Origin: Actinomycetes bacterium
Lineage (GTDB): Bacteria; Actinomycetota; Actinomycetes; Nanopelagicales; Nanopelagicaceae
NCBI GenBank assembly: GCA_947383695.1
Contig: OX376642.1
Span: 1,364,001 to 1,428,000, forward strand
Reading direction: 5' to 3'
Length of the DNA stretch: 64,000 bases
Shown: piece by piece, positions 1 to 64,000 of the stretch
Layout: the number at the start of each line of letters is the position of its first letter
Numbering within the stretch: position 1 is the first letter of the stretch
Notes under the pieces: model-generated
The model's database searches: none
What the model saw: only the letters and a program-made list of their open reading frames with translations
Told to the model about the DNA's origin: nothing
Program-made: the position numbers and the translations under genes

Positions 1-469
1 TAGCAAAGATAAAAATTACATGTGCAGGTGGCTCTTCAACAACCTTAAGCAATGCATTAGCTGCACCTGGTCCAAGCTGATGTGCCTCATCAATAATGTA
101 AATCTTGTAACGACTTTGTACCGGTGCAAAAAATGCTTTATCGCGAAGATCGCGAGCATCATCTACTAAACCGTGGGTCGCAGCATCTAACTCAATAACA
201 TCTAATGAACCTGGGCCATTGGCAACTAAATCTTTACATGATTGGCATTCGCCACATGGATTTGGTGTTGGTCCCTTTTCGCAGTTAAGCGAGCGCGCCA
301 TGATTCGAGCACTTGAAGTTTTTCCGCATCCACGAGGACCGCTAAATAAGTATGCGTGGTGTGTGCGACCAGATTCCAAAGCATTTGAAAGTGGAACAGT
401 TACATGCTCTTGTCCGATGACATCTGCAAAAACAGAGGGACGATATTTACGATACAAAGCTAATGACAT
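1..469 (-). CDS. dnaX: DNA polymerase III subunit gamma/tau, N-terminal part (runs off the window)
   Basis: This is the clamp-loader ATPase subunit of the replicative polymerase. The minus strand from 469 translates as MSLALYRKYRPSVFADVIGQ, a typical DnaX start. Walker A (GPRGCGKTS) follows near residue 45, then a zinc-binding cluster (CGECQSC, near residue 73) and the Walker B/DEAH segment (YIIDEAHQLG). Only about 156 residues lie inside the window; the rest continues left of position 1. A GAGGAG-like sequence precedes the ATG at a usable distance. The SRP RNA gene lies directly upstream on the same strand, an arrangement common in Actinobacteria. Identification is certain; the choice of gamma versus tau products cannot be judged from this fragment. 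Confidence 0.97.
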   Translation of the reverse strand, partial: MSLALYRKYRPSVFADVIGQEHVTVPLSNALESGRTHHAYLFSGPRGCGKTSSARIMARSLNCEKGPTPNPCGECQSCKDLVANGPGSLDVIELDAATHGLVDDARDLRDKAFFAPVQSRYKIYIIDEAHQLGPGAANALLKVVEEPPAHVIFIFA

Positions 470-503
470 CGTCCTGCTCCTCTACTGTTCGACGCAATTT
501 AAT

Positions 504-595
504 AGGACCCCTCGCACACCCGCCAGAGCGGACCTACCCTTGCTGCATTCCTGCCCTGGGGGAGTTCAGTACGGTAACGCCGTACGAGGGATCTG
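504..595 (-). ncRNA. ffs: Small bacterial signal recognition particle RNA (4.5S-type)
   Basis: RNA scaffold of the SRP, which binds Ffh to target nascent membrane proteins. Read on the minus strand, the segment has the conserved apical region (CCCAGGGCAGGAATGCAGCA, then AGGGT). It is closed by an outer helix between 506-514 and 585-593 (GATCCCTCG with CGAGGGGTC), and the GTACGGC/GCCGTAC-type distal arm is intact. It lacks an Alu domain, so it is the short form. It sits between dnaX and tRNA-Ser as in many Actinobacteria. Ends are estimated from the helix and could be off by a few bases. Confidence 0.9.
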
Positions 596-637
596 GTGTA
601 ATCATAGTTATACCCACCGATAGAGTTCTCCCCCTCG

Positions 638-722
638 GGAGGATTCGCATAGCGGCCGAGTGCGCACGCTTGGAAAGCGTGTATAGGGCAACCTATCGAG
701 GGTTCAAATCCCTCATCCTCCG
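638..722 (+). tRNA. tRNA-Ser(GGA)
   Basis: An 85-nt class II tRNA. The acceptor stem GGAGGAT (638-644) pairs with ATCCTCC (715-721). The anticodon arm is CGCTTGGAAAGCG with anticodon GGA. There is a long variable arm and a T-loop GGTTCAAATCC. CCA is not fully encoded (CGC follows the discriminator). It is transcribed away from the SRP RNA. Confidence 0.97.
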
Positions 723-738
723 CCAGCTTTACTTCCTC

Positions 739-747
739 TGTGGATAA
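739..747 (-). other. Perfect DnaA-box sequence
   Basis: Positions 739-747 read TGTGGATAA, which is TTATCCACA on the minus strand, the consensus DnaA binding 9-mer. It lies in the short gap between tRNA-Ser and the next gene. Whether DnaA binds here is inference. Confidence 0.4.
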
Positions 748-786
748 CTAAGAAGGCTCGTCTCCTGTTTTTGTCATCCTCGTGGC

Positions 787-1260
787 ATGACCACATTCAA
801 ATCATTCAAAAGCCCCCTCTTTATTCTTTCGCTGATACTTATTAACCTCCTTGCTTCTTCGCCCTTTTCTGAAGCAACCCCTCCACTTACTAAGTGCAAT
901 ATCAAATTGGATAACCCTCACTTTTCAAAGTCAGTAGAAATTAGAAAAGGCTTCGAGGCGATAAAAGTTAATGCCCGATCCCGGTGCAATCGGCAGATGA
1001 CTAACCTTGTATTAACCGTTGAAATTCACAAAATTGGTTTTTTACGTGATTACACAGTGGCGCAAGAAGAAGTCAAAGCCCTAGGACCGATATTCCCCAA
1101 TACCATCATCAAAAATCAAAAAACTTACGTTGAATGCAAAAACACTAAGACCTCGAGATATTACGGTGAGGCATATGCGACTGCCTATATAAAAGGTGAA
1201 CGTGTGAAAACTCTTCATGTTTTGACAGAAAAAACCATCACCGTGAATTGCGGTAATTAG
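787..1260 (+). CDS. Small secreted protein of unknown function (157 aa)
   Basis: Not recognised. The N-terminus is a clear signal peptide: a short basic region with KSFKS, then the hydrophobic stretch LFILSLILINLLAS, with probable cleavage near FSEA-TP around residue 30. The mature part of about 127 residues is basic, with four cysteines (near 37, 67, 117 and 155) that could form two disulfides, and its predicted beta-rich pattern suggests a small extracellular domain. The ATG at 787 has no obvious Shine-Dalgarno sequence. The next small gene begins 14 nt downstream but carries its own -10 element. Exported location is well supported; function is unknown. Confidence 0.75.
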   Translation: MTTFKSFKSPLFILSLILINLLASSPFSEATPPLTKCNIKLDNPHFSKSVEIRKGFEAIKVNARSRCNRQMTNLVLTVEIHKIGFLRDYTVAQEEVKALGPIFPNTIIKNQKTYVECKNTKTSRYYGEAYATAYIKGERVKTLHVLTEKTITVNCGN

Positions 1261-1274
1261 CGTAGAATTCAGGC

Positions 1275-1613
1275 ATGAGTTCGAGCGATGAAAGTGAATT
1301 AATAGCTGACCAAAAGTGGGATGCTCACTACTTCGGCCTGATAAATGAATTGGCCGAAAAGAACGCCGCTCGTTATGAAGTTCAAACCGAAGAATTGCTG
1401 AAGAAGCGAAAGCTAAAAATCGAATTCAATGGGGCAGATATCGAATTTAAGTTAACGCCACAGGGATGTTGGTTTTGCACAGTTAACCCGCGGGGCCAGC
1501 AAAATACAAATTCGTGGATTCGAATGGGTTGGGGAAGATCCGCAAAGAGAAAGGCGCTGCCTTACTATTTTGCACAGGCAGAAGCTTCTGTAATCATCGA
1601 TCAAGCGGAATAA
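1275..1613 (+). CDS. Hypothetical cytoplasmic protein (112 aa)
   Basis: Not recognised. The protein has no signal peptide or membrane segment. An acidic N-terminus (SSSDESELIAD) leads into a charged helical region with many Lys and Glu (residues 15-55), then an aromatic C-terminal half with GCWFCTVNPRG and WIRMGWGRS that could be a small compact domain. The start is well supported: TAGAAT at 1263-1268 lies exactly 6 nt before the ATG, a leaderless promoter arrangement seen throughout this window. It ends 79 nt before the convergent aldehyde dehydrogenase gene. Confidence 0.65.
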   Translation: MSSSDESELIADQKWDAHYFGLINELAEKNAARYEVQTEELLKKRKLKIEFNGADIEFKLTPQGCWFCTVNPRGQQNTNSWIRMGWGRSAKRKALPYYFAQAEASVIIDQAE

Positions 1614-1692
1614 AGATTCAAGGATTTTATTTCCTTCATCTTCCGCCGGAAATTGGAGCTCACATGAGCAGAGAGAATGAACTGCAGATCGG

Positions 1693-3111
1693 CTAGATCT
1701 CGACGCCTATGAACTTGGTTTGTAGGAACTCATGAATTCCATCGAAGCCACCTTCGCGGCCCAAACCTGATTGCTTCACGCCACCAAATGGTGCGGCTGG
1801 ATCTGAGATAACACCCTTATTGATCGCAACCATTCCAGACTCCATCGCCTCTGCAGTGCGCAATGCGCGGGTGAGGTTGGAAGAGAAGACATAACTAATA
1901 AGACCGAAGTCTGTGTCATTAGCCATCTCGATACCTTCTTCATCTGTATCAAAGATGACGATCGGTGCGACTGGACCAAAGATTTCGTGAAGCAGGATTG
2001 GGTTGTCCTTTTCAACGATCAAAACCGTTGCTGGGTAGAAGGCTCCATCGCCTTCTGGCTTAACGCCGCCGACCTGAACCTTTGCACCTGCTGCAACTGA
2101 TTGATCAACGAGCTCTGCAATCTTATTGCGCTCCTTCATTGAGACAGAAGCACCTAGCGTTGTTGTGGCTTCTGTTCCGCGGCCCATTACATAGCTGCTC
2201 ATGGACTTAGTCATTTCTGCAATGAACTTATCTGCGATTCCTCGCTGTACGAAGATGCGGTTTGCAGATGTACATGCAGCGCCACCGTTACGCATCTTTG
2301 CAAGTGAAAGCTGCGGAATAGTTACTTCAAGATCTGCATCATCATGAATAACAACTTGTGCATTTCCACCAAGCTCCATTGAGCAGCGGATTACGCGGTC
2401 TGCAGCTTCTTTAAGCAAGATGCGACCAACTTCAGTTGAACCGGTAAATGAAAGGTTCTTTACACGTGGATCATGAAGCATTCTTGAGATTGCAGGTCCT
2501 GTTTTTTCTGGAAGAACTAAGTTAAGAACACCCTTAGGTAATCCTGCTCGCTCCATCAAATCAACGATGTACATCGCTGTTAATGGTGTTTCACCCGCTG
2601 GCTTCAAAATCATTGTGCAACCAGCTGCAACTGCGGGACCAATCTTGCGAGTAGCCATACCTGCAGGGAAATTCCACGGTGTAATGAGAATTGAAAGACC
2701 AATTGGTTCATGAGTTACAAGAATTCGCTTGTCACCTGATGGTGATTTGCGGAAATCTCCAGGTGTGCGAACTGTTTCTTCGGCAAACCAACGGAAGAAC
2801 TCTGCTGCATATGTTGCTTCACCACGTGCATCTGGCATCGCTTTGCCATTTTCACGAGAGATCATTGTTGCGATCGCTTCATTTTCAGCGGTCATTAACT
2901 CAAAAGCTTTACGCAAAATTTCAGAACGGTATCGAGGTGCAGTCTTTGCCCACGCCTTTGCAGCTGCATCTGCTGCAGCAATTGCGGCATCACACTGTGC
3001 ATCTCCGGCAAGAGCAACCTCGGCGATTACTGAGCCATCACTGGGATCGTAAACAGGTAGCTTTCCAACTCCATCAACCCATTGGCCATCGATATATAAC
3101 TGTGTATGCAT
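1693..3111 (-). CDS. NAD(P)-dependent aldehyde dehydrogenase, succinate-semialdehyde dehydrogenase-like
   Basis: ALDH-superfamily enzyme oxidising an aldehyde to a carboxylate, most like the succinate-semialdehyde dehydrogenase (GabD) group. Visible features are LITPWNFPAGMATRKIGPAV (NAD-binding and catalytic Asn), the FTGSTEVGR turn, the general-base motif MELGGN and a catalytic cysteine in NGGAACTSANR. The C-terminus has the usual PFGGVKQSGLGREGG. Length is 472 residues from the ATG at 3111, which has TATGCT 6 nt upstream; a TTG 24 nt earlier is open but lies upstream of that promoter element. No aminotransferase partner for a GABA shunt is adjacent, so the substrate is uncertain. Confidence 0.88.
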   Translation of the reverse strand: MHTQLYIDGQWVDGVGKLPVYDPSDGSVIAEVALAGDAQCDAAIAAADAAAKAWAKTAPRYRSEILRKAFELMTAENEAIATMISRENGKAMPDARGEATYAAEFFRWFAEETVRTPGDFRKSPSGDKRILVTHEPIGLSILITPWNFPAGMATRKIGPAVAAGCTMILKPAGETPLTAMYIVDLMERAGLPKGVLNLVLPEKTGPAISRMLHDPRVKNLSFTGSTEVGRILLKEAADRVIRCSMELGGNAQVVIHDDADLEVTIPQLSLAKMRNGGAACTSANRIFVQRGIADKFIAEMTKSMSSYVMGRGTEATTTLGASVSMKERNKIAELVDQSVAAGAKVQVGGVKPEGDGAFYPATVLIVEKDNPILLHEIFGPVAPIVIFDTDEEGIEMANDTDFGLISYVFSSNLTRALRTAEAMESGMVAINKGVISDPAAPFGGVKQSGLGREGGFDGIHEFLQTKFIGVEI

Positions 3112-3215
3112 GGGTGAAGCATACGCTTTAGGCAAAAAACAGTGAAGATTGTGCGGGCTGGGGTAGAGTGATGCTTATTAAGTTGCAGTAATTGCAATTA
3201 AAAGAGGAGTTTTAA

Positions 3216-5543
3216 GTGCCTAAGTCGTGGACCGATGATGCGCCCGCCCCTGAAGTATTAAAGGATCACGCACATCTCAAAGACTCTTTCTTTTACACAA
3301 TCAAGAGACGTTTGCTTGGTAATCCGCTTAACCGCCACTCGCTAGGACATCAGCGTCTCAGCAAGCGTTATGCATTGGGAATTTTATCCTCTGACTGTAT
3401 TTCATCCTCTGCATACGGTTCAGAACAGATTTTGATTGCATTGCTACCAGCATTTGGTTTAGCAGCATTCGCTTTGCTTATGCCAATGACCGCGGTTGTT
3501 TTAGCGATTTTGGTAATCATTACCTTGTCTTATCGCGATGTTATCAATGTGTACACAAAGGTTGGTGGCGCTTACATTGTTTCGCGCGACAACTTTGGTC
3601 CGGTCGTTGCTCAAGTAGCAGCGGTTGCTTTGATGCTCGATTACATCGTTACAGTTGCAATTCAATCTGCAGCTGGTGTCGCTGCGATCATTTCGACTTT
3701 TCCATCATTGCATCCTTACAAGATTCCGATGATCTTGGTAGTTATCGTTCTACTTACATACGGAAACCTGCGTGGTGTTAAAGAAGCAGGTAAGGCATTT
3801 GCTCTGCCAACTTATTTCTTCGTTAGCTGCATGTTTATTGTTTTCTCCGTTGGGCTATACAAGCAGTTCAACGGAACTTTGATTCAACTCAGCGTTGAAC
3901 AACCTGGCGCAGTTGAAATCGGTCAAGAGCAAGGTCTTCTTACCTTTGCGGCGATCTTTATCTTGCTTCGTGCATTCGCAAATGGTGGCTCTTCACTTAC
4001 TGGTCTGGAAGCGATTTCAGATGGTGTGGCCCTCTTTAAGACCCCTGAGCATGTAAATGCCCGCAGAACTTTGTACATCATGAGCACACTGCTTGGAACC
4101 TTGGTTCTAGGAGTCTCATGGTTTGCCCACAAGATTCACGCTGTTCCCTATGAATCCGGAACCCCGACAGTTATTTCGCAGATCGCAAAAACCATCATGG
4201 GAGATGGCGTCGTCGGTTCAGTTATGTTCGTAATGGTCCAGTTGGCAACGATGCTTATCTTGTTTGCTGGTGCGAACACCACCTACAGCGCCTTCCCTAT
4301 CTTGGTGAACTTTGTTGCAACCGATGGCTACCTCCCACGCCAGTTAACTAAGCGTGGCCACCGTCTAGCCTTCTCAAATGGAATCTTGCTTCTATCTGGT
4401 GGCGGAATCTTCTTGGTTCTTATTACCGCAGGTTCAGTTGAACACCTTGTTGCTTTCTACGCTCTAGGAGTGTTTACCGGCTTTACCTTGGCTGGATTTG
4501 GAATGACCCGTCACGCGTTGCGTAATAAAACAGGACAGTGGCGTGCAAAGGTTTTCATTAACGCACTTGCTGGAACTATTTCCTTCATCGTTGTAATTAT
4601 CTTTTCAGTTGTTAAATTCACCGAGGGTGCTTGGTTAGTACTTCTGACAGCACCGATCATGGTTGTTTCATTCCTACGTTTACGACGTCAGTACACACGT
4701 GAACAAGAAGCATTAGCTGTTAAGCAACATCAAGAGCGCGCAACTTCGATTGCACGTCATGATGTGACAGTTCTTGTAGACAATGTTGATATTGCAACAG
4801 TAGGTGCGATTCGTTACGCGCGAAGCTTGAAGCCGCGCAACTTATCTGCAGTTCACTTTGTTATCGATGATCGTCGCGCAGAGCAGATTCAAAAGGCCTG
4901 GGCTGAATCAGATGCACTTGATGATGTAACCCTTGAATTAATTGACTGCCCTGATCGTCGCCTTGCAAATGCAGCGCTGGATTATTCAATTCGTATGACA
5001 GAGAAATCAGATGTTGAGTTAACGCTACTTCTTCCACGTCGTGCATATTCAGGGTTCTTAGGTCGTTTGCTTCACGATCAAACAGCTGAAGAAATTGCTG
5101 CACCTATTTCGCAACTTCCTCGTGTAGTTGCAACCATTGTTCCTTTCGATGTTGATCGCATCGCTTCAGGAAAAACCACCTTTGTAGCGCCAGCGGCTCC
5201 AGCTGCGGTAGTCGCACCTAAGCCAGTTCAAAAAGCGGTTCCAGTAAGTGTTGAACCAATTAGTCACTACGCAGAAAATGTGACACCGATTGGCAAGATT
5301 GAGTGGCGCAAGCGTGCTCAGGTACAAGGTCGAGTTACATCGATTAAAACCGCACCACGTGGCTCTGCACCAACTCTAGAAGTTGAGATTTGGGATGAGA
5401 CTGGTGGCGTTTCACTGCACTTCTTAGGTCGTCGCGAGATAGCAGGACTTGAAGTTGGCTCTCAACTACGCGCTGAAGGCATGGTTGGTGAAGAAGAAGG
5501 ATCTATGGTGATTCTTAATCCTTCTTACGAACTTCTTGTATAA
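3216..5543 (+). CDS. KimA-like APC-superfamily transporter with a C-terminal OB-fold domain
   Basis: Twelve-helix APC permease closely resembling KimA (YdaO), the proton-coupled potassium importer of Firmicutes. The family signature is visible as LSKRYALGILSSDCISSSAY (residues about 47-66) and GGAYIVSRDNFGP (about 117-129). After the membrane domain (to about residue 490) comes a cytosolic alpha/beta domain typical of KimA, a Pro/Ala-rich linker (about 655-685), then an OB-fold-like domain (about 690-775: RAQVQGRVTSI, VEIWDETGGV). The start is GTG with a strong AGAGGAG 7 nt upstream. Its 3' end overlaps tadA by 29 bp on the opposite strand. Potassium transport is inferred from family; amino-acid transport is the alternative. 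Confidence 0.85.
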   Translation: MPKSWTDDAPAPEVLKDHAHLKDSFFYTIKRRLLGNPLNRHSLGHQRLSKRYALGILSSDCISSSAYGSEQILIALLPAFGLAAFALLMPMTAVVLAILVIITLSYRDVINVYTKVGGAYIVSRDNFGPVVAQVAAVALMLDYIVTVAIQSAAGVAAIISTFPSLHPYKIPMILVVIVLLTYGNLRGVKEAGKAFALPTYFFVSCMFIVFSVGLYKQFNGTLIQLSVEQPGAVEIGQEQGLLTFAAIFILLRAFANGGSSLTGLEAISDGVALFKTPEHVNARRTLYIMSTLLGTLVLGVSWFAHKIHAVPYESGTPTVISQIAKTIMGDGVVGSVMFVMVQLATMLILFAGANTTYSAFPILVNFVATDGYLPRQLTKRGHRLAFSNGILLLSGGGIFLVLITAGSVEHLVAFYALGVFTGFTLAGFGMTRHALRNKTGQWRAKVFINALAGTISFIVVIIFSVVKFTEGAWLVLLTAPIMVVSFLRLRRQYTREQEALAVKQHQERATSIARHDVTVLVDNVDIATVGAIRYARSLKPRNLSAVHFVIDDRRAEQIQKAWAESDALDDVTLELIDCPDRRLANAALDYSIRMTEKSDVELTLLLPRRAYSGFLGRLLHDQTAEEIAAPISQLPRVVATIVPFDVDRIASGKTTFVAPAAPAAVVAPKPVQKAVPVSVEPISHYAENVTPIGKIEWRKRAQVQGRVTSIKTAPRGSAPTLEVEIWDETGGVSLHFLGRREIAGLEVGSQLRAEGMVGEEEGSMVILNPSYELLV

Positions 5544-5973
5544 AGCTTGTAATTAACTCGCTGCATTCATCTGCCAGAACTCCTGCACGCACTTCAGTTC
5601 TAAAGGTGCTTCTAGGATCTCGTAATAAGTCCCATACCGAGCCAACTGCGCCTGCTTTTTCATCCCATGCACCAAATACAACTGTTTGTAAACGAGATTG
5701 TGCAATCGCACCGGCACACATTGCACATGGTTCAAGGGTTACAACAAGTGTGTAATCAGTTAAATGCCAATCCCCTAATTTTTCTGCCGCTTTACGGATC
5801 GCAACGATTTCGGCATGCGCCGTTGGATCATTATGAAGTTCCCGTTCATTGTGACCGGTTGCGATTAACTCACCCGCTGCACTAAAAATCGCAGCACCGA
5901 CTGGAATATCACCGCTTGCAACAGCTTTGCGTGCTTCATTTAAAGCAACACGCATCATTTCAATATCGTTCAC
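5515..5973 (-). CDS. tadA: tRNA-specific adenosine deaminase TadA
   Basis: Deaminates A34 to inosine in the anticodon of tRNA-Arg(ACG), whose gene is also in this window (38193-38265). The cytidine/deoxycytidylate deaminase fold has the zinc motif HAE (near residue 53, with catalytic Glu) and PCAMC (near residue 82). The 152-residue length is normal. The start overlaps the stop of the upstream partner by 4 nt (ATGA), so translation is probably coupled. The 3' end overlaps the convergent transporter gene. Confidence 0.96.
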   Translation of the reverse strand: MNDIEMMRVALNEARKAVASGDIPVGAAIFSAAGELIATGHNERELHNDPTAHAEIVAIRKAAEKLGDWHLTDYTLVVTLEPCAMCAGAIAQSRLQTVVFGAWDEKAGAVGSVWDLLRDPRSTFRTEVRAGVLADECSELITSFIQEVRKKD

Positions 5974-6503
5974 AGATCCAAAAGCTCCGAAAACTCTTCT
6001 CCAAAACCTAGGCGTGCAGCAATCGCTTCTAACTGTTCATCAGGAAATAACTCTTCATCATCACACAATGCAGAAATTTCCATTTCATTTAAACCAAGAT
6101 CATTGAGAATTCCAAGGTGCCCAACTGGACCAGGTTCTTCATCCTCTTCAGGCATTGGAATATCTGCAATCTCTAACAACTCTTCTGCAACTGGATAATC
6201 CAACGCGGCGGTTGCATCACTAAGGAAAAGCGAAATGTGTGAACCTAAGACGCGGATCAATATAAAAAACTCTTCGTCTATTGAAATCAAGGCGATAGAT
6301 CCGCCATTAGTTTGCTGTGACTTTAATCTGGTAATTATTTGAGCGATGTCATAAGGATCGGGCAAGGTAGCCAAGGTCCAACGGCCATCCTCATGCCATG
6401 CGGCAACGGCAAAATCCATTTCACTTGTGAGGTCGCGCACTTCGTCGCGGATATCGTCGAAGGATTCAATCTCTTCAACGAGCTCTTCTTCGAAATCGGA
6501 CAT
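5970..6503 (-). CDS. tRNA adenosine deaminase-associated protein
   Basis: A 177-residue strongly acidic protein of the actinobacterial family usually encoded immediately before tadA. The N-terminus is rich in Asp/Glu (DFEEELVEEIESFDDIRDEV) and is followed by an alpha/beta region with FAVAAWHEDGRW. Neither membrane segments nor catalytic motifs are visible. The name rests on conserved gene order; direct biochemical function is not established to my knowledge. It is divergent from upp, about 54 bp apart. Confidence 0.85.
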   Translation of the reverse strand: MSDFEEELVEEIESFDDIRDEVRDLTSEMDFAVAAWHEDGRWTLATLPDPYDIAQIITRLKSQQTNGGSIALISIDEEFFILIRVLGSHISLFLSDATAALDYPVAEELLEIADIPMPEEDEEPGPVGHLGILNDLGLNEMEISALCDDEELFPDEQLEAIAARLGFGEEFSELLDL

Positions 6504-6557
6504 GGGTGCATACTTTCACTCATTGGAAAGGATTGAAACCCCTGTAAGGTAACGCCT

Positions 6558-7196
6558 ATGAAAGTACACGTTGCCAATCACCCTCTTATCAATCACAAAT
6601 TGACGGTTTTGCGCGACGAACGCACCGATTCACCGACCTTCCGCCGTCTAGTTGAAGAGCTTGTGACGCTGCTGGCGTATGAAGCCACTCGTGATGTGCG
6701 AACACACCAAGTTGAAATTACAACTCCTGTAACCAAGACAGTTGGACAGAAGTTAGCTGAACCCCGTCCAGTGGTGGTTCCAATTTTGCGCGCAGGCCTT
6801 GGAATGCTCGAAGGTATGAGCAAGTTGATTCCAACAGCTGAAGTTGGCTTCCTTGGCATGGTTCGAGATGAAAAAACTTTAGAGGCGAGTACATATGCAA
6901 ATCGTCTTCCAGATGATCTTTCTGGTCGACAGGTGTTTGTTTTAGATCCAATGCTTGCAACTGGCGGAACCTTAATCATGGCTTTTCATTACTTGATCGA
7001 TCTTGGTGCAACAGATATCACCGCGGTGTGCATCTTGTCAGCACCCGAAGGAATCGCAGCGGTTGAAAAAGAGTTTGCAAACAGCAAGGTGCCGATCACA
7101 ATCGTTACCGGCGCACTTGATGAAAAGTTAAATGAACATGGTTACATCGTTCCAGGCCTGGGCGATGCCGGCGATCGCTTATACGGAGTTGTATAA
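6558..7196 (+). CDS. upp: Uracil phosphoribosyltransferase
   Basis: Converts uracil and PRPP to UMP in pyrimidine salvage. The type I PRTase fold includes the PRPP-binding loop DPMLATGGT (near residue 132) and the uracil-binding C-terminus with [15 protein letters not shown]. Length of 212 is typical. The promoter is visible: TAAGGT (6545-6550) lies 7 nt before the ATG with no room for a leader, so the mRNA is probably leaderless. The stop codon abuts the ATG of the malic enzyme gene directly (taaATG), which suggests co-transcription of an unusual pair. Confidence 0.97.
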
Positions 7197-8576
7197 ATGG
7201 CATCAACCTCACCTGGATACGGAATCACAATCCGTGTCGAAGGTTCACCCGCTTCACAACCTGTAGCACTAGCAACAACAGTTATCACCGGAGCTGGTGC
7301 AACTATTACAGCGCTAGATGTTGTTGAGTCTTTGCTTGAGCGAGTTGTCATTGATATTACCTGCGACACTATCGATTCAGATCATGCTGATGAAATCACT
7401 ACGGCGATCTCAGCTAATCCAGAGTTAACTGTTCGCAAGGTTAGTGATAGAACTTTCTTACTTCATCTTGGTGGCAAGATTGAAATTGCATCTAAGGTCC
7501 CTTTGAAAACCCGTGATGATTTATCTCGCGCCTACACACCAGGTGTAGCTCGTATCTGTCAGGCGATCGCAGCAGACCCTTCAGATGCCCGTCGCCTCAC
7601 AATTAAGCGCAATACAGTCGCTGTTGTTACCGATGGATCAGCTGTTCTGGGCCTTGGAAATATTGGTCCGGCCGCCGCTCTTCCAGTGATGGAGGGAAAG
7701 GCTGCATTGTTTAAGCGCTTTGCCGATGTTGATGCCTGGCCTGTCTGTCTTGATACCCAAAATGTAGATGAAATTGTTCGCACAGTTCAGTTGATTGCAC
7801 CTGTTTATGGTGGAATCAACCTTGAAGATATCTCTGCTCCACGTTGCTTTGAAGTAGAGCGTCGCCTACGTGAGCTTTTAGATATTCCAGTTTTCCATGA
7901 TGATCAACATGGAACTGCAATTGTGGTTCTTGCCGCGCTTCGTAATGCACTTCGTTTAGTTAAAAAAGAGTTGAAAGACACAAAGATTGTTCTTAGTGGT
8001 GCAGGTGCAGCAGGTACAGCGATCGCACGATTATTAGTTCGCAGCGGTGCGGTAAACATTATTGGTTATGACAAAGATGGTGTTATTTGTAAGTCAACAC
8101 CACATCTGGATGATGAGATGCGTACCTGGTTCATTGATAATTGCAACCCAACAGATTTCCGCGGAAAGATTTCAGAGGCTATGAAGGATGCCGACATCTT
8201 TATTGGTGTTAGCGCACCTAATGTATTAACTGAAGCAGATGTTGCATCAATGGCGCCTAAGTCAATCATCTTTGCCTTAGCTAACCCAGATCCCGAGATC
8301 GATCCTGCTATTTCACGCAAGTATGCAGCAGTAGTTGCAACTGGTCGTAGCGATCAACCAAATCAAATCAATAATGTGTTGGCCTTCCCGGGAATCTTCC
8401 GCGGATTACTAGATGCAAACGCCCATAAGATTTCAGATGAGATGCTCGTCGCAGCCGCAGAAGCGATTGCAGATTGTGTATCTCCTGAACAGCTCAATGC
8501 TTCCTTTATTGTGCCAAGCGTCTTTGATGCCAATGTAGTTAAGGCAGTGGCGGCGGCGGTTAAGAAGTCAGTGTGA
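7197..8576 (+). CDS. Malic enzyme (malate dehydrogenase, decarboxylating) with N-terminal ACT domain
   Basis: Oxidative decarboxylation of malate to pyruvate. An ACT-like regulatory domain occupies residues about 5-85 ([17 protein letters not shown], ending near VRKVSDRTF). The malic N-domain follows with the catalytic Tyr in YTPGVARIC (about residue 110) and the metal ligands in FHDDQHGTA. The NAD(P)-binding domain has [13 protein letters not shown] (about 267) and ends with ALANPDPEI and [13 protein letters not shown]. Length is 459. The ACT domain implies allosteric control by a small molecule, identity unknown. It is co-directional with upp and dedA in a tight operon (0-nt gap, then a 4-nt overlap). 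Confidence 0.94.
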
Positions 8577-9178
8577 TCGAATTAGCGGCATCCTTTGATG
8601 AGCAGTTTGCATCAATCTCCCCCATTCTGGTTTATGTAATTATCGGGGCGATTGTCTTTGTAGAAACCGGTATTTTGCTTGGTTTTTTTCTACCTGGTGA
8701 CTCAGTTCTCTTCAGCGCAGGTTTAGTCGCGGCCGCGCATGGCGAGGTCAATATCCTTATTTTGGTCACTGTAATCTTTATTGCTGCCTTTATTGGAGAT
8801 CAAGTTGGTTTTGTTCTGGGCAGAAAGATCGGCAGACCTTATTTAGAAAGACATAAGGGGCCAAAGATTCAGAAGATGATTGAGAGATCAGAGCGCTTTT
8901 ATGAGCGGACTGGTTGGTGGGCCGTTGTTGCTGCACGATTCTTCCCGTGGATTCGCACCTTTGTTCCGCCTATCGCTGGTGCATCACATATGAATTATTA
9001 CAAGTTCTTATCTGCAAACGCTTTAGGTGCTCTTTTGTGGGGTGTAGGAATCACCTTGGCTGGTTATTACGCCGCTGAAATTCCTTGGGTGAAGACATCT
9101 TCCTATGCAATCGCAGCTTTCTTCATTACAGCCTCTGTGGTTTCTTCACTCGTGAGCTACCGACGCCACCGGCAATAA
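8573..9178 (+). CDS. DedA family membrane protein
   Basis: Polytopic inner-membrane protein of the DedA/VTT family, associated with undecaprenyl-phosphate or phospholipid flipping and membrane homeostasis. Visible are an N-terminal hydrophobic helix, the re-entrant motif GFFLPGDSVLFSAG (near residue 38) and the family motif ARFFPWIRTFVPPIAGASHM (near residue 122), followed by two C-terminal helices. It begins with GTG overlapping the stop of the malic enzyme gene by 4 nt. Its last 53 bp overlap the convergent transporter gene. Substrate is inferred only from family. Confidence 0.93.
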   Translation: MIELAASFDEQFASISPILVYVIIGAIVFVETGILLGFFLPGDSVLFSAGLVAAAHGEVNILILVTVIFIAAFIGDQVGFVLGRKIGRPYLERHKGPKIQKMIERSERFYERTGWWAVVAARFFPWIRTFVPPIAGASHMNYYKFLSANALGALLWGVGITLAGYYAAEIPWVKTSSYAIAAFFITASVVSSLVSYRRHRQ

Positions 9179-10067
9179 CACCTGCATAAGTCATAACAAT
9201 TCCAGTTACTAGGTAAGCGCTTACGCTTACGCCCTTTGTTGGCGAGACCACATCAATTACTAAGGATCCAACTAGCTGTCCGCCCACGCTAAATAATGTA
9301 AAGGTCAGAACACCTAAATGTTGAACAATGGTCGAAGTAAAGGCGATGTAGATAACGCCAATAACACCACCTGTGTAAATCCACCAAGGACCGCTTGGCA
9401 ATGGTGAAAGCTCTATTTTTCCAACAATTAATCCAACAACTATCAAAAGTGATAAGAAGGCTGTACCAGTTGCGAAATTTAAAAGCGATGTTGTGAAACT
9501 CTGATGTGAGTACTCGTTTATTTGACCGTTAAGTGCCCGTTGGACACCAACAATGGCACCTGCAATAACACCTGCGGTTACCGCAATCATTGAAAGATTA
9601 TTTGCATCGATACGATCCCAAACAGATACAAGCACCGCAATAACAGTTAAAACCGCTGCTAATACACGCCTAGGTGAGATTAACTTCTTGCCGCCACCAG
9701 TTAAACCGATACGGTCAACTATTAAGGACATTGCGGTCTGACCAGCGATGGAGGCGACTGAATAGATGGCAACACCAATCAATGGCACGATCTGAGTTTG
9801 AATCGCTACAAAGCTGCCGCCTAAAGCACCGGCAAAAAGCTTCCAGCGAGCTATCTCCTTGTTGGCTACGGAGATACGGAGGTTTCTAACGCCCTCTTTA
9901 ATCTTCGAGTTAAACAGAGTTATTACAAAGATGATCAGCAAGCCTGAACTAAATGAGACTAAGGCAGCCTGTAGGCCATTATTTAGACGATGGGAAAGCT
10001 CACCATTTGCGCGTGCTTGAAGGGCGATCATCGCGCCAGATAGGGCTGCCAACAGATCTAAACGCAT
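9126..10067 (-). CDS. DMT-family transporter with two YdcZ (DUF606) repeats
   Basis: Ten predicted membrane helices in two related halves. Each half begins with a motif of the YdcZ type: residues 1-25 with ALSGAMIALQARANGELSHR, and about 160-190 with AGVIAGAIVGVQRALNGQIN. This duplication is characteristic of the fused DUF606 exporters. Substrate is unknown. Start ATG 10067 has TAGCCT (10074-10079 on the minus strand) 6 nt upstream, consistent with a leaderless transcript. The 3' end runs 53 bp into dedA on the other strand. Confidence 0.85.
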   Translation of the reverse strand: MRLDLLAALSGAMIALQARANGELSHRLNNGLQAALVSFSSGLLIIFVITLFNSKIKEGVRNLRISVANKEIARWKLFAGALGGSFVAIQTQIVPLIGVAIYSVASIAGQTAMSLIVDRIGLTGGGKKLISPRRVLAAVLTVIAVLVSVWDRIDANNLSMIAVTAGVIAGAIVGVQRALNGQINEYSHQSFTTSLLNFATGTAFLSLLIVVGLIVGKIELSPLPSGPWWIYTGGVIGVIYIAFTSTIVQHLGVLTFTLFSVGGQLVGSLVIDVVSPTKGVSVSAYLVTGIVMTYAGVIAGGVGSSRVKKPQRL

Positions 10068-10089
10068 TGTGCGAGGCTACCAAGAAAAG

Positions 10090-10127
10090 CAAAAGCCGAG
10101 CGGGACCCTCGTAGCCCGCCCGGCCTT
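10090..10127 (-). terminator. Rho-independent terminator after phoX
   Basis: A G+C-rich hairpin joins GCCG-A-GCGGG (95-104 of the 10000 block) to CCCGC-C-CGGC (10115-10124). On the minus strand it is followed by a T-rich tract (TTTTGCTTTTC). It lies immediately downstream of the phoX stop and ahead of the DMT transporter start. Confidence 0.8.
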
Positions 10128-10141
10128 TACCTATTTATTAC

Positions 10142-11740
10142 TTATCCGTTAAAGACTGTGTCCCAGTTAGAGATTGTCATAACGTAGTACTGGCCACCTT
10201 CGATGGTTGCTGTGTTGATTGCATCCTTCTTAGCAGCGTTACGGCCTGCTAAATCCGGACGTGCAGCAACCGCACCGCTTGGTGTGTGAACTTGTGCGTT
10301 AAAGAAGAAGTAAGAGTTTGTATCTCCAGGCCTAGCGAGCAACTTTGTCGCATCGATAATTCCAGAAGACTCTTCATCCTCAGTCATGAACTCAGATCCA
10401 CCCTTCATGAACTTGTTTGCATCAAACTGCGCAACTACTGCAAGTTTTCCATCAGAAACACGGTAAGCAATAATGCGAGCTAGCGCTGCATTGTTACCTG
10501 GATCTTCTTGAATAAGTAGGTACTTACCATTTTCAGTAACAGTCATGTTGTCTGGCTTAGCAAGGTACAAGGACTCTCCACCGTTAAGAAGCATCTCAAG
10601 CTCTGCTCCTGCAGCTGGATTTTGTGAATCCTTGAATGTTAAGCGCCATAGGGCTCCACCATCGCGTGAAACTGTAGGGGTAGCTGGGTTTGGAGCTGTC
10701 GCGATTGGATCCTTATTTGACTCTGTCGTAATGAAATAGAAAACATTTGGATTACTTGGATCCCAGTGACCATCCTCAACACGTGCCATGGTTGTCCCCT
10801 TTTCGCGGGACTCCTTAGCAAATGCTGATGTTGTTGTGTTCCAATCAACCTTTACAAACTCAGCTGGCATCTTCTTGTTCTTGCCAACTGTTGTACGGAA
10901 CAAGTTGTCGCTCTTGATTGTTGGGATATTCATTACATGAAGATCACCATTTGTTAGACCAGCCTTATCAATCGCTGTACCTGTTGACTGCTTCTTACCA
11001 ACATATACATATAGCTGGCTATCTGTAGCAGAGCCATCTTCATTTGCGATCGCCACAGTGTTTGCACCAGGCTTTAATGAAGGGATGATGTTTTCAAATG
11101 ACAACATACCCATGCGTGGAAGCTGGTAACCAGTTCCTTCTTCATCAAAAGCAAATGCTCGTGATTCATCGCCTGTTTCTTCGCCAGACAAGAACAATCC
11201 GCCTTCGTAACCAACTCCGTTATGGATGAAGGTTCCTGCTGGTGCATAAGTTGCTGAACAGAAACGGCTGATACCCCAGTCAAAGAATCCTGGTGTTGCG
11301 CCTACTGGAGCAGCGCCTACTGGAGTCTCCTGGTACTTGCCTGTCGCGTAATTATAAAAGTTGATCTTCTGCATGAAGTTTTCAACTTTTGTTACTGCCT
11401 TAGAGTTCTTGCTAACAGTGAACTTAGTGATTGAAGTTCCCCAAGGGGCTGTTGTTGACTTTCCTTTAATTGCTAGAGGGGCTGTTGTTGAGACTTCATG
11501 AACTGAAAGAAGTGAGATTCCACCACGTCCATTGTCGTAAGCGCCCATTCCATCTGGAATTCCGCGAACCATTGTGCCTGTAACTGAATCGCCAACTGTG
11601 GCGATCGCCTTGATATCAACTGCTGCGTTCTTTGACAGAACATATACTGGCTTTCCGCCACCTAGAGCAAAAGCTGAAGCTGCAAAAGCAACGGCTGCTA
11701 CAACCGCTGTGGCAGCCAAAACTGGCTTAGTAAGTTTCAT
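10142..11740 (-). CDS. phoX: PhoX-family secreted phosphatase (DUF839)
   Basis: Extracytoplasmic phosphomonoesterase of the PhoX type, which releases phosphate from organic esters. A signal peptide is clear (KPVLAATAVVAAVAFAASAFA). Family motifs are NGRGGISLLSVHE, LSGEETGDESRAF, ANEDG...SQLYVYVG and an acidic stretch ARVEDGHWDP, consistent with metal binding (PhoX enzymes carry iron and calcium). Length is 532 from the ATG at 11740, chosen because AAGGA stands 8 nt upstream; an ATG 9 nt earlier would be too close to it. A twin-Arg motif is not present, unlike many PhoX proteins. A candidate PHO box lies upstream. Confidence 0.88.
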   Translation of the reverse strand: MKLTKPVLAATAVVAAVAFAASAFALGGGKPVYVLSKNAAVDIKAIATVGDSVTGTMVRGIPDGMGAYDNGRGGISLLSVHEVSTTAPLAIKGKSTTAPWGTSITKFTVSKNSKAVTKVENFMQKINFYNYATGKYQETPVGAAPVGATPGFFDWGISRFCSATYAPAGTFIHNGVGYEGGLFLSGEETGDESRAFAFDEEGTGYQLPRMGMLSFENIIPSLKPGANTVAIANEDGSATDSQLYVYVGKKQSTGTAIDKAGLTNGDLHVMNIPTIKSDNLFRTTVGKNKKMPAEFVKVDWNTTTSAFAKESREKGTTMARVEDGHWDPSNPNVFYFITTESNKDPIATAPNPATPTVSRDGGALWRLTFKDSQNPAAGAELEMLLNGGESLYLAKPDNMTVTENGKYLLIQEDPGNNAALARIIAYRVSDGKLAVVAQFDANKFMKGGSEFMTEDEESSGIIDATKLLARPGDTNSYFFFNAQVHTPSGAVAARPDLAGRNAAKKDAINTATIEGGQYYVMTISNWDTVFNG

Positions 11741-11805
11741 TTTTCCCATTCCTTATGTGAGGTTTGGGATAAGTGTGGAATACCGCTGGCAAACGCTTGT
11801 CGTAC

Positions 11806-11838
11806 GTTAAGGAACTTCTAAGGAAAAACTAGGTGAAC
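11806..11838 (-). promoter_or_regulatory. Candidate PHO box (three 11-bp direct repeats) upstream of phoX
   Basis: On the minus strand three successive 11-mers align: GTTCACCTAGT, TTTTCCTTAGA, AGTTCCTTAAC. The first matches the GTTCACC core known for actinobacterial PhoP direct-repeat boxes, and the unit length of 11 bp is right. It sits about 65 bp before the phoX start. Binding by a PhoP-like regulator is inference. Confidence 0.45.
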
Positions 11839-11843
11839 AATTA

Positions 11844-12371
11844 CTAGTGGGTTCCCTTGAACTCACGCTTGTCTGCGATCCAATCCATCAATGCAAAGAG
11901 AACACCAGAAAGAACAAATGTAAGGTGAATCAGTACGCGCCACACAGTTCCTTCGCCAACCTCTGCATCACCTGATAGCTCGATGAAATCCTTCAGAAGT
12001 TCGATTACAGAAATAGCAACCAATGAACCAATTAATTTAATCTTCAAGCCACTGAAATCAATTGTTCCCATCCAGTGTGGGCGATCCTTGGATTCCGTTG
12101 CAACATCGATACGTGAGACAAAGTTTTCGTACCCTGCAAAGATAACCATCAAGATCAAGTTTGCTAACAAAGTTAGATCAAGCAGTGCCAACAGATCCAA
12201 AGTGAAGGTCTGAGCACTTGCCTTGCCTACCTTTTCAAAAATGTGAATGAATTCAATAATGAATCGGTATGTCAGAAGAACTAAAGCACCGACAAGTCCT
12301 AGATAAAGCGGAGCCAATAGGAATCGGGAACGAAAGAGAATAACTTCAATGACATGTGTTAACTGATTCAT
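11844..12371 (-). CDS. YqhA / UPF0114 family membrane protein
   Basis: A 175-residue protein of the YqhA (TIGR00645) family. The start MNQLTHVIEVILFRSRFLLA and the pattern APLYLGL...TYRFIIEF are characteristic. Four membrane helices are visible (about residues 17-40, 62-85, 112-130 and 145-163), with a conserved segment HWMGTIDFSGLKIKL between helices 2 and 3. Function is not established. Start ATG 12371 follows TAAAAT by 6 nt (leaderless). The gap to the ABC-F gene behind it is only 14 nt, but that gene is upstream on the same strand, so the promoter lies at the end of the ABC-F gene. Confidence 0.85.
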   Translation of the reverse strand: MNQLTHVIEVILFRSRFLLAPLYLGLVGALVLLTYRFIIEFIHIFEKVGKASAQTFTLDLLALLDLTLLANLILMVIFAGYENFVSRIDVATESKDRPHWMGTIDFSGLKIKLIGSLVAISVIELLKDFIELSGDAEVGEGTVWRVLIHLTFVLSGVLFALMDWIADKREFKGTH

Positions 12372-12385
12372 GCCTAGATTTTAAC

Positions 12386-14155
12386 TTAACCCTCTAAAGA
12401 AAGGGTCACTTGTAGCCATTCCTCCTCTAATTTCGCCTTTTCTGCCTGCAAATCCTGCAGTTCGGTAGAGATTGCGACAAGGCGATCTGCATCAAAGGCG
12501 GAGCTTTCCTGTTCTGCAATTAGTTCGGCGATCCGTGAATCGCACTTTTCCATCTGGCGCTCAAGGCGGGTCAAATCCTTTTTCAACTGTCGTTGCTCTG
12601 CAGCGTTTGATGATTTTTTCTCTTTAACAGGTGTAGCTGATGTAGAAATTGCAGCTGCACGTTGTTCTAGATACTCATCAACGCCACGTGGCAAATCGCG
12701 GACCTTTTTGTCACCAAGCAGACCCACAAAACGATCGCACACACGCTCTAAGAAATACCTATCGTGCGAGATAACAATCAAGGTTCCACCGTAGCTATCC
12801 AGTAAATCCTCTAACTCGGTAAGAGTTTCAATATCAAAATCATTTGTGGGCTCGTCGAGCAACAACACATTGGGGCTATCCATTAACAAACGGGTAAGTT
12901 GTAAACGACGCTTTTCTCCACCAGATAAGTCCCCTACTGGTGTCCACTGTGATTCACGATCAAAACCTAAGCGTTCACACAGCTGAGAAGCTGAAAGTTC
13001 GCGGCCTCCACCGATTTCAACTCGATTGGCAACCTTTTCTACCGCTTCTAGTACTCGCCAGGTGGGATCAAGTTCATCTAGGTGTTGAGTTAAAAAGGCT
13101 GCTTTAACCGTTACACCAGTAACTAACTTTCCTGATGTTGGTGCGATTTCACCGGTTAACATCTTCATTAAGGTTGTTTTACCCGCACCATTGATACCAA
13201 CTATGCCGATGCGATCTCCAGGACCAACATTCCAATACAAATCTTCAATCAACTCTTTGTCACCCAGTTTTACCTGCACATGGTGGGCTTCATACACTGT
13301 TTTTCCGAGTCGGTTAAGAGCAAACTTCAGAAGTTCACCTTGATCACGTGGTGCTGGTTCATCTGCAATCAAAACATTTGCAGCATCAATACGAAACTTA
13401 GGTTTTGAGGTTCTAGCTGGTGCTCCTCTGCGAAGCCAGGCAAGCTCCTTTTTAATCAACATATTGCGACGTTGATCCATTACCGATGCTTGGCGAGACC
13501 TTTCAGCTTTAGACAAAACAAAGGCGCTGTACCCACCGTCATACTCTTCAACACTGCCTTCAACAACTTCCCATGTTCGTTCAGTAACAGCATCCAAAAA
13601 CCAACGATCGTGCGTTACAACAACAACTGCAAGGCTGCGTCGATTATTCAAATAAGTTGCAAGCCAGGCAACGCCTTCAACATCTAAGTGGTTAGTTGGC
13701 TCATCCAGCAGAATCAAATCAAGCTCATTGATTAACAATTTTGCTAATCCAACTCTTCGACGCTCACCACCTGATAGTTGACCAAATTTGCGATCAAAGA
13801 TGTGGTCATCAAAACTTCCAAATAATCCAGTAAAGACTTCACGGATATTTGGATCACTTGCCCATTCATGTTTTTCTGCGTTTCCTAAGACAACTTCGCC
13901 GACAGTGCTTTCAGGGTTTGCAAGATCAACTTGAGATAACAAGCCAATCTTTGCTGAATTAGATTTAGTAACGCGACCAGAATCAGGTGGCTCAATTCCG
14001 GCCATGACCTTCATCAACGTGCTTTTTCCAGAACCATTGCGACCAACAATTCCGATGCGGTCACCTTCGGAGACGCCAAGAGAGACACCTCTTAAAAGCT
14101 CTTTGATATCAAAGGCTTTAGAGACATCCTCGATGTTTACAACATTGCGCGCCAC
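12386..14155 (-). CDS. ABC-F family ATPase (Uup-like)
   Basis: Soluble tandem ATPase without membrane domains; the ABC-F family acts on ribosomes. The first cassette has Walker A GRNGSGKST (near residue 36), signature LSGGERRR and DEPTNHLD. The second has GINGAGKTT (near 330), LSGGEKRR and DEPTNDFD. A linker with basic residues (LAWLRRGAPARTSKPKFR) joins them, and the C-terminal 70 residues form the charged coiled coil typical of Uup. I place the start at GTG 14155 (VARNVVNIEDVSKAF, 589 residues); the open frame further upstream runs antisense into kynU and lacks family similarity. TACGCT lies 8 nt before the GTG. Confidence 0.9.
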   Translation of the reverse strand: MARNVVNIEDVSKAFDIKELLRGVSLGVSEGDRIGIVGRNGSGKSTLMKVMAGIEPPDSGRVTKSNSAKIGLLSQVDLANPESTVGEVVLGNAEKHEWASDPNIREVFTGLFGSFDDHIFDRKFGQLSGGERRRVGLAKLLINELDLILLDEPTNHLDVEGVAWLATYLNNRRSLAVVVVTHDRWFLDAVTERTWEVVEGSVEEYDGGYSAFVLSKAERSRQASVMDQRRNMLIKKELAWLRRGAPARTSKPKFRIDAANVLIADEPAPRDQGELLKFALNRLGKTVYEAHHVQVKLGDKELIEDLYWNVGPGDRIGIVGINGAGKTTLMKMLTGEIAPTSGKLVTGVTVKAAFLTQHLDELDPTWRVLEAVEKVANRVEIGGGRELSASQLCERLGFDRESQWTPVGDLSGGEKRRLQLTRLLMDSPNVLLLDEPTNDFDIETLTELEDLLDSYGGTLIVISHDRYFLERVCDRFVGLLGDKKVRDLPRGVDEYLEQRAAAISTSATPVKEKKSSNAAEQRQLKKDLTRLERQMEKCDSRIAELIAEQESSAFDADRLVAISTELQDLQAEKAKLEEEWLQVTLSLEG

Positions 14156-14179
14156 GGTAGGAGAGCGTACCTTTCCCTC
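14156..14179. promoter_or_regulatory. Divergent promoter region between ABC-F gene and kynU
   Basis: Only 24 bp separate the two start codons. For kynU, TACCTT (14168-14173) stands 6 nt before the ATG, with TTGCGC 17 bp upstream inside the ABC-F gene. For the ABC-F gene, TACGCT on the minus strand (14164-14169) stands 8 nt before its GTG. The two -10 elements overlap, so the promoters should interfere with each other. Confidence 0.6.
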
Positions 14180-15454
14180 ATGAAGGTAACTGACCGCGAA
14201 TACGCTCTCGAGCTGGATAGAAAAGATCCTCTGGCTCACTTCAAATCCCAATTTGTGATCGGTGACCCTGAGATGTGTTATCTCGACGGTAATTCGCTCG
14301 GTCGTCTGCCAAAGGCAACCATCACCGCAATCAATGACTTCATGACAAAGGAATGGGGCCCTGAGGTTGTAACTGGTTGGAGCCACTGGGTTGATGAAGC
14401 CCAACCAACCGGAGATTTATTAGGTGCAGCAGCGTTAGGTGCTGCAGCTGGTCAAGTTCTTGTGTGCGATACAACCTCAGTTAATTTCTACCAACTGTGT
14501 CTGGCGGCGATTCATGCGCGCCCTGGTCGTAAAACAATTATTACCGATGCTGCTAACTTTCCAACCGACCGTTACATCCTGGATGGAATTGCAAAGCAGT
14601 TTGGCTTAAACCTTGTCATTATCGAAAATGAAGACCCTGCCGTTGCAACTCATGAACGAATTACAACTGAGGTTCTTGCACCGTATCTCAATGATGATGT
14701 TGCTTTAGTAACCCTTGAAGTTATTCAGTACCGATCAGGAGCACGAACCGATCTGAAATCAATTACAGATCAAGTTCGTGCAATCGGTGCATTAGTTGTC
14801 TGGGATGCAAGCCACGCAGTTGGTGCGATTGAATTAAACCTCGACGCCAATGGTGTTGATCTATGCGTTGGTTGCACATACAAATACGGAAACTCTGGTC
14901 CTGGTTCACCAGCATGGTTGTATGTTTCAAAGCGAGTACAAAGTGAGTTACAGGTTCCAATTCAAGGTTGGTTTGCTCAAGATGCTCAATTTGAGATGGG
15001 TCCGGTCTTTGAACGTTCTCAAACCATTCGTGGATTCCAAATCGCAAGCCCTTCATTGATGGGAATTCGTTGCGTACAAACCGCATTCTCAATGATCAAA
15101 GAGGCTGGCATCGATGCGATCGCGCATAAAGCAGCTGTTGGAACCCAGATGATGATTGAGCTTTACGATGAATGGTTAGCTCCACTGGGAATTGAGTTGA
15201 ATACATCTCGTGATGCAAAGGAGCGCGGCGGACATATCTCGCTTGTGCACCCTGATGCAGCGCAGATCTGCGTTGCTTTACGCACCATGGCCAATGTAAT
15301 CCCGGATTACCGCACACCTAACTCAATTCGATTAGCAATCTCTCCCCTGCCAACCTCTTATGTCGAGATCTGGGATGGCTTTGAACGTATGCGTGATTTA
15401 GTGGCATCTGGCCGCTACAAAGAGGTTAAAGAAGGCGGTTCACGAGTCACATGA
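14180..15454 (+). CDS. kynU: Kynureninase
   Basis: PLP enzyme cleaving kynurenine to anthranilate and alanine. Fold type I features: YLDGNSLGRLP near residue 35, the substrate region TGWSHWVDEA, DASHAVGAIELNL (PLP-ring Asp, near 211-223) and the Schiff-base lysine in CTYKYGNSGPG (near 235). Length is 424, normal. Translation probably starts on a leaderless mRNA. The stop overlaps kynA by 4 nt, so both steps of tryptophan breakdown are coupled, although a formamidase gene is not adjacent. Confidence 0.95.
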   Translation: MKVTDREYALELDRKDPLAHFKSQFVIGDPEMCYLDGNSLGRLPKATITAINDFMTKEWGPEVVTGWSHWVDEAQPTGDLLGAAALGAAAGQVLVCDTTSVNFYQLCLAAIHARPGRKTIITDAANFPTDRYILDGIAKQFGLNLVIIENEDPAVATHERITTEVLAPYLNDDVALVTLEVIQYRSGARTDLKSITDQVRAIGALVVWDASHAVGAIELNLDANGVDLCVGCTYKYGNSGPGSPAWLYVSKRVQSELQVPIQGWFAQDAQFEMGPVFERSQTIRGFQIASPSLMGIRCVQTAFSMIKEAGIDAIAHKAAVGTQMMIELYDEWLAPLGIELNTSRDAKERGGHISLVHPDAAQICVALRTMANVIPDYRTPNSIRLAISPLPTSYVEIWDGFERMRDLVASGRYKEVKEGGSRVT

Positions 15455-16245
15455 GTGAAAACTTTGATTCAGCACTTACCTACACATCATATTTGGCTGT
15501 TGATGAACTACTAAAACTGCAACGTCCCCTTTCAACTGGACCTGAACATGATGAGATGTTGTTCATCATCATTCACCAAACTTATGAACTCTGGTTCAAG
15601 CAATTAATTCATGAGTTCACTGAAGCCCAACGTGCAATGGAGTCTGGAGATTCCCATTATTCATTGGCAATCTTGGGACGCATCAGAACAATACTTAAGG
15701 TCTGTGTCACACAAATCGATATCTTAGAAACAATGACACCGCTTCAGTTCAATGCTTTCCGTTCTTATCTTTCATCTTCCAGCGGTTTTCAATCCGCACA
15801 ATTTAGAATGGTTGAAGCTTTACTTGGACGTCGTGATAGCAAGATGGCGGGACACTTACCTTTAGATATTCAGGAACAAATCAAGGTCATTACATCGCGC
15901 AATTCAGTGTGGGATTCAGCACTTGCATACATAAACAAGCGCGGTCATGCGATTCCGACAGAAGTTTTGAATCGCGACAAGAGCGCCTCATATAGCGCAA
16001 ACGCTGCGGTGCAAGAAGTGTTGCTCGAAGTGCATCGTAAAGATCCAGAGTCAGCGATGGTGTGTGAGCGCCTTGTTGATATTGATGAAGGTTTACAAGA
16101 GTGGCGTTACCGTCATGTGAAGATGGTTGAAAGAACTATCGGACACAAGATGGGAACAGGCGGATCAAGTGGAGTTGAATACTTAAGCAGTACTTTGTTT
16201 AATCCAACTTTTCCAGATCTCTGGGAGATCCGCTCTCGCTTTTAA
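15451..16245 (+). CDS. kynA: Tryptophan 2,3-dioxygenase
   Basis: Heme dioxygenase converting L-tryptophan to N-formylkynurenine. Family motifs are HDEMLFIIIHQTYELWFKQ (about residues 30-50, including the substrate-side His), FRSYLSSSSGFQS (about 107-119) and the C-terminal EWRYRHVKMVERTIGHKMGT with the proximal heme His, followed by GGSSGVEYL. Length 264 is typical of bacterial enzymes. Second gene of a coupled pair with kynU. Its end overlaps the convergent PGPGW gene by 4 bp. Confidence 0.95.
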   Translation: MSENFDSALTYTSYLAVDELLKLQRPLSTGPEHDEMLFIIIHQTYELWFKQLIHEFTEAQRAMESGDSHYSLAILGRIRTILKVCVTQIDILETMTPLQFNAFRSYLSSSSGFQSAQFRMVEALLGRRDSKMAGHLPLDIQEQIKVITSRNSVWDSALAYINKRGHAIPTEVLNRDKSASYSANAAVQEVLLEVHRKDPESAMVCERLVDIDEGLQEWRYRHVKMVERTIGHKMGTGGSSGVEYLSSTLFNPTFPDLWEIRSRF

Positions 16246-16562
16246 CGGTAGTGGTAGATAAGAATTGCAACGATTGAAAAAGCGGCTCCGCCTGCAACCA
16301 AAAAGTATTTAACCCATGGCTTCATACCTGTTCGTTCTGCAGCTTTGTTTGCCATTTCTTTGGTGCGCATCATTATTCGACCAGCCCATGCAAACTCTGT
16401 TGCCAAAATACCAAGACCGGCCAAAAGCACTAAAACACCTGGACCTGGAGCAACTAAAAGAACTGCACCAAAAACTGTTACTCCGCCACCAATTACTCCA
16501 ATAAAAACACGCCAGAACAAGCGGCCTGCTGGAGTCTTTCTAATCCAAGTGCGAAAGTTCAT
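16242..16562 (-). CDS. PGPGW-motif transmembrane protein
   Basis: A 106-residue protein with three hydrophobic segments (about residues 16-38, 41-58 and 84-103). The central motif VAPGPGVLVLLAGLGILATE matches the actinobacterial PGPGW family (TIGR02611). Function is unknown. Its start overlaps the stop of the glycosyltransferase gene by 4 nt, so the two are probably translated together, which hints at an envelope-related role. Confidence 0.8.
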   Translation of the reverse strand: MNFRTWIRKTPAGRLFWRVFIGVIGGGVTVFGAVLLVAPGPGVLVLLAGLGILATEFAWAGRIMMRTKEMANKAAERTGMKPWVKYFLVAGGAAFSIVAILIYHYR

Positions 16563-17974
16563 TTTGTTTTAGTGATTACCGTTTCTTTTCCGTAAGCAGC
16601 AAATGCTATCTCTTCTCGACGCTTTCGATAAGCCGCTGAAGCACCAGAAATTAAGTGCTCGAATCGAGTGCTGGATTTAATCAATGGGTGAAGTTCTGCA
16701 GAGTTTGTCTGTTCTCCGAATACTGGTGGTGCTTGATCAATCTCCTGCACCTTAATGTGAGGATTTAAGAAGCGGTAAACAAGCGCTAAACGGCGCAAGC
16801 CCAGCATGATTACGTGTCGAGCGCCGCGACTAAAGCGATCTTGCACGAGTAATCGCCTGTAGGTAATTCCAGATGCTTTCTTACTCTTTGGCGCTGTCGC
16901 TAATTGGTACAGCATCTTTGCGATCTCTTGACCACCAGTTGTATCTGGAAGCTCAGCGCACTTTTGTGACAAACGCTTTCGAACTTCAGGATCCTGCAAC
17001 ATCTTTACCTTTGCGGTGATGTCAGCAAGGTCTGCTTGATCGGCACGAAGTGCAAAGCCAAAATCATTACACCAACGTGCGCGTGCTTCCTGGTCATCAG
17101 TTCCACGAATATTGGAAACAAAGACAGTTGGAACCTGAGCGGGAAGTAATTCATGCACGCCGTTGTAACCAGTTGCACAGATTCCTGCATCAAAGGCATG
17201 GAGCACCTTTGCCAGTGGGAAGTAGCGCGCAACCTTGAGATCTAATCCTTCCGGTGCAAGAGATTTTCCATCTTTGTCTACCGGTGCCTTAGTCAAAATA
17301 ACTTGAAGATCTTTCCACCCAAGTAACCCAGACAAGGCCGCTGTCATCTTTTCATTAACATCGCCGTCGCCAGTTCCAAGTTGAACAAGTGCAGCTGGAC
17401 GATTTAAATCTAAACCAAGTGCCTTTCGCGCCTCTTCACGAGACATTGCATCCTCTTTGCGAAATAAAGAAACCGGCGAAGTTAAAACTGATTCTTTACG
17501 AGTTGCTGTCGGACCAAAGTCGTAAGCACGTGCGACATCCCCAGGTTCAATTACCTTATCCATCATCGCTGATTGCAAACCTAAAACAAATCGCTGTGGT
17601 TTCTTCTGCCACAAACCGCGGCGTACCCATACGAGCTTGAGATCAGGGTTTGCATTCTTTGCTGCAATAACTCCTGGATAAGGAATCACGCCATCAAATG
17701 ACAAAACCTTTGCATCGGTTTCTTCGACTAATGCAAGTAAACGATCGCGAAGGTAGATGTCCCACTTTTCTCGTGACATCCACATGCGGTCTTTGCCAGG
17801 GATGTATTCGCAACGAATTCCCATAAAGGATGGAATCTCTGCAATGCCGCCAGCCATTGAAACAATAATTGGATTTGCGACCTCTTTAAGTGCAAGGGCG
17901 ACAGCACTTGCACGCGCCAAATGGCCCATTCCAACACCATTGCTTGTAGCAAGGATGATTGTTGGCTTTGTCAT
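16559..17974 (-). CDS. GT-B fold glycosyltransferase (MurG-like)
   Basis: A 471-residue protein resembling the MurG/GT28 group. The N-terminal nucleotide-free domain starts ILATSNGVGMGHLARASAVA (glycine loop near residue 12). The C-terminal donor domain has AALVQLGTGDGD, DAGICATGYNGVHELLPAQV (near 262-281, the sugar-nucleotide pocket) and VPTVFVSN. The last 110 residues are basic and poorly conserved. It is not MurG itself, since typical MurG motifs differ and the protein is longer. TAGGCT stands 6 nt before ATG 17974. Donor and acceptor are unknown. Confidence 0.78.
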   Translation of the reverse strand: MTKPTIILATSNGVGMGHLARASAVALALKEVANPIIVSMAGGIAEIPSFMGIRCEYIPGKDRMWMSREKWDIYLRDRLLALVEETDAKVLSFDGVIPYPGVIAAKNANPDLKLVWVRRGLWQKKPQRFVLGLQSAMMDKVIEPGDVARAYDFGPTATRKESVLTSPVSLFRKEDAMSREEARKALGLDLNRPAALVQLGTGDGDVNEKMTAALSGLLGWKDLQVILTKAPVDKDGKSLAPEGLDLKVARYFPLAKVLHAFDAGICATGYNGVHELLPAQVPTVFVSNIRGTDDQEARARWCNDFGFALRADQADLADITAKVKMLQDPEVRKRLSQKCAELPDTTGGQEIAKMLYQLATAPKSKKASGITYRRLLVQDRFSRGARHVIMLGLRRLALVYRFLNPHIKVQEIDQAPPVFGEQTNSAELHPLIKSSTRFEHLISGASAAYRKRREEIAFAAYGKETVITKTK

Positions 17975-17983
17975 ATCGCTAGC

Positions 17984-19288
17984 CTACCTGAATCTCTTTC
18001 TGGCAATAATTCCAATGATCAAGAGCACTAGTCCAATGCCTACCCATTGCCAAAATGAGATTGGAAATGGTGCGTGTTCAGGCAGATCGGCACTTCTTTC
18101 AGTGATTTCTGAGTCAATACTAATAAGTGAAACAACTCCTGCATGATCAGAGTTCAGATTATTTGGAGGTAAAGCTCCAACTAATTGAGATGCGATTGGC
18201 ATCGCACCATTACGAACAAAGATGTAATCCAAACGATCGCTGTATCCAGCAAAGTTGCCCATCTGCTGCGAGTACTTGAGGCGATCTGGATCCGGCCCAG
18301 TTAGCAAAGCGTTCATTCCCCAGGTGTTGTTAATCGGATCTAAAGCATTTGGTCCTACATCTTTAAAACCAGCTTCACGCATCAACAGGTATGCGTTACA
18401 AACACTTGTGCCTGCAGGACATACAGCGCTTGCTGTTGGTTGTCCTCCTGCATTTGGATCATCTGCAATCCGAGGATCTCGCGGATCACTGTTGAAATCA
18501 CCCATGATGACAACCGGCATCTTCGTATTTTTCAAATCCGCGATTAACTGTTGGGCTTGCTTTGCGGCATTTGGAACTTCATTTTCATCCCACAATGATT
18601 CAAGGTGTGTTGTAACAAAACGCACTGGGGTATTTCCAATTTGGATATCGGCCCAGGCATAACCTCTATAAATAGTCATAATCGTTGGCACGATTGTGTA
18701 GGTCGTTTCATACTCAGTATTTCCGACAGCTAACAGCTTGTCAGAAAGATCTGCACGAATTGCTAAAGCATCGGCGATCTCAAAGCCACATGCAGCTTTG
18801 TCCTGACCAAATAAAGGTTGGAAAGTCTCGGGATCATTGACCATAGTAATAAAGGGGACGGCGGCGATTGAATAACCAGTGTTCAGCGCTGTTTTTCCAT
18901 CTTTACTTGCTAGGACATACTCCTGGCCTTGTGCCTTGGTAGCAGCTAAGAATTGTTTAGTAAAGTTAAAAACTTCAGTTTTCTTGCTCCAAGCATTTTT
19001 CTTGCAGTACCAAATTGTTGCCTCTTGTATTCCAATGACCTCTGGACGAGCAGCAATTACCTCAGCCGCAAGTTTTGGAGCACGCTTGTTAAAATCAGTG
19101 GCCTTAACTTGGTCCCACATAAATTGAGCTGCGGCAGATAAGTTAGGGATCAAATCCATTGCGACACCTACATCAGCACCTAAGTACAGATTGCGAGTCA
19201 TGACAGTAACTTGAGGTGCATCCGCAGTTGCAGCTGTTGCAGGTGCCAACATCAGCGCTACGAGTAATGAAACCAGTAAGCGCTTCAT
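17984..19288 (-). CDS. Secreted endonuclease/exonuclease/phosphatase-family protein with C-terminal membrane anchor
   Basis: A 434-residue exported EEP-fold hydrolase. The signal peptide is MKRLLVSLLVALMLAPATAA. Catalytic elements visible are TRNLYLGADV (Asn), VIGIQEATI (metal-binding Glu), TTHLES (His), MGDFNSDPRD (Asp/Asn) and the final SDHAGV. The C-terminus has LPEHA, a 20-residue hydrophobic helix and the tail ARKRFR, the layout of a membrane or wall anchor. The start is ATG 19288, 4 nt after the guaB1 stop, so it is second in that operon. Substrate (DNA, phospholipid, phosphoinositide) cannot be told. Confidence 0.85.
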   Translation of the reverse strand: MKRLLVSLLVALMLAPATAATADAPQVTVMTRNLYLGADVGVAMDLIPNLSAAAQFMWDQVKATDFNKRAPKLAAEVIAARPEVIGIQEATIWYCKKNAWSKKTEVFNFTKQFLAATKAQGQEYVLASKDGKTALNTGYSIAAVPFITMVNDPETFQPLFGQDKAACGFEIADALAIRADLSDKLLAVGNTEYETTYTIVPTIMTIYRGYAWADIQIGNTPVRFVTTHLESLWDENEVPNAAKQAQQLIADLKNTKMPVVIMGDFNSDPRDPRIADDPNAGGQPTASAVCPAGTSVCNAYLLMREAGFKDVGPNALDPINNTWGMNALLTGPDPDRLKYSQQMGNFAGYSDRLDYIFVRNGAMPIASQLVGALPPNNLNSDHAGVVSLISIDSEITERSADLPEHAPFPISFWQWVGIGLVLLIIGIIARKRFR

Positions 19289-19292
19289 ACTG

Positions 19293-20761
<1,469 letters not shown>

Positions 20762-21688
20762 ATGTCTAAACCACTCATTTCCGTACGTGGCTTGACCAAG
20801 AAATTCGGGGATTTCACCGCTGTAGATGGCATCGACTTCGATGTTGCTAAGGGTGAGTCCTTTGGATTACTAGGTCCCAACGGCGCAGGTAAGTCGACCA
20901 CAATGCGAATTTTGGCCGCTACATCAACCCGAACATCGGGAACTGTAGAGATCTTGGATAAAGATCCAGAACTGTTTGGTCCACTTGTTCGTGCGCACCT
21001 TGGTGTTGTTCCACAACAAGACAACCTTGATGGTGAACTTACAGTTACCGAAAATCTGTATATCTACGGACGTTACTTTGGTCTTTCTAAGAAGTTCATC
21101 AAGGGCAAGATTGAAGAGCTACTTGAGTTTGCACAACTTGAAGAAAAGCGTGATGTAAAGGTAGAAGCGCTCAGTGGTGGAATGAAGCGCCGACTAACAA
21201 TTGCACGTGGACTTGTTAGCGAACCAGATATTTTGTTGCTTGATGAACCAACGACAGGTTTAGATCCGCAAGCCCGTCACATTTTGTGGGATCGCTTGTT
21301 CCGCCTTAAGGAGCAAGGTGTAACCCTTGTTCTTACAACTCACTTTATGGATGAAGCGGAACAACTATGTGATCGTCTTGTTGTTATGGACAATGGTGCG
21401 ATCATGGCCGAAGGTTCACCATCTGGATTGATTAAAGAGTATTCAAGCAAAGAGGTTCTTGAAGTTCGATTTGGTAGCGATCGCAATAAAGAGGTTGCAC
21501 CGCAGCTTTCACAGATGTGTGAGCGTATGGAAACTCTGCCTGACCGTGTGTTGATGTACACCGAAGATGGCGAAGCACTTCTTGAGCAGATCATGCAGGC
21601 AAAGCTGCACCCAACCACCTCACTTGTTCGTCGTAGCTCATTGGAAGATGTATTCCTTCGTTTAACTGGAAGAACTTTGATTGAATGA
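20762..21688 (+). CDS. ABC-2 type exporter, ATP-binding protein
   Basis: ATPase of a three-gene exporter. It has Walker A GPNGAGKSTT (near residue 40), signature LSGGMKRRL (near 138), Walker B ILLLDEPTTGLDPQ (near 157) and the switch His in LTTHFMDEAEQLC. The C-terminal 80 residues are a DrrA/NodI-like extension. Length 308. The gene opens the operon with a leaderless start. The two permeases follow with 4-nt overlaps. Nearest named families export antibiotics or Nod factors, but substrate here is unknown. Confidence 0.92.
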   Translation: MSKPLISVRGLTKKFGDFTAVDGIDFDVAKGESFGLLGPNGAGKSTTMRILAATSTRTSGTVEILDKDPELFGPLVRAHLGVVPQQDNLDGELTVTENLYIYGRYFGLSKKFIKGKIEELLEFAQLEEKRDVKVEALSGGMKRRLTIARGLVSEPDILLLDEPTTGLDPQARHILWDRLFRLKEQGVTLVLTTHFMDEAEQLCDRLVVMDNGAIMAEGSPSGLIKEYSSKEVLEVRFGSDRNKEVAPQLSQMCERMETLPDRVLMYTEDGEALLEQIMQAKLHPTTSLVRRSSLEDVFLRLTGRTLIE

Positions 21689-22497
21689 ACGCAGGTATTG
21701 ATGTTCCACAAATCCAACGTTTTGGAGCTTTGTATATAGCTTCGGCACGTTTGAAATCCATGTCTAAATGGAAAACGATTATTGCCGCCGTAGATGTTGG
21801 AAATCCCCTGTTCTACTTGATCGCTGTAGGTATTGGTATTGGCGTGCTTGTTGAACAAGGTTCTGGAACAAGCGGCACAAATGGCATTAAATACATAGCT
21901 TTTATCGCACCTGCTCTGCTGGCGAACACTGCAATTACAGGAATCATGGATGAAACAGTATTTCCAACAATTGAAGGTTTTAAGTGGCGCAAACTTTTCT
22001 TTGCGCAGAATTCGACACCAATCACCGGTCGACAGATTGCCATTGGTGTTTACCTTGCCGCACTATGTCGCGCAATCTTCTCGGTAACTGTTTACTACAT
22101 TCTCTTGCTCGCATTTGATGTTGTTAACTTTGGAATCAGTGTTTTGCTTATGCCAATTGCAGTTCTTGGAGGTGGTGCATTTGGTGCACTAATGTTGTTT
22201 GCGGCAGCAAAGATTGAAAAGGAAGATCAATTCTTTAACATCCTTGGACGTTTAGTGATCATGCCGATGTTCTTATTCTCTGGAACTTTTTTCCCATTAT
22301 CTTCAATGCCGATTTATCTGCAGCCAATTGGTTGGATCTCACCGCTGTGGCATGCGACAGAGCTTGGTCGAGAAGCCGCTTTTGATTACGGAATAAGTTC
22401 AACGATGGTAATTGTTCACCTTGCCTTCCTAATCACAATGCTAGTAACTGGTCTAACACTTGCTACCCGCCAATTTGAAAAGAGGTTGGCAAAGTGA
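21685..22497 (+). CDS. ABC-2 type exporter, permease 1
   Basis: A 270-residue membrane protein with six predicted helices. The conserved ABC-2 pattern near the end of helix 4-5 is visible as MPMFLFSGTFFPLSSMPIYL, followed by PLWHATELGR. It overlaps the ATPase stop by 4 nt and the next permease by 4 nt. The two permeases differ in sequence, so the channel is probably a heterodimer. Confidence 0.9.
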   Translation: MNAGIDVPQIQRFGALYIASARLKSMSKWKTIIAAVDVGNPLFYLIAVGIGIGVLVEQGSGTSGTNGIKYIAFIAPALLANTAITGIMDETVFPTIEGFKWRKLFFAQNSTPITGRQIAIGVYLAALCRAIFSVTVYYILLLAFDVVNFGISVLLMPIAVLGGGAFGALMLFAAAKIEKEDQFFNILGRLVIMPMFLFSGTFFPLSSMPIYLQPIGWISPLWHATELGREAAFDYGISSTMVIVHLAFLITMLVTGLTLATRQFEKRLAK

Positions 22498-23306
22498 AGA
22501 CCGCGGTACAAATTGCAGAGAGCAGAAAATCCAGCGCCATGTACGCTGGACGACCATGGGTACTTCTAGAGCGTGGCTGGATCGCATTTAGATCAACTAA
22601 CTGGGTTCCAGTTGTAACAGGCTTTGTTGAGCCAGTGCTTTTCTTATTGGCATTTGGTTACGGAATGGGAAACCTTGTTGGTGATGTAACAACAGGAAGT
22701 AAAACTATTGATTACACCTTATTTATCGCACCTGGTTTGCTTGCAAATAGCGCGATGAATGGTGCAATTTATGATTCAACCTGGAACGTCTTTTGGAAAC
22801 TCAATGAATCCAAGCTTTATAAGACAATGCTCTCAACTCCCTTAGGGCCTTTAGATATCGCACTTGGCGAGATCACCTGGGCGCTCATTCGTGGCTTGGT
22901 GTACTCACTTGGCTTCCTAACAGTCGTAACAGCGCTGGGTCTGACCCCAAGCTTCTGGGCGATCTTGGCGATCCCTGCAGCATCACTGGTCGCCTTTGGT
23001 TTCGCCTCTTTTGGAATGGCCATCACCTCTTTCTTTAAGACATATCAGCAGATGGGCTTCATCAACATCGTGCTGCTGCCAATGACACTATTTTCCGGCT
23101 CTCTCTATCCGATTTCGGTTTACCCAGATTGGTTAGAAAAAGTCATCATGGCCCTGCCGTTATGGCATGGAATCGAAATGGTTCGCGCCTTCTGGTTTGG
23201 AGATCTCGACTCAGGTGTCTTGATCCATATCGGTTATTTCATAGTCATGATCGCCGCCGGATTATTTGTTACTTCTCGCAGATTACGAGCTCTGTTCCTT
23301 CGTTAA
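22494..23306 (+). CDS. ABC-2 type exporter, permease 2
   Basis: A 270-residue permease with six helices and the ABC-2 motif LPMTLFSGSLYPISVYPDWL followed by LPLWHGIEMVRAFW. It starts with GTG in a 4-nt overlap with permease 1. It has a longer basic N-terminus (EQ-free ESRKSSAMYAGRPWVLLERG) before helix 1. The last 4 bp overlap the convergent peptidase gene. This closes the exporter operon. Confidence 0.9.
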   Translation: MKTAVQIAESRKSSAMYAGRPWVLLERGWIAFRSTNWVPVVTGFVEPVLFLLAFGYGMGNLVGDVTTGSKTIDYTLFIAPGLLANSAMNGAIYDSTWNVFWKLNESKLYKTMLSTPLGPLDIALGEITWALIRGLVYSLGFLTVVTALGLTPSFWAILAIPAASLVAFGFASFGMAITSFFKTYQQMGFINIVLLPMTLFSGSLYPISVYPDWLEKVIMALPLWHGIEMVRAFWFGDLDSGVLIHIGYFIVMIAAGLFVTSRRLRALFLR

Positions 23307-23890
23307 TCCTTGCTGTAACGAGCATCAGGAACCAATGGTGGGCACTTCCAACCCGGTGCAATCACAGGTTCAAAATGCCACCATTCATTCTCAAAGACTC
23401 GACACAAACCAAACTGTGAGCCATTCTTTTCTAACCAACCCGCACCAACCGGTTCATCCGGATAATTAACATCAATTGCAATACCCCACGGATGATGTGA
23501 CACCAATGGTGGCGCAACCCATTTACTTGCTTCATCAACTGATTTGTACTTGCGTATAGCTTGATTAAAAAGTGTTTTCTGACGACTTAATGATCTAAAG
23601 CCAGAAACAATGTAGATCTTTTGACCGTCTTTTGCCGCCGCTGCTTGTGCTGCTTTAAAACGATACATGAGTTGTTTATCTAAAGCAGCGGGGCGAATTA
23701 AAGAGTGCGGAATCGCACCTGCACCCAATGAAACCTCTGTTTTTTCACACCCTTTAACAACATTAGAAATATGCACAAGTAATGTTTTTTTATTCATACA
23801 ACTTAAAGGAATTGTGTCCGATGCGTGAGAAACCTCATGAAAAAATGAAAAAACCAATAAAAAGGCTATAAAAACCCTGGTTTTTCTCAT
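23303..23890 (-). CDS. Secreted M15-family D-alanyl-D-alanine carboxypeptidase (VanY-like)
   Basis: A 195-residue exported zinc peptidase trimming the stem peptide of peptidoglycan. The signal peptide is MRKTRVFIAFLLVFSFFHEVS. Zinc and catalytic residues of M15B are visible in SHHPWGIAIDVNYP (His and Asp, near residue 143) and ENEWWHFEP (catalytic Glu and zinc His, near 177). SGFRSLSRQ is the substrate-binding element. TAGACT lies 6 nt before the ATG. Four cysteines suggest disulfides. It is alone, with no van resistance genes nearby, so a cell-wall maintenance role is likely. Confidence 0.9.
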   Translation of the reverse strand: MRKTRVFIAFLLVFSFFHEVSHASDTIPLSCMNKKTLLVHISNVVKGCEKTEVSLGAGAIPHSLIRPAALDKQLMYRFKAAQAAAAKDGQKIYIVSGFRSLSRQKTLFNQAIRKYKSVDEASKWVAPPLVSHHPWGIAIDVNYPDEPVGAGWLEKNGSQFGLCRVFENEWWHFEPVIAPGWKCPPLVPDARYSKD

Positions 23891-24028
23891 GTTCCCAGTC
23901 TACGGGGTTGCTTTTTAAATAAAGCATGGGAGAATTGGGCCTTAGTTAAAACTAACTAAAAACGAACCGGGAGAGTACTTCTCAAACGAGTTTCAAAAGC
24001 TGAAACCTTTGCCGTACATGTTTTACAA
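23891..24028 (+). other. Intergenic region upstream of the aminotransferase gene
   Basis: A 138-bp gap between divergent genes. It contains TTAGTTAAAACTAACTAA (about 23943-23960), a small dyad. Two short possible hairpins follow: GAGA/TCTC around 23972-23984 and GTTTC/GAAAC around 23989-24005. No Shine-Dalgarno sequence precedes the ATG at 24029. I see no match to a riboswitch consensus I know. Confidence 0.3.
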
Positions 24029-25423
24029 ATGCTCACACAGACTAACCACAAGCAGACATTTAGATTCGTACCGTCAACATCAGTTCCAGTAGATCCGAAG
24101 CGGGTCGAAGAGATCCTCAAGCAGGAATGGGAACAATTCACCAAGGAAACAGGCAAGAGCGCAGAAGAGAGCCGCCGTTCATTCAAGGCGTTGCCATTAG
24201 GCGTTACATCAAGCTTCCAGCACTGGGATCCATATCCAATCTCAATCGCTAGTGCTAAGGGCGCATACATGACAGATGTTGATGGCCGACAGCTGCTCGA
24301 CCTATCAATGGGTTTCGGAGCAATGCTTGCTGGTCACTTAAACCCAATCGTTGTTGAAGAGATTGAAAGTTCATTAACTTCAGGAATGTTATTTGTTACA
24401 CCATCACCAATTTCAACTGATGCTGCAGAGCGAATCTGTAACCGTTTTGGAATTGATCAGGTGCGTTTTACCAATAGTGGAACTGAATCAACGATGTACG
24501 CAGTCCGTGTTGCACGCTCTGCAACAGAGAAGATGGGAATTCTTAAGGTCGAAGGCGGTTACCACGGTAGCTACGATCCATTTGTAGTTTCAAGCAAGCC
24601 AGCTCTAGACAAGATTGGTGATCCTGAAGATCCAACTCCAGCGATTGATTCAAACCTTGTTCCCGGAGATATCTACGTTGTTCCTTTCAACAATATTTCA
24701 GCGCTTGAGAGAATGTTTGAGAAGAACGCAAAGAAGATTGCCTGCTTTATTGTTGAACCAGTTCTAGAAAACCTTGCCATCGTTCTTCCAGATGAGGGTT
24801 ATTTAGAGCGCGTCCGCGAGCTATGCGATGAATACAACGTCGTCCTTATCTTTGATGAGGTAAAGACAGGGCTTACAGCTGGCGCACATGGTGCATCTGC
24901 TCGCCTAGGTGTTCAGCCAGATTTAATCACCCTTGCTAAATCAATCGGTGGTGGACTTCCACTTGCTGCATTTGGTGGCAAGAAGAAGTACATGGACTTT
25001 GTAACCAACGGAAAGATGGCTCACTTCGGAACATTTAACGGTAATCCGTTAGCAATGGCTGGAGTTCGCGCAATTGATCGTATTTGTAGCGATGAAGCAC
25101 TTGCTGCGGCAGAAGAGCTCAACCAGCAGGCGTTAAATCGCATCAGCGCCATCATTGATGAGTACCAACTACCTGCACATACAGTTGGATTCGGCGTAAA
25201 GGGCTGTGTTACTTGGTCTACATCACCTGTTCGCAACTATCGCGATTACAAGGCTACTGATTTTGGTGTTGCAGAGGCTCACTGGCTCTTTGCACTCAAC
25301 CGCGGAATCATCACTCCTCCGGGACTTGATGAGCAGTGGTTAATCTCTTTGGCACATGGCCAGACAGAGATTGATCTACTTGTTGAAGATTTCCGCGATT
25401 TTGCTAAAGCACTTCGAGCATAG
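24029..25423 (+). CDS. Class III aminotransferase (glutamate-1-semialdehyde aminomutase-like)
   Basis: PLP-dependent fold type I enzyme, 464 residues. HemL-like features are AYMTDVDGRQLLDLSMGFG (near residue 82), FTNSGTESTMYAVRVARS (phosphate-binding, near 143), GGYHGSYD, FDEVKTGL (Asp to the PLP ring) and the Schiff-base lysine in TLAKSIGGGLP (near 297). It differs from true HemL in the substrate-entry region and has a longer N-terminus, and it is not in a heme operon. Amino donor and acceptor cannot be assigned. Its 3' end overlaps pcp by 20 bp. Confidence 0.85.
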   Translation: MLTQTNHKQTFRFVPSTSVPVDPKRVEEILKQEWEQFTKETGKSAEESRRSFKALPLGVTSSFQHWDPYPISIASAKGAYMTDVDGRQLLDLSMGFGAMLAGHLNPIVVEEIESSLTSGMLFVTPSPISTDAAERICNRFGIDQVRFTNSGTESTMYAVRVARSATEKMGILKVEGGYHGSYDPFVVSSKPALDKIGDPEDPTPAIDSNLVPGDIYVVPFNNISALERMFEKNAKKIACFIVEPVLENLAIVLPDEGYLERVRELCDEYNVVLIFDEVKTGLTAGAHGASARLGVQPDLITLAKSIGGGLPLAAFGGKKKYMDFVTNGKMAHFGTFNGNPLAMAGVRAIDRICSDEALAAAEELNQQALNRISAIIDEYQLPAHTVGFGVKGCVTWSTSPVRNYRDYKATDFGVAEAHWLFALNRGIITPPGLDEQWLISLAHGQTEIDLLVEDFRDFAKALRA

Positions 25424-25985
25424 TTCGAACCGCTTTAACCATCTGATCTAACGGCATCGTAGGTAAACCAGGGAACTCTCCTGCTTGCTCATCCATAAGT
25501 GGAACATGTACAAAACCACTGTGCACCTTCGTATCCTTTAACGCATCTTGGGCGACATAAAAGATGTGATTGCATAGAAATGCACCCGCGCTCAAAGAAA
25601 CAGCTGCCGGAACACCTGCTGCGGTAATCGCTGTAACAAACTCTTTTATCGGCAGTGTACTTTCATACGCAACCGGGCCGCCTACAAGAATCGGTTGATC
25701 AATTCGTGTAACGCCATCATTATCTGCAAGGCGCGCATCATCTAAATTAATCGCAATTCTTTCAGGTGTTATCTGAGTGCGGCCTTCTGCTTGACCTAAA
25801 CAAATGACAACATTAGGATTGTGTTCAGCAATTAACTCCAACAATCGTTGTGCAGATTGCGCATATGCAACAGGCAAAATAGCTGTAACGATATTGTCGC
25901 CCCTGATCTGCTTAACGATTTCACCTGAAGGATTTTGTGTTGCCTTTCCAAAGGGTTCAAACCCTGTCAGCAGCACCTTGGTCAT
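25404..25985 (-). CDS. pcp: Pyroglutamyl-peptidase I
   Basis: Cysteine peptidase (C15) that removes N-terminal pyroglutamate from peptides in the cytosol. The catalytic triad is visible: Glu in TPERIAIN (near residue 80), Cys in SLSAGAFLCNHIFY (near 140) and His in SGFVHVPLMDEQ (near 162). The start MTKVLLTGFEPFGKATQNPS is characteristic. Length is 193. AATACT stands 6 nt before the ATG. Convergent with the aminotransferase and 10 nt from the end of the membrane protein gene beyond. Confidence 0.94.
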   Translation of the reverse strand: MTKVLLTGFEPFGKATQNPSGEIVKQIRGDNIVTAILPVAYAQSAQRLLELIAEHNPNVVICLGQAEGRTQITPERIAINLDDARLADNDGVTRIDQPILVGGPVAYESTLPIKEFVTAITAAGVPAAVSLSAGAFLCNHIFYVAQDALKDTKVHSGFVHVPLMDEQAGEFPGLPTMPLDQMVKAVRTMLEVL

Positions 25986-25995
25986 ACGCTAAGTA

Positions 25996-27666
25996 TTACC
26001 CAACAAGCCATGAAGCGATATCTACGCCCTTCACAACAAGAACCATCAGGATGAAGACAACTACTCCACCAATCCGATAGATCTTTCGACCCTTTTCTGT
26101 TGTCTTCCAATCTGTCTCTGGTGTATCAGTAATCGCATCTAAGTAGTGAAGAATGAAGCCAGGCAGAGCCATAACAACAAAGCTCCACTTTAAGAATGCT
26201 TCAGGTGAGCTAAAAGCGCCTTCAATCATGTTGGAAGCAAGCGCCATCACAAATACCATCACGACAGTCTTGAAAACACCTTTTGGCAGATACAGCTTCT
26301 TCTTAGGCAGATTATCTTCAAGGCTTAAAGATGTGATCTGGGGAATTGCAAATATCAAGGTTCCAAGGACCAAGTTCAGAGTTGAACCAACAAATGGAGC
26401 AGCCATGATGAAGAAGACAAAAATCTTGAATACAAGTGAACGAACTTTTTGACTCTGCGATGGCTTTCTGACCTCAACATGTAACGCTCGAAGACGCATT
26501 GGATAATGCTCAACTGCAATATCTTCTAGTGCAACACGGATTAACAACAATCCAGCTGCCCAGAAGGCAAGTTCTGTTCCGTATTCGGTAATTGGTAGTT
26601 CAAGACGAGCTAATCCATTCATTGCAGCAACCATCTTGGCAATCACCCAGAAGGTTAATAATGTGCCAAGGGCATAATCTGTAATGCGCTCCCACTTGTC
26701 ATCTTGATTGCGAACCAAGCGGCGGAACGGACGGAACGCACTTGCAAGTAGTGCTGGTGCAAAGAACAGAACCATGACACCAATTGTTGTCAGTAGTTCT
26801 GGTCTGTTGGTGATGTTGCCTGTGACAAGTGCTGCCAAGAAAAATACAAAGCCTGCAACAAAACCTGCAAAGGCATCAAAGATGGCAACTGCCATGATCA
26901 TAGCAACAATGCTCCAGACAGGTGGCAATGACTGTCCACCAGTATTAACAACCGCGGCAATTCCTAGAATCAATCCGATTGGCATCAACAACGCAGCCCA
27001 TGAACCAATCATGGCTCGAACTGTGTTTCCATCTTGAATTGTTCGAGTCAGCAAAGGTGAGAATCGATTAAAGCGATGTGATACTGAAACAAAAGCAAAA
27101 TCTGTCTCATCTGTAAATCTGTTATCCCAAGTGCTTGAAAGATCACCCTTTCCTGGCTCATTCTTGAGCAGCTTAAGTGCACCCGATGAAACAGATTGCA
27201 AAGACTCCTGGTCTTGCTCATCATCGCTTTGCTTCGAATTACGCTTGATTGAAGTAAGCGCGGCAAGCGCGGCAAAAGCAGCCAAATGCAAGCCTTTTGT
27301 AGTCTCCGGATCACTCAGTGGATCGTATGGCTGCAGACCAAGTTCGATTGCTCTAACTGGTTCCGGATCAACGGGTGCAGGCTCTTCATCTAAATTCAGA
27401 TTAGGACATTTGTTATCCCACTGCACAACTCCCTTTTCATCCTTACAAAACTCAATCTCTTTTTGACTGACGGTTCCGTTGTCATCGTAAACCTCGATGG
27501 TGATGGAGTGAAACCCTGGCGGCACATCATCAGGAATCTCAATATCAAGATCTTCTGCTTCAGACTGTGTTAGTCGGTCGATTACAACCTTCTTTTCCGC
27601 AGCATCAGCAGGCAAGACAGAAAAATTCAGAAAGATTAATGTGAGTAATAGAAGTTTGCGCATCAT
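25996..27666 (-). CDS. Polytopic membrane protein coupled to the giant surface protein
   Basis: Not recognised. A signal-like N-terminus (RKLLLLTLIFLNFSVLPADA) is followed by about 100 residues of exported domain with acidic proline-rich stretches (DEEPAPVDPEPV) and two cysteines. A hydrophobic helix comes near residue 130, then a charged Gln/Asp/Lys-rich stretch. From about residue 215 to the end there are roughly ten hydrophobic segments, the last being VVVFILMVLVVKGVDIASW. ATG overlaps the stop of the giant gene as ATGA, so translation is coupled. Its fixed position suggests a role in anchoring, assembling or exporting that protein; this is inference. Confidence 0.8.
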   Translation of the reverse strand: MMRKLLLLTLIFLNFSVLPADAAEKKVVIDRLTQSEAEDLDIEIPDDVPPGFHSITIEVYDDNGTVSQKEIEFCKDEKGVVQWDNKCPNLNLDEEPAPVDPEPVRAIELGLQPYDPLSDPETTKGLHLAAFAALAALTSIKRNSKQSDDEQDQESLQSVSSGALKLLKNEPGKGDLSSTWDNRFTDETDFAFVSVSHRFNRFSPLLTRTIQDGNTVRAMIGSWAALLMPIGLILGIAAVVNTGGQSLPPVWSIVAMIMAVAIFDAFAGFVAGFVFFLAALVTGNITNRPELLTTIGVMVLFFAPALLASAFRPFRRLVRNQDDKWERITDYALGTLLTFWVIAKMVAAMNGLARLELPITEYGTELAFWAAGLLLIRVALEDIAVEHYPMRLRALHVEVRKPSQSQKVRSLVFKIFVFFIMAAPFVGSTLNLVLGTLIFAIPQITSLSLEDNLPKKKLYLPKGVFKTVVMVFVMALASNMIEGAFSSPEAFLKWSFVVMALPGFILHYLDAITDTPETDWKTTEKGRKIYRIGGVVVFILMVLVVKGVDIASWLVG

Positions 27667-30600
27667 GGCTTCGGCTTCACATTTACAGTTACTTTAACTT
27701 TCTGACCAGGTTTTAATCCAGTAACGGTCGCCTTCGCACCATTCTTAGAGGTTGTGCTTGGCTGTTTAGTAATCACAGCTTTAGATGGAACTTTTGCTGC
27801 TGCGGCCTTTGCAGCGGTTGCTACTTTTGCGGCAACGGTTGCAGTCGCAGCCGCCTTGGTTGCCGCAGCAGTTTTTGTTGCAACTTCGGTCTTAATCTCG
27901 ACTGCATCTTGTGCTTCTTCTGCTGCAACTGTTTGTGCTTCTTCTGCTGCAACAGATGCTTCTTCATATTCTGCCGTTGCTTCTTCTGCTGCATCTTGAG
28001 CTTCTTCAACCGCAGCTTCTACTTCATCGACCTTTGTCTCAATTTCTTCAATCTTTTTTGCAATCTCTTCACGCGCTTTCGCGTCAGTCGCATTTGCAGC
28101 TTGTTCAGCAAGAGCTGCCTTCTCGTTAAGAACCTTTGCAAGATTTTCTGCAGCTGTTTTTGCTGCGTTTGTTGCAGCGATTTTTTCAGCACTTGCTTTA
28201 GCAGCCGCGGCTGTTGCAGCTTTAGCAGCCGCGGCAGCAGATGCTGCTTCTTTCTGTTCAACCGCTATTCGCGCTGCTGCATCAGATGCAGCTTTTTGTG
28301 CGGCGGTTGCTGCCGCTCTTGCTTCATTTGCCCGTGTAGCTGCCGCGGCAGCAGCCTCATTTGCGGCCGCCTTTGCAGCGGCAGCAATTGCATTTGCTTC
28401 AGCAGTTGCTTGTGCAGCTGCAGTTCTTGAAGTCAGTGAGTTAATCGCAATTTCAACCTGTTTATTTGCATTTGTCTCGGCGCTCTTTGCCTTGGCCGCA
28501 TTTTGCGCCGCAGTTGCTGCGGCTTTAACTGCCGCAGCGGCGTCTGCTGCTGCTTTATTTGCAGTTGCAGTTGCTGCGGCTTTTGCTGCAGCTGATGCTG
28601 ATCCATTCCTTAATGCAGCAGCTGCATCTGCAGCTGCCTTATTTGCCGCTGCTTGTGCATCAGAAGCGGCTTTTGCTTGTGCAGCAGCTGCATTTGCTGC
28701 GGCATCTGCAGCAGCTTTTGCTGCTGCGGCCGCCCCTGCACGATCAACGGCTGTTTTCGCTGCATCTGCGGCTGCTTTTGCTGCAGCTGAAGCTTTGTCG
28801 CTAGCTGTACGCGCATCAGCATCAGCCTTTAATTTTGAAGCTGCATCTGCGGCTGCTTTATCGGCCGCAGCTTTTGCTGTTGCATCGGCCGCAGCTTTTG
28901 CTGCTGCTGCATCCTTAATCGCTTGGCATGACGAGTCACAAGATGGTGTTACTGGCGCAGGTGATGGTTCTGGTGCTGGCGTTGATGGATTTGTAGGAGT
29001 TGAAGGCGTACTTGGGGTTGGTGCAACAGGTGCAGCAACAATTGCTTCAGTTGCATCAGAAAGATTTGTTGAGGTGCCAATTGAGTTAGCACCTGTTGTT
29101 TGAACTCGGATGAACTTGTCTACATCAGCAGATGTCAATATGTAAGTGGAGGATGATGCACCTGAAATTGTTGTGCAGGTTGTATTGTCAAACTGATCCG
29201 TACAACGTTTCCATACGTAAGTCACAACTGCATTTGGTGTAGCTACATAAACTGCTGTAGATGTGAGTGTTGATCCTTCTTCAAGGGTTCCAGTAGGTGC
29301 AGGTGCTGGATCTACTACCAATGAAGGTGCAATTCCATTGGCGGCTGCTGTTTGCAGTGAAGTCACTGACGCGACTGATGTTCCAACTGCGTTAGTAGCT
29401 CTTGCTGTGAATGTGTAGAGACTGTCTGGAAGTACTGGAATTTCGCAGTACAAGTCAGGCGCGGTAACGGTACAAGTTGCACCACCTGGGGAAGCAGTCA
29501 CTGTGTATGAAATAACTGCAGATCCATTATCGGTTGCTGGTGGATCAAATGAAACCGTTGCTGAAAGTGTTGTACTTCCTGCAGTAATTACAGCCTTAAC
29601 ATTCTGTGGTGCTGAAGGAACAGCAATAGCAATCACAGCCGCAGAAGCTTGTGATGCAGTTGATTCGCCGCGCACATTCACTGCCTTGACTGTGTAGGTG
29701 TAGTTAGCACCTGCTGTTAAACCATTGCATGTATAGGTTGTTGCGTTTGCTCCAACAGTGCAAGTTGCACCAGATGGAGTAGAAGTAATCACATAAGAAG
29801 TGATTGCAGCGCCACCATTGTCTGCAGGTGCGGTGAAGGTAACTGTCATGTTGCTTCCGCTTGTGACAGCAACAACTTCTGCTGGAGCCGAAGGTGTAGT
29901 TGAAGGTGTTGCCGCAGCGCTTGCAGAAGATTGATCCGAACTGCCCACTGTTGTAATTGCCTCTACCTTAAAGGTGTAAGTGGAACCGTTACTTAAACCT
30001 GTCACTACACAGGTTCTTTGGCCAGAGGTTGGTTCACAAGTACCTGCCTCATTTCCTTGCGAATCATAGGCAGTAACTATGTATTCATCTCCGGAAAGAG
30101 TTCCTGAACCTAAATGTGTTGGCGCGTTCCATGTAACTGTCACTTGTTTATTTCCTGCGGTTACTCCACTTATAGATGGGGCTGCAGGTAGTGTTCCAAC
30201 AACAGGAGAAGTAAATGAGGCTAAAGAGTTTCCAATTAGATTCTTCGCAGTAACACGGAACTCATATGAACTACCGGCCGTTAAACCAGTAACTGAGGCG
30301 GAAGTTGCTGTTGATACCCCATCAGAAAATGTTGTCCATGTTCCTGATGTGGCAATTCGATATTCCACAATGTAATCAGTAATTGCAGATCCACCGTTAT
30401 CTGATGGAGCACTCCAGGTAATTGTTGAACTTCCTCCCGTGCCAGATCCCGCAACTCCTAGAGGTGCTGATGGCGCGCTGGCAGGTGTTACAGCTGTTGA
30501 AGCAGATGAGGATGAAGCAGAAGTTCCAGTGGCGTTAGTTGCAGTAGAAGTAAATGTGTAGGGGGTTCCATTTGTTAAAGGAGAAATTGTGCAACTTGCT

Positions 30601-33600
30601 CCAGGTGCGGTCACGGTACAAGTTGCCCCACCTGGCGATGCTGTAATTGTGTAGGAAGAAGGAGTTCCACCAGAACTTGGTGGCGTAATTGTGATTGTTG
30701 CAGAACCATTTCCAGGTGTCGCTGTCGGAGTACCTGGTACACCTGGAACTGCAATTGTCCATTGCGCCGTCAGTGTCTTGTTTGCAGTGACATTTGAAAT
30801 GCTCGTTGAAGCACTTGTCGTAGTTGCTCCGTCGCTCCAGCCCGCAAAAGTAAATCCAGATCTAGTTGGCGCGGCTGCTGTTGTAAAACTTTGGTTATAT
30901 TCAACATTGGCTTGAGTTGGCGCTGAACCAGCTCCGCCATTAAGTGAGTAGACAATTACATAACTCAATGCACTCCACTTTGCGGTGAAAGTGATCGCAG
31001 AAGAGCCCATTGTGAAAGTAGCTGCGGGTGCATAAAGATTTGCACTAGCACCGCTTCCTAACTCCCAACCTAAGAATGTGAACCCTGTCCTAGTTAATGC
31101 ATTGGGTAAAGTGAAGCTTGAGCCATAAGCATTGGTTGATTGTGATGGTGCAGATACGGCGTTGTCTCCACTAGCATATGACACCGTGTATGAAGCAGCG
31201 CTCCATTTCGCATAAAGAATTAGGTCACTTGTAGTTGTTAGTGTTCCGGTACCTGCTGTGTATGCAGTTCCACCCGATCCTGTCGATGTCGTGTACCAGT
31301 TATCAAATGTAAATCCGGTTTTAGTTAAAGTTCCGCTATTTGTCGAGACTGTATAGGGGTTTACCGCGCCCGTAACGTAAGTATCGTTTCCTGGAGCCGT
31401 ACCCCCGGTTGCACCATTACCGTTGTATGAAATTAAATAAGTATTTGCTTGCCACTTTGCAAACAGCGCAAGATCTGCAGGTGCAGAATAAGTAGCACCG
31501 ACGCCTGCAGGGTAATCAGCTCCAGTTCCATTTGCCAGGGTATTCCAACCAACAAATGTGTAACCAGTCCGAACCAGTGAACCTGAGTTACCCGGAATCA
31601 CATACGCAGTGCCGTCGGTTATATATGTTCCATTTGCAGGAACTGAGCCACCTGTATTGCTATTGCCGTTGAAAGAAATACTGTTGTTTTTTGCGCTCCA
31701 CTGGGCATTAAACAGGAAGCGCCCCGCCGTTACCGTGGTTGTATCTCCTGGATTCCATAGGCCTAGGGATTGGTCTTCCCATTTAACAAAGTTGTATCCG
31801 GTGCGGGTTGCAGCTACTTCGATTGTAATTTGATCGTTTTCAGTTTTTTGTACACTTGCGATTGAACTGGTTCCACCATTTGGGTTATATGTAACGTTGT
31901 AGATCGCAATCCAGTTCGCTGTCAATATCACATTTGTGGCAGGCATTACATAAGTTGCGCCCCTCTTGTAAGTCTTTGTCCCGTCACTCCAAAAAGCAAA
32001 GGAGTATGAAACATTTCCATTGCTTGCTGGTGGTGTCAGAGTGGAACCGGAATCAAGAGTAAATGTTTGCCCAAGAGTTTTGTTCCCAGGAGAAGCAATG
32101 GTTCCGCTTGCACCGGTACCAGGTGCATATGCGACAGTGAATTGCGTTGCAGTCCATACAGCGTAATAGGTTGTATTGGTCGTAGGTGATGCTGTAGTTA
32201 ATCCAGTTGTTGCATCTGCGGTCGTTGCCCAATTAGAGAATGTGAAGCCAGTTTTCACAAGATTTCCAGCTCCAGAAAGTGTTAATGGAGTCGTTGGACT
32301 GTAAGTCCATGTTTCACTGGCAATCGAAGATGATCCTGAAGTTGCACCATTTGAGTTATAGGTAACTGTGTAAGTAGAAGCTGTCCATTGTGCAGTCAAT
32401 ACAAGGTTGGCAGCTGTTGAATATCCAGCTCCGACAATGAATGAATTGTTTGTTGCATCTTTCCAACCAGCGAAGGTGTAACCAGTCTTTGTAAATCCAT
32501 TTGCAGCTATGGCATAAGGAACTCCACCTGCAACATACGATCCTGCGGTTACTGATCCGGAAGTCGAGCCATTTCCGTCATAAGTAATTGAATAGCTCTG
32601 AGCACTCCATTGGGCAACAAACACCTTATTTGCTGTGAGATTTACTGAAGTGCTTGCATTCGAAGTTGTAGAACCGTCATTCCAACCAGTAAAGGTGTAC
32701 CCAGAACGAGAAGGCGCTGCGGGAAGGGTTATCTGTCCATTATGTGTAATCGTTCCGCTTGCAGGTTGTGTGCTTGTTCCACCATTTAGATCAAAAGAAT
32801 ATGAGTAAGTTGCCGCCCCCCATTGAGCGTATAAAACTATGTTTGAGGAAGTTGTAAGAGATGCGCCAGCTGAATAACCAGAGCCAGAGCCATCTGCAGA
32901 TGTGTTCCAACCAATAAATTGTGAGCCTGATTTTGTTAGTCCATCTGGCTTTGCCAAAACGGTATATGGCGTCGACGCACCAGTTACATAACTTCCAGAA
33001 CTTGGAACTGACCCCGTTCCCGTATTTGCATTATATGAAATGGTATTTGTATTAGCAGTCCATTGTGCGAAAAAAACTACATTGGAACTAATTGTGATCA
33101 AGTCATCGATATTGACAGTTGTCGGTCCGGAGCCGCCAAAAGTGATTGCAATTACGCCATCGCCATCTTGAGAACCCTGCGTGTGAGTAAAAGATGGCAC
33201 CAATGTTGGATGCGTGTACGAGGATCCTCCCGCGCCAGATACATGTTGTCCGCCGCCGCCGCCGTAATATCCACCTCCACCTCCACCGCCGCCACTACTG
33301 CATCCCGTTCCATTTCCTCCCAAACCAAGTTGAGCAGACGTCCCGTATGAACCACCGCAAACGGCTGCCTTATTTCCTCCAGCGCTTTGCGTTCCACCAG
33401 TAGCCACAGTGTTGCTTCCCCATGTAACCGAACCACCGTTCCCACCTACAAGCCCACCGCCTGCGCCACCATTGGATGGGTCCCATCCACCTGCACCTCC
33501 ACCAGCTCCAGCAACAACTAGGCGGGACGATAATGTTCCTAGCGAAGTGCGAATATCTGATGCCCCGCCACCTGAGCCGGGAAAACATCCAGAACTTGAA

Positions 33601-36600
33601 ACTGGAAGGCTTGCATTGGTGTACAAACCAACTCCACCACCTCCATTAAAGCCACCACTTGTGGCCTGACCCACCGCATCTGCGCCTTTACCACCAACAT
33701 AAAAGTACAAAGTAGATCCACCGGTGACGTTGAGTGTGCCAGTTACTTTCCCGCCCAACCCACCGATGTTTGCGCCCCCACCGGAGCATCCAGTTGCAGT
33801 GCTTGTTGTTGCATTTGAGTTACCGCCTCGCGCGCCCCTCACATCAAAAGATAAAGAAGTGATGCCTGTTGGGACGGTCCAACTTTGGCTAGAACCTGTG
33901 TATGAAAAAGTTTCTGTTCTCGTAATATTTAGGTCGTTCGATAGCCAACCTGCAAATGTATAACCCGTCTTTGTGGGGGTGTTGGTACCTCCAAGTACAC
34001 GGTAAGAACTTCCACCAACTTGGAAAGTGCCACTTGTCGGAACCGTGCCACCAGTATTTCCGTTTCCATTGTATGTAATCGTGTATGTGTTACCAACAAA
34101 CTGCGCATACAGAGTTAGGGCAGAAACCGTTGCTTTGCCCGCAGGGCTAACTGCCGCCGCGGTCACATTTGTTGCTGTTTTTGCATAAGTAAATGTTGTC
34201 GAAGTAGGAACTGATGTAATTGTGTAAGTTCCATTGAATGTTGAATTTACGTTAATCACGATGACAGACATTCCCACAACAAATCCATGAGCTACTGAAG
34301 TAGTCAATGTAGCAACATTTGAAGTTAGGCTGCGATTTACAATTGACGCTGATGAATTCGGTGAAAAATTACCGCCAGCACCACCAATCAAACTGCCATC
34401 TGTTGCAGCTGTATACCAACCAGAGAATGTAAAACCCGTTTTGCTTGCAGTTGGAAGCACCAGTGCAGTTGGCTTGCTATATGTTGCAGAAGCGGTTCCT
34501 GATGTTCCCCCATTAGTTGTAGCGTTGTAAGTGACTACTACACCTGCAGGAATTCCGTTTACCTTTGTGCTTCCAGCAGAGGTCGCTGTTGCATTTGTTG
34601 CTGTTGCATCAAATTGATAAGTAGTTCCATTTGTTAAACCAGTAATTACACAACTCGTAGCTGGTGAAACCACGGCGCAAGTCTTTGCTGGATTTAGAGC
34701 AACTCCGGAACTGTTATAGGTCCTCACGAGCATCGATGTAGTTGGTCCAACCGTTGTATCAGAAGCGGCTGCAGCCGTTGGCGTAACCGTTACCTCGGTA
34801 TTTCCAGCCTCCGTTGTTACCGTTGGCGCACCTGGAGCAATCAAATTCCACTGTGGGTACAAGGTTAAGTCCGAGTAAAGTGTGATTGATTGGCTGTTTG
34901 TGTAGGTTGTGCCTGATCCGTTTGCAGCAGTGTTCCAATCCTTAAATGTGTGACCAACTTTTGCGAATGCATTTGTTCTTAATGTGAATGCAGTTCCTGC
35001 AGTTAATGCAGTGTTTGCCATTGTTCCGCTAGTTACGGTGCTGGTGTCATAGATAACGTTGTAACTATTGGCAGTCCACTTTGCAAAAAGATTTAGAACT
35101 GCATTGGTGTTGTAAACAGCGTTTGCAGAGTAATTTGTACCAGTACCTGCTGCGAGCGTGTTCCAGCCACCAAATGTGTAACCAGTTCGAACTGGTACGG
35201 TGGATGTAATTGTTAGATCTTCGCCCTCAGATGTTTGAACTTGGTTCGCTGGTGTGGTTCCCGTTCCGCCATTCAGGTTGTAAGTGATCTTCGGACGAGT
35301 TAACTGTAGAGTTACAGAGCCTGCTGTTCCACCACTTGTATTCGCACCATTTAGAATTGTTGCAGCTGCACCTGAAATTGTGTTGCCTCCGCGGTAACCA
35401 CCAAGACCTAAGCCACCATTGTCATTTCCAGAGCTACAACTGTATGCGGCAGTTCCACCACCGTTCCTGCCACCATTGGTTCCACCACCGCCAGCACCTG
35501 AAAACATGTTGTAGCCGTGGCTTCCGCCATCTGTTCCATAAGTGAAACCATTAGATGATGCAGCGGGATTTCCGGGAGTGCTTGTGATGGGGTTGTACTG
35601 CGAATAACAGCCATTGTTCGCACCGCCGCCACCGCCACCACCAGCAACAATGATTACATCCCCAGTCGCTGTTCCATTCTTTGTAATAACAGTGGCAGCA
35701 CCACCGCCGCCTGAGCCGCCATTATTGGTTAAGCCGTTACCACCGTTGTAATTTTCATGTGGCCAGGAATCAATACCTCCGGTAATTCCACTTGCCGCTC
35801 CACCGGGATAAAAACGAATGTTGTCACCTTGTGTAAATGTGTAACTTGCATGCGCTTTTCCGGGAGCCCCGCTAGCACCTTTCGCACCTGTGCCACCCGA
35901 TCCACCTAACGCAATAACATCAAGTGATCTAAAGCCCCAAGGAATAATGAAATTCTGTACGCCTGTATAGCTCTTGCTACATACAGGTTCCGTCCAAGTC
36001 CAACCTTCTGGACAATATGCGCCCATCCACTGCGCATACAGAGTCATATTTACAAGTGGTCTAACAGCTTCGCCGGCTTTGTAATTTGTTCCGCTGCCAT
36101 CTGCAGCTGTATTCCAATTCATGAATCTCAGAGAGCTCTTAGTTCCGGTATATGTAGCTAAAGTTAATTGATCTGAGGGCAAGCTTTGCGTTTGAGTTGT
36201 GGGAGCTGAAGCATTTCCACCGTTGGTGTCGTAAGAAATCGTTGATGGAGCTCGTGCATGACGAATAATTACAACTCCAGAACCGCCATTTCCACCAGTC
36301 AATCCATCATAAGCACCACCGCCGCCACCGCCGGTGTTTGCTGTTCCGTTACCGCCCACAACATTTCCATCGGAACCTTGTCCACCGCCTCCGTTTCCAC
36401 CGGCACCGGTCCAATTTGTTTTACTTGTATACCAAGTAGCTCCACCGCCACCACCATAAAAAGTTGTCGTACCTGAAATATCACTGCTGACACCTACGCC
36501 GCCTGATGAAGCATTACTCGAAACATCTCTTGATTTACCCGCTCCACCCGCTCCGCCACCGCCACCGCCACCCAGTGTCGTTCCAGTTCCACCAATGTAG

Positions 36601-37997
36601 GTATTTCCTCCAACACCTGCAATCGCGGTTCCGGCATTTATTCCGGCTGTGACATTCGGGTAGGCGCCACCACCGCCCGTGTAACCAGTACTGATTGCTG
36701 TTCCATCAGCATTTTTATTTGTTGCTGACATGCGACCATTTCCGCCGCTACCGCCTAACGCGGTGTAGTTAGAACTTCCTGAAACTAATAATGAATCAGA
36801 ACCTTTTTTTCCATGATTAGAAGTTGATGTGTAACTTCCATTTCCCCCTGAACCACCTGAGCCAATCCAAATCGTTGCACTGGTGTCTAAAGTGATTCCT
36901 GTTTGTGAAATCACTTGGCCTCCACCGCCACCGCCACCGAGTGAAGATCCGCCACCGCCACCGCCACCCACGATTAATGCATTAAATGAGGTGACTCCGG
37001 CCGGAACCGACCAACCACATTGTCCGACAGTTGTAAATGTATAAATATAATCACTATCGGTTGTGGTTCTAGTTGGTGAACAATTAGCTAAGTAGCGAAC
37101 AATTACAACACCGTTGAATCCCGCACCTCCACTAGCACCATCAGTCGCACCTAAATAATTTGCGTCACCACCAGATCCATAAGTTTGTGCACCGGCAGCC
37201 CACTTAAAAGGTCCCGGTTTAGAGTATTCATATGCACTTCCTGTAATAGATGATGTGCGATCTGCGGCAGTAATCGAGCCACCAGTTCCACCTGTTGCGA
37301 AGTCACCACCATTTGAATTGTTTCCAGATACTCCAGCAGAACCTGTAAGAGTGGCTCCTAAAAAAACAATTCCAGAACCTGAATGTGCGCCTCCGCTGCC
37401 ACCGTTTTGTGTTGCTTCCGATGCATTTGGTCTTGACCTAGCACCGCCGCCATTTCCGCCTGTCAGATAGCTGCTTCCACCATTTCCAGAAAGAGCAGCG
37501 GTGCCTAATGTGTAATTCCAAGAATTACCGCCACCGCCACCGCCAACTTTTAATGATCCAAATGAACTATCTCCACCAGCAGTGCCTCGTGAAGTGCTTG
37601 TGGTTGCTGTGTTATTTGCACCGCCTGTTCCGCCAGCACCAATGATGATTGTGATAGTTCCTGAGATATTTACATTGTTGGCTTGAAAATAACCGCCAGC
37701 ACCTCCGCCGCCGCCAGTTTGCCAAGCTTTAGAATCGCCTCCACCGCCTCCACCGCCAACAATTAAAATTTGAGCCTTGGTAACTCCCGATGGAACAACC
37801 CAGTCACAACCACCAACTGTTGAAAAAGTTAAAATGGTCTCACCGTTTGTTGCTGTAGTTGATGTTGGCACACATGCAGCTGCCATTGCTGGAACTGGAA
37901 TTGAAACTAATAATCCTGAAATCAATGCTGATGTAAGAATTGAGGCAAGCTTTGGGCGCAAGGATTTACCTTTCATGCGCACCAAATCAAGAATCAC
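27663..37997 (-). CDS. Giant secreted mosaic surface protein (about 3,440 aa)
   Basis: After a signal peptide (LTSALISGLLVSIPVPAMA), four glycine-rich domains occur (about 37815-37090, 37060-36245, 35970-35290 and 33900-33110), each opening with a (V/I)P-x-G-(V/I/F) turn and containing G4-G7 runs. About 15 Listeria-Bacteroides (InlB B-type) repeats, each ending in a form of GYTFxGW...LYAQW, span 36250-30760. One FnIII-like domain lies among them (about 34840-34545) and five more follow (30755-29330). Then come an Ig-like domain, a Pro/Thr/Ser linker, an Ala-rich coiled coil (28940-27760) and a basic C-terminal tail. No LPXTG motif is seen. GTG 37997 is chosen because AAAGAGGT (38002-38009) lies 5 nt upstream; ATG 37976 and an open ATG at 38021 are alternatives. 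Probable adhesin. Confidence 0.9.
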   Translation of the reverse strand: MILDLVRMKGKSLRPKLASILTSALISGLLVSIPVPAMAAACVPTSTTATNGETILTFSTVGGCDWVVPSGVTKAQILIVGGGGGGGDSKAWQTGGGGGAGGYFQANNVNISGTITIIIGAGGTGGANNTATTSTSRGTAGGDSSFGSLKVGGGGGGNSWNYTLGTAALSGNGGSSYLTGGNGGGARSRPNASEATQNGGSGGAHSGSGIVFLGATLTGSAGVSGNNSNGGDFATGGTGGSITAADRTSSITGSAYEYSKPGPFKWAAGAQTYGSGGDANYLGATDGASGGAGFNGVVIVRYLANCSPTRTTTDSDYIYTFTTVGQCGWSVPAGVTSFNALIVGGGGGGGSSLGGGGGGGQVISQTGITLDTSATIWIGSGGSGGNGSYTSTSNHGKKGSDSLLVSGSSNYTALGGSGGNGRMSATNKNADGTAISTGYTGGGGAYPNVTAGINAGTAIAGVGGNTYIGGTGTTLGGGGGGGAGGAGKSRDVSSNASSGGVGVSSDISGTTTFYGGGGGATWYTSKTNWTGAGGNGGGGQGSDGNVVGGNGTANTGGGGGGAYDGLTGGNGGSGVVIIRHARAPSTISYDTNGGNASAPTTQTQSLPSDQLTLATYTGTKSSLRFMNWNTAADGSGTNYKAGEAVRPLVNMTLYAQWMGAYCPEGWTWTEPVCSKSYTGVQNFIIPWGFRSLDVIALGGSGGTGAKGASGAPGKAHASYTFTQGDNIRFYPGGAASGITGGIDSWPHENYNGGNGLTNNGGSGGGGAATVITKNGTATGDVIIVAGGGGGGGANNGCYSQYNPITSTPGNPAASSNGFTYGTDGGSHGYNMFSGAGGGGTNGGRNGGGTAAYSCSSGNDNGGLGLGGYRGGNTISGAAATILNGANTSGGTAGSVTLQLTRPKITYNLNGGTGTTPANQVQTSEGEDLTITSTVPVRTGYTFGGWNTLAAGTGTNYSANAVYNTNAVLNLFAKWTANSYNVIYDTSTVTSGTMANTALTAGTAFTLRTNAFAKVGHTFKDWNTAANGSGTTYTNSQSITLYSDLTLYPQWNLIAPGAPTVTTEAGNTEVTVTPTAAAASDTTVGPTTSMLVRTYNSSGVALNPAKTCAVVSPATSCVITGLTNGTTYQFDATATNATATSAGSTKVNGIPAGVVVTYNATTNGGTSGTASATYSKPTALVLPTASKTGFTFSGWYTAATDGSLIGGAGGNFSPNSSASIVNRSLTSNVATLTTSVAHGFVVGMSVIVINVNSTFNGTYTITSVPTSTTFTYAKTATNVTAAAVSPAGKATVSALTLYAQFVGNTYTITYNGNGNTGGTVPTSGTFQVGGSSYRVLGGTNTPTKTGYTFAGWLSNDLNITRTETFSYTGSSQSWTVPTGITSLSFDVRGARGGNSNATTSTATGCSGGGANIGGLGGKVTGTLNVTGGSTLYFYVGGKGADAVGQATSGGFNGGGGVGLYTNASLPVSSSGCFPGSGGGASDIRTSLGTLSSRLVVAGAGGGAGGWDPSNGGAGGGLVGGNGGSVTWGSNTVATGGTQSAGGNKAAVCGGSYGTSAQLGLGGNGTGCSSGGGGGGGGYYGGGGGQHVSGAGGSSYTHPTLVPSFTHTQGSQDGDGVIAITFGGSGPTTVNIDDLITISSNVVFFAQWTANTNTISYNANTGTGSVPSSGSYVTGASTPYTVLAKPDGLTKSGSQFIGWNTSADGSGSGYSAGASLTTSSNIVLYAQWGAATYSYSFDLNGGTSTQPASGTITHNGQITLPAAPSRSGYTFTGWNDGSTTSNASTSVNLTANKVFVAQWSAQSYSITYDGNGSTSGSVTAGSYVAGGVPYAIAANGFTKTGYTFAGWKDATNNSFIVGAGYSTAANLVLTAQWTASTYTVTYNSNGATSGSSSIASETWTYSPTTPLTLSGAGNLVKTGFTFSNWATTADATTGLTTASPTTNTTYYAVWTATQFTVAYAPGTGASGTIASPGNKTLGQTFTLDSGSTLTPPASNGNVSYSFAFWSDGTKTYKRGATYVMPATNVILTANWIAIYNVTYNPNGGTSSIASVQKTENDQITIEVAATRTGYNFVKWEDQSLGLWNPGDTTTVTAGRFLFNAQWSAKNNSISFNGNSNTGGSVPANGTYITDGTAYVIPGNSGSLVRTGYTFVGWNTLANGTGADYPAGVGATYSAPADLALFAKWQANTYLISYNGNGATGGTAPGNDTYVTGAVNPYTVSTNSGTLTKTGFTFDNWYTTSTGSGGTAYTAGTGTLTTTSDLILYAKWSAASYTVSYASGDNAVSAPSQSTNAYGSSFTLPNALTRTGFTFLGWELGSGASANLYAPAATFTMGSSAITFTAKWSALSYVIVYSLNGGAGSAPTQANVEYNQSFTTAAAPTRSGFTFAGWSDGATTTSASTSISNVTANKTLTAQWTIAVPGVPGTPTATPGNGSATITITPPSSGGTPSSYTITASPGGATCTVTAPGASCTISPLTNGTPYTFTSTATNATGTSASSSSASTAVTPASAPSAPLGVAGSGTGGSSTITWSAPSDNGGSAITDYIVEYRIATSGTWTTFSDGVSTATSASVTGLTAGSSYEFRVTAKNLIGNSLASFTSPVVGTLPAAPSISGVTAGNKQVTVTWNAPTHLGSGTLSGDEYIVTAYDSQGNEAGTCEPTSGQRTCVVTGLSNGSTYTFKVEAITTVGSSDQSSASAAATPSTTPSAPAEVVAVTSGSNMTVTFTAPADNGGAAITSYVITSTPSGATCTVGANATTYTCNGLTAGANYTYTVKAVNVRGESTASQASAAVIAIAVPSAPQNVKAVITAGSTTLSATVSFDPPATDNGSAVISYTVTASPGGATCTVTAPDLYCEIPVLPDSLYTFTARATNAVGTSVASVTSLQTAAANGIAPSLVVDPAPAPTGTLEEGSTLTSTAVYVATPNAVVTYVWKRCTDQFDNTTCTTISGASSSTYILTSADVDKFIRVQTTGANSIGTSTNLSDATEAIVAAPVAPTPSTPSTPTNPSTPAPEPSPAPVTPSCDSSCQAIKDAAAAKAAADATAKAAADKAAADAASKLKADADARTASDKASAAAKAAADAAKTAVDRAGAAAAAKAAADAAANAAAAQAKAASDAQAAANKAAADAAAALRNGSASAAAKAAATATANKAAADAAAAVKAAATAAQNAAKAKSAETNANKQVEIAINSLTSRTAAAQATAEANAIAAAAKAAANEAAAAAATRANEARAAATAAQKAASDAAARIAVEQKEAASAAAAAKAATAAAAKASAEKIAATNAAKTAAENLAKVLNEKAALAEQAANATDAKAREEIAKKIEEIETKVDEVEAAVEEAQDAAEEATAEYEEASVAAEEAQTVAAEEAQDAVEIKTEVATKTAAATKAAATATVAAKVATAAKAAAAKVPSKAVITKQPSTTSKNGAKATVTGLKPGQKVKVTVNVKPKP
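27760..28940 (-). repeat. Ala-rich coiled-coil coding tract of the giant protein
   Basis: About 390 codons, mostly Ala with Lys, Asp, Glu and Gln, in heptad-like spacing such as AKAAADAAAKAA. The DNA is a near-repetitive tract of GCA/GCT/GCC codons, which also opens a long antisense frame. No exact tandem unit is seen. It probably forms a long rod next to the C-terminus. Confidence 0.75.
30760..36250 (-). repeat. Array of about 15 Listeria-Bacteroides repeats in the giant protein
   Basis: Each unit of 65-80 residues starts with a form of ITYNGNG(N/G)TGG, has the core (T/S)GYTFxGWNT, and ends with LYAQW or AKW. Units diverge at DNA level, so this is an old domain array and not a recent duplication. 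One unit is split by the fourth glycine-rich domain. Confidence 0.8.
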
Positions 37998-38047
37998 TTT
38001 TACCTCTTTATTTAGCATCAATCGAGAGAGGCTTAAGCCTAAAAGTG

Positions 38048-38122
38048 GGGTGATTGGTCATCGATGGAAAAGCGCCGATAGGGGTGAGATTCACCCGCAA
38101 AGATCACCCATAAAAGGGTGAT
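38048..38122 (-). promoter_or_regulatory. Leader of the giant gene with alternative ATCACCC/GGGTGAT pairings
   Basis: Read on the minus strand, the order is ATCACCC (38116-38122), GGGTGAT (38103-38109), GGGTGA (38091-38096), TCACCC (38082-38087), ATCACCC (38048-38054). Elements 1-2 and 3-4 can form two adjacent hairpins. Element 2 could instead pair with element 5 to form a long-range helix enclosing 3-4. Such mutually exclusive helices, 40-110 nt before the Shine-Dalgarno sequence, suggest a regulatory RNA or a cluster of operator half-sites. The transcription start is not known. Confidence 0.4.
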
Positions 38123-38154
38123 ATTGAGTGTTTGCTTAACAAAATGACAGAAGA

Positions 38155-38187
38155 AAAGCCCCGAGTGTGAAAGGCACTCGAGGCTTA
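38155..38187 (-). terminator. Terminator after tRNA-Arg
   Basis: The inverted repeat AAGCC..CGAGTG / CACTCG..GGCTT surrounds a 7-nt loop. On the minus strand it ends in CTTTTCTTCT. It lies 6 nt beyond the 3' end of tRNA-Arg and upstream of the giant gene's leader, which isolates the two transcription units. Confidence 0.8.
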
Positions 38188-38192
38188 ACTTG

Positions 38193-38265
38193 TGCGCGCG
38201 AAGGGATTCGAACCCCTAACCTTCTGATCCGTAGTCAGATGCTCTATCCGTTGAGCTACGCACGC
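38193..38265 (-). tRNA. tRNA-Arg(ACG)
   Basis: Acceptor stem GCGTGCG (complement of 38259-38265) pairs with CGCGCGC. The anticodon arm is TCTGACTACGGATCAGA with anticodon ACG, the substrate of TadA. The T-arm is GGGGTTCGAATCCC. It is 73 nt and CCA is not encoded. Confidence 0.97.
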
Positions 38266-38356
38266 TTATTTATTTGTGAACCGCAATAGTACCTGCTTTT
38301 TATTCATCACCCAAATGCTCTAAAACCCTTATAAATCAAGCCTATTTCAGGCAAAA

Positions 38357-38389
38357 CAAAGGGCGCCCGAATCAACGGACGCCCTTTGC
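38357..38389 (-). terminator. Terminator after the 5'-nucleotidase gene
   Basis: AAAGGGCG and CGCCCTTT form a strong stem around a 14-nt partly paired loop. On the minus strand it is followed by GTTTTGCC. It lies just past the 5'-nucleotidase stop at 38402. Confidence 0.75.
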
Positions 38390-38401
38390 TTTGTTAACTA
38401 A

Positions 38402-40417
38402 TTAGCCAACTTTCTTAATACGACCATCTGCTGCAGGAACCTGAGTTACCTTTCCAGCGGCCATATCAGCCTTAAGTGCATCTACAAATACATCTAGTAG
38501 CGCACCCTTTACCTTGGCTTGTGCAGGTGAGAACACATTCACATAACCATCTCCACCATAAATTACATAATCGAGAGTTGTAAGTGTGTACTCCTTGCTG
38601 TCCTTGGCGATCTCAGTTCCATCAAGCTTTGTAACAGAAACAATTCTGCTTCCAAGTGGCTTTGATGCATCAAATGAGAACTTGAACCCTGAAATCTGTG
38701 GGAAGCGACCATCTCCTGGATAGTTACCACCGACACCATTTTCAAGTGCCTTCCAAAGATTTGCACCTGTAACAACTGTTGTTGCTACCTGGTTACCAAA
38801 TGGGAACACGGTGAATGCATCACCAAGAGTTACATCTAGTGGACCAGTACCTGTGCGAACAAGTGCTGTGTTAGCAGGAATGTAAGTCTTTGCAGGGAAT
38901 GTGTCGCGGATACCGCCACCATTCTGAATTGCAAAGTCTGTTCCGTACTTAGCACGCATCAAATCAGCGATGTAGTTACCCATTGGAGTTTCACCTGAAC
39001 GCTCTACAGCTGGTGATCCACCGCGAGGGAATACTCCTGAAACTTGACCGATCTTTACGTCAAGCTTTGCAGATAGTTGATCCTTGTACTTCTTAACCAA
39101 CGCTGCTGAAGTTGCATCCTGAGTAGTAACAGTTGAAACAATACCTGTGTTGATTGTTGGTGTCGCAGCCTTTAGTACATGCTGAATTGACTGACCAACA
39201 ACCTTTCCACCGCGCAAACAAATCTGTGTACGTGTGTATTCAACACCTGCGTTACGAACCTGTCCTAGAACAGTTGGTGCAACGCGTGTGTTTCCCGGAA
39301 TAACTGTTGCAAATGTCTGGTGGCTGTGACCACCGTAGATCGCTGCAGCACCCTTAATCTGTGATGCAAGAGAGTTAAACAATCCCTTTGCAACACCATC
39401 TGCATTTTCTAACCATCCTTGGTGAAGAACTGCGATGACGACATCTGCGCCAGCAGCCTTTGCCTCAGCGATTGCAGCGTTAACGCCAACTACGCCTGGG
39501 TTGATTGTGATGGTCTTCTTTGCGCCTGATGCATCCTTGTAATCAAGGTTGCCAGGGAATACCTGCTCGACTGTTTCAGGTGTATTTGAACCAACAACAC
39601 CAATCTTCACGCCGCCGCGCTCGATGATTGTGTAGTTCTTAGCCTGCTTTGAGCCTGACTTAAGAGCATCTAATGAACCAGCGCTGTAGTTTGAAACTAC
39701 CCATTGGAACTCTGATGCACCGATCATCTTATTAAGGTGATCGATGTTGCGATCATGCTCGTGGTTACCCATTGTTGAAACATCTAGACCGGCAAGGTTT
39801 AGAGCTTCAATTGTTGGTAGCTCTTCAAACTCTGTTGAAATTGGTGGCGCTGCACCAATGTTGTCACCAGATGAAACTGCGATTGTTGCAGCGTTTGCCG
39901 CGCGATCTGCAGCCCAGTTACTTGCAAGAAGCGGTCCACCAAATGATGATCCAACTTCGATTGCACCGTGAAGGTCGCTGAGTTGTAGAACTTGTACAGC
40001 CTTGTTTCCGGAGTTTGCAACAGTTGCAAGTTGTGCAGCTGTGTAGCTCTTGTTAGATGCAGCTGGCTTTGAGAAACCGTAGGCATTAACAGCTTGAACA
40101 ACTGGTGTGCCTGCAGGTTGTCCAATTACCACCGGCATTGTTACAACTGTGTGGTTTGATGCTGGAACAAAGATTGGGCATGAACCCGCACCTGCTGAAA
40201 CAACATAACCTGAAATTCCTGGTTCAACACTTGCACCAGGTGTCCACTTAACTACAACGCCCTTAGCGCCTAGGTAAGAGGTGACATTTGTCGGAGCGTT
40301 CGGAAACGAATAAGTCGCTGCCTGCGCTGATGGGACTAGTAATGAAACTAGTAACGATGTAGCTAGAGCTAAAGAGCCCCAGCTAAAGATTCTGCGTGAT
40401 GTGAGGGTTTTGTTCAT
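38402..40417 (-). CDS. Secreted bifunctional metallophosphatase/5'-nucleotidase with N-terminal FnIII-like domain
   Basis: A 671-residue exported nucleotidase. Signal peptide: SWGSLALATSLLVSLLVPSAQA. Residues about 38-125 form an FnIII-like domain (NAPTNVTSYLGAKGVVVKW). The metallophosphatase domain (about 140-400) has metal ligands in LSDLHGA, SSGDNIGAAPP, MGNHEHDRN and YGGHSHQTF. The C-terminal nucleotide-binding domain (about 440-650) has QNGGGIRD and FPFGNQVATTVVTG. It would release phosphate and nucleosides from extracellular nucleotides. The usual position of the FnIII-like domain at the front may aid cell-surface attachment. TAAGAT stands 6 nt before the ATG; a terminator follows. Confidence 0.92.
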   Translation of the reverse strand: MNKTLTSRRIFSWGSLALATSLLVSLLVPSAQAATYSFPNAPTNVTSYLGAKGVVVKWTPGASVEPGISGYVVSAGAGSCPIFVPASNHTVVTMPVVIGQPAGTPVVQAVNAYGFSKPAASNKSYTAAQLATVANSGNKAVQVLQLSDLHGAIEVGSSFGGPLLASNWAADRAANAATIAVSSGDNIGAAPPISTEFEELPTIEALNLAGLDVSTMGNHEHDRNIDHLNKMIGASEFQWVVSNYSAGSLDALKSGSKQAKNYTIIERGGVKIGVVGSNTPETVEQVFPGNLDYKDASGAKKTITINPGVVGVNAAIAEAKAAGADVVIAVLHQGWLENADGVAKGLFNSLASQIKGAAAIYGGHSHQTFATVIPGNTRVAPTVLGQVRNAGVEYTRTQICLRGGKVVGQSIQHVLKAATPTINTGIVSTVTTQDATSAALVKKYKDQLSAKLDVKIGQVSGVFPRGGSPAVERSGETPMGNYIADLMRAKYGTDFAIQNGGGIRDTFPAKTYIPANTALVRTGTGPLDVTLGDAFTVFPFGNQVATTVVTGANLWKALENGVGGNYPGDGRFPQISGFKFSFDASKPLGSRIVSVTKLDGTEIAKDSKEYTLTTLDYVIYGGDGYVNVFSPAQAKVKGALLDVFVDALKADMAAGKVTQVPAADGRIKKVG

Positions 40418-40493
40418 AAGCGCATCTTAATGATGCAGGTATTTGGCTTGCCTGTTTTTAGGTTACAGAATGATTGCGTCTGAGTGAATGTCG

Positions 40494-41762
40494 TTACAGA
40501 CCGGCGTGCTTGAGCAGCTCTGTGCGCTCAACACTCTTAACCCGAGGTTTACCCTTTGGCTCACCCGCGGTTACTTCAGCCTCATTAATTTTTTGCCACA
40601 GCTCTTGGGTGACAACAACCTTATGAGAAAGCAACTCTGAAATATCACCAGCATTTTTGGGGCTCTTCAAATCTGAAACCAGTAACTCTATAACTGCTGC
40701 TGCATCTGACTTATTTGTGCCAATCACTCCTGATGGACCACGCTTTGCCCAACCGACAACATACATATTGCCATTAACGCGACCATCGGTGTTAACAACT
40801 TTTCCATTTTCATATGGAACACCGACAATGCCCTGTGCTTGATAACCAATTGCGGTAATAACAAGGCCGCACTTAATGGTTACATCGCCATTAGGTGTTG
40901 AGTAAATAACGCCTTCTACGCGATCAGTCCCAAGGATCTCTTTTGGAGTGTGCTGAAACAAGAACTCCATAGTGCGTTCATGTTCACTCTTTGGGTTCTC
41001 GGCGATTAACAACATCGCATCCAAATTACTCTTGACATCCTTTTCGGGCTCGGAACCTGCTCGAACAATTGCAGCTTCAATATCCTCTTTGCGCATTACA
41101 ACATTTGTGTGTTCTAACTTTGGAAGTTCACGTAATTCAGGTGAAGTGAAGGCTGCGTGCTCTGGTCCGCGACGTGCGCTGATATACACCTTGCGAATGT
41201 TGCTCTTTTTTAGTGCATCAATTGCATGATCTGCGGTATCGGTTGGATCTAGCTCACTTGGTTCTAGCGCCAACATACGAGCAACATCCATCGCAACATT
41301 TCCTGCACCAATAACAACTGCGGTATCTGCATCTAGTGGTGTATCCACGCCAACAAAATCGGGGTGAGCGTTGTACCAAGGCACAAAAACCGCTGCAGAT
41401 AGTGAACCTCGTAGCTCTTCGCCAGGAATACCTAGCTTCTTACCGATAGAAGATCCTGTTGCAATAATGACAGCGTCATACTTTTCCTGAAGTTGTGCAA
41501 CGGTTATATCTGCACCAACTTCAACGTTGGCAAATAATCTGAAGTTTTCTGTGTTTGCAATCTTTTCAAAGACCTTTGAAACGGTTTTAATCTTTGGATG
41601 ATCTGGTGCAACACCGCTTCGTACCAATCCCCAAGGAGTTGGTAAGCGTTCAATCATGTCGATTGAAAAAGATTGTTCTTCATTTGCAAGGTTTTGTAAT
41701 GCTTGTGCTGCAAAGTATCCAGCAGGGCCGGCGCCAACAATTGCGACTTTAAAATGTGGCAC
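40494..41762 (-). CDS. fprA: Ferredoxin-NADP reductase, FprA type
   Basis: Flavoenzyme moving electrons between NADPH and ferredoxin, 422 residues. The FAD-binding start is KVAIVGAGPAGYFAAQAL, followed by ERLPTPWGLVRSGVAPDHPK, diagnostic of the adrenodoxin-reductase-like FprA family. The NADP Rossmann motif is VVIGAGNVAMDVARML (near residue 150), and ISARRGPEHAAFT and GWAKRGPSGVIGTNKSDA are family signatures. The start is GTG (PHFKVAIVG) with AAGGAG 6 nt upstream, so this gene has a leader, unlike most neighbours. A likely role is ferredoxin-dependent redox; the ferredoxin gene is not in the window. Confidence 0.94.
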   Translation of the reverse strand: MPHFKVAIVGAGPAGYFAAQALQNLANEEQSFSIDMIERLPTPWGLVRSGVAPDHPKIKTVSKVFEKIANTENFRLFANVEVGADITVAQLQEKYDAVIIATGSSIGKKLGIPGEELRGSLSAAVFVPWYNAHPDFVGVDTPLDADTAVVIGAGNVAMDVARMLALEPSELDPTDTADHAIDALKKSNIRKVYISARRGPEHAAFTSPELRELPKLEHTNVVMRKEDIEAAIVRAGSEPEKDVKSNLDAMLLIAENPKSEHERTMEFLFQHTPKEILGTDRVEGVIYSTPNGDVTIKCGLVITAIGYQAQGIVGVPYENGKVVNTDGRVNGNMYVVGWAKRGPSGVIGTNKSDAAAVIELLVSDLKSPKNAGDISELLSHKVVVTQELWQKINEAEVTAGEPKGKPRVKSVERTELLKHAGL

Positions 41763-41784
41763 GCATACTCCTTTAATTTTTGAG

Positions 41785-41873
41785 CGGAGACGAGGAGATT
41801 TGAACTCCTGAAGGCTTTAACACCTTACCTCGTTAGCAGTGAGGCGCACTCGACCGGGCTATGCGACGTCTCC
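41785..41873 (-). tRNA. tRNA-Ser(GCT)
   Basis: An 89-nt class II tRNA. GGAGACG (complement of 41867-41873) pairs with CGTCTCC. The anticodon arm is CCTCACTGCTAACGAGG, giving anticodon GCT. The variable arm is long and the T-arm reads GGAGTTCAAATCTCC. Confidence 0.96.
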
Positions 41874-41913
41874 TTGTTACGGGTAAAGAATACAACCTCT
41901 GGTCGCCATCGCG

Positions 41914-42453
41914 TTACTTGGCTGATTTACCCCTAAAAATCAGGGCCCCCAAGGCGATAAGCGCCAAAAAGATTAAGCCATAGAGCGGAAGATTAGATCT
42001 ACTTTTAGTTGGCTGAATCTCATCGGCCGGGACATCAACTATTTGTTCAGCACCGATTGGTAGACCTCGAAGGGTGTACGGGGCGTGATCATTACCTACA
42101 AATTCGATACTAAGTAGCTGTTCTCCGCTTCTTGTTGCAAATTGATAGGTATTTAAGTGAAACCATTCATTGTAAATGCGCATAATTTTGCGTCCATCTA
42201 GATACACATGGGCATGACCTTCTCCAGGTACATGTTGCATCGATGCCATTTCGGGACGCCACACAAAGTTTGTACTTTTTACTCGAACATTAAATCCCCC
42301 AGTTGGATCCTTTTGAATATCAAGGAGAGCTGTTGGAGAGTCCTGCTTTGTCAGCTCGTGTACTGAAGTAGCGCCTTCGGTATGGGCGTAGAGAAAGGTT
42401 GGATTAGATAGCGCAAAGATGCAGCCAACTATCAAACAAACAAACCTTTTCAT
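41914..42453 (-). CDS. Membrane-anchored extracytoplasmic protein of unknown function (179 aa)
   Basis: Not firmly recognised. It has a signal peptide (FVCLIVGCIFALSNPTFLYA), an exported domain of about 110 residues and a C-terminal hydrophobic helix (LPLYGLIFLALIALGALIF) with a basic tail. The domain carries Met/His-rich motifs (EMASMQHVPGEGHAHVYLDG and FHLNTYQFAT) that could bind a metal such as copper; that is inference from composition. TAAGAT lies 6 nt before the ATG. It is divergent from another small secreted protein and not in an obvious operon. Confidence 0.75.
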   Translation of the reverse strand: MKRFVCLIVGCIFALSNPTFLYAHTEGATSVHELTKQDSPTALLDIQKDPTGGFNVRVKSTNFVWRPEMASMQHVPGEGHAHVYLDGRKIMRIYNEWFHLNTYQFATRSGEQLLSIEFVGNDHAPYTLRGLPIGAEQIVDVPADEIQPTKSRSNLPLYGLIFLALIALGALIFRGKSAK

Positions 42454-42575
42454 TTCCTTATCTTAAAGTAATTTTATTCCGGGTAGAGTTCTCAGTCGGA
42501 TTCGTTAACCACTTATTCACTTGATGGATGTCATCTGTTATAAATAGTCCAGTGAAGATAATCTAATCTTGCCAA

Positions 42576-43064
42576 ATGAAATGGAGAGCCTTATTTGCAA
42601 TCACTGTTTTGATTAGTTTGCTTGCAACTCCAGCAAACGCTGGAACAGTCACAGAGAAAATTACTTATAACAAGAAGGTGGTTGCTACTTTCACAATTGT
42701 AGATTCTGTGACTCTGGATCCAAATGGTTGTAAGGACCTATATATCAAATACACAATTGACAAATCCTATTACTTCCCAAATGCGTACCTGATGTTTGGT
42801 TTGTACGCTAAAGATAAAAATGAAGCTCAATCAGTTTATGTTCAACCAGGTAATGGAAAAGGCACTCAGGGTAAGGATGCTTGGGTGGGTGAGAAGGAAA
42901 TGATCTTCTGTGGCAAGGCTAAGAGTTATGTAAATGAGTATGGCGACAAGGTTGTTGCACCAGCATTTACAAAGGGAAATTACACATTTTTGGCTCGATT
43001 TATCGTTGTTAAGCCAAAAATGGTGACAGCCCCTTCACGGGAGATCGCCTTTAAAGTTAAGTAG
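42576..43064 (+). CDS. Small secreted protein of unknown function (162 aa)
   Basis: Not recognised. A signal peptide is clear (LFAITVLISLLATPANA). The mature domain of about 140 residues is Lys-rich with a beta pattern (YNKKVVATFTIVDSV, YTFLARFIVV) and a single pair of cysteines (near 49 and 114). Such a composition suits a small immunoglobulin-like extracellular domain. TAATCT (42564-42569) stands 6 nt before the ATG. It is followed 33 nt later by aminopeptidase P, which has its own promoter. Confidence 0.7.
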   Translation: MKWRALFAITVLISLLATPANAGTVTEKITYNKKVVATFTIVDSVTLDPNGCKDLYIKYTIDKSYYFPNAYLMFGLYAKDKNEAQSVYVQPGNGKGTQGKDAWVGEKEMIFCGKAKSYVNEYGDKVVAPAFTKGNYTFLARFIVVKPKMVTAPSREIAFKVK

Positions 43065-43097
43065 TGGCTTTTCTTTAGCCTCTTGTAGGCTAGATAT

Positions 43098-44540
43098 ATG
43101 GAGAATTCAGATAAGGCTTTAGATACAGGTGCAAAGCGGGTTTATGACGTCGCCCCTTCCGAAATGTTTGTTGAGTTTATGAAAACTGGTTGGGCACCAA
43201 CTCCCTTAACTGGAATTACTCAAGATGAAGTCATCGCACATTGTGTGCGTCGTCGCGCCGAACTTTCTGCAGCTTTTACTGGTCTTCGTTTAGTGCTGCC
43301 AAGTGGCGGACCAAAGCAGCGCAGCAATGACACAGATTATTTGTACCGCCCACACACAGCCTTTGCTTACTACACAGGTGTTCAGGGAGTTGAGGCAAAC
43401 CCAGATTCTGTTCTTGTTATGGATCCAAGTGATGATGGACATAATGCAATCTTGTTTATTAATCCACGTTCTACCCGCGATACATCTGCTTTCTATACAG
43501 ATGCCAAGAATGGTGAGCTGTGGGTTGGTCGCCGCTTTACAACAGGCGAGGCATCAGAGCGTTATGGGATTGAAGTTCGCGAGATCGCAGAGTTAGAAAA
43601 ATTCCTGAAGGGAAAGAAATCTGTAGCCCTTCATGGCTTTGATGAGGTTGTTGATGCAACAGTTAAAGAGCATCCACGTGATGCTGAATTACTAGAGTTT
43701 GTTTCAGTTGCTCGCTTAATCAAAGATGAGTATGAAGTTGCGGAGATGCAAAAGGCTGTTGATGCAACACATCGCGGATTTAATGATGTAATCCGTGCAC
43801 TTCCTGCAGCGGTTGCAACACCACGTGGTGAACGTGTTGTTGAGGCAGCTTTCTTCGGACGTGCTCGTATCGAAGGAAATGATCTTGGCTACAACACAAT
43901 TGCAGCCTCTGGTTCACATGCATGTGTGCTTCACTGGAACCGCAATGATGGTGCGGTAAGAAATGGCGATCTGCTTCTTCTAGATGCAGGTGTTGAGGTT
44001 GATTCTTACTACACAGCAGATATCACTAGAACATTGCCAATCAATGGAAAGTTCACGCCAGCTCAACGTGCCCTCTACATGCTGGTTTATGAGGCCCAAA
44101 AGGCTGGAATTGCAGCGATTAAACCTGGTGAAAAGTTCTTAGCAATTAACAAAGCCAGCCATACAGTTTTGGCGCAAGGGCTCATTGATATGGGAATTCT
44201 TACAATGAGTTTGGATGAGGTTATGGATCCAGCTGTGGGATTACATAAGCGTTGGACGCTGCACGGTGTAAGCCATATGTTGGGTATGGATGTTCACGAC
44301 TGCGCACATGCTCGTGCTGAGCAGTATCGTGATGGAATTCTTCAAGTTGGAATGTGTTTAACAGTTGAACCTGGTTTGTATATCCAGCCTGACGATGAAC
44401 TATTCCCAGCTGAGTACCGAGGTATCGGAATCCGCATCGAAGATGATGTTGTCGTTACTGAAACAGGTAGCTTGAACTTAAGTGAGCATATTCCTCATCA
44501 CCCAGATGAGATTGAGGCCTGGATGGCCTCCCTCAAATAA
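43098..44540 (+). CDS. pepP: Xaa-Pro aminopeptidase (aminopeptidase P, M24B)
   Basis: Dinuclear metallopeptidase that removes N-terminal residues preceding proline. The N-terminal creatinase-like domain spans about 1-220. The catalytic pita-bread domain has metal ligands LLDAGVEVDSYYTADITRT (two Asp, near 297 and 308), HGVSHMLGMDVHD (His, near 393), VEPGLY (Glu, near 431) and GIRIEDDVVVT (Glu, near 450). Length 480. TAGGCT (43086-43091) is 6 nt before the ATG, so the mRNA is probably leaderless. Two or three codons separate its end from the convergent FluC gene. Confidence 0.94.
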   Translation: MENSDKALDTGAKRVYDVAPSEMFVEFMKTGWAPTPLTGITQDEVIAHCVRRRAELSAAFTGLRLVLPSGGPKQRSNDTDYLYRPHTAFAYYTGVQGVEANPDSVLVMDPSDDGHNAILFINPRSTRDTSAFYTDAKNGELWVGRRFTTGEASERYGIEVREIAELEKFLKGKKSVALHGFDEVVDATVKEHPRDAELLEFVSVARLIKDEYEVAEMQKAVDATHRGFNDVIRALPAAVATPRGERVVEAAFFGRARIEGNDLGYNTIAASGSHACVLHWNRNDGAVRNGDLLLLDAGVEVDSYYTADITRTLPINGKFTPAQRALYMLVYEAQKAGIAAIKPGEKFLAINKASHTVLAQGLIDMGILTMSLDEVMDPAVGLHKRWTLHGVSHMLGMDVHDCAHARAEQYRDGILQVGMCLTVEPGLYIQPDDELFPAEYRGIGIRIEDDVVVTETGSLNLSEHIPHHPDEIEAWMASLK

Positions 44541-44542
44541 AA

Positions 44543-44884
44543 CTAGAGATGCGCTAGTTGAATTCCACACCAAGCAGCAAGTAATCCAATACCAAGTGAC
44601 ATCACTAAGTTGATCGCTGCTTCCTTGTATCGCTTCAATTCATATGCAAGGTAGATATCTAACATAAAGGTTGACCAGGTTGTAAATGCCCCTGCAAAGC
44701 CAACAGCGATCAAATCATGAACATGCTCTGATTTTCCTACCGTTAAACCCAAGAAAAATGAGCCCAAAATATTAACTATGAAAATTCCATATGGCTTTCT
44801 TGTGTACTTGCGAATGTATTGATCAACGGCAAAGCGAGCAGGAGCGCCGATTGCTGCACCAAGAATTACAAGAAATACATTCAT
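44543..44884 (-). CDS. crcB: Fluoride channel FluC, second copy of a tandem pair
   Basis: A 113-residue four-helix fluoride exporter subunit. The family features are GAAIGAPARFAVDQ (near residue 9), the conserved Asn in IVNILGSFFLGL and the pore motif GFAGAFTTWSTF (near 71-82), where a Trp replaces the usual Phe. FluC works as an antiparallel dual-topology dimer. Here two dissimilar genes overlap by 4 nt, which suggests a heterodimer as in other Actinobacteria. Third gene of a run starting with the YvlD gene. Confidence 0.9.
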   Translation of the reverse strand: MNVFLVILGAAIGAPARFAVDQYIRKYTRKPYGIFIVNILGSFFLGLTVGKSEHVHDLIAVGFAGAFTTWSTFMLDIYLAYELKRYKEAAINLVMSLGIGLLAAWCGIQLAHL

Positions 44885-45234
44885 GGTCTCACCGGAATCG
44901 CTTTTCTAGCTAACGGCAAGATGATGATTACGACAACTAATGAGAAGAGTACGTTTTGCAGAAGAAAGCTCATCCCGCCTTCTTGTGGCTCAAGGGATTG
45001 CGCTGTGACTGCGGAGAATGTCGTTAAACCCGCACAGAATCCCGGCAGTAAAAGTAGGCGTAATTGGCTGATTCCACGACGTTCCATTAAAACTAAAAGA
45101 GCTGCAGCCAAGGCAACACCTACAACATTTGCGATCAGGGTTCCTTGGCGATCATCAGGAAAAATTGCACCTATTCCATAACGTGCCAGTGTTCCAGCAA
45201 CGCCTCCGAGTGAGACTAAAAGTAGGGAGTTCAG
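44881..45234 (-). CDS. crcB: Fluoride channel FluC, first copy, with probable CTG start
   Basis: Partner FluC subunit, 117 residues when started at CTG 45234. The family N-terminus VSLGGVAGTLARYGIG is encoded upstream of the first TTG and ATG codons, so a start near 45111 would lose helix 1 and the conserved Asn region TLIANVVG. The frame is closed by TAG at 45241-45243, and the only near-cognate start in between is CTG, which overlaps the YvlD stop as CTGA. The pore motif is GFCAGLTTFSAV. Start inferred; the frame itself is certain. Confidence 0.85.
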   Translation of the reverse strand: MNSLLLVSLGGVAGTLARYGIGAIFPDDRQGTLIANVVGVALAAALLVLMERRGISQLRLLLLPGFCAGLTTFSAVTAQSLEPQEGGMSFLLQNVLFSLVVVIIILPLARKAIPVRP

Positions 45235-45584
45235 GATTGGCTAGGTTTCTTATTGATACTTGTGACGACTCTTGTAACTAAAGAGATCACAATCGCTGCA
45301 AAGATTGCAGACCAGAAGTTATTGACCTCTAACTTGTCACTCCACCTAGAAACCAACATCAAAATTGCGGCGTTAACAACAACAAGGAATAGTCCTAAAG
45401 TCAGAATTACCGCCGGAAGTGTCAGCAACTTAATGAGTGAACCAAGGGTTGCATTGAGAAGTCCAAAGAGAAGTGCAACCCAGAAGTAGGTTGTGAAACC
45501 ACCCTGAACATCGATTCCTGGAATCAACGCAGTTGCTACCCAAAAAGATAGGGCGAGTGCACCCCAACGAACCAATAACTTCAT
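45231..45584 (-). CDS. YvlD-like four-helix membrane protein (phage holin family 4)
   Basis: A 117-residue protein with four hydrophobic helices (about residues 5-22, 28-50, 55-78 and 90-110). Features such as LVRWGALALSFWVATALIPGI and FWVALLFGLLNATLGSLIKLLTLP match the PF04020 family (YvlD / mycobacterial holin-like), which is widespread in non-phage genomes. Function is unclear, perhaps envelope-related. Its stop codon overlaps the proposed CTG start of the first FluC gene. No phage genes occur nearby. Confidence 0.87.
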   Translation of the reverse strand: MKLLVRWGALALSFWVATALIPGIDVQGGFTTYFWVALLFGLLNATLGSLIKLLTLPAVILTLGLFLVVVNAAILMLVSRWSDKLEVNNFWSAIFAAIVISLVTRVVTSINKKPSQS

Positions 45585-45591
45585 ACAGAAA

Positions 45592-46350
45592 TTATAGGCC
45601 CTCGCGCTTGCGAATCTTTGAACCTAACCAGCGAACTGGATCGTACTTAACATCAGCAACGCGCTCCTTCATAGGAATAAGAGCGTTATCGGTGATCTTG
45701 ATGTGCTCTGGGCACACTTCAGTACAGCACTTTGTGATGTTACAGAAACCAAGACCGTGTTGCTCTTGTGCTTCTTGCTTACGAGTCTTGCGTTGATCTA
45801 GTGGGTGGAAATCAAGTTCTGCCATACGCATCAAGAAACGTGGACCAGCAAATGATTTCTTATTCTCTTCGTGGTCACGAACAACGTGACATACATCTTG
45901 GCAAAGGAAACATTCGATGCACTTACGGAACTCTTGTGAGCGCTCAACATCGATCTGCTCCATACGAGCCTCACCTGGAGCAAGCTCTGCAGGTGGCTCA
46001 TAAGCAGGGATTTCCATTGCTTTTTTGTAGTTAAAAGAGACATCTGTAACGAGGTCCTTGATGATTGGGAATGCACGCAATGGTGTGACTGTGATTGTTT
46101 CTTCCTCACCAAATGATGCAACCTGTGTCATACATGCCAGACGAGGCTTTCCGTTGATCTCCATTGAACAAGATCCACACTTACCAGCCTTACAGTTCCA
46201 ACGAACCGCTAAATCACCCATTTGTGTTGCTTGAACACGGTGAATTACATCGAGAACAACTTCGCCTTCGTTGGCCTCAACAACAACATCTTTGAGACCA
46301 CCATCAGTTGAATCTCCACGCCAAATACGAAGTTTAATACTGCGCGCCAT
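45592..46350 (-). CDS. sdhB: Succinate dehydrogenase iron-sulfur subunit
   Basis: Electron-transfer subunit of complex II, 252 residues. The plant-type ferredoxin domain carries CKAGKCGSCSMEINGKPRLAC ligands near residues 54-75 in the [2Fe-2S] pattern. The C-terminal domain has CIECFLCQDVC ([4Fe-4S]) and CNITKCCTEVC ([3Fe-4S]). Its start shares one base with the stop of sdhA. Gene order membrane anchor-flavoprotein-FeS matches the actinobacterial SDH1 type. Confidence 0.95.
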   Translation of the reverse strand: MARSIKLRIWRGDSTDGGLKDVVVEANEGEVVLDVIHRVQATQMGDLAVRWNCKAGKCGSCSMEINGKPRLACMTQVASFGEEETITVTPLRAFPIIKDLVTDVSFNYKKAMEIPAYEPPAELAPGEARMEQIDVERSQEFRKCIECFLCQDVCHVVRDHEENKKSFAGPRFLMRMAELDFHPLDQRKTRKQEAQEQHGLGFCNITKCCTEVCPEHIKITDNALIPMKERVADVKYDPVRWLGSKIRKREGL

Positions 46351-48230
46351 TAGTTGGAACCGCCTTTCGCAACTTCTTCGGGTGTCATGTATTTCTCCAA
46401 CTCGTGAACATCAAAGAGATCAAAGAGTTCCTTTGGCATTGGAGGTAATGATTGTGCTCGAACATTTACCTTCTCGCCATCAAATGATGAGATGTGGTTG
46501 ACCTGACGCCATTTGTTGTTCATACCTGGGAAGTCATCACGTGTGTGACCACCGCGTGACTCTTCGCGTGCATCTGCAGATTTCGCAGTTGATTCAGCAA
46601 CTAACAACATGTTGTCCAGATCAAATGCTAAGTGGAAACCTGGGTTGAACTTACGTCCGCCAGCAACAGCAACATTTGCGCTGCGCTTTCTAATCTCTGC
46701 GATCTTTGCAATCGCTTCCTTTAGTTCGCTACCTGTACGAATGATTCCGACAAGGTTATGTGTAACCTCTTGAAGCTCGGCATGTAGTGAGTAAGAGTTT
46801 TCTCCACCTTGACGATCAAATGGTGCTTGAATCTTTTCAGCCGCTGCCTTAATTGCAGCATCGCTTACTGGGGTTGCAGTGTTCTTCTTTACATATTCAA
46901 CCGCGCCCATTCCTGCACGACGACCAAATACCAAAAGATCTGACAATGAGTTTCCGCCTAGACGGTTTGAACCGTGCATTCCGCCAGCAACTTCACCTGC
47001 GGCAAATAAGCCTGGAACGCCTACTGCAGCTGCAGTATCTGGCTCAACCTCAACACCACCCATGACGTAGTGACATGTTGGGCCAACCTCCATCGGCTCC
47101 TTGGTGATATCTACGCCAGCGAGTTCATAGAACTGGTGCCACATAGATGGAAGACGCTTCTTAATTACCTCTGCAGGCAAACGCTTTGAAACATCCAGGA
47201 ATACTCCGCCATGTTCAGTTCCGCGACCAGCCTTAACTTCGCTGTTGATTGCGCGTGCAACCTCATCACGCGGCAATAGCTCTGGTGGACGACGGTTGTT
47301 GTCCTGATCTTCATACCAACGATCTGCTTCTGCTTCGTTGTCTGCGTACTTATCTTTAAATACATCTGGAATGTACTTGAACATGAAACGCTCGCCATTG
47401 GTGTTTGTTAAAACTCCACCCTCACCACGAACAGATTCAGTTACCAAAATTCCACGAACAGATGGTGGCCACACCATTCCTGTTGGGTGGAACTGCAAGA
47501 ACTCCATATCAACAAGGTTTGCACCAGCCTTCAATGCAAGTGCATGTCCGTCGCCAGTACCTTCCCATGAGTTAGAAGTAATCTTGAAAGTTTTTCCAAC
47601 TCCACCAGTTGCAATTACAACTGCAGGTGCTTCAAACAAAACCTCTTCGCCACTTTCGCGCCAGTAACCATATGCACCAGAAATCTTTCCATTCTCTTTA
47701 AGAATGTCGGTGATGGTTAGCTCTGCGAAAACTTTGATTCCACTTTCCATATCGCCAGTTTCGCGACCATCCTTTTGTTGCAGCTGAACAATCTTCTGCT
47801 GCATTGTGCGGATGAGTTCTAGACCTGTGCGGTCACCAACGTGTGCAAGACGTGGATACTCATGTCCACCGAAGTTACGTTGTGAAATCTTTCCTTCTTT
47901 AGTGCGATCAAAGAGAGCGCCCCATACCTCTAGCTCCCAGATGCGATCTGGAGATTCCTTTGCGTGAAGCTCAGCCATGCGGAAGTGGTTCAGGAACTTT
48001 CCACCGCGCATTGTGTCGCGGAAGTGAACCATCCAATTGTCATTGTCATTCACATTTCCCATTGATGCTGCAGCGCCACCCTCAGCCATAACTGTGTGGG
48101 CCTTTCCAAATAGGGATTTACAGATGATTGCTACACGTAGCCCTGATTCGCGTGCTTCAACAGCGGCACGTAATCCTGCGCCGCCTGCACCAATTACAAG
48201 GACATCGTATTTATGGCGTTCTAGTGTCAT
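46350..48230 (-). CDS. sdhA: Succinate dehydrogenase flavoprotein subunit
   Basis: FAD-binding catalytic subunit, 626 residues. The Rossmann motif is VLVIGAGGAGLRAAVEA (near residue 10), the FAD-linking His lies in GKAHTVMAEGGAAASMG (near 43), and active-site elements are FHPTG (near 252), TESVRGEGG and the C-terminal NLGGNSLSDL-like GSNRLGGNSLSD. The length and arrangement match SDH1 of mycobacteria rather than E. coli SdhA. It oxidises succinate to fumarate in the TCA cycle. Confidence 0.95.
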   Translation of the reverse strand: MTLERHKYDVLVIGAGGAGLRAAVEARESGLRVAIICKSLFGKAHTVMAEGGAAASMGNVNDNDNWMVHFRDTMRGGKFLNHFRMAELHAKESPDRIWELEVWGALFDRTKEGKISQRNFGGHEYPRLAHVGDRTGLELIRTMQQKIVQLQQKDGRETGDMESGIKVFAELTITDILKENGKISGAYGYWRESGEEVLFEAPAVVIATGGVGKTFKITSNSWEGTGDGHALALKAGANLVDMEFLQFHPTGMVWPPSVRGILVTESVRGEGGVLTNTNGERFMFKYIPDVFKDKYADNEAEADRWYEDQDNNRRPPELLPRDEVARAINSEVKAGRGTEHGGVFLDVSKRLPAEVIKKRLPSMWHQFYELAGVDITKEPMEVGPTCHYVMGGVEVEPDTAAAVGVPGLFAAGEVAGGMHGSNRLGGNSLSDLLVFGRRAGMGAVEYVKKNTATPVSDAAIKAAAEKIQAPFDRQGGENSYSLHAELQEVTHNLVGIIRTGSELKEAIAKIAEIRKRSANVAVAGGRKFNPGFHLAFDLDNMLLVAESTAKSADAREESRGGHTRDDFPGMNNKWRQVNHISSFDGEKVNVRAQSLPPMPKELFDLFDVHELEKYMTPEEVAKGGSN

Positions 48231-48242
48231 AGTCGATTTTCC

Positions 48243-49049
48243 TTAGAAGAAGATTGGGTTGGACCATGCGCCGGATGCAACTTGGCGAACATAGATGTCG
48301 GCGAATGCAACAGCAGCAAGCGAGAACCATGCAAACTGTTGGTGTTTTGTATTAAGTACAGAAACTGTTGTCCATAACTTGTAACGGACTGGGTGTTTTG
48401 AGAAGTGCTTCAAACGTCCACCAACTGTGTGGCGACATGTATGGCAAGACAATGAGTAGAACCACAACAATGCACTGCTTAGAACCAAGACGAGAGAACC
48501 GAGAGTCATATGACCCCATTCTCCTTCTTTGTTTCTGAAAGAGATGATTGCGTCATAAGTAAGAATGACGTTGAAAACTAAACCTGCATAGAAGAAGTAA
48601 CGGTGAATGTTCTGTCCAAGTAATGGAAGACGGGTTTCGCCTGTGTACTTTTCATGTGGCTCTGCAACTCCGCATGCTGGTGGTGAGAACCAGAATGAAC
48701 GGTAGTACGCCTTGCGGTAGTAGTAACAAGTCATTCGGAAACCAAGCGGGAAGATCAAAATGATTAACGCGGGTGACAATGCAAAGTTAAAGATTTCTGC
48801 GCTAAATGGAGTCCAGCCACCAATAGTTGCTGCAGGTTCACAGCTCTCAGATAAACATGGTGAATAGAAAGGTGAGATCAGGTGACTCTCTTCAACGAAG
48901 TAATTTTTGTTTTCAAATGCGCGGAAAGTTGCATAGATAACAAATGAAAAGAGAACTCCGAAGGTCAGAAGTGGTTGTAACCACCACTTATCTGTCCGAA
49001 GTGTGCGCTCCTTGATCTTGGCGCGCGTTGGTGAAAAGACACCTGACAT
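48243..49049 (-). CDS. sdhC: Succinate dehydrogenase membrane anchor (SDH1-type cytochrome b subunit)
   Basis: A 268-residue membrane protein at the head of the sdh operon, with five hydrophobic segments and a GWTPFSAEIFNFALSPALII stretch before helix 2. Potential heme or quinone ligands are the His residues in NIHRYFFYAG and in CHTCRHTVGGRLKHF. Its size, single-gene anchor and place before the flavoprotein agree with the SDH1 anchor of mycobacteria (about 270 residues). GGGGAG lies upstream of the ATG, so this mRNA has a leader. Heme content is inference. Confidence 0.85.
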   Translation of the reverse strand: MSGVFSPTRAKIKERTLRTDKWWLQPLLTFGVLFSFVIYATFRAFENKNYFVEESHLISPFYSPCLSESCEPAATIGGWTPFSAEIFNFALSPALIILIFPLGFRMTCYYYRKAYYRSFWFSPPACGVAEPHEKYTGETRLPLLGQNIHRYFFYAGLVFNVILTYDAIISFRNKEGEWGHMTLGSLVLVLSSALLWFYSLSCHTCRHTVGGRLKHFSKHPVRYKLWTTVSVLNTKHQQFAWFSLAAVAFADIYVRQVASGAWSNPIFF

Positions 49050-49201
49050 TGACGACTCCCCTAATGGCTTGTTTAAAAAATGCTGCTAAACAACTGAGGA
49101 GAAGTCTCCTCTTATGGCCAAGATGTGGCTAGGTGGAGAAGCGCTTAGGCGGTATGAACTCAGCCACAAAATAGTCAGCGTTCTAGGTAGAGAAAAAATG
49201 G

Positions 49202-49284
49202 CGGAGGGCGTGGGATTTGAACCCACGAAACTTTCGTTTGCCGGTTTTCAAGACCGGTGCACTCGGCCGCTATGCGAGCCCTCC
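49202..49284 (-). tRNA. tRNA-Ser(TGA)
   Basis: An 83-nt class II tRNA. GGAGGGC (complement of 49278-49284) pairs with GCCCTCC. The anticodon arm CCGGTCTTGAAAACCGG gives anticodon TGA. Variable arm and T-arm (GTGGGTTCAAATCCCAC) are normal. Confidence 0.96.
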
Positions 49285-49333
49285 GTGGGAGAGATTACCC
49301 GAATATGGCTCAGGCTTAAAATCGAGCGCTTAT

Positions 49334-50146
49334 TTAGGCGGGTAGATCCAACAGCTCTTCGATGATCTTTGCGACACCATCTTGTTGGCATGGTTCTGCG
49401 ATTGCTGTGGCAAAGGAAGGGGCATCTGGATGTCCATCTGCCATTGCATAGGAACGTGCTGCCCATTTCAACATTGAAAAATCATTGGGGTTATCACCAA
49501 ATGAAACGCAATCTTCTGCGGTCAATCCAAGTCGTCCCGCCATCATCGCCAAGGTTGTTCCCTTTGAAATATTGAGTGCTGAGATTTCAATTAATGAGTC
49601 TCTAGAAGTCGAATGTGTAACAGTTACAAGATCACTGAGTTCGCGGTGTGCAACTTCAACCATCTCATCTGATGTGAACTCGTGATTGCTGCATCGACCC
49701 AGAACTTTAAGAGCTGGACGATAAATCGCTTCTTCAATTTTGTTAACACCAACATCATCTAGACCAACATCCCACTTTGGAATGTATGCAATCTCGCGGT
49801 GGTAGTGATCATTTGATTCAACAGCAAATGACATTTCTGGCATTGCAATTCGCATACGTCGAACAATCTCTAGTTGATCCTCTTGTGAGATCATCCACTC
49901 TTCTAAAACTGTGTCATTCATTAAGTCATACAGCATTGCACCGTTACAACAGATTGCTTCGCCAAAACCAAATGCATCACGGATCTCACCCATCCAGCGT
50001 GGAGGGCGGCCAGTTACAAAGAAAATGTGGACACCTAGATCTTTAGCACGAGTAAAGGTATCGATGGTTCTTTGTGTAATTACACCTTTATGCGAAACGA
50101 TCGTGCCATCTAGATCTGTTGCAATTAACTTTGGGCGTTTACTCAC
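49334..50146 (-). CDS. HAD-superfamily phosphatase, Cof-type
   Basis: A 270-residue cytosolic HAD hydrolase of subfamily IIB. Motif I is [10 protein letters not shown] (nucleophile Asp near residue 10), motif II is FFVTGRPPR (near 43), the motif III Lys is in ISKGTTLA, and motif IV is [12 protein letters not shown] (near 217). The cap domain spans about 80-190. Typical substrates are sugar phosphates or FMN, but this one cannot be assigned. It overlaps the serS stop by 4 nt and is third in pheA-serS-HAD. Confidence 0.88.
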
Positions 50147-51402
50147 ACCAACTCAAATCGTTCTGTTCCTAAGAATGGTTGCAACGCAGCTGGAACATTG
50201 ACTGAGCCATCAGCGTTTTGGTGGTTTTCTAGAATCGCAACAATCATGCGAGGAATCGCAACTAATGTGCCATTTAATGTTGCAACAGCCTTAGTTCCAT
50301 CAGCATCCTTGAAGCGAATATTTAAGCGACGTGCTTGGAATTCGGTGCAGTTAGAGGTACTTGTAACCTCGCGGTACGCCTCTTGGGTCGGGATCCAGGC
50401 TTCGATATCAAACTTACGGTTTGCGCTAGAACCAAGATCTCCTGATGCAACATCAATGACTCGGTATGGAATCTCCATTGCATTGAGGAAATCCTTCTCC
50501 CATTGCAGTAAACGCTTATGTTCTTCTTGTGCTTGATCTGGATGGCAGAAAGAAAACATTTCAACCTTGTCGAATTGGTGAACTCGGATAATTCCTCGAG
50601 TGTCCTTGCCATACGTTCCAGCTTCGCGACGGAAACATGATGAGTACCCTGCATAACGCATTGGAAGTTTGTCAGCTGGAAGAACCTCATCCATGTGCAT
50701 TGCAGCAAGTGGGACCTCTGATGTACCAACTAAATAAACATCATCCTTTTCAAGGTGGTAAACATTCTCTGCTGCTTGTCCAAGGAAACCAGTTCCCTCC
50801 ATCGCTGCAGGGTTCACAAGTACTGGTGGAATTACAGGAGTAAAGCCAGCTTTTAACGCAGATGAGATTGCGTAATTAACAAGTGCGAACTCAAGCATCG
50901 CACCAACACCTGTTAGGTAATAAGAACGAGAGCCAGCAACCTTTGCGCCGCGCTCTGTATCAATTGCACCTAATAACTTTCCCAGTTCAACATGGTCTTT
51001 TGGTTCAAAATCAAATGTTCGTGGGGTTCCAACATGTTCGATAACAACAAAATCTGCTTCTCCACCAATAGGTGCTGCTGGATCTAAAATATTTGAAAGC
51101 TGCATGATTAACTGCTTGCTTTCCTCTTCAACCTCTGCGCGCTTTGAATCTGCTTCCTTTACCTTGGTTGCAAGCTCCTTTGCATTCTCAAGTAATGCCG
51201 CTTTTTCATCACCTTTTGCAGCACCAACAGACTTAGATAAAAGGTTTTGTTCTGCGCGTAATGTTTCAAACTTTTCAAGCGCTGCGCGACGAACTTCATC
51301 AATTGCAATTACCTTGTCAACGATTGATACATCTTCTCCGCGGCCCTTTTGAGATGCACGAACTACATCTGGGTTTTCGCGTAGGAACTTGATATCAATC
51401 AT
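50143..51402 (-). CDS. serS: Seryl-tRNA synthetase
   Basis: Class II aminoacyl-tRNA synthetase, 419 residues. The N-terminal antiparallel coiled coil (about residues 27-105) binds the long variable arm of tRNA-Ser. Motif 2 is [19 protein letters not shown] (near 252-270), [10 protein letters not shown] is the serine pocket (near 223), and motif 3 is the C-terminal [20 protein letters not shown]. Translationally coupled to pheA by a 4-nt overlap. Three of the tRNA-Ser genes it charges are in this window. Confidence 0.97.
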
Positions 51403-52229
51403 TTGCTTGCCTTTTCTCGTGGGTATGAGCCAAGGAATCTGATGTCTTCGCAGATTGCTCGAAGGCTTTCTACTGCCTCCTTCACAGGTGTATCTGCGAT
51501 GTGACCCTCAGCGTCAATAATGAAATGGTAATGGCCAAGCTCTAAACCAGTTGGACGTGATTGGATGAAAGTTAGGTTTACATCGCGCTTAGCAAACTCA
51601 GTCAGGATATCTAGCAGCGCTCCCGCGTGATCGATACCGATGAAAACTGCAAGTGAGGTGCGATCCCAGCCGGTGTTCTTTGGAATTGCACCTGGCTTTG
51701 AAACGAGAATAAAACGGGTGATCGCGCCAACATTGTCACCAATGTTGTCGGCGATTACGCGCAAGCCGTAATGGGCCGCCGCAACAGGTGCAGCAATTGC
51801 TGCATCAAACTCACCACGTGAAATGGCTTCGGCTGCTGCTGCAGTAGAAGCTGTCGCGATTAATTCTGCATCTGGGTAATTGGTAGCAACGTAGTTACGG
51901 CACTGTGCTTCTGCATGTGGATGTGTAGCGATTCGAAGAATCTCTTTGTCATCACCTTTAATCATCAATGCAAAGGAGACTGGCAATGTAACTTCGCCAA
52001 CGATTGCTAATGGTTCACCTGTTGCAAGCTCATCAAGTGTGCGTGCAACAACACCTTCGACTGAGTTTTCAATAGGAACTAAAGCAAAGTGGGCTTTACC
52101 CAAACGAACCGCATCAAGTGCAGCGGTGACATTTGCATAAGGCATAAGGCGATCATTTGAAGAGGTGATCTTTTTAAGAGCCGCCTCTGTAAATGTTCCC
52201 TTGGGACCGAGATAGGCGTATGTACTCAC
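51399..52229 (-). CDS. pheA: Prephenate dehydratase
   Basis: Converts prephenate to phenylpyruvate in phenylalanine synthesis, 276 residues. The periplasmic-binding-like catalytic domain (1-180) has [23 protein letters not shown] (near 51) and the TRF triad in [10 protein letters not shown] (near 170). The ACT domain (about 193-272) has [15 protein letters not shown], the phenylalanine-sensing ESRP-type motif with Gln in place of the usual Glu. No chorismate mutase domain is fused. First gene of the pheA-serS-HAD operon. Confidence 0.95.
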
Positions 52230-52232
52230 TTG

Positions 52233-52910
52233 CTAATGATACCCGAGTACCGACCTCGCATTTGACGGGTTATTTGTGATCAGCACATCAACACCATTGT
52301 TCGCGCAAAAACGCATATCGTCGGCATCATCAACGGTCCACACAAAGAGATTGCGTGGATCCTTCCCAAGGTGAGGGTTGCTCCTGAGGGTTGAAATTCC
52401 CGGACCAATGCTGCCCGCTGATGTAAATCTGCGCATCGCAAAATTAAATCTGTCATGCAGTAATGCAACTGTGCTTTGTTGTGGTGAAATCATTCGTACC
52501 TTTTCAAGTGCGAGCCAAGAAAAAGACATGATGTGAATATCTGCAAACGGTTTTTCTTGAGCTAATAGTTCTACAACTTTTCTTTCAACCGCACTTCCAG
52601 TTGGTACTGGATGCTTTGTTTCAATCGCTAACTCTTTTTTGTTATCGCGAGCAAGTATTAATAAATCTTCAAGAGTTATCGCTTCTGGATAATTGTGTTT
52701 GATCTCTGAAAGTGTTGAATCTGCAATTCGCGCACCGCTTCCTGCAACTCTTTGCATGTCGGCGTCATGCCATAAAACCAATTGTTTGTCCTTGGTAATG
52801 CGAACATCACATTCAAAACCATCAGCCCCGTCATCAATCGCCGCTTTGTATGCAGCCATTGTTAACTCGGGGTGGTGTATCGAGGATCCGCGGTGGGCGT
52901 AAATCTTCAC
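52233..52910 (-). CDS. Glycerophosphodiester phosphodiesterase
   Basis: Hydrolyses glycerophosphodiesters to glycerol-3-phosphate and alcohol. The 225-residue GDPD domain starts YAHRGSSIHHPELTMAAY (catalytic His), then FECDVRITKDKQLVLWHDAD (Glu/Asp and second His, near residues 38-57). It has no signal peptide, so it is probably cytosolic. The start is GTG 52910 with TAACCT (complement of 52917-52922) 6 nt upstream. It ends 3 nt before the pheA start, so it may be co-transcribed with pheA. Confidence 0.92.
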   Translation of the reverse strand: MKIYAHRGSSIHHPELTMAAYKAAIDDGADGFECDVRITKDKQLVLWHDADMQRVAGSGARIADSTLSEIKHNYPEAITLEDLLILARDNKKELAIETKHPVPTGSAVERKVVELLAQEKPFADIHIMSFSWLALEKVRMISPQQSTVALLHDRFNFAMRRFTSAGSIGPGISTLRSNPHLGKDPRNLFVWTVDDADDMRFCANNGVDVLITNNPSNARSVLGYH

Positions 52911-52941
52911 CTTTGAAGGTTACACCGATACTCTTAGCGCC
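52911..52941. promoter_or_regulatory. Facing leaderless promoters between GDPD and the PP2C phosphatase
   Basis: In 31 bp there are TAACCT on the minus strand (52917-52922) 6 nt before the GDPD GTG, and TACTCT on the plus strand (52929-52934) 7 nt before the phosphatase ATG. Each -35 region must lie in the opposite gene's promoter or coding sequence. Confidence 0.55.
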
Positions 52942-53718
52942 ATGAGCGCACACTTCTTTGAAACATCTGCGCGCTCAGCTATTGGGTTGGTTCGCCAAGG
53001 AAATGAAGACTCTGGTTTTGTCTCTGCGCAGTTAATCGCCGTTGCCGATGGAATGGGTGGCCACGCTGCTGGAGAAGTTGCTTCCCGTATCGCGGTAGAG
53101 GTTTTACAAACCCTGTCACCAACCTTGATCTCGCCAGAAATTGATGAGGATTCAATTGAAGATTTGTTGATGCACTCATTGCACAGTATTGACTCTGAAA
53201 TCTCAGTGGTTACTGAGGAAGAGATTGAAAAGCGCGGTATGGGAACAACCCTGACCGCTTTGTTGATTCGTGACAAATATGTTTCATTGCTTCATGTCGG
53301 AGATTCGCGATGTTATCGCCTGCGTGGAAACACATTGGAACAACTCAGCAATGATCACACTGTTATTCAGGAGTTACTAGATCAAGGTGCGATTTCATTG
53401 GCAGAGGCTGCCGAACATCCACAGCGTTCTATGTTGACCCAAGCACTGCGCGGTGATGGAGATGTGACACCTGTTCTACAGATGTATGAGGTTAAAAAGG
53501 GTGATCGATACTTGCTGTGTTCCGATGGTTTATCAGGGGTTTTAACAGAAAAAGAGATCAAGCTTGGCTTAAAGAAATCTGATAAAGATGAAGCTGTTAA
53601 GTTTTTAATTGATGCAACATATGTCAACGGTGCACCTGATAATGTCACCGTACTTATTGCAGATATCTCAGATACATCAACCACATCACCATCACTGTTA
53701 GGAGCAGCTCATGATTAA
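52942..53718 (+). CDS. pstP: PP2C-family serine/threonine phosphatase (PstP-like)
   Basis: Metal-dependent phosphatase that reverses phosphorylation by PknB-type kinases, 258 residues. The PPM motifs are SAIGLVRQGNEDSGF, VADGMGGHAAGEVAS (metal Asp near residue 36), LLHVGDSRCYRLRG (near 116) and GAPDNVTVLIADI (near 232). Mycobacterial PstP has an additional membrane helix and extracellular part; this one ends after the catalytic domain, so it is soluble. It overlaps pknB by 8 bp. Confidence 0.9.
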   Translation: MSAHFFETSARSAIGLVRQGNEDSGFVSAQLIAVADGMGGHAAGEVASRIAVEVLQTLSPTLISPEIDEDSIEDLLMHSLHSIDSEISVVTEEEIEKRGMGTTLTALLIRDKYVSLLHVGDSRCYRLRGNTLEQLSNDHTVIQELLDQGAISLAEAAEHPQRSMLTQALRGDGDVTPVLQMYEVKKGDRYLLCSDGLSGVLTEKEIKLGLKKSDKDEAVKFLIDATYVNGAPDNVTVLIADISDTSTTSPSLLGAAHD

Positions 53719-55261
53719 TTCGCTGCTTGGTGATCGCTACAAATTAGGCGAGATGATCGGTACCGGCGGAATGGCCGATGTGTATGTTGCTGAAGACACC
53801 CGTCTTGCGCGACAGGTTGCAGTAAAAGTATTGCGCAGTGATTTAGCCCGTGATCCATCCTTTGTTGCACGTTTTCGTAAAGAGGCGTTAGCGGCGGCGG
53901 CTTTAAATCACCCAGGAATTGTTGCGGTGTACGACTCAGGGGAGGAACCTGCGCCATACATTGTTATGGAGTTAATTTCAGGACACACGCTGCGCGAGTT
54001 AATTCATAAGGGTGAACGTGTTCCATTAAAGCGCGCTCTTGAAATTGGCGAAGGAATTCTTGCCGCACTTGAGTATTCACATCACAGTGGAATTGTTCAC
54101 CGAGATATCAAACCTGCAAACATCATGATTACCGACAATGGCGATGTAAAGGTGATGGATTTTGGAATTGCACGAGCATTAGCTGATTTAGGTGCAACCC
54201 TTACAAGTACCTGGAATGTTGTTGGAACTGCACAGTACTTATCCCCTGAACAAGCGCTGGGTGAGGTTGCAGATTTACGAAGTGATATTTACTCAACAGG
54301 TTGTTTGTTATATGAAGTATTAACTGGAAAGCCACCATTTACAGGTGAAACACCTGTTTCCATCGCATACCAACATGTTTCAGGTGTATTGGCTCTACCA
54401 AGTTCTATTGTTCCTGGACTTCCAGCAGGTATCGACACCTTATTAACAGTTGCGTTAGCAAAGAACCCTGATGATCGATATCAATCCGCAGGATTAATGT
54501 TGGATGATCTTTACAAGGTGCAGGCTGGTGAAGTTGTAACAACAAAGATTGCAAAGCAGCCGGTCTCACGTCGTAAGGTATTAATTGGTGCGATTAGTGG
54601 AGTTGCCGCCCTTGGATTGCTTGTTGGTGGGCTCTTTCTCACACGTCCAGATGCAAATACCTCCAACTTGCCTCAACTTCCTAATGTTGTTGGTTTAACT
54701 CAAGCTGAAGCAACCGCGTTGCTGAGTGATTACGTTGTAACCGTTACTCGCGCACATGATGGACGAATCCCGAAGGATCGCGTTGCAAGTCAGGTTCCGC
54801 TTGCAACTACACGTGCGCAAAAAGGTTCTGGTGTTGTTTTAACAATCTCTGATGGACCTGGAGACTCTGTTGTCCCTATTGATTTAGTAGGAATGTCTTT
54901 AATTGATGCACGTGGTGCTTTAGCCTCTGTTGGTTTGTTGATCTCTTCAACAGAAGCGGTTCCATCTGATGAACCACAAGGAACTGTTTTAAAGGTAACT
55001 CCAGAGCCTGGTTCCACAATTACCGCAGGTAGTGGTGTTGTTTTGCAGATTGCTAGTGGTGAAGTAACTGTTCCATCATTAATTGGAACAGATGCGTTGC
55101 AAGCAAAAACAATTTTGGTTCAAGAAGGTTTCTTGGTTCGCGAAGTTGAAGGTTATGATGCAAACCAACCTATTGGTGTAGTTATTCGCCAAGCACCAGA
55201 TGGTGGAACGACACAAACCATCGGTAAATCAGTAACAATTACAATTAATAAAGCGCCGTAA
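53711..55261 (+). CDS. pknB: Serine/threonine protein kinase with PASTA domains
   Basis: Transmembrane kinase that senses peptidoglycan fragments and controls growth and division. The kinase domain (about 1-270) has the glycine loop GTGGMADVYVAED, catalytic Lys in VAVKVL, HRDIKPANIM (near residue 132), DFGIA and the activation segment with TSTWNVVGTAQYLSPEQ. One helix (about 293-313, IGAISGVAALGLLVGGLFL) precedes three PASTA repeats (about 315-380, 382-446 and 448-516), each with a V(P/V)xxxGxxxxxA pattern. Mycobacterial PknB has four. The juxtamembrane region is unusually short. Confidence 0.95.
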   Translation: MINSLLGDRYKLGEMIGTGGMADVYVAEDTRLARQVAVKVLRSDLARDPSFVARFRKEALAAAALNHPGIVAVYDSGEEPAPYIVMELISGHTLRELIHKGERVPLKRALEIGEGILAALEYSHHSGIVHRDIKPANIMITDNGDVKVMDFGIARALADLGATLTSTWNVVGTAQYLSPEQALGEVADLRSDIYSTGCLLYEVLTGKPPFTGETPVSIAYQHVSGVLALPSSIVPGLPAGIDTLLTVALAKNPDDRYQSAGLMLDDLYKVQAGEVVTTKIAKQPVSRRKVLIGAISGVAALGLLVGGLFLTRPDANTSNLPQLPNVVGLTQAEATALLSDYVVTVTRAHDGRIPKDRVASQVPLATTRAQKGSGVVLTISDGPGDSVVPIDLVGMSLIDARGALASVGLLISSTEAVPSDEPQGTVLKVTPEPGSTITAGSGVVLQIASGEVTVPSLIGTDALQAKTILVQEGFLVREVEGYDANQPIGVVIRQAPDGGTTQTIGKSVTITINKAP

Positions 55262-55262
55262 C

Positions 55263-55889
55263 TTAACGGGAAACTACTGGAGATAATCCAACTGCGCGTT
55301 CGCGAGCGCCTTTATCTCCACACATCACTAACCAGTTAGCAAGCATATGATGTCCATGTTCTGTAAGAACTGACTCTGGATGAAACTGCACACCTTGAAT
55401 TGGAAGTGTTGTGTGTTCCATCGACATTACTAAACCTGACTCTGTTGAACCGGTGATGTGTAATGTATTTGGTACTGAATCTTTTTCAACACACAATGAG
55501 TGATAACGGGTTGCGGTAAATGGTGATGGAATATCTGCCAACACACCTTCTTGTTTGTGATACACAAGTGATGTCTTTCCATGTAAAAGTTCTGGTGCTC
55601 TCGACACTGTTGCACCAAATGCAACACCGATAGCTTGGTGACCCAGGCAAACACCAAATAATGGAATTGAGTGCTCTGCGCAGTACTTGATCATCTCTAC
55701 AGAGACCCCAGCTTTTTCTGGAGTTCCAGGTCCTGGAGAGATAAGCACGCCGTCGTAATTGGCAGCTTCCGCCGCGGCCACCGCATCATTGCGAACCACG
55801 GTGCACTCTGCGCCTAACTGCTGCAGGTACTGCACCAAGTTAAAGACAAAGGAGTCGTAATTATCGATCACGAGAATCTTGGCGGCCAT
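55263..55889 (-). CDS. Anthranilate/aminodeoxychorismate synthase glutamine amidotransferase subunit
   Basis: Class I amidotransferase, 208 residues, supplying ammonia for anthranilate (TrpG) or aminodeoxychorismate (PabA). The triad is visible: Cys in GVCLGHQAIG (near 83) and His/Glu in QFHPESVLTEHG (near 176). The N-terminus is AAKILVIDNYDSFVFNLVQYL. ATG 55889 is chosen over an in-frame codon 18 nt upstream because family starts match and CACAAT lies 6 nt before it. Its place between pknB and crgA is conserved in Actinobacteria, where it is called trpG or pabA. Confidence 0.9.
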   Translation of the reverse strand: MAAKILVIDNYDSFVFNLVQYLQQLGAECTVVRNDAVAAAEAANYDGVLISPGPGTPEKAGVSVEMIKYCAEHSIPLFGVCLGHQAIGVAFGATVSRAPELLHGKTSLVYHKQEGVLADIPSPFTATRYHSLCVEKDSVPNTLHITGSTESGLVMSMEHTTLPIQGVQFHPESVLTEHGHHMLANWLVMCGDKGARERAVGLSPVVSR

Positions 55890-55923
55890 AGGAGCATTGT
55901 GTCTCATGGTGTATCTTTCGCGT
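55890..55923. promoter_or_regulatory. Divergent promoters of the amidotransferase gene and crgA
   Basis: Start codons lie 34 bp apart. TATCTT (55912-55917) is 6 nt before the crgA ATG, and CACAAT (complement of 55896-55901) is 6 nt before the amidotransferase ATG. There is no Shine-Dalgarno sequence. The distance forces the promoters to overlap. Confidence 0.55.
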
Positions 55924-56190
55924 ATGCCTAAATCAAAGCTCCGTAAGAAGGTCGCTGAGCAGCGCGCTCACAATCAAGAGGTTGTTGTTGAAACCCCTCA
56001 CGCACCGTTGGAGAGCCCAAAGTGGCTTGCTCCAACAATGGTTGCAGCCTTCTTAATCGGCTTGTTTTGGATTGTGGTCTTCTATGTAACTCAGACCCAG
56101 TATCCAATCCCAGGTATCGGTGCATGGAACATGATCGTTGGCTTTAGCTTTATTGGTGTGGGCTTCTCGCTCGCTACCCGCTGGCGCTAG
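55924..56190 (+). CDS. crgA: Cell division protein CrgA
   Basis: An 88-residue membrane protein that in other Actinobacteria binds FtsZ, FtsI and other septal proteins. A basic N-terminal tail (PKSKLRKKVAEQRAHNQE) is followed by two helices: PTMVAAFLIGLFWIVVFYVTQ and WNMIVGFSFIGVGFSLA, linked by YPIPGIGA. The start is ATG 55924, not the in-frame codon 45 nt earlier, because the promoter element TATCTT lies between them. Size and gene context are typical. Confidence 0.92.
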   Translation: MPKSKLRKKVAEQRAHNQEVVVETPHAPLESPKWLAPTMVAAFLIGLFWIVVFYVTQTQYPIPGIGAWNMIVGFSFIGVGFSLATRWR

Positions 56191-56242
56191 TTTTACTCGC
56201 TAATTACACCGTTGTAATTCAATCCACACTGTGGGAAAACCC

Positions 56243-56251
56243 TGTGGATAA
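56243..56251 (-). other. Perfect DnaA-box sequence
   Basis: Positions 56243-56251 read TGTGGATAA (TTATCCACA on the minus strand). It lies in the 62-bp intergenic space between the ends of crgA and the rhomboid gene, next to another CCACA/TGTGG dyad (56224-56234). Function is inferred from sequence alone. Confidence 0.45.
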
Positions 56252-56252
56252 C

Positions 56253-56786
56253 TTATCGTCGAACCATAACCAGCTGCGCCGCCACTACCCCGCCGATTAA
56301 TCCGCCGAGGTGGGCCCGCCAATCAACACCACCAATGGCAAAACCAAAGGCGAAGTTGATTCCGATAATTACAACAATGGAACGAATATCTGCGCCAATT
56401 CGCTTTCCAACTATTGCTAGCGCACCAAACAATCCAAAGATCGCACCTGATGCTCCAACTGATGGAATGAATGAGTTTGAAAAGTAAGCCGAAGCTAATG
56501 ATCCAGTTAAAAGTGAGAAGAAGAATACAAATAGATACTTCTGTTTTCCAAATGCTGCTTCTAGGGGATTACCTAAAACCATCAACGAGTACATATTGAA
56601 ACCTAAGTGAAAAAATCCACCATGGGTAAGTGCCACAGTAAATAATCGATACCACTCGTTGTTATAGGTCAACTCTGCAAAGTTTGGTAACCACAGTTGT
56701 TGTTGTAATGATGGAACTACCAATTGCAGCAGATATGCACCGCAGATAACTGCGATTAACGAATAAGTGGCAGAACGCTTAAGCAA
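56253..56786 (-). CDS. Rhomboid family intramembrane serine protease
   Basis: A 177-residue membrane protease with six helices. Catalytic Ser lies in [16 protein letters not shown] (near residue 106) and catalytic His in [12 protein letters not shown] (near 157). The conserved [14 protein letters not shown] in helix 2 is present. No N-terminal cytosolic domain is visible, so this is a minimal rhomboid. It overlaps ppiA by 8 bp on the same strand, and this order is conserved near gyrA in Actinobacteria. Substrates are unknown. Confidence 0.9.
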
Positions 56787-57291
56787 CTGTAACGCTGTTG
56801 ATTGTTATGTCAGTTGCTGGCTTGTCCTGTGCACCAGTCTTTGCTGTTGCAATCGCATCTACAACAGCTTGGCTAGCAGCATCTTTAACCTCGCCAAAGA
56901 TGCTGTGTTTACGGTTCAACCATGTTGTTGGAGCAACAGTGATAAAGAACTGTGAACCATTTGTTCCTGGTCCTGAGTTAGCCATTGCGAGAATGTATGG
57001 GCGATCAAATGTTAATTCGCCGTGGAACTCATCTGCGAAACGGTATCCCGGTCCACCTGTTCCGCGACCTAGTGGATCTCCACCTTGAATCATGAAACCA
57101 TCAATGACGCGGTGAAAGATTGTTCCGTCATATAACTTTGCAGTTGTTTTATCTCCAGTGCGTGGATCAGTCCACTCCTTTGCACCAGTTGCTAGTTCTA
57201 CAAAGTTTGCAACTGTCTTTGGTGCATGATTTGGAAATAGCTCAATAACAATGTCACCGAGTGATGTGTGAAGGGTAGCTGTTGTAGTCAT
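56779..57291 (-). CDS. ppiA: Peptidyl-prolyl cis-trans isomerase, cyclophilin type
   Basis: A 170-residue cyclophilin that speeds proline isomerisation. Features are [20 protein letters not shown] (catalytic Arg, near residue 60) and [16 protein letters not shown] (near 108-123), with a normal domain length. It has no signal peptide, so it is cytosolic. TAATCT stands 6 nt before the ATG. It leads the ppiA-rhomboid operon. Confidence 0.95.
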
Positions 57292-57323
57292 GGCGTTAGA
57301 TTACGCTAAAGATGCAGCGCTTT

Positions 57324-58166
57324 TTACGGGTTACAACTCATGCAACGGGATGGATCAATAGTCACATTGATCACAGCCCCTGGCTTTGTGTATTCACACT
57401 TAGCACAACCCAAAATCTCTTCTTTTAGAGCATTTTCCGCGTAATCGCCACACTCCGAACAGTGAACCCCTCTGGTGTAACTCTTTAGCCCCCAACCCGG
57501 TGTGTGGCAATCGGGGCAGGTGTTAACAAGTCGTTGGGCTAACTTAAGTCCGACTTTAGAAATATTCTCTTGTCTAGATGGAGAATACATCGCTCGAAAA
57601 TCACTTTCAATAATCGCTTGTCCATCTGCAGATTTATCGCGAGCTTCGATAATTGCTTTCTCTAGCTCACGTAGCTCACGTATCCCTTTAATTGCACCAG
57701 CTCCAATATTGGGCTTGACGATAAGAGCGTGGTTCGGAAAATCAGCTCGCTTTAAAAACTCATCTAAGTTATTTTTCAATGTGGTTGTTGTGGCTGCAAT
57801 GATCTGGTTTGAAATCACAGTCTCATGGACCGTGATTCCTAACTCTTCATCTATAAAAAGTAAGGTTTCGATATCTGCGGAAATAAATGGAACAAATGGA
57901 TCTGTGGTGATGCTTCCTTCAGATGCGATTACATATGGGTTGCCTGTTGCTTCGATTCCAAGTTTCGCCTTTCTTATCGCTGTCTCTAACGAGTTGCCGA
58001 CTCTTTCAATCTCTCCAGAAAAGGTTCCTAGTACATCTGTATCAAGATTAACCTCCTCTATGTGTACCTGCAGTAGATTGTGAAAATGAGGAGCAACCAA
58101 TCTCCCTTTGTCATGCTTGGTTGGCATGACAAAACTCTTTGAGTTGTATCTGTTGGGGATGCTCAC
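57324..58166 (-). CDS. DUF6671-type zinc-ribbon protein
   Basis: A 280-residue soluble protein that I match, with moderate confidence, to the DUF6671 family. The N-terminal part has MPTKHDKGRLVAPHF and VLGTFSGEIER, with a central alpha/beta region (VIASEGSITTDPFVPFISADIE, near 77-98). The C-terminal 70 residues carry four Cys pairs (CPDC, CSEC, CAKC, CMSC), two zinc ribbons. ISTDP-like segments recall phosphate handling, but no catalytic motif is sure. It overlaps the HTH regulator by 4 nt and shares its operon opposite SbtA. Confidence 0.65.
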   Translation of the reverse strand: MSIPNRYNSKSFVMPTKHDKGRLVAPHFHNLLQVHIEEVNLDTDVLGTFSGEIERVGNSLETAIRKAKLGIEATGNPYVIASEGSITTDPFVPFISADIETLLFIDEELGITVHETVISNQIIAATTTTLKNNLDEFLKRADFPNHALIVKPNIGAGAIKGIRELRELEKAIIEARDKSADGQAIIESDFRAMYSPSRQENISKVGLKLAQRLVNTCPDCHTPGWGLKSYTRGVHCSECGDYAENALKEEILGCAKCEYTKPGAVINVTIDPSRCMSCNP

Positions 58167-58456
58167 TTTTTTGAAAAGATCCTTAGTAGTGCGCTAATTG
58201 GTTGTTGTGCTTCCATTGGATGGCGAAATTTTTTATTGGTGTTTACTCGATAGCTATTTCGTCGACCGATTCTTTCAATGGAAATATATCCACCAGTTTC
58301 CAAATCCGACAGAATGGATAGAGCGCTTCGCTCAGTAATTCCAACAGCCTCTGCGATCTCTTTGACCTTTGAATCAGGGTTGCGATTGATGTGGACAAGG
58401 ATGTGACCGTGATTTGATAGAAAGGTCCATGTTGATTGGGTTTTTGCCTCTGTCAT
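58163..58456 (-). CDS. Winged-helix transcriptional regulator, MarR/ArsR-like
   Basis: A 97-residue DNA-binding protein from ATG 58456. The winged helix-turn-helix spans about residues 10-75: HGHILVHINRNPDSKVKEIA, the recognition helix ITERSALSILSDLETGGYI and the wing RIGRRNSYRV. No ligand domain is present. ATG 58456 is chosen over one 15 nt upstream because a perfect TATAAT (complement of 58463-58468) lies 6 nt before it. An inverted repeat in the shared intergenic region with sbtA is the obvious operator candidate. Confidence 0.82.
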   Translation of the reverse strand: MTEAKTQSTWTFLSNHGHILVHINRNPDSKVKEIAEAVGITERSALSILSDLETGGYISIERIGRRNSYRVNTNKKFRHPMEAQQPISALLRIFSKK

Positions 58457-58512
58457 GGATTGATTATACATGAGATTTGACTCATGAATTATAGTTCATG
58501 TATTATTATTCT
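58457..58512. promoter_or_regulatory. Divergent promoter and candidate operator between the regulator and sbtA-like gene
   Basis: For sbtA: TTGACT (58477-58482), 18 bp, TATTAT (58501-58506), then GTG 58513 after 6 nt. For the regulator: TATAAT on the minus strand (58463-58468), then ATG after 6 nt. ATACATGA (58466-58473) and TCATGTAT (58496-58503) form a perfect inverted repeat with arms overlapping each -10 element, and a third TCATGA lies between (58482-58487). This is ideal for autoregulation and co-repression. Confidence 0.6.
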
Positions 58513-59481
58513 GTGAGCTCATGGGATTTAGCGCTATCCAACCTTGTATCTGTTGGTGTTTTGGCTTTTGCTTTCGGTTTTATCGCAGCCAGAATTAGAA
58601 GCGATGTACGGGTTCCAGAGCAGATCTATCAGTTTTTATCTATCTATCTTTTGTTTGGAATCGGACTTAAAGGTGGTCACTCATTAAAGAGCGTCTCCTT
58701 TGAAGAAATCTTAACCCCAGCTGTAACAACAATAATTGCAGGTGCTTTGATCCCGGTGCTTGCCTATCTTTCACTTCGTTTTGTTCGCGCTTTGTCTGTG
58801 ATGGATCGTGGAGCGATTGCTGCTCATTATGGATCGACTTCGCTTGTGACCTTTTCTGCAGCTCTTCTATTTCTTGAAAGTAACTCTATTTTCGTTGAAG
58901 GTTTCGCCCCTGCTTTGTTAACTTTGATGGAGATCCCGGGGTTGATTGTTGGAATTTATCTGGGTTCTAGAACACCTGGAACAACTGTTAAATGGAGCGA
59001 AACCCTTAAAGAGGTTTTATTAGGCAAAACAGTTTTGTTGTTATTTGGTGGATTGTTTATTGGTGCGGTATCTACCAATGAAGGTTATGAAAAAGTAAGT
59101 CCATTCTTTGTTGGTTTATTAAGTGGATTACTTGTTTTATTCCTATTGCATTTGGGGTACTTGGCAGGCTTCAACTTCTCTGAGGTTCGCAAGGTTGGAA
59201 AACCGCTTATTGTTTTCGCCCTTTTCTTTCCATTAATTATTGGTGTGGCAGGTGTTGCATTAGGTGGAGCAATTGGACTCTCAGTTGGTGGTTCAACAAT
59301 TCTTGGTGTTTTGTGTGCGAGCGCTTCTTATATTGCAGCACCTGCCGCTGTGACTGTTGCGCTACCAAAGGCCAATGCAACCGTTGCTTTGATGTCCAGT
59401 ATTGGCGTTACATTTCCATTTAACTTGATCATTGGAATTCCGGTGTACTTCAAAGTGGCGGAGTTTTTAAGCACCATTTAG
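58513..59481 (+). CDS. SbtA-family sodium-dependent bicarbonate transporter-like permease
   Basis: A 322-residue membrane protein of PF05982 (SbtA) with about ten helices. Two inverted halves are suggested by EQIYQFLSIYLLFGIGLKGG (near residue 38) and VGGSTILGVLCASASYIAAPAAVTVALP (near 260-287), the latter a diagnostic SbtA segment. SbtA imports bicarbonate with sodium in cyanobacteria; in heterotrophs the substrate is less sure. No PII-like SbtB gene is adjacent, unlike cyanobacteria. The start is GTG 58513, set by the promoter spacing; an ATG 15 nt upstream overlaps the -10 element. Confidence 0.85.
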   Translation: MSSWDLALSNLVSVGVLAFAFGFIAARIRSDVRVPEQIYQFLSIYLLFGIGLKGGHSLKSVSFEEILTPAVTTIIAGALIPVLAYLSLRFVRALSVMDRGAIAAHYGSTSLVTFSAALLFLESNSIFVEGFAPALLTLMEIPGLIVGIYLGSRTPGTTVKWSETLKEVLLGKTVLLLFGGLFIGAVSTNEGYEKVSPFFVGLLSGLLVLFLLHLGYLAGFNFSEVRKVGKPLIVFALFFPLIIGVAGVALGGAIGLSVGGSTILGVLCASASYIAAPAAVTVALPKANATVALMSSIGVTFPFNLIIGIPVYFKVAEFLSTI

Positions 59482-59511
59482 AAATTGGAATTTAACTCAA
59501 GAAAACTACTG

Positions 59512-59584
59512 TGGAGACCAGGGGAATCGAACCCCTAACCCCCGCCTTGCAAAGGCGGTGCTCTACCAATTGAGCTAGGTCCCC
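59512..59584 (-). tRNA. tRNA-Ala(TGC)
   Basis: A 73-nt tRNA. GGGGACC (complement of 59578-59584) pairs with GGTCTCC, including a wobble. The anticodon arm CCGCCTTTGCAAGGCGG gives TGC. The T-arm reads AGGGGTTCGATTCCCCT. It follows tRNA-Ile on the same strand with 13 nt between, an arrangement common after gyrA in Actinobacteria. Confidence 0.97.
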
Positions 59585-59597
59585 GTATTAGAACGGG

Positions 59598-59672
59598 TGG
59601 GCCCAGGTGGACTTGAACCACCGACCTCTTCCTTATCAGGGAAGCGCTCTAACCAGGCTGAGCTATGGGCCC
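59598..59672 (-). tRNA. tRNA-Ile(GAT)
   Basis: A 75-nt tRNA. GGGCCCA (complement of 59666-59672) pairs with TGGGCCC. The anticodon arm CTTCCCTGATAAGGAAG gives GAT. The T-arm reads GGTGGTTCAAGTCCACC. It lies 100 bp downstream of gyrA; the gap holds no gene I can see. Confidence 0.97.
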
Positions 59673-59772
59673 GCAACAAGATTGCTCTTGATTGCAGAAG
59701 CGCAAGATTACCTTGAACTTCACTAACTCCCAAAACGAGCGTTAGCGCCATAACTACAGGATGCGAACCATA

Positions 59773-62267
59773 CTAACTTTTCGCGGAAATCTCATCTTCG
59801 CCATTCTTGGTCACCGATAACAGGCTCACACCTTCATCAAGATTGACCAAGCGCACACCCATGCTGTCGCGGCCGGTCTGACGGACCTCAGCTGCAGGGG
59901 TTCTCATGACAGTTCCCGCGGAAGTGATCGCAAGGATCTCATCCTCATCACGAAGAACCAATGCGCTAACAAGGGATCCACGTGAATTCTCATCGATCTT
60001 GGCGGCTTTAATTCCAATTCCGCCGCGACCCTGCAATCGATACTCATCGATTGGGGTTTTCTTTCCGTAACCACCATCGGTGGCAGTAAATACAAATGAA
60101 TCCTTTGCAAGATCAGCATTAACACGAGCCATTGTTAAGAGATCATCGCCGGTGCGGAACTTCATTCCAATAACACCACTTGTTGAACGTCCCATTGAAC
60201 GTAGAGATTCATCATCTGCGGTAAATCGCAGCGACATACCTTTTGTTGAAACTAATAACAGTTCATCATCAGAGTTAATCAATGATGCAGAAACAACCTC
60301 ATCACCTGGTTTTAAGGTAATTGCAATAAGTCCACCAGTACGTGGTGAGTCGTATTCACTAAGTGGTGTCTTCTTAACCAAACCATTGCGGGTTGCAAGG
60401 ACTAAGAAAGGAGAGATTGTGTAATCCTTTAATGACAAAACTTCAGCAATTTTCTCATCAGGTTTGAATGCCATTAGGTTTGCAACATGTTGTCCGCGGG
60501 CATCGCGTCCTGCATCTGGTAGTTCATGAACCTTTGCGCGATAGACGCGACCTTGGTTGGTAAAGAACAACAACCAATCGTGGGTTGATGCAACAAAGAA
60601 ATGATCTACAACATCATCCTCTTTAAGCGCTGCACCCTTAACTCCGCGACCACCACGTCGTTGTGATCGATAAAGATCTGCCATAGTGCGTTTTGAGTAA
60701 CCGCCGCGGGTAATAGTTACAACAACATCTTGATCTGGAATTAAATCTTCGGCGCTGAAATCACCCTCGCTAGCAATGATCTGTGTGCGGCGCTCATCGC
60801 CATACTTTGCAACTAAATCAGCAAGCTCTGTCTTAACGATTTCTCGTTGTTTTTCAGGGCTTACAAGGATCTTGTTGAGCTCAACAATGTCAGCCATTAA
60901 GCCGTCATACTCATCATTGATCTTTTGACGCTCCAACGCTGCAATACGGCGTAGTTGCATATCCAAAATCGCGTTGGCTTGGATTTCATCAACTGATAGA
61001 AGTTTCATCAAACCTGTGCGTGCTTCTTCAGGTGTAGTTGAGGCACGAATCAATGCAATTACGGCATCTAGTGCATCAAGTGCCTTGAGGTAACCCTGCA
61101 AGATATGTGCGCGCTTTTCCTTTTCCGCTAAGCGGTACTTGGTACGGCGAACAATTACTTCGATCTGGTGTTCGATGTAGTAACGAATAAACTCATCAAG
61201 ACGCAATGTGCGAGGTACACCATCGACAAGTGCCAACATATTTGCACCAAATGTGTCCTGCAATTGTGTCTGCTTGTACAGGTTATTAAGTACAACCTTT
61301 GGAATTGCAGATTGCTGCAAAACAATTACTAAGCGCTGACCTAAACGTTCATTACCTTCATCGCGAACATCTGCGATTCCCTTGATTTTTCCATCTTTAA
61401 CAAGCTCTGCGATCTTAAGTGCAAGGTTGTCTGGGTTAACTTGGTATGGAAGTTCGCTGATAACTAAGCAGGTGCGCTTGTTGATTTCCTCAACCTGAAC
61501 AACTGCGCGCATTGTGATTGATCCACGACCCGTGCGGTACGCCTCTTCAATTCCGGTGCGGCCAACAATTAAACCCTTAGTAGGAAAATCTGGACCTTTA
61601 ACAATCTTGATTAGTTGATTAAGAAGCTCATCCTGCTTCATCTCGGGGTTTTCCAGAGAGAAAATAACCGCTTCACCGATTTCGCGCAGATTGTGTGGCG
61701 GAATATTTGTCGCCATACCAACTGCGATACCTGCAGAACCATTAACTAAAAGGTTTGGTAAACGGCTTGGAAGAACTGTTGGCTCTTGTGAACGACCGTC
61801 GTAGTTAGGAATGAAATTAACTGTGTCTTCATCGATGTCGCGCATCATCTCCATCGCGATAGGAGATAAACGTGCTTCTGTGTAACGCATCGCTGCCGCT
61901 GGATCATTTCCAGGGGAGCCGAAGTTTCCATTTCCATCAATAAGTAGGTAACGAAGGGACCAATGCTGAGCTAAACGGACTACAGAGTCATAAATCGCGG
62001 TGTCACCATGTGGGTGGTAATTACCCATAACGTCACCGACGATGCGAGAAGACTTGTAGTAACCCTTATCTGGGCGATAACCAGCGTCATACATTGCATA
62101 CAGAACACGGCGGTGAACTGGTTTTAATCCATCGCGAACATCTGGAAGTGCGCGACCAACGATAACTGACATCGCATAATCAAGATAGGAACGAGCCATC
62201 TCAACTTGAAGATCAACTGTTTCAATCTTGTCGAAGTTTTCGAGATTATTTGGGTTCAATTCATCCA

Positions 62268-62268
<1 letters not shown>
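59773..62268 (-). CDS. gyrA: DNA gyrase subunit A
   Basis: Type II topoisomerase breakage-reunion subunit, 831 residues. The catalytic Tyr lies in [11 protein letters not shown] (near residue 127). The quinolone-determining region reads [10 protein letters not shown] (near 88), with Thr at the position of E. coli Ser83. The C-terminal beta-pinwheel (about 510-815) has the GyrA-box-like [10 protein letters not shown]. The ATG overlaps the gyrB stop codon by one base, so translation is coupled. Confidence 0.98.

Positions 62269-64000
<1,732 letters not shown>

Follow-up and report, generated by a model that had tools for sequence, protein, structure and literature searches.

A Nanopelagicaceae cassette of an SbtA-like permease, a winged-helix regulator with a conserved putative operator, and a DUF6671 protein: a candidate inorganic-carbon supply module

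Within a 64,000-nucleotide stretch (hereafter the window) of the genome of a very small freshwater bacterium of the Nanopelagicaceae, three genes are arranged around a 56-bp divergent promoter and operator region (58457-58512), in which a motif is conserved at loci with the same gene pair. An SbtA-like permease (PF05982, Sbt_1; Pfam E 4.1e-99) is encoded at 58513-59481 on the plus strand, and a single-domain winged-helix regulator of 97 aa is encoded divergently at 58163-58456 on the minus strand. The preliminary description placed both genes and the size of the gap correctly; its cassette of regulator and permease was incomplete in overlooking a third gene, for a DUF6671 protein (PF20376), at 57324-58166 on the minus strand. 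The GTG start of this gene overlaps the stop codon of the regulator (GTGA), the two adjoin in relatives as well, and translation of DUF6671 is probably coupled to that of the regulator. The regulator open reading frame spans 58163-58471 on the minus strand and that of the permease 58498-59481 on the plus strand, with the start codons common to relatives at ATG 58456 (compared by eye) and GTG 58513; the sbtA -10 element is downstream of the first ATG of the permease frame (58498). NCBIfam gave no match above cut-off for any of the three proteins, and we set aside a reading as a defence system, for which PADLOC returned just weak winged-helix matches.

The sbtA promoter (58477-58506, plus strand) was reported by a promoter scanner, with a -35 TTGACT at 58477-58482 and a -10 TATTAT at 58501-58506, and its TTTGA and TAT columns are conserved in an alignment of 24 loci. 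For the regulator-DUF6671 operon we read by eye a -10 TATAAT on the minus strand (58468-58463) that has no good -35 and was unreported by the scanner; visual comparison of its spacing to the start codon covered a small number of relatives. Both -10 boxes (ending at 58506 and 58463) end 6 nt before a start codon, GTG 58513 and ATG 58456 respectively, so both divergent mRNAs look leaderless. The two near-consensus promoters described earlier are there in the sense that the scanner found one promoter-like site per strand, each 10/12, but such matches are unremarkable in frequency (2 found, against a shuffle mean of 3.7). The gap also holds the perfect inverted repeat that had been described, ATACATGA (58466-58473) and TCATGTAT (58496-58503), separated by a 22-bp spacer. 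Its right arm overlaps the sbtA -10, as had been claimed of both arms, but the left arm touches a regulator -10 solely if this is the TATAAT read by eye, since the scanner's minus-strand site has its -10 at 58493-58488, clear of either arm. An inner dyad, CATGAA-N6-TTCATG (58483-58488/58495-58500), has its right arm in common with the outer palindrome, and the two together make up a putative operator with three half-sites at 58466-58503.

When 425 placements of an 8-bp dyad were compared across the ungapped alignment (24 loci, 23 distinct, window included), the axis of the outer palindrome provided the four best, with 0.75-0.79 of cells complementary (0.78 for the exact arms, against a mean of 0.30 over all placements); the inner dyad came next at 0.75. 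In the outer arms 78.8% of cells are paired, compared to 72.2% in shuffled columns, and the covariation score is 0.130 compared to 0.064, values that none of 500 shuffles reached; all six slid versions of the arms pair less (49% at most). Pairs changed on both sides and further pair types in the outer arms were not above shuffles (272/500 and 106/500), nor was the inner dyad (62/500). The preliminary description had proposed looking for the palindrome at orthologous loci, and had taken its absence from relatives with the same pair as evidence against an operator. The proposed operator passes that check. In a leave-one-out test an operator matrix scored all 24 aligned regulator-sbtA loci, the window among them, at 15.6 to 56.8, and three further loci with the pair scored 37.9, 45.0 and 56.5; the fetched sbtA loci that have no regulator all lack the motif (11/11, scores -28.6 to -7.2). 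We reject a palindrome arisen by chance, given its conservation, its covariation and its link to the presence of the regulator. Kept with the regulator, co-varying in its arms and absent where the regulator is absent, the palindrome very probably serves the regulator as its own operator.

This putative operator appears to act locally. The window genome has one match to the exact search pattern, and allowing three mismatches gave 16 matches against 26 for a control pattern, with no sign of a global regulon in this genome. Outside the family we tested 29 regulators, leaving out regulator matches weaker than 1e-25, one locus on the same stretch as another (L198, with L218) and one with scant upstream DNA (L110). 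At p<=0.05, the 38-bp matrix finds a match upstream of 15 of these (a 24-bp matrix of the inner dyad, upstream of 11) and in 8 of 84 control upstream regions drawn from 23 of the 29 loci, and the other 14 regulators have no match at that threshold. Operator-like sites beside dab genes scored 5.3, 7.8 and 16.5, two of them below the sbtA range and one near its lower end, and with no control of their own.

The regulator exceeds the profile cut-offs of HTH_24 (26.9 against 21.9 bits) and FaeA (21.3 against 20.7), and is not placed in MarR by profile (MarR_2, 23.2 against 27 bits). Its predicted model (pLDDT 85) best matches AspA (4rs8, Foldseek E 2.7e-4), followed by ArsR-like and MarR-like chains. 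Like those small proteins it is predicted to be a winged helix-turn-helix, but at 97 aa it has no separate ligand domain, and it carries conserved motifs of its own at the N-terminus (WTFLxNHxHVL) and C-terminus (RHP) within a subfamily signature 'WTFLxNHxHVL...GITER...LRHP'. No title or abstract beginning among the open-licence papers listed names this regulator. The DUF6671 protein matches its profile at 128.1 bits (cut-off 23.8, E 5.5e-37), and a search of the open-licence literature found no paper naming that domain. The predicted model (pLDDT 95) combines an ITPase/HAM1-like fold, an ATP-grasp-like insert (residues 121-191) and a C-terminal cysteine-rich domain with eight conserved Cys. 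Its closest fold matches are HAM1 (1vp2, Z 13.4 over 141 residues at 3.4 A), VC0702 (1zwy, 13.2) and RdgB (2q16, 12.6), with the best eight at Z 12.4-13.4 (VIA); Foldseek found YjjX (E 2e-4) and human ITPA (E 4.2e-4), with modest TM-scores (0.27-0.29 for the five best, normalised to query length). The model would thus place DUF6671 in the ITPase/HAM1/YjjX superfamily by fold, and conserved Lys20, Lys66, Glu83 and Arg198 look like what we take to be the catalytic set of that superfamily. At the level of sequence there is no profile match to ITPase families, with DUF6671 and a weak TackOD1 the only matches at E<=1, and the DUF6671 profile found just weak zinc-finger and ribosomal-protein matches to the tail among PDB sequences. 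The insert and the eight-Cys domain distinguish DUF6671 from the ITPase/HAM1/YjjX/Maf NTP pyrophosphatases that it resembles in predicted fold.

Regulator and DUF6671 travel with inorganic-carbon pumps. Among 251 family genomes (Fisher values that ignore genome relatedness), sbtA or dabA is present in 26/26 genomes with the regulator (6e-24) and in 20/21 with DUF6671 (2e-16), and all four dabA genomes have DUF6671 (4e-5); sbtA and dabA never occur together, which is uninformative with four dabA genomes (p 1). In the other direction, 17 of the 40 sbtA genomes lack a detected regulator and 24 lack DUF6671. Incomplete genomes explain part of this, and two single-contig genomes that are 99% complete (G052 and G109) carry sbtA without either. 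In relatives, as in other phyla, the DAB/MpsAB pumps (DabA PF10070, DabB PF00361) have the same regulator family and DUF6671 beside their genes, whereas the window genome carries an SbtA-type transporter and has no DabA match. One family genome (G131) has the order regulator, dabBA fusion, DUF6671; in G142 dabB and dabA come after the regulator, and a dyad that is perfect (11-2-11), ATACACGAAAA-GA-TTTTCGTGTAT, precedes dabB; and in G193 dabBA-DUF6671 lies behind an operator-like sequence, with the one regulator match of that genome on another contig. For the best 80 of at least 579 DUF6671 relatives, dab or sbt occurs in the fetched DNA at 46 loci and within 2 kb at 39 (38/71 and 31/71 without nine loci judged Nanopelagicaceae-like). 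Other neighbours among these 80 are isocitrate dehydrogenase (16), a PyrC-like dihydroorotase (10) and a CysD-like protein (8), and 10 loci, some from short contigs, have none of the scored neighbours. DUF6671 also adjoins PurK, and single frames join it to PurK and, at one locus (L132), to DabA. Among 316 genomes sampled evenly across the phylum dabA is present in 4/7 with DUF6671 and in 20/316 overall (p 4e-4); three of the four genomes with both have them on the same contig, and 16 of the 20 dabA genomes are without DUF6671. The presence of this regulator and of DUF6671 beside DAB pumps supports an inorganic-carbon theme independently, and does so better than the resemblance of the permease to SbtA.

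That resemblance is partial. The permease belongs to the Sbt_1 superfamily (332 against 27 bits, residues 21-321 on profile positions 3-307 of 308), as does cyanobacterial SbtA Slr1512 (TC 2.A.83), whose structure 7cye it matches at E 3.5e-26. Four side chains of Slr1512 contact bicarbonate, S114, Y140, S324 and S327, according to the part of PMC8352866 consulted. The permease keeps S114 and S324 and has Leu for Y140 and Ala for S327, in agreement with 30/30 family rows (window counted twice), and so falls outside a strict cyanobacterial SbtA (SbtA1) definition by its bicarbonate site. At the Na+ site F110-A112 is YGS and A320/S322 is C/S in the window, the contacts there being main-chain. All 30 rows have Ser at the positions of S114, S322 and S324. 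Cyanobacterial SbtA is controlled by the PII-like protein SbtB, and the cassette is similar in that the transporter is encoded with a small partner gene, but differs in having no SbtB, in its replaced Y140 and S327, in its putative winged-helix operator control and in including DUF6671. No SbtB gene lies beside sbtA, nor was one found elsewhere: the genome's just two P-II matches are both far from sbtA and beside amt-like genes (amt judged by eye). The preliminary interpretation was sound in proposing a conserved local operator and the absence of SbtB, but lacks support in the form given for having the regulator replace SbtB, which acts on the protein as a transcription factor does not. As a protein-level partner, DUF6671 is the better candidate.

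We consider it likely that the cassette is a self-contained inorganic-carbon supply module with autoregulated transcription, a swappable transporter and a nucleotide-handling partner. The permease would most likely import bicarbonate with Na+. The regulator would bind the operator, most likely as a dimer, and because the operator covers the sbtA -35 and -10 and the -10 of the regulator operon it would most likely repress both, releasing the DNA at low levels of inorganic carbon or of a metabolite that follows it. DUF6671 would most likely bind or hydrolyse nucleotides as an accessory to the supply or use of bicarbonate, and regulator and DUF6671 would be the constant part to which an SbtA-type or a DAB-type transporter is added. 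Inorganic-carbon transporter genes of this kind occur in heterotrophs too, as the portion of PMC10880623 consulted reports. With PEP carboxylase present in the window genome, anaplerotic use of bicarbonate is possible. The genome also has two beta-carbonic-anhydrase matches, so import is not obviously its sole supply of bicarbonate. We found sbtA and carbonic anhydrase not to be strictly exclusive of each other: PF00484 is found in 27/40 sbtA genomes and 177/211 others (p 0.025, with completeness a confounder), and 15 of the 17 genomes of the window's genus carry both.

It is also conceivable, if unlikely, that the permease moves another small anion, such as formate or an organic acid, or exports bicarbonate or formate, with the cassette answering that solute and the DAB linkage reflecting a broader C1 or central-carbon signal. 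The replacement of two of the four bicarbonate side chains throughout the family rows would allow another anion or another direction of transport, and a Shewanella Sbt-like relative is linked to formate tolerance and argued to be an efflux pump in the part of PMC12093963 consulted. In addition, the regulator is divergent from isocitrate dehydrogenase at eight loci of other bacteria (L112, L117, L119, L127, L137, L165 and, from coordinates, L213 and L214), so its signal may be something correlated with CO2 or bicarbonate. Against this, the three Ser equivalents are invariant, and the DAB pumps with which regulator and DUF6671 are associated supply inorganic carbon, in heterotrophs as well (PMC8552792 and PMC13144422, in the parts consulted). 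We regard as improbable a second alternative, that the regulator is an autoregulator of its own DUF6671 operon alone and sbtA a passenger on a bidirectional promoter. This would fit the 17 sbtA genomes without a detected regulator, locus L119, where regulator and DUF6671 accompany isocitrate dehydrogenase and some 20 kb contain neither dab nor sbt, and the G193 regulator, which has an altered operator and no adjoining transporter. But the operator overlaps both sbtA promoter elements, the operator-like site before dabBA-DUF6671 in G193 is on a contig without a found regulator, and the perfect dyad of G142 can serve dabBA alone, since regulator and dabB run the same way. That the palindrome is mere symmetry of two back-to-back -10 elements is very improbable: the outer arms do overlap both boxes and promoter-like matches are no commoner than in shuffles, but arm positions outside the boxes co-vary (C-G/A-T at columns 8-37, A-T/T-A at 9-36), the left arm of the inner dyad lies outside any -10 with several columns invariant, and the motif is missing wherever a fetched sbtA locus lacks the regulator.

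More tentatively, we speculate that the WTFL-type regulator and DUF6671 may form an undescribed, multi-phylum inorganic-carbon response module. In it DUF6671, sensing or hydrolysing nucleotides, would partner SbtA-type permeases, DAB pumps and bicarbonate/CO2 enzymes such as PurK and isocitrate dehydrogenase, much as SbtB partners cyanobacterial SbtA. Carboxylation reactions require bicarbonate even in bacteria that do not grow on CO2, and to our knowledge little is understood, cyanobacteria apart, of the ways in which such bacteria detect and obtain it. Our results give a functional clue to DUF6671 and suggest a candidate substitute for SbtB wherever an SbtA-type permease has none. A direct experimental handle comes from the regulator, whose operator is readable, and from DUF6671, a widespread domain, both of which are shared by two unrelated inorganic-carbon pumps. 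Nanopelagicaceae-type cells are very abundant in lakes. That this kind of regulator and DUF6671 recur beside a second, unrelated type of pump suggests a hitherto undescribed means of coping with scarce CO2 and bicarbonate.

Of the preliminary description, the divergent regulator-permease pair, its 56-bp gap (58457-58512) and the perfect inverted repeat are present in the window sequence, which comes from a Nanopelagicaceae genome of a single 1.43 Mb contig. The observation is confirmed and its interpretation partly supported, with the inorganic-carbon (Ci) side strengthened, the point about SbtB corrected and a third gene added. By-eye comparison with relatives places the start codons at ATG 58456 (minus strand) for the regulator and GTG 58513 (plus strand) for the permease. 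Because each -10 box ends 6 nt ahead of its start codon (the regulator's -10 being read by eye), both transcripts are probably leaderless. The third gene encodes a DUF6671 protein (57324-58166, minus strand), and since its GTG is overlapped by the regulator's TGA, the two probably form one operon, which was absent from the preliminary description.

The divergent regulator is present at 24 of the first 35 permease loci, counting the window, and the promoter regions of these 24 (22 found via a pattern, 2 by hand) align without gaps. Of 425 placements of an 8-bp dyad (mean 0.30), the four best (0.75-0.79) have the axis of the palindrome noted earlier (58466-58473/58496-58503), followed at 0.75 by an inner dyad (58483-58488/58495-58500) that has its right arm in common with that outer palindrome. 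The outer arms beat all slid versions of themselves and exceed column shuffles for cells paired and for covariation score (0/500 each), though not in count of pairs (272/500) or pair types (106/500); the inner dyad is conserved, yet not above shuffles. The motif is kept in relatives with the same gene pair: with a leave-one-out matrix all 24 loci score 15.6 to 56.8, and three further pair loci outside the matrix set score 37.9, 45.0 and 56.5, versus -28.6 to -7.2 for the 11/11 fetched permease loci without the regulator. Motif and regulator thus occur, or are missing, together. In the window's genome a single site matches the search pattern exactly; the regulator looks to act locally, and it and the operator are very likely a local pair. 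Overlap of the operator with the -35 and -10 suggests repression, and we lean towards that mode of control. Six loci (L003, L004, L005, L007, L018 and L019) have sbtA next to a peptidyl-prolyl isomerase gene, as at the window site, without regulator or DUF6671; L007 retains a TCTCATGTATTC stretch resembling a leftover right arm of the operator. One family genome has two regulator-sbtA copies, each with an operator (G272:C54, L020/L052; G272:C27, L062).

The permease matches the Sbt_1 Pfam profile (E 4e-99) and is related to SbtA Slr1512 at E 3.5e-26. Taking the functional residues of SbtA from PMC8352866, Ser equivalents of S114, S322 and S324 are retained and Y140 and S327 are replaced by Leu and Ala in 30/30 family rows (the window, counted twice, and those of the 35 loci with a product >250 aa, shorter ones being dropped). 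Nine permeases from other groups that adjoin DUF6671 all have S114 and S324, whereas one has Y140 and none has S327. Because Y140 and S327 are replaced while the serines are kept, we assign the permease, by its residues, to the Sbt_1 superfamily and do not class it as a strict-sense SbtA. A Shewanella protein of this kind may touch formate and may export, according to PMC12093963.

A scan of named genomes found at least 579 DUF6671 relatives, of which the best 80, a sample skewed towards proteins closely akin to that of the window, were read; judged by record titles, they span Actinomycetota, Bacillota, Chloroflexi, Pseudomonadota, Chlamydiae, Bacteroidota, Planctomycetes, cyanobacteria-related groups and others. 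At these best 80 loci, with one or two examples of each neighbour family checked, dab (DabA-DabB pump) or sbt genes occur in the fetched DNA at 46 and within 2 kb at 39; isocitrate dehydrogenase lies close to 16, a PyrC-like amidohydrolase to 10 and a CysD-like protein to 8, and 10 have none of these. In a less biased sample of 316 phylum genomes, DUF6671 occurs in 7, one being the window's, with dabA on the same contig in 3 and elsewhere in 1, and adjoining isocitrate dehydrogenase in 2; it is missing from 16 of the 20 dabA genomes. A census of 135 immediate neighbours (simple longest-ORF rule, loci judged not Nanopelagicaceae-like) gave, among the 25 of 86 families shown, Amidohydro_1 (9), DabA (8), Iso_dh (6) and PAPS_reduct (6) as commonest, and less often Sbt_1 (3), Carboxyl_trans (2) and PurK_C (2). 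CO2 or bicarbonate is handled by each of DabA, Sbt_1, isocitrate dehydrogenase, PurK and carboxyl transferase; PyrC and CysD fit this theme less well. DUF6671 shares one open frame with DabA on a Parachlamydiaceae chromosome (L132:7730-10837, plus strand, an undetermined residue in the linker) and with PurK (ATP-grasp, PurK_C) in a Desulforudis bin (L134:8636-10849, plus strand). PurK-like genes also lie within the DUF6671 loci L170, L131, L153, L127 and L114. Proteobacterial DUF6671 adjoins a PyrC-like dihydroorotase gene at L144, L146, L147, L157, L158, L161, L162, L166, L168 and L172, directly behind it in 7/10, and a CysD-like PAPS-reductase-family gene adjoins DUF6671 at L121, L149, L155, L156, L159, L163 and L175, accompanied by dab genes at L121, L149, L155 and L175.

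Foldseek matches to the DUF6671 model (58 sequences; pLDDT 95.1, pTM 0.90) include YjjX at E 2e-4 and human ITPase at 4e-4, and HAM1/YjjX/RdgB resemble it with Z 12.6-13.4; residues 121-191 of the model resemble ATP-grasp domains (cyanophycin synthetase, Z 9.3 across 66-67 residues). Lys20, Lys66, Glu83 and Arg198 are conserved and may occupy the positions of the catalytic residues of the HAM1/YjjX/ITPase superfamily. Our best guess from the predicted fold is a nucleotide pyrophosphatase or nucleotide sensor, and an accessory role in bicarbonate supply or use is somewhat favoured. SbtB is described in PMC8352866 and PMC13249358 as an adenine-nucleotide sensor with apyrase activity; the parallel between it and DUF6671 is one of analogy, not homology.

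The regulator is a small wHTH protein (model pLDDT 85) whose closest folds are AspA, ArsR-like and MarR-like proteins; its conserved WTFLxNHxHVL and RHP motifs lie outside the recognition helix and might bind a ligand or a metal. A regulator of this type stands at 32 of the best 80 of at least 579 DUF6671 loci, 20 of them with a Ci transporter, or, minus nine Nanopelagicaceae-like loci, at 23/71, with a Ci transporter at 12. At several such loci dabB, or else isocitrate dehydrogenase, runs divergently from it. A divergent regulator ahead of isocitrate dehydrogenase and then DUF6671, paralleling the window layout, is seen at L112, L119, L137, L165, L213 and L214. In the phylum sample, 26 DabA loci read with short flanks include two with this regulator (L186, L198), to which longer stretches add G506 and G516. 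Upstream of outside-family regulators the 38-bp operator matrix matches at p<=0.05 in 15/29, versus 8/84 controls (one of the eight standing upstream of an sbtA gene), and the inner-dyad matrix in 11/29 at p<=0.05. Weaker homologues lie behind DUF6671 at L112:8783-9082, L116:10849-11118, L143:10878-11138 and L141:3257-3517, as second copies in the first three and as the only one detected in L141.

Across 251 family genomes sbtA is present in 40, the regulator in 26, DUF6671 in 21 and DabA in 4. Either sbtA or dabA is present in 26/26 regulator genomes and 20/21 DUF6671 genomes, the exception (G215) having only a DUF6671 fragment; the Fisher tests take no account of shared ancestry, and their values serve as description only. 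Of the four dabA genomes, all have DUF6671 and three the regulator. In G131 a dabB-dabA fusion, with DUF6671 behind it, runs divergently from the regulator, and in G142 the regulator precedes dabB and dabA; G193 has dabBA-DUF6671 on a contig where the regulator was not found, and its regulator, which no transporter adjoins, still has an operator in altered form (score 24.4). Operator-like sequences precede dab in 3/3 of these genomes, with scores (7.8, 5.3 and 16.5 for G131, G142 and G193) low versus sbtA loci; that of G142 is built like the inner dyad, as a perfect 11-2-11 repeat. Genomes of genus g17 with sbtA (G149, G163, G174, G196, G239, G253) were, by eye, not among the matches to PF00484, the beta-carbonic-anhydrase profile, and those listed with a match have no sbtA; g17 genomes with neither are incompletely listed, and this either-or pattern is only a lead. 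No SbtB was found in the window's genome, where two P-II matches both lie beside amt-like genes; PEP carboxylase is present, as are two PF00484 matches. DAB/MpsAB supply inorganic carbon in heterotrophs too, as stated in PMC8552792 and PMC13144422, and we consider a role of the cassette in inorganic carbon likely.
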